DNA of 6,490 bases from Synergistaceae bacterium. GTDB taxonomy: Bacteria > Synergistota > Synergistia > Synergistales > Aminobacteriaceae. Position 1 is the first letter of the stretch, and every line of letters begins with the position of its first letter. Location of the stretch: NCBI GenBank assembly GCA_017427625.1, contig JAFRSL010000175.1:1-6490 (forward strand), given 5' to 3'. This document shows, piece by piece, positions 1-6,490 of this stretch. The position numbers and the translations under genes are program-made. The notes below the pieces were generated by a model. That model ran no database searches. It was not told where the DNA came from and saw nothing but the letters and a program-made list of their open reading frames with translations.

Positions 1-2
1 GC

Positions 3-101
3 TGGGGAGTAACAGGCTCAGGGAGTGCGGCGTTTGCGGTGCTGAAAGAGTCCGTGAAAATCGAGTGGCCTGATTACGTGAAGCATGTTCTGTATTTCTA
101 G
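3..101 (+). CDS. ispE: C-terminal end of probable 4-diphosphocytidyl-2-C-methyl-D-erythritol kinase (partial)
   Basis: Only the last 32 codons are in the window; the frame enters from the left edge and stops at TAG 99-101. The residues begin WGVTGSGSAAFAVL, which matches the third GHMP-kinase motif (GSGS/A followed by a hydrophobic-F stretch) found near the C-terminus of IspE, and end WPDYVKHVLYF. IspE phosphorylates CDP-methylerythritol in the non-mevalonate isoprenoid pathway in the cytoplasm. The short tail after the GSGS motif suits the IspE C-terminus better than longer GHMP kinases such as homoserine kinase, but another GHMP kinase cannot be excluded from 32 residues. A strong intrinsic terminator follows 10 bp after the stop, so this is the last gene of its transcript. 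Confidence 0.55.
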   Translation, partial: WGVTGSGSAAFAVLKESVKIEWPDYVKHVLYF

Positions 102-111
102 GGAAACACTG

Positions 112-145
112 TCCCGGCTGTGAGCGAATCATGGCCGGGATTTTT
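112..145 (+). terminator. Rho-independent terminator after the ispE-like gene
   Basis: The perfect arms TCCCGGC (112-118) and GCCGGGA (134-140) are extended inward by two wobble pairs and T-A, G-C and A-T pairs (119-123 with 129-133), leaving a 5-nt loop GCGAA. TTTTT (141-145) follows directly. The T run lies only on the plus-strand side, so the element terminates the incoming ispE-like transcript. The minus-strand gene ending at 149 runs into the same hairpin but gains no U tract from it. Confidence 0.85.
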
Positions 146-148
146 GCT

Positions 149-442
149 CTATGCCCGAACGTTTCCTGACAATTTCTTGTCGATTAGTCGCTCAACGTCT
201 TCGAGCGTAAATGTGGGTTCATTGTCCTTATGACTGTAAGCCGTTGAAGAGCATACTATTATGGCAAGTAACAGAATTCCTACAAACATGTACATACTAC
301 TCCGAAGGTCGTCTATTCTCTTGTTCAAACTGTGAATTTGCGCCTCGAATACGTCCTTGCGTACATACACATCATCAGATATAGCCCCATAGCTCGCCGT
401 CCCAAACGCCAGCAACAGCAGTAACACGCATATTTTCTTCAT
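149..442 (-). CDS. Small signal-peptide and membrane-anchored protein of unknown function
   Basis: This 97-residue protein is not one I recognise by name. It starts with a typical export signal (KK followed by a leucine-rich core, residues 1-19, possible cleavage near SYG-A). A polar, charged helical stretch follows (about 24-50, DVFEAQIHSLNKRIDDL, coiled-coil-like). A second hydrophobic segment lies at about 51-69 (MYMFVGILLLAIIVCSSTAY), then a short charged tail (about 70-97) containing FTLEDVERLIDKKL. This suggests a small envelope protein whose coiled-coil part lies outside the membrane and whose tail lies in the cytoplasm. The start ATG (442-440) has a good AAAGGAG site 9 nt upstream. 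The gene lies 15 bp after the AEC permease and its SD touches the permease stop codon, so the two are very probably co-transcribed and translationally linked. Any role in transport is inference only. Confidence 0.75.
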   Translation of the reverse strand: MKKICVLLLLLAFGTASYGAISDDVYVRKDVFEAQIHSLNKRIDDLRSSMYMFVGILLLAIIVCSSTAYSHKDNEPTFTLEDVERLIDKKLSGNVRA

Positions 443-451
443 GATACATCA

Positions 452-458
452 CTCCTTT
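452..458 (-). promoter_or_regulatory. Ribosome binding site overlapping the upstream stop codon
   Basis: On the minus strand AAAGGAG (458 to 452) lies 9 nt before the ATG of the 97-residue gene. Its first base is the last base of the permease stop TGA (460-458). This supports translational coupling of the two genes and fixes the start of the small protein. Confidence 0.8.
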
Positions 459-1399
459 CACATAAGCCCCAACGATTTTAGCGCGAACGTCCACAGGAAA
501 ATCGTAAGCACCGACAAGATCGTCGTCGTACACACAAGCTGTCCTGCCAATTTCCCGTCAGCACCCATCGCAACAGCCATAGGATACGATGCAACCGCAG
601 AAGGCGCAGCGAATATCACCATCATAGCGCATAGGCTTTGAGCCCTGAAGCCCGCGAGAACTGACAGAGGCATGAACACCATTGGCAAGACAATCATTCT
701 CAGGAATATTCCCCAGTATAGAAGCCTCCTGTCGCCAAAAGAATCGGCCATGTCGAGACCTACCCCAAGCGATAGAAAGCTGACAGTCGTTGTTGCGTTT
801 GCGATGCTCCGTATCACTGACCAAACAGGCGCAGGAATAGGAATCCCGAAACCCTTGAAGACGAACGCTGCTATTGCCCCGATTATCATGGGGTTCTTGA
901 GGATCGCGAGAAGCAACTTCCCGATGCTCGCCCTCCCTGAACGACCAGCCTCAAGGATTACAGCTGAGAAAATATTTATCATCGGCACAACAAAGACACC
1001 CATCATGATTACCATTCCTATGTTTCCTTCGCCGTACAGTGCTTCAGACACAACAACGCCGAAGATGATGTAGTTCCCCCTCACTACGGCCTGACCTATA
1101 ACGCTGGACTTTCGCGGGTCATCGGTCAGGAATGAAGGGAATTTCAGGCAGAACGCAAAGTTTATCAGCATACATACCGCTGCAAATATCATCTCCTTCT
1201 GCGCGAATCCTCCCGAAAAATCCATCTCGTATATGTTCTTGAAGAGAAGCAAAGGCATGAATACCTTGAAGATTACGCGGTCATATTCTTTCATTGCAGG
1301 ACGCGAAATTACTCCCTTAACCCTGCAAAGCCACCCTATCGCCATCAATATCACCATCGGGCATACTACCCTGAGTGCCGCAAGAAAACTCTCACCCAT
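458..1399 (-). CDS. AEC (auxin efflux carrier) family transporter
   Basis: This 313-residue, very hydrophobic protein has the pattern of the AEC/MleP permease family (PF03547): two halves of about five membrane helices joined by a polar region near residues 150-165 (GRSGRASIGK). Recognisable family stretches are the first-helix region (about 10-28), PLLLFKNIY in helix 2, a VIGQAVVRGNYIIFGV segment (a variant of the bacterial QGxxRSNxxFxGxP stretch), KNPMIIGAIAAF after the central loop, and a conserved C-terminal block (about 265-310) with FAAPSAVASYPMAVAMGAD. Length fits the family (about 300-320). Relatives carry malate, malonate or other organic acids, often beside the matching metabolic genes; no such neighbour is visible here, so the substrate is unknown. 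The start ATG (1399-1397) has GGGAGG 8 nt upstream (1413-1408). It is transcribed from the AT-rich divergent spacer and leads into the small membrane-protein gene. Confidence 0.92.
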   Translation of the reverse strand: MGESFLAALRVVCPMVILMAIGWLCRVKGVISRPAMKEYDRVIFKVFMPLLLFKNIYEMDFSGGFAQKEMIFAAVCMLINFAFCLKFPSFLTDDPRKSSVIGQAVVRGNYIIFGVVVSEALYGEGNIGMVIMMGVFVVPMINIFSAVILEAGRSGRASIGKLLLAILKNPMIIGAIAAFVFKGFGIPIPAPVWSVIRSIANATTTVSFLSLGVGLDMADSFGDRRLLYWGIFLRMIVLPMVFMPLSVLAGFRAQSLCAMMVIFAAPSAVASYPMAVAMGADGKLAGQLVCTTTILSVLTIFLWTFALKSLGLM

Positions 1400-1420
1400 T
1401 ATTACCGCCTCCCGGAAATT

Positions 1421-1470
1421 TTTACGTTATAATATATCTTACCTTAAAGATAAGGAATATCAAAATTTTA
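1421..1470. promoter_or_regulatory. AT-rich divergent promoter region with an inverted repeat
   Basis: This spacer separates the AEC permease (leftward) from the AbiGi-type gene (rightward). On the plus strand TATAAT (1428-1433) is a perfect -10 match, but no convincing -35 hexamer sits 16-18 bp before it. On the minus strand overlapping TATTAT/TATAAC sequences could serve the permease, and TTGATA (1463-1458, minus) is -35-like but too far from them. An inverted repeat CCTTA-AAGA-TAAGG (1442-1455) lies between the possible start sites and overlaps a second dyad, TATCTT/AAGATA (1435-1440 and 1447-1452). It could be an operator for a local regulator; none is encoded here. Confidence 0.4.
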
Positions 1471-1472
1471 GA

Positions 1473-1476
1473 GGAG
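1473..1476 (+). promoter_or_regulatory. Shine-Dalgarno GGAG for the TTG start of the AbiGi-type gene
   Basis: GAGGAG (1471-1476) lies 8 nt before TTG 1485-1487. This spacing makes TTG the most likely start of the interrupted gene; no ATG or GTG in frame nearby has a comparable site, and the resulting N-terminus (MSEVSANLVYHFTKSFD) begins just ahead of the family's conserved HFTKS block. Confidence 0.7.
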
Positions 1477-1554
1477 AGATTATTTTGTCAGAAGTAAGCG
1501 CAAATTTAGTGTATCACTTCACAAAGAGCTTTGATTAAACGCCGCCGCACTCTC

Positions 1555-1584
1555 GTGACTTCTTTTCTCTTTTTGTGTTATACT
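1555..1584 (+). promoter_or_regulatory. Promoter inside the inserted element
   Basis: The -10 hexamer TATACT (1579-1584) is preceded by TG at the extended -10 position (1576-1577). GTGACT (1555-1560) is a 4-of-6 -35 match with an 18-bp spacer. A start near 1591 would open the RNA directly at the CGTAGAT arm of a stem, consistent with a promoter for a structured RNA rather than for a protein gene. Confidence 0.5.
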
Positions 1585-1667
1585 CTTTTTACGTAGATGT
1601 CAGACGTAGAGATATAGACTTGCGAAAGTAGGCACTAACCGCGCAATCTACGAAGAGTAACACAAAA
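1571..1667 (+). repeat. Long imperfect inverted repeat within the element
   Basis: TTTTGTGTTA (1571-1580), CTCTT (1583-1587) and CGTAGAT (1592-1598) are complementary, in order, to TAACACAAAA (1658-1667), AAGAG (1653-1657) and ATCTACG (1646-1652). That makes 22 pairs with two small bulges (TA and TTTA) on the left arm. The left arm contains the -10 region of the internal promoter, so a read-through RNA could fold the full stem, whereas an RNA starting near 1591 would keep only the last 7 pairs. Confidence 0.75.
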
Positions 1668-1874
1668 TCCGTACTGGCGACAGTAAGGTTGAGCATGAGG
1701 GCAAAAGTTCCCTCGTGTTTAGGAGAAGCACCCGCACCTGTATCTGTGTACTAGTCCATTTGCGGTTATCAGAGTTTCGGTTCTGTGTACTGAGATTAGA
1801 CCGAATATGCAGACAGGCAGTCCGGCCTATTAAGACGGCTGGAAGCACTTGACTTTAGTCGTGTGAGGCTTCAC
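1591..1874 (+). ncRNA. Candidate structured RNA of the inserted element, possibly omega/guide-RNA-like
   Basis: From the predicted start near 1591 to the element end, the DNA lacks a believable protein frame but forms a chain of helices. These are CGTAGAT (1592-1598) with ATCTACG (1646-1652); inside it ACTT-GCGA-AAGT (1618-1629); TACTG-GCGA-CAGTA (1672-1685); CATGAGGG (1694-1701) with CCCTCGTG (1710-1717); CGGT (1763-1766) with ACCG (1800-1803); CAG/CCG (1818-1824) with CGG/CTG (1836-1841); and the right-end hairpin 1846-1865. Two stems carry GCGA (GNRA) tetraloops. TnpB-linked IS605 elements make RNAs that end at the element right end and use the adjoining host DNA as guide. By analogy the guide here would be ACTGTACTGTCAATTC from AbiGi. 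TnpB is absent from the window, so this function is inferred. Confidence 0.45.
1743..1791 (+). repeat. 10-bp direct repeat TCTGTGTACT
   Basis: TCTGTGTACT occurs at 1743-1752 and again at 1782-1791, inside the inserted element and 39 bp apart. The second copy lies in the loop side of the CGGT/ACCG stem. Its role is unknown; it may reflect an internal duplication in the RNA region or a chance repeat. Confidence 0.5.
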
Positions 1875-2339
1875 ACTGTACTGTCAATTCTGGAGCATGG
1901 ATTTTTTCCGGTAACGTCAAAAGAAGATACGTCAATCGTACGTCCTGCTCATGAGGGTAAGCCTGAAAGATTTATAGGCATACCTATGGTTTGCTTTACC
2001 GACATTCCTATTCAATTATCATCAGAACACCGCGCTGAATATGGCTGTTACGGTCTCGGATTAAGCAAAGAATGGGCCAAATCTAACAAGATAGGACCTG
2101 TATTCTACATGATTAATGGCTCCGCTTCTTGGGAAGCATATAATCACATGCAGGCCGTTGTTGTCGATATGATGCAAGAGGCTAAATGTTCACAGAGCAC
2201 TAAAGATAAAGTGGTTAGTTCATTGATTGAGTTAGCAGGTTACATAAAACCTTACGCTGAAGAAGGGCGTGAAAAAACTTTTTATGACGAGCGCGAGTGG
2301 CGTTACGTCCCACCGTTTCAAGATATTCCGGATTATTGA

Positions 2340-2557
2340 TTGAGTACGTCTAGAAAAATACCCCCAAGACGTTTTTGGCGTTCATGGGGCATATCTGGGG
2401 AGCTTCACTAGTTACGGTACGCACTTCTTCTGTGCCTCGAAGTTCCCCCGTCTCATTCTCAAGGCGAGGGAACGTATCGTATGCGGCTGTGTGATTCCCT
2501 GCCTCAGCGAACAATGAATGATGGTGTGGTAATATTTTGTTTAGGAGATGAAAATTC
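2340..2557. other. Structured non-coding region after the truncated AbiGi gene
   Basis: This stretch of just over 200 bp has no convincing gene. It starts at a second TTGAT (2336-2340), which also contains the AbiGi stop, and includes AGCTTCAC (2401-2408), like the right end of the first insertion (8 of 10 bases match over 2399-2408 against 1865-1874). Visible helices are CCCCA (2362-2366)/TGGGG (2385-2389); GCAC (2421-2424)/GTGC (2432-2435); and AGGC plus AGGGAA (2462-2472)/TTCCCT plus GCCT (2495-2504). GTTCCC (2442-2447) can pair instead with GGGAAC (2468-2473). It could be the remnant of a second small element, a leader of the kinase-like gene, or both. Confidence 0.45.
2354..2389 (-). terminator. 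Possible intrinsic terminator on the minus strand
   Basis: Read on the minus strand, CCCCA (2389-2385) pairs with TGGGG (2366-2362), with an inner ACG/CGT helix (2381-2379 with 2371-2369), and is followed by GTATTTTTC (T run 2358-2354). The stem is interrupted and no minus-strand gene is seen directly upstream. It may end an unannotated antisense RNA or read-through from the right. Confidence 0.3.
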
Positions 2558-3163
2558 ATGAGCAGAATAATCACTATAGGCCGCGAATTTGGTTCAGGAG
2601 GCCGCGAACTCGCAAGGTACATCGCTGAAATCCTCAGCATCGCATACTATGACCGCGAAATCATCACAGAAATCTCAAAGCGCACATCGCTCTCCGAGAA
2701 GTACATCCAAAACGTCGCAGAGCACAAACCCGTCATACCCTTCCCGATTCACACAGGGCGGACATTCTGGGCGGTAATCCCCGATTACGGTCAGGACGTT
2801 CAGAAGGAACAGCACGACATTATCCGAGAGATTGCCGGAAAATCTGACTGCCTTATCGTCGGAAGAGGCGCGGATTACATTCTCAGGGACGAGAAGCCTT
2901 ACAGGATTTTCGTTTACTCCGATGATGAGTCGAAATTGAGACGCTGCCGGGAGAACAGCTCAAACGATTACGCGAAGGGCGAGGAAATGACCGACAAGGA
3001 GCTTTCAAAGAGGATCGAGCAGATCAACAAGGCCAGGGCGGATTACTACGAGTTCTACACGGGGCAGAAGTGGGGCGGAAAGTCGAACTATGATTTATGC
3101 GTCAACACTTCAAGGGTTACGGACTTGAGGAAAATCGCTCAGGCTATAGCCTCAATGTGTTAG
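2558..3163 (+). CDS. Cytidylate kinase-like family protein
   Basis: This 201-residue protein has an N-terminal P-loop variant GREFGSGGRE (residues 8-17), used for binding the triphosphate of ATP, as in the Cytidylate_kin_2 family (PF13189). Further family blocks are YYDREII (about 30-36), LIVGRGADYILRD (99-111), an Arg-containing lid (RIEQINKARADYYEFYTGQKWG, roughly 150-175) and a final YDLCVNTSR. Length matches the family (about 200). By homology to NMP kinases it should transfer phosphate to a small nucleotide-like substrate in the cytoplasm, but the substrate of this family is not established and it should not be taken as the housekeeping Cmk. ATG 2558 has AGGAG (2543-2547) 10 nt upstream. 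No good promoter is seen close by; the structured leader upstream may matter. A bidirectional terminator follows. Confidence 0.88.
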   Translation: MSRIITIGREFGSGGRELARYIAEILSIAYYDREIITEISKRTSLSEKYIQNVAEHKPVIPFPIHTGRTFWAVIPDYGQDVQKEQHDIIREIAGKSDCLIVGRGADYILRDEKPYRIFVYSDDESKLRRCRENSSNDYAKGEEMTDKELSKRIEQINKARADYYEFYTGQKWGGKSNYDLCVNTSRVTDLRKIAQAIASMC

Positions 3164-3168
3164 CAAAA

Positions 3169-3208
3169 CAAAAACAGGACGGCTCATTGCGGGCTATCCT
3201 GTCTTTTT
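3169..3208. terminator. Bidirectional intrinsic terminator
   Basis: ACAGGA (3174-3179) pairs with TCCTGT (3197-3202), flanked by an A run (3169-3174, interrupted) on the left and CTTTTT (3203-3208) on the right. The plus strand reads hairpin then CTTTTTG, ending the kinase-like gene that stops at 3163. The minus strand reads hairpin then TTTTTGTTTT, ending the 80-residue gene that stops at 3218. One hairpin thus serves two convergent genes. Confidence 0.85.
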
Positions 3209-3217
3209 GTCCCTTCT

Positions 3218-3460
3218 CTACATTTCGTAACGCATTATGTACTTAGTGTAGAGAGGGATCTTTGCGATTGTCTTGTCGAGGCGGGGGTTTCGGTTCCACA
3301 TTCTGAAGTTCCGAATCTCGCTCTCCGACCTTCCTCCCTCGAAGAAATCATATACTCCCTTGCTGTATTTCTGTACGAAGAGGAAGAAGCGTCGCTTTCC
3401 CACATGAAGATAGAACGTTATCATGTCGTTGGCTTTGCTGACCGTGATTTTGTTTTTCAT
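3218..3460 (-). CDS. Small basic protein of unknown function (80 aa)
   Basis: I do not recognise a named family. The protein is soluble, rich in Lys, Arg, Phe and Tyr, without signal peptide or membrane helix. It begins MKNKITVSKANDMITFYLHV, which suggests a beta-strand-rich start (TFYLHV, RRFFLFVQ). It continues with a Gly/Ser-rich turn (FFEGGRSESEIR) and a charged tail (WNRNPRLDKTIAKIPLYTKYI). Reality of the gene is supported by a strong GGAGGAG site 8 nt before ATG (3475-3469), a TATAAT (3505-3500, minus strand) giving a leader of about 33 nt, and its own arm of the terminator. It stands alone between a kinase-like gene and the CCA-like operon. Confidence 0.75.
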   Translation of the reverse strand: MKNKITVSKANDMITFYLHVGKRRFFLFVQKYSKGVYDFFEGGRSESEIRNFRMWNRNPRLDKTIAKIPLYTKYIMRYEM

Positions 3461-3499
3461 GGCTGTCTCTCCTCCGCGTTAAAATAAATTTCACAGTAT

Positions 3500-3505
3500 A
3501 TTATA
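3500..3505 (-). promoter_or_regulatory. Probable -10 element for the 80-residue gene
   Basis: TATAAT reads perfectly on the minus strand (3505 to 3500). The matching -35 position (3528-3523) reads TGTTTA and is weak. The start site would be near 3493. Confidence 0.4.
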
Positions 3506-3528
3506 TTATCACCAATCGTTCCTAAACA

Positions 3529-3537
3529 TGGTAAAAT
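3529..3537 (+). promoter_or_regulatory. Probable extended -10 promoter for the CCA-like/mnmE operon
   Basis: TGG followed by TAAAAT (3532-3537) is an extended -10 element (TGn plus a 5-of-6 hexamer), which does not need a strong -35. The start would be near 3544, leaving a short leader with GAGGAGG (3566-3572) 7 nt before ATG 3580. A later TATAAC (3558-3563) is too close to the SD to serve. Confidence 0.45.
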
Positions 3538-3579
3538 TTCTTATCACTTTTTATGACTATAACTTGAGGAGGAAATCTT

Positions 3580-4866
3580 ATGCACAATTATCTTGACGTT
3601 CTCAAGAAGATAGAAGAGACAGGAGCAAAGGCTTGGCTTGTCGGCGATACAGTCCGAATGATGCAGATGGGTATTCAGCCGGAAACTATAACCCTCGCAA
3701 TCGACTCCGATGACATGTACGCTGTATCTCAGGCAATTGGTACAGGAACTGTTGACGCAAGAGGCCCGTTCCCAGCCCTTAGAGGGGAGCTTCTTGGCAC
3801 TAGCTTCCGCGCTTTCGGCCTAAGAGGAGCAACGATTGAGGACGATCTGGCCTGCCGCGATTTGAGCATTGAGGCAATCGCAATCAGGTCAGACGGAGGA
3901 ATCGTTGACCCCTTCAACGGAAGGCTCGACATTCGCAACAAAGTCATTCGTCTAACGGGCGATAACGTGGAGCTTATTGAGGCTGACCCCTTGAGGATTC
4001 TCCGTATGCTGAGATTCGCGGCGGAGTTCGAGATGGATATTTTCTGGAAAACTGAGACAGACGTCAGAAAGTTCCTTGAGCTTCACGCTGACAGAATGAA
4101 GGACATTCCAACCGAGAGATGGGGGCGCGAAATCCTGAAAGGTATCAGGCGCAGACCGTGCAGGTTCATTGAGCTTTGCGACGATTACGACCTCCTTCCT
4201 TTCTTCCTGAAGGAGCTTGAAGATTCGAACCGCACGCCCGACGGAAAGGGAAGAACGTTCTATGATCATGTCCTTGATATTCTCAGGGTCATTGAGGAGG
4301 GTCTCGATGTCAACAAGATTATCCAGAATGATGCGTTCGTACTCGCCGGACTCTTCGGGCATATCGGCACAAAGAGGCTTGACCTCAGCGACCGCGACAA
4401 GTATACCGACCGTATAATCACGGAATACCTTACGCGCTGGAATATCCCATCGGAGACGATCGAGAACGTAATCGCGATCATCAACAACTATCAACGTTTC
4501 TACAGCCCTGTAACGGAAGATGTATTCTGCCGTGAAGTCCTGAATTATTCGCGTGATGCTGTGGTTGTGGCGCTGCAGTTTGCGAGGTGCGCGGCAATTT
4601 CTGAGGGCTTCTTTGAGGAATACAGGGAGGTACTCGACAACAACCGCTGGAATCTCAAGCAGGTATTGCGTCGTTTCAACACCGTCGAGCTTCAGACACA
4701 AGGCTCATCGCGTTACATGACAGGGCGCGAGGTAATGAGTCTCCTCCAAATGAAGCCGGGAAAGAGGATAGGCGAACTCCTTGACGGCCTCGATTTTGCG
4801 GTAGGCACGGGGAAAGTTGGCTCACGTTCAGCGGCGGAAGCGTGGCTTAAGTCTCAGGTCGCATGA
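3580..4866 (+). CDS. tRNA nucleotidyltransferase/poly(A) polymerase-family protein with lost catalytic residues
   Basis: The 428-residue protein keeps the layout of class II CCA-adding enzymes: N-terminal nucleotidyltransferase head, RNA-binding middle, HD-like region, and a C-terminal block (GREVMSLLQMKPGKRIGELLDGL). The neck/body motifs are good: CRDLSIEAIAI (92-102, like RRDFTINAIA), DPF (110-112) and EADPLRILRMLRF (134-146). The active site is not. The usual LVGGxVRDxxLG...DxDL reads LVGDTVRMMQMG...TITL (20-39), so GG is GD, RD is RM, and both metal-binding Asp residues are Thr (36 and 38). The HD signature LLHDIGK reads LFGHIGTK (258-265), losing both ligands. It is therefore probably not a working CCA-adding enzyme or phosphohydrolase; an RNA-binding or regulatory role is an inference. 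A separate active enzyme should exist in the genome. The next gene, mnmE, overlaps by 4 bp (ATGA). Confidence 0.88.
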   Translation: MHNYLDVLKKIEETGAKAWLVGDTVRMMQMGIQPETITLAIDSDDMYAVSQAIGTGTVDARGPFPALRGELLGTSFRAFGLRGATIEDDLACRDLSIEAIAIRSDGGIVDPFNGRLDIRNKVIRLTGDNVELIEADPLRILRMLRFAAEFEMDIFWKTETDVRKFLELHADRMKDIPTERWGREILKGIRRRPCRFIELCDDYDLLPFFLKELEDSNRTPDGKGRTFYDHVLDILRVIEEGLDVNKIIQNDAFVLAGLFGHIGTKRLDLSDRDKYTDRIITEYLTRWNIPSETIENVIAIINNYQRFYSPVTEDVFCREVLNYSRDAVVVALQFARCAAISEGFFEEYREVLDNNRWNLKQVLRRFNTVELQTQGSSRYMTGREVMSLLQMKPGKRIGELLDGLDFAVGTGKVGSRSAAEAWLKSQVA

Positions 4867-6194
4867 ATGACACGATAGCGGCAATCTCGACGGCATTGGG
4901 CGAAGGAGCAATCGCAATAGTGAGAATCTCCGGGTCTGATGCCGTTTCTGTTGCGCGGAAATTACTGGCTCGTCAGGATTTCCCCGAACATGGCCGAATG
5001 TACCTGACGACTCTTCTTGATGACGGTGAAGTTGTTGACCGAGTAATGTGCGTGAACTTCAAGAGTCCCAAGAGCTACACGGGCGAGGACATCGTAGAAA
5101 TTCACACGCACGGCGGAATTTTGGCGGCTCAGACATGCCTTGAGCTTGCGTTGAGGAACGGCGCGAGGATTGCGGAGGCTGGCGAATTTACCCGTCGCGC
5201 ATTCGTGAACGGCCATATAGATCTCTCGCAGGCTGAAGGTGTACTGTCAGCGATAACTTCACGGAGCAACGAGGCATTGAGGGCGGCGGCGAGGACTTTG
5301 ACGGGCGAATTGTCGCGGGCTGTCATGAAAATTCATGATGACATTTTGGAGCTTCAAGGAAAGATTGAGATTCAGATAGATTTTCCGGAGGGCGAGACTT
5401 TGAGCGGTCTTGATGTTTCGGGTGAAATTGTGCCGATAATCCGCGAACTTGAGGCGTTAATCCCGCGATGTTCCGCCGGAATGCTATTGAGTCATGGAGT
5501 GAGAGCCGTGATTGCCGGCCGTCCGAATGCAGGAAAATCGTCGCTGATGAATGCCCTCGTCGGCAAAAAACGAGCAATAGTTACGGAAATTCCCGGAACA
5601 ACCCGTGACATCATCGAGGAGAGTGTCATAATATCCGGCGTACCCGTGAGGCTTTCTGACACAGCGGGGCTTAGGGGCACTGATGACGTTATAGAGGCTG
5701 AGGGAGTTAGACTTGCGATTGATGCCATGAACGAGGCAGATATATGTGTCTATGTTGCTGATGGCTCGTGTGAATTGACGGCTGAGGATTGGGAATACAT
5801 TCGCGCTCTCGAGGATCGTAACGCGATAATAGCGGTGAACAAGTCAGACCTCCCGGAAAACATTGGCGAGATTGATTCGTCGCTCGCAAAAATTCATGTG
5901 TCAGCAAAAACGGGCGCGGGCATTGAGGATTTGAGGCGTTCGATATACAGCATGGCCATGAAGGATTGCGCTGTCAATGCGGGGCTTAATGTGTCGGCTT
6001 TCCAGCTTGAGGAACTTCGTGGGGCATTGCGCGATTTGAAGGAAGGGGAAGAATCCGCCGTAATTGGGGCTGGCGAGGACGTTACGGCGGGGCTTTTGGG
6101 GTCAGCGAGAGTGAGTCTGCTCCGAGTCTTGGGAGTCGATGCGGGTGATGAGCTTCTCGACTCTATGTTCAGCCGCTTCTGCGTAGGGAAGTGA
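4863..6194 (+). CDS. mnmE: tRNA uridine-5-carboxymethylaminomethyl(34) modification GTPase MnmE (TrmE)
   Basis: MnmE is the GTPase that, with MnmG, adds the aminomethyl-type group to C5 of wobble uridine 34 in several tRNAs, using methylene-tetrahydrofolate. The 443-residue length is close to the usual 450-460. The N-terminal folate-binding domain starts DTIAAISTALGEGAIAIVRISG and includes SYTGEDIVEIHTHGG (about 73-86) and EAGEFTRRAFVNGHIDLSQAE (about 105-125). The inserted G domain has G1 GRPNAGKSS (219-227), G2 TTRD (246-249), G3 DTAG (266-269), G4 NKSD (326-329) and G5 SAK (347-349). The chain ends in FCVGK (439-443), the conserved FC(I/V)GK tail with the catalytically important Cys. ATG 4863 overlaps the upstream stop (ATGA), with no strong SD, so translation is probably coupled to the CCA-like gene. 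The last 93 bp also code on the opposite strand. Confidence 0.98.
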   Translation: MNDTIAAISTALGEGAIAIVRISGSDAVSVARKLLARQDFPEHGRMYLTTLLDDGEVVDRVMCVNFKSPKSYTGEDIVEIHTHGGILAAQTCLELALRNGARIAEAGEFTRRAFVNGHIDLSQAEGVLSAITSRSNEALRAAARTLTGELSRAVMKIHDDILELQGKIEIQIDFPEGETLSGLDVSGEIVPIIRELEALIPRCSAGMLLSHGVRAVIAGRPNAGKSSLMNALVGKKRAIVTEIPGTTRDIIEESVIISGVPVRLSDTAGLRGTDDVIEAEGVRLAIDAMNEADICVYVADGSCELTAEDWEYIRALEDRNAIIAVNKSDLPENIGEIDSSLAKIHVSAKTGAGIEDLRRSIYSMAMKDCAVNAGLNVSAFQLEELRGALRDLKEGEESAVIGAGEDVTAGLLGSARVSLLRVLGVDAGDELLDSMFSRFCVGK

Positions 6195-6490
6195 GTCCAT
6201 TGCGTCAACGATAATGCTCACAGCTTCCCCGCGCGTCATTCCGTCGTGATAGTCTGCGTTGATGCGGTGGGCTTTCGTTTTTACGTCATCGCTCGAAATG
6301 TACCCGCTCACAGTCTCAGCCTCTTTAATGTTCATGGCCGACTCTGCACGTTTCAGCATCTCCGAAAACTCTTTCTCCGTAACTTTCCTGTCAACCCCGA
6401 ATTTTCCCGCAACCCTTCGCGTCTTTGAGGGCGTGCTGATTCTCTGCTTGGGGTAGACTGGGTACTTTTCCGGCTCAATCAAGCGGTACA
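6102..6490 (-). CDS. C-terminal part of an unknown protein, overlapping mnmE (partial)
   Basis: The open frame enters from the right edge (TGT ACC GCT TGA is not this frame; the coding frame reads YRLIEPEKYPVYPKQ from 6489 down) and stops at TGA 6104-6102. A TTG at 6482-6480 could start a 126-residue version, but the frame is open to the window edge, so it is probably longer. The residues are charged and soluble with coding-like composition: a basic stretch (SKTRRVAGKFGVDRKVTEKEF), then helical segments (EFSEMLKRAESAM, MTRGEAVSIIVDAMDSLPYAEAAEHRVEKLI). I recognise no family. The last 31 codons lie antisense to the 3' end of mnmE, so the tail (ITRIDSQDSEQTHSR) may be an accidental read-through after loss of an earlier stop. 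No terminator separates the two convergent genes. Confidence 0.6.
   Translation of the reverse strand, partial: YRLIEPEKYPVYPKQRISTPSKTRRVAGKFGVDRKVTEKEFSEMLKRAESAMNIKEAETVSGYISSDDVKTKAHRINADYHDGMTRGEAVSIIVDAMDSLPYAEAAEHRVEKLITRIDSQDSEQTHSR

Follow-up and report, generated by a model that had tools for sequence, protein, structure and literature searches.

The window, by which we mean the whole 6,490-nt stretch of DNA analyzed here, carries an AbiGi-family gene, predicted to act in phage defense, that is split into two pieces by a 339-bp insert. The split gene lies between a membrane transport protein gene on the reverse strand and genes for proteins similar to cytidylate kinase, tRNA nucleotidyltransferase and MnmE (Table 1). 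The genome to which the window belongs (1.9 Mb in 304 contigs) is 80.8% complete, so absences from it carry little weight. The cytidylate kinase-like gene was found in 40 of 43 genomes of the genus, and a Mem_trans gene within ~1.5 kb upstream of it was present in none of the 11 loci examined from these 40 genomes.

Table 1. Features of the AbiGi locus, with positions in the window
Feature	Position	Strand	Evidence
Membrane transport protein gene (PF03547)	458–1399	–	protein profile search
AbiGi 5′ piece, TTG start, 17 codons	1485–1535	+	reading frame and homologue alignment
TTGAT left flank (target), predicted TAM	1531–1535	+	sequence; analogy to ISDra2 (excerpts of PMC8612924)
Non-autonomous IS200/IS605-type element, 339 bp, decayed copy of a mini-element	1536–1874	+	DNA matches, end alignments
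Left end, reduced to the 5′ arm of the subterminal hairpin by loss of loop and 3′ arm	1536–1562	+	alignment A3, fold
Extended –10 TGTTATACT, predicted promoter	1576–1584	+	motif conservation in A3
Leader of the mini-element, small hairpin at ~1615–1637	1585–1663	+	fold of A6, columns 47–69, 6 copies
Predicted omegaRNA (reRNA) scaffold, 211 nt	1664–1874	+	covariation; 61 of the 62 pairs in the consensus intact
Right end with hairpin and terminal TTCAC (1870–1874)	1842–1874	+	end comparison, fold
Predicted guide segment, ~16–20 nt of AbiGi coding sequence	1875–1894	+	inferred from the ISDra2 reRNA (excerpts of PMC8612924)
AbiGi 3′ piece, 154 codons	1875–2336	+	profile matches and homologue alignment; early TGA at 2337
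Sequence replacing the AbiGi 3′ end	2337–2520	.	no match in 42 other genomes of the genus, no AbiGi C-terminus
Cytidylate kinase-like gene	2558–3163		protein profile search
tRNA nucleotidyltransferase-like gene	3580–4866		protein profile search
MnmE-like gene	4863–6194		protein profile search

Upstream of the insert, positions 1485–1535 encode MSEVSANLVYHFTKSFD, immediately followed by a TAA codon (1536–1538), and the AbiGi frame resumes at 1875 as TVLSILEHGFFP, in the same frame as the 5′ piece. The open reading frame containing the right piece (1863–2336) matches PF10899 (E 2.4e-23; 83.5 bits, gathering cut-off 22.4), where the piece covers positions 26–144 of 185, as well as the PADLOC AbiGi model (E 2.7e-26). 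With 37.6 bits, it remains below the 300 bits required by the NCBIfam equivalog phage_res_AbiGI. Two homologues, P0002 and P0003, show 69 and 65% identity to the right piece and are unbroken across the junction (HFTKQLD-TVLSILENGFYP and HFTSEPN-TVLSILKNGFYP). Relative to the two window pieces, which entered the alignment as separate, unjoined rows, both homologues pass the insertion point without gain or loss of a codon, just as an earlier note on this DNA had proposed for the joined pieces.

The gene is also short at its 3′ end. AbiGi terminates at a TGA (2337) after PPFQDIPDY, where P0003 continues for a further 72 residues, and the frame minus the insert amounts to ~171 residues as compared to 244–246 in the homologues. 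The three forward frames, followed as far as position 2632, do not encode the missing ~72 C-terminal residues, and a tblastn search of the window with the C-terminal 75 residues from seven homologues gave a best E value of 0.74. Excision of the insert would therefore not yield a full-length AbiGi. For the sequence that replaces the end of the gene, blast of 2337–2557 against 111 loci returned nothing except the window itself, a test of the same stretch as a second mobile element gave no match in 42 other genomes of the genus, and the reverse open reading frame covering it (2350–2640) has no Pfam match. The idea that 2337–2557 is a tnpB remnant was unsupported.

Among 61 genomes, AbiGi relatives were found in the genome of the window only; a wider collection of genome contigs contains four (25–37% identity), and viral contigs contain none. 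With AbiGi of lactococcal AbiG (abiGi/abiGii; PF10899), as described in the available excerpts of PMC3985639, the gene shares the PF10899 match of its right piece. Unlike the lactococcal gene, it is split and C-terminally short, and the eight window proteins scanned include no AbiGii. A search with AbiGii_2 had no match in the genome of the window; the control genomes likewise gave zero matches.

The insert is a precise, protein-free insertion of the IS200/IS605 type between two AbiGi codons, and the homologue alignment shows no target duplication at the junction. It directly follows TTGAT, which according to the excerpts of PMC8612924 is both target and TAM of ISDra2, and it ends with a hairpin and TTCAC. 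Of 26 extracted right ends, 24 carry TTCAC; L010 has a TTCAC end that was extracted one base short, and L008, a decayed copy, ends in TTCA. Folded as single-stranded DNA, the right-end hairpin reaches –4.1 kcal/mol, with 50 of 200 shuffles as good, and is weak by energy alone. Taken together, junction, ends and profiles agree with what the earlier note had read from the DNA, namely that an AbiGi-family gene is interrupted, precisely between codons, by an IS605-type element of the TTGAT class that encodes no protein, with TTGAT on the left and hairpin plus TTCAC on the right.

Left ends are readable in 16 of 19 loci, nine of them after TTGAT, six after TTGAA and one (G032:C29) after the right end of another element; three loci show no left end. 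The TTGAA-flanked subgroup comprises the left ends of L041, L040, L028, L135, L061 and L063. Five of these six hairpins read CATT(C/T)TCGCGACTT, and TTGAT copies mostly read CACACTCGTGACTT. The subgroup perhaps represents a natural change of target specificity. At G032:C29 (L144, near 1420–1445), the right end GGCTTCAC abuts the left end, which could mean either two elements or an inserted circle junction.

All eight other left ends in alignment A3 retain both hairpin arms. From the window left end, 43 columns of A3 are gone (40 nt as compared to the copy on C293 of the same genome), which removes the loop and the 3′ arm; the evidence for this deletion comes from a single MAG contig of 6490 bp. 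As single-stranded DNA, the remaining left end folds at –1.3 kcal/mol, with 177 of 200 shuffles as good, as compared to –8.8 to –14.1 kcal/mol for five other left ends and –8.4 kcal/mol for a tnpB-linked one. According to the excerpts of PMC7290912, TnpA of IS200/IS605 elements requires a hairpin at each end. Because half of its left-end hairpin is lost, the insert is likely stuck in place. A search of its genome (81% complete) for tnpA, as suggested in the earlier note, found zero Y1 transposases; the same search was positive in 5 of 14 control genomes.

DNA matches to the insert occur in nine of 61 genomes: its own and eight of 36 others of the genus, with none in 24 genomes of the order. 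Since these matches reach E 5.8e-94 outside the own genome and all fall within the same genus, chance resemblance is excluded, and the further copies that the earlier note had proposed to look for in the genome and its relatives do exist. Within the genome of the window itself, C293 has a TTGAT-flanked left end at its edge, C265 has a right end, and C176 has a decayed copy. The mini-elements occur in multiple copies that share both ends and lack a transposase, insert after a short fixed target and have a relative with Y1 TnpA, as is characteristic of MITEs and PATEs. The window insert lacks the hairpin at one of its two ends and is therefore a decayed copy of such a MITE/PATE-like family, not a mobile member.

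A model of the RNA encoded by these elements has at least 44 matches in at least 10 of 43 genomes of the genus. These counts are lower bounds because, in each genome, scoring under strict filters covered 55 candidates out of several hundred. Typing covered the 30 of these 44 matches that have loci. We defined the mini-type by a left hairpin or its remnant upstream and no tnpB body, and assigned to it the window copy, G025:C15, G001:C24, G007:C316, G017:C236, G063:C15 and G020:C137; G001:C200 is cut within its left hairpin. Six copies are linked to tnpB (G025:C2, G010:C12, G017:C137, G022:C178, G032:C12 and G001:C154), and the remaining typed copies are cut by contig ends or ambiguous. Two autonomous relatives, G007:C47 and G001:C62, have a like left hairpin, tnpA and the start of tnpB, which is cut by the contig ends. 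Their left ends are flanked by TTGAA, not TTGAT, and we found tnpA together with a TTGAT-flanked left end at none of the family loci. Many contigs of G032 and G063 start or stop inside the RNA. Copies are therefore undercounted in MAGs and, since contigs break at repeats, the mini-type clade may have members with tnpB that escaped notice.

The last 211 nt of the insert align with the tnpB-linked copies; in six copies, the same RNA overlaps the 3′ end of tnpB or follows it. Model R1, which includes the window copy, matches this region (1664–1874) at E 1.5e-67. Across 12 copies, both partners change in 24 of 62 pairs, and pairing holds in 97.7% of cells. Neither measure is reached by any of 500 shuffles, and slid controls give at most five both-side pairs, a control that is flattered because 12 of the same sequences had served to build the structure. 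Five measures were compared with shuffles; one of them, further pair types, does not exceed the shuffles, 139 of 500 reaching it with 12 copies and 360 of 500 with 19 copies. In 19 copies, both-side changes affect 28 of 62 pairs. Among the 11 mini or untyped copies, 19 of 62 pairs show such changes, 13 without M_G025a and 10 if G063:C15 is removed as well; the changes in this set could be explained by unseen tnpB-linked relatives.

The terminal helix reads GAAGC-GCTTC in all 11 mini or untyped rows. Among the tnpB-linked copies it reads GAACC-GGTTC in five of six and is broken (GATTC) in one, and two contig-end rows of the tnpB-linked type show one form each. We placed the 19 RNA copies in a midpoint-rooted tree and read from it a branch, supported at 100, that divides the tnpB-linked from most mini or untyped copies. 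Besides the six tnpB-linked copies, their side of the branch holds two of like type that contig ends interrupt (C265 of the window's own genome and G032:C21) and M_G025a, which is nested in this clade with mini-type letters on both sides of its terminal helix. Several inner supports lie between 32 and 75. From this topology, it follows that mini-elements had two or more origins or underwent recombination.

Like an omegaRNA, the RNA is structured and extends from the 3′ end of tnpB through to the right end. On this basis, we predict that the 211-nt RNA is a TnpB omegaRNA (reRNA) that would bind TnpB and guide its TAM-dependent cutting. The reRNA of ISDra2 ends with ~16 nt of flanking DNA (excerpts of PMC8612924), from which the guide segment in Table 1 was deduced. 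Rfam has no match to the window at gathering score, and a 27-mer of the RNA has none in viral contigs.

The motif TGTTA[TCG]A[AC]T precedes the RNA in eight of nine A3 rows, the ninth being without TG. The extended –10 is also present in G063:C15, and TGTTATAAT precedes tnpA in L061. We predict that this motif drives transcription of the RNA. A promoter scan of the region gave two promoter-like sites versus 0.8 in shuffles, a count so near the shuffle expectation that the scan alone proves nothing.

The TnpB family of the genus was investigated with P0122. This protein matches NCBIfam guided_TnpB at E 5.4e-19 and 68.7 bits, below the cut-off of 100, and all of its Pfam matches are below cut-off. 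A single-sequence search of the PDB returned nothing, and a profile of 12 rows identified TnpB 9nzp (E 8.7e-8). D212, E300 and D379 are invariant across these 12 rows and would, by our own assignment, form the RuvC site. Judged by its sequence, P0122 is a diverged guided TnpB. Its family contains at least 6225 relatives at E ≤ 1e-3; among the matches listed, the nearest named relative is P0149 of a Synergistaceae bacterium. Judged by this mobile gene, the host of the window is probably a member of the Synergistaceae. By eye, the first zinc-ribbon CxxC is seemingly absent from P0122, P0123 and P0124 (L045, L047 and L044). Mini copies show short matches to P0122 residues ~389–434, which correspond to the tnpB frame overlapping the RNA. 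The genome of the window yielded 14 matches to the TnpB zinc-ribbon model, some of them partial, and no cognate TnpB body. P0122 matches this genome at a single place, 34 residues on C265 that include a stop, which is no proof of tnpB because the match lies inside the RNA region overlapped by the tnpB frame.

We consider it very likely that the insert has the anatomy of a stranded guide-RNA mini-element, which splits AbiGi 3′ of TTGAT and combines half a left hairpin with the intact fold of a predicted TnpB guide RNA. The break in AbiGi is probably permanent. Junction, repeat family, half-deleted left hairpin, covarying fold, conserved extended –10 and missing AbiGi C-terminus are all present in the DNA; the deletion in the left hairpin, the 3′ shortening of AbiGi and the conserved RNA go beyond the earlier note. 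According to the mechanism that we propose, a Y1 transposase acting in trans would have moved the element to AbiGi while the left end was whole, and a later deletion would have immobilized it. A promoter of the type found before tnpA in a relative would now lie immediately in front of the RNA. A cognate TnpB carrying this RNA, with the first ~16–20 nt of AbiGi after the insert as guide, may cut the empty TTGAT-AbiGi site. Such cutting of the empty allele would favor retention over reversal, as has been proposed for ISDra2 TnpB and its TTGAT-flanked donor joints (Karvelis et al. 2021; excerpts of PMC8612924).

The chances are about even that the same anatomy belongs to an inert fossil, with the RNA as debris in a decaying AbiGi gene and no guide activity. 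Since this denies only the inferred function, it is compatible with the anatomy of a stranded mini-element. The broken left end, the lost 3′ end of AbiGi and a genome in which neither a tnpB body nor tnpA was found are as expected for a fossil, but the RNA in the window keeps 61 of its 62 pairs and the –10 is retained, although one copy cannot separate recent decay from function. A reversible, restorable off state, as put forward in the earlier note, has become very unlikely. On that reading, TnpA in trans would still excise the insert scarlessly and thereby restore AbiGi, in line with the exact insertion at a codon boundary with TTGAT and TTCAC and with Y1 transposase matches in 15 of 43 genomes of the genus. 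However, this switch is unsupported because half of the left hairpin is gone, the search of the own genome found no Y1 transposase, and excision would leave the frame ~72 C-terminal residues short. We give little credence to the view that two unrelated small open reading frames were brought together by an artefact of assembly or recombination: only one MAG contig of 6490 bp carries the locus, but both pieces align frame-exact to single homologues and the transposon ends lie at the exact junction. Least probable is an IStron-like arrangement with self-splicing of the insert from the mRNA and expression of AbiGi, for although an insertion sequence joined with a group I intron is known (PMC4227781), no group I intron was recognized, the window has no Rfam match at gathering score, and 1400–2000 gave up to E 1 only a single weak, unrelated match to the BtsR1 sRNA (19.5 bits, cut-off 66).

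The stranded mini-element shares with ISDra2 and IS605 elements containing TnpB the TTGAT target or predicted TAM and an RNA made of the tnpB 3′ end plus the right end (excerpts of PMC8612924); relatives with tnpA and tnpB are found in the genus. In contrast to ISDra2, the window element is without protein, its left hairpin is broken and its RNA lies behind its own predicted promoter, and the TnpB family of the genus is diverged to below the NCBIfam cut-off. Palindrome-associated transposable elements (PATEs) of Haloquadratum (PMC3119063) and Halanaerobium (PMC7290912) are likewise derived from IS605, encode no protein and retain both ends. The one in Halanaerobium has a similar layout, with 28 nt of left end, the terminal 58 nt of tnpB and a 160-nt right end. 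Here, omegaRNA fold and promoter are conserved across copies, whereas the available excerpts of both PATE papers describe neither. A search of the open-licence literature, by which earlier work is incompletely covered, brought up no description of an omegaRNA in IS605 elements that lack protein genes. A reportedly relevant study is that of Meers et al. 2023. Our analysis adds the conserved promoter and the covarying omegaRNA, both predicted, in protein-free copies; PATEs were already known, and the novelty of guide-only elements is not established.

A further reading, to which we assign a slim chance, is that the mini-elements are guide-RNA-only transposons borrowing TnpB in trans, and that the window copy, immobilized when its left hairpin was lost, now serves as an RNA memory fixed against the uninterrupted allele of AbiGi. 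With the protein genes gone, the promoter would have come to act straight on the omegaRNA, and each insertion would therefore be a free-standing guide gene. If this were true, loaded TnpB would cut incoming uninterrupted AbiGi, and loss of the defense gene would be self-enforcing. 

In the stranded mini-element that we favor, the expected on/off switch becomes its opposite, a copy that is likely unable to leave while its predicted guide RNA is intact. The conclusion "scarless, therefore reversible" needs a check of the left hairpin and of the remaining host gene. A promoter and a conserved omegaRNA in protein-free elements would let TnpB act in trans at many sites, and such action could explain the retention of short IS605 derivatives.
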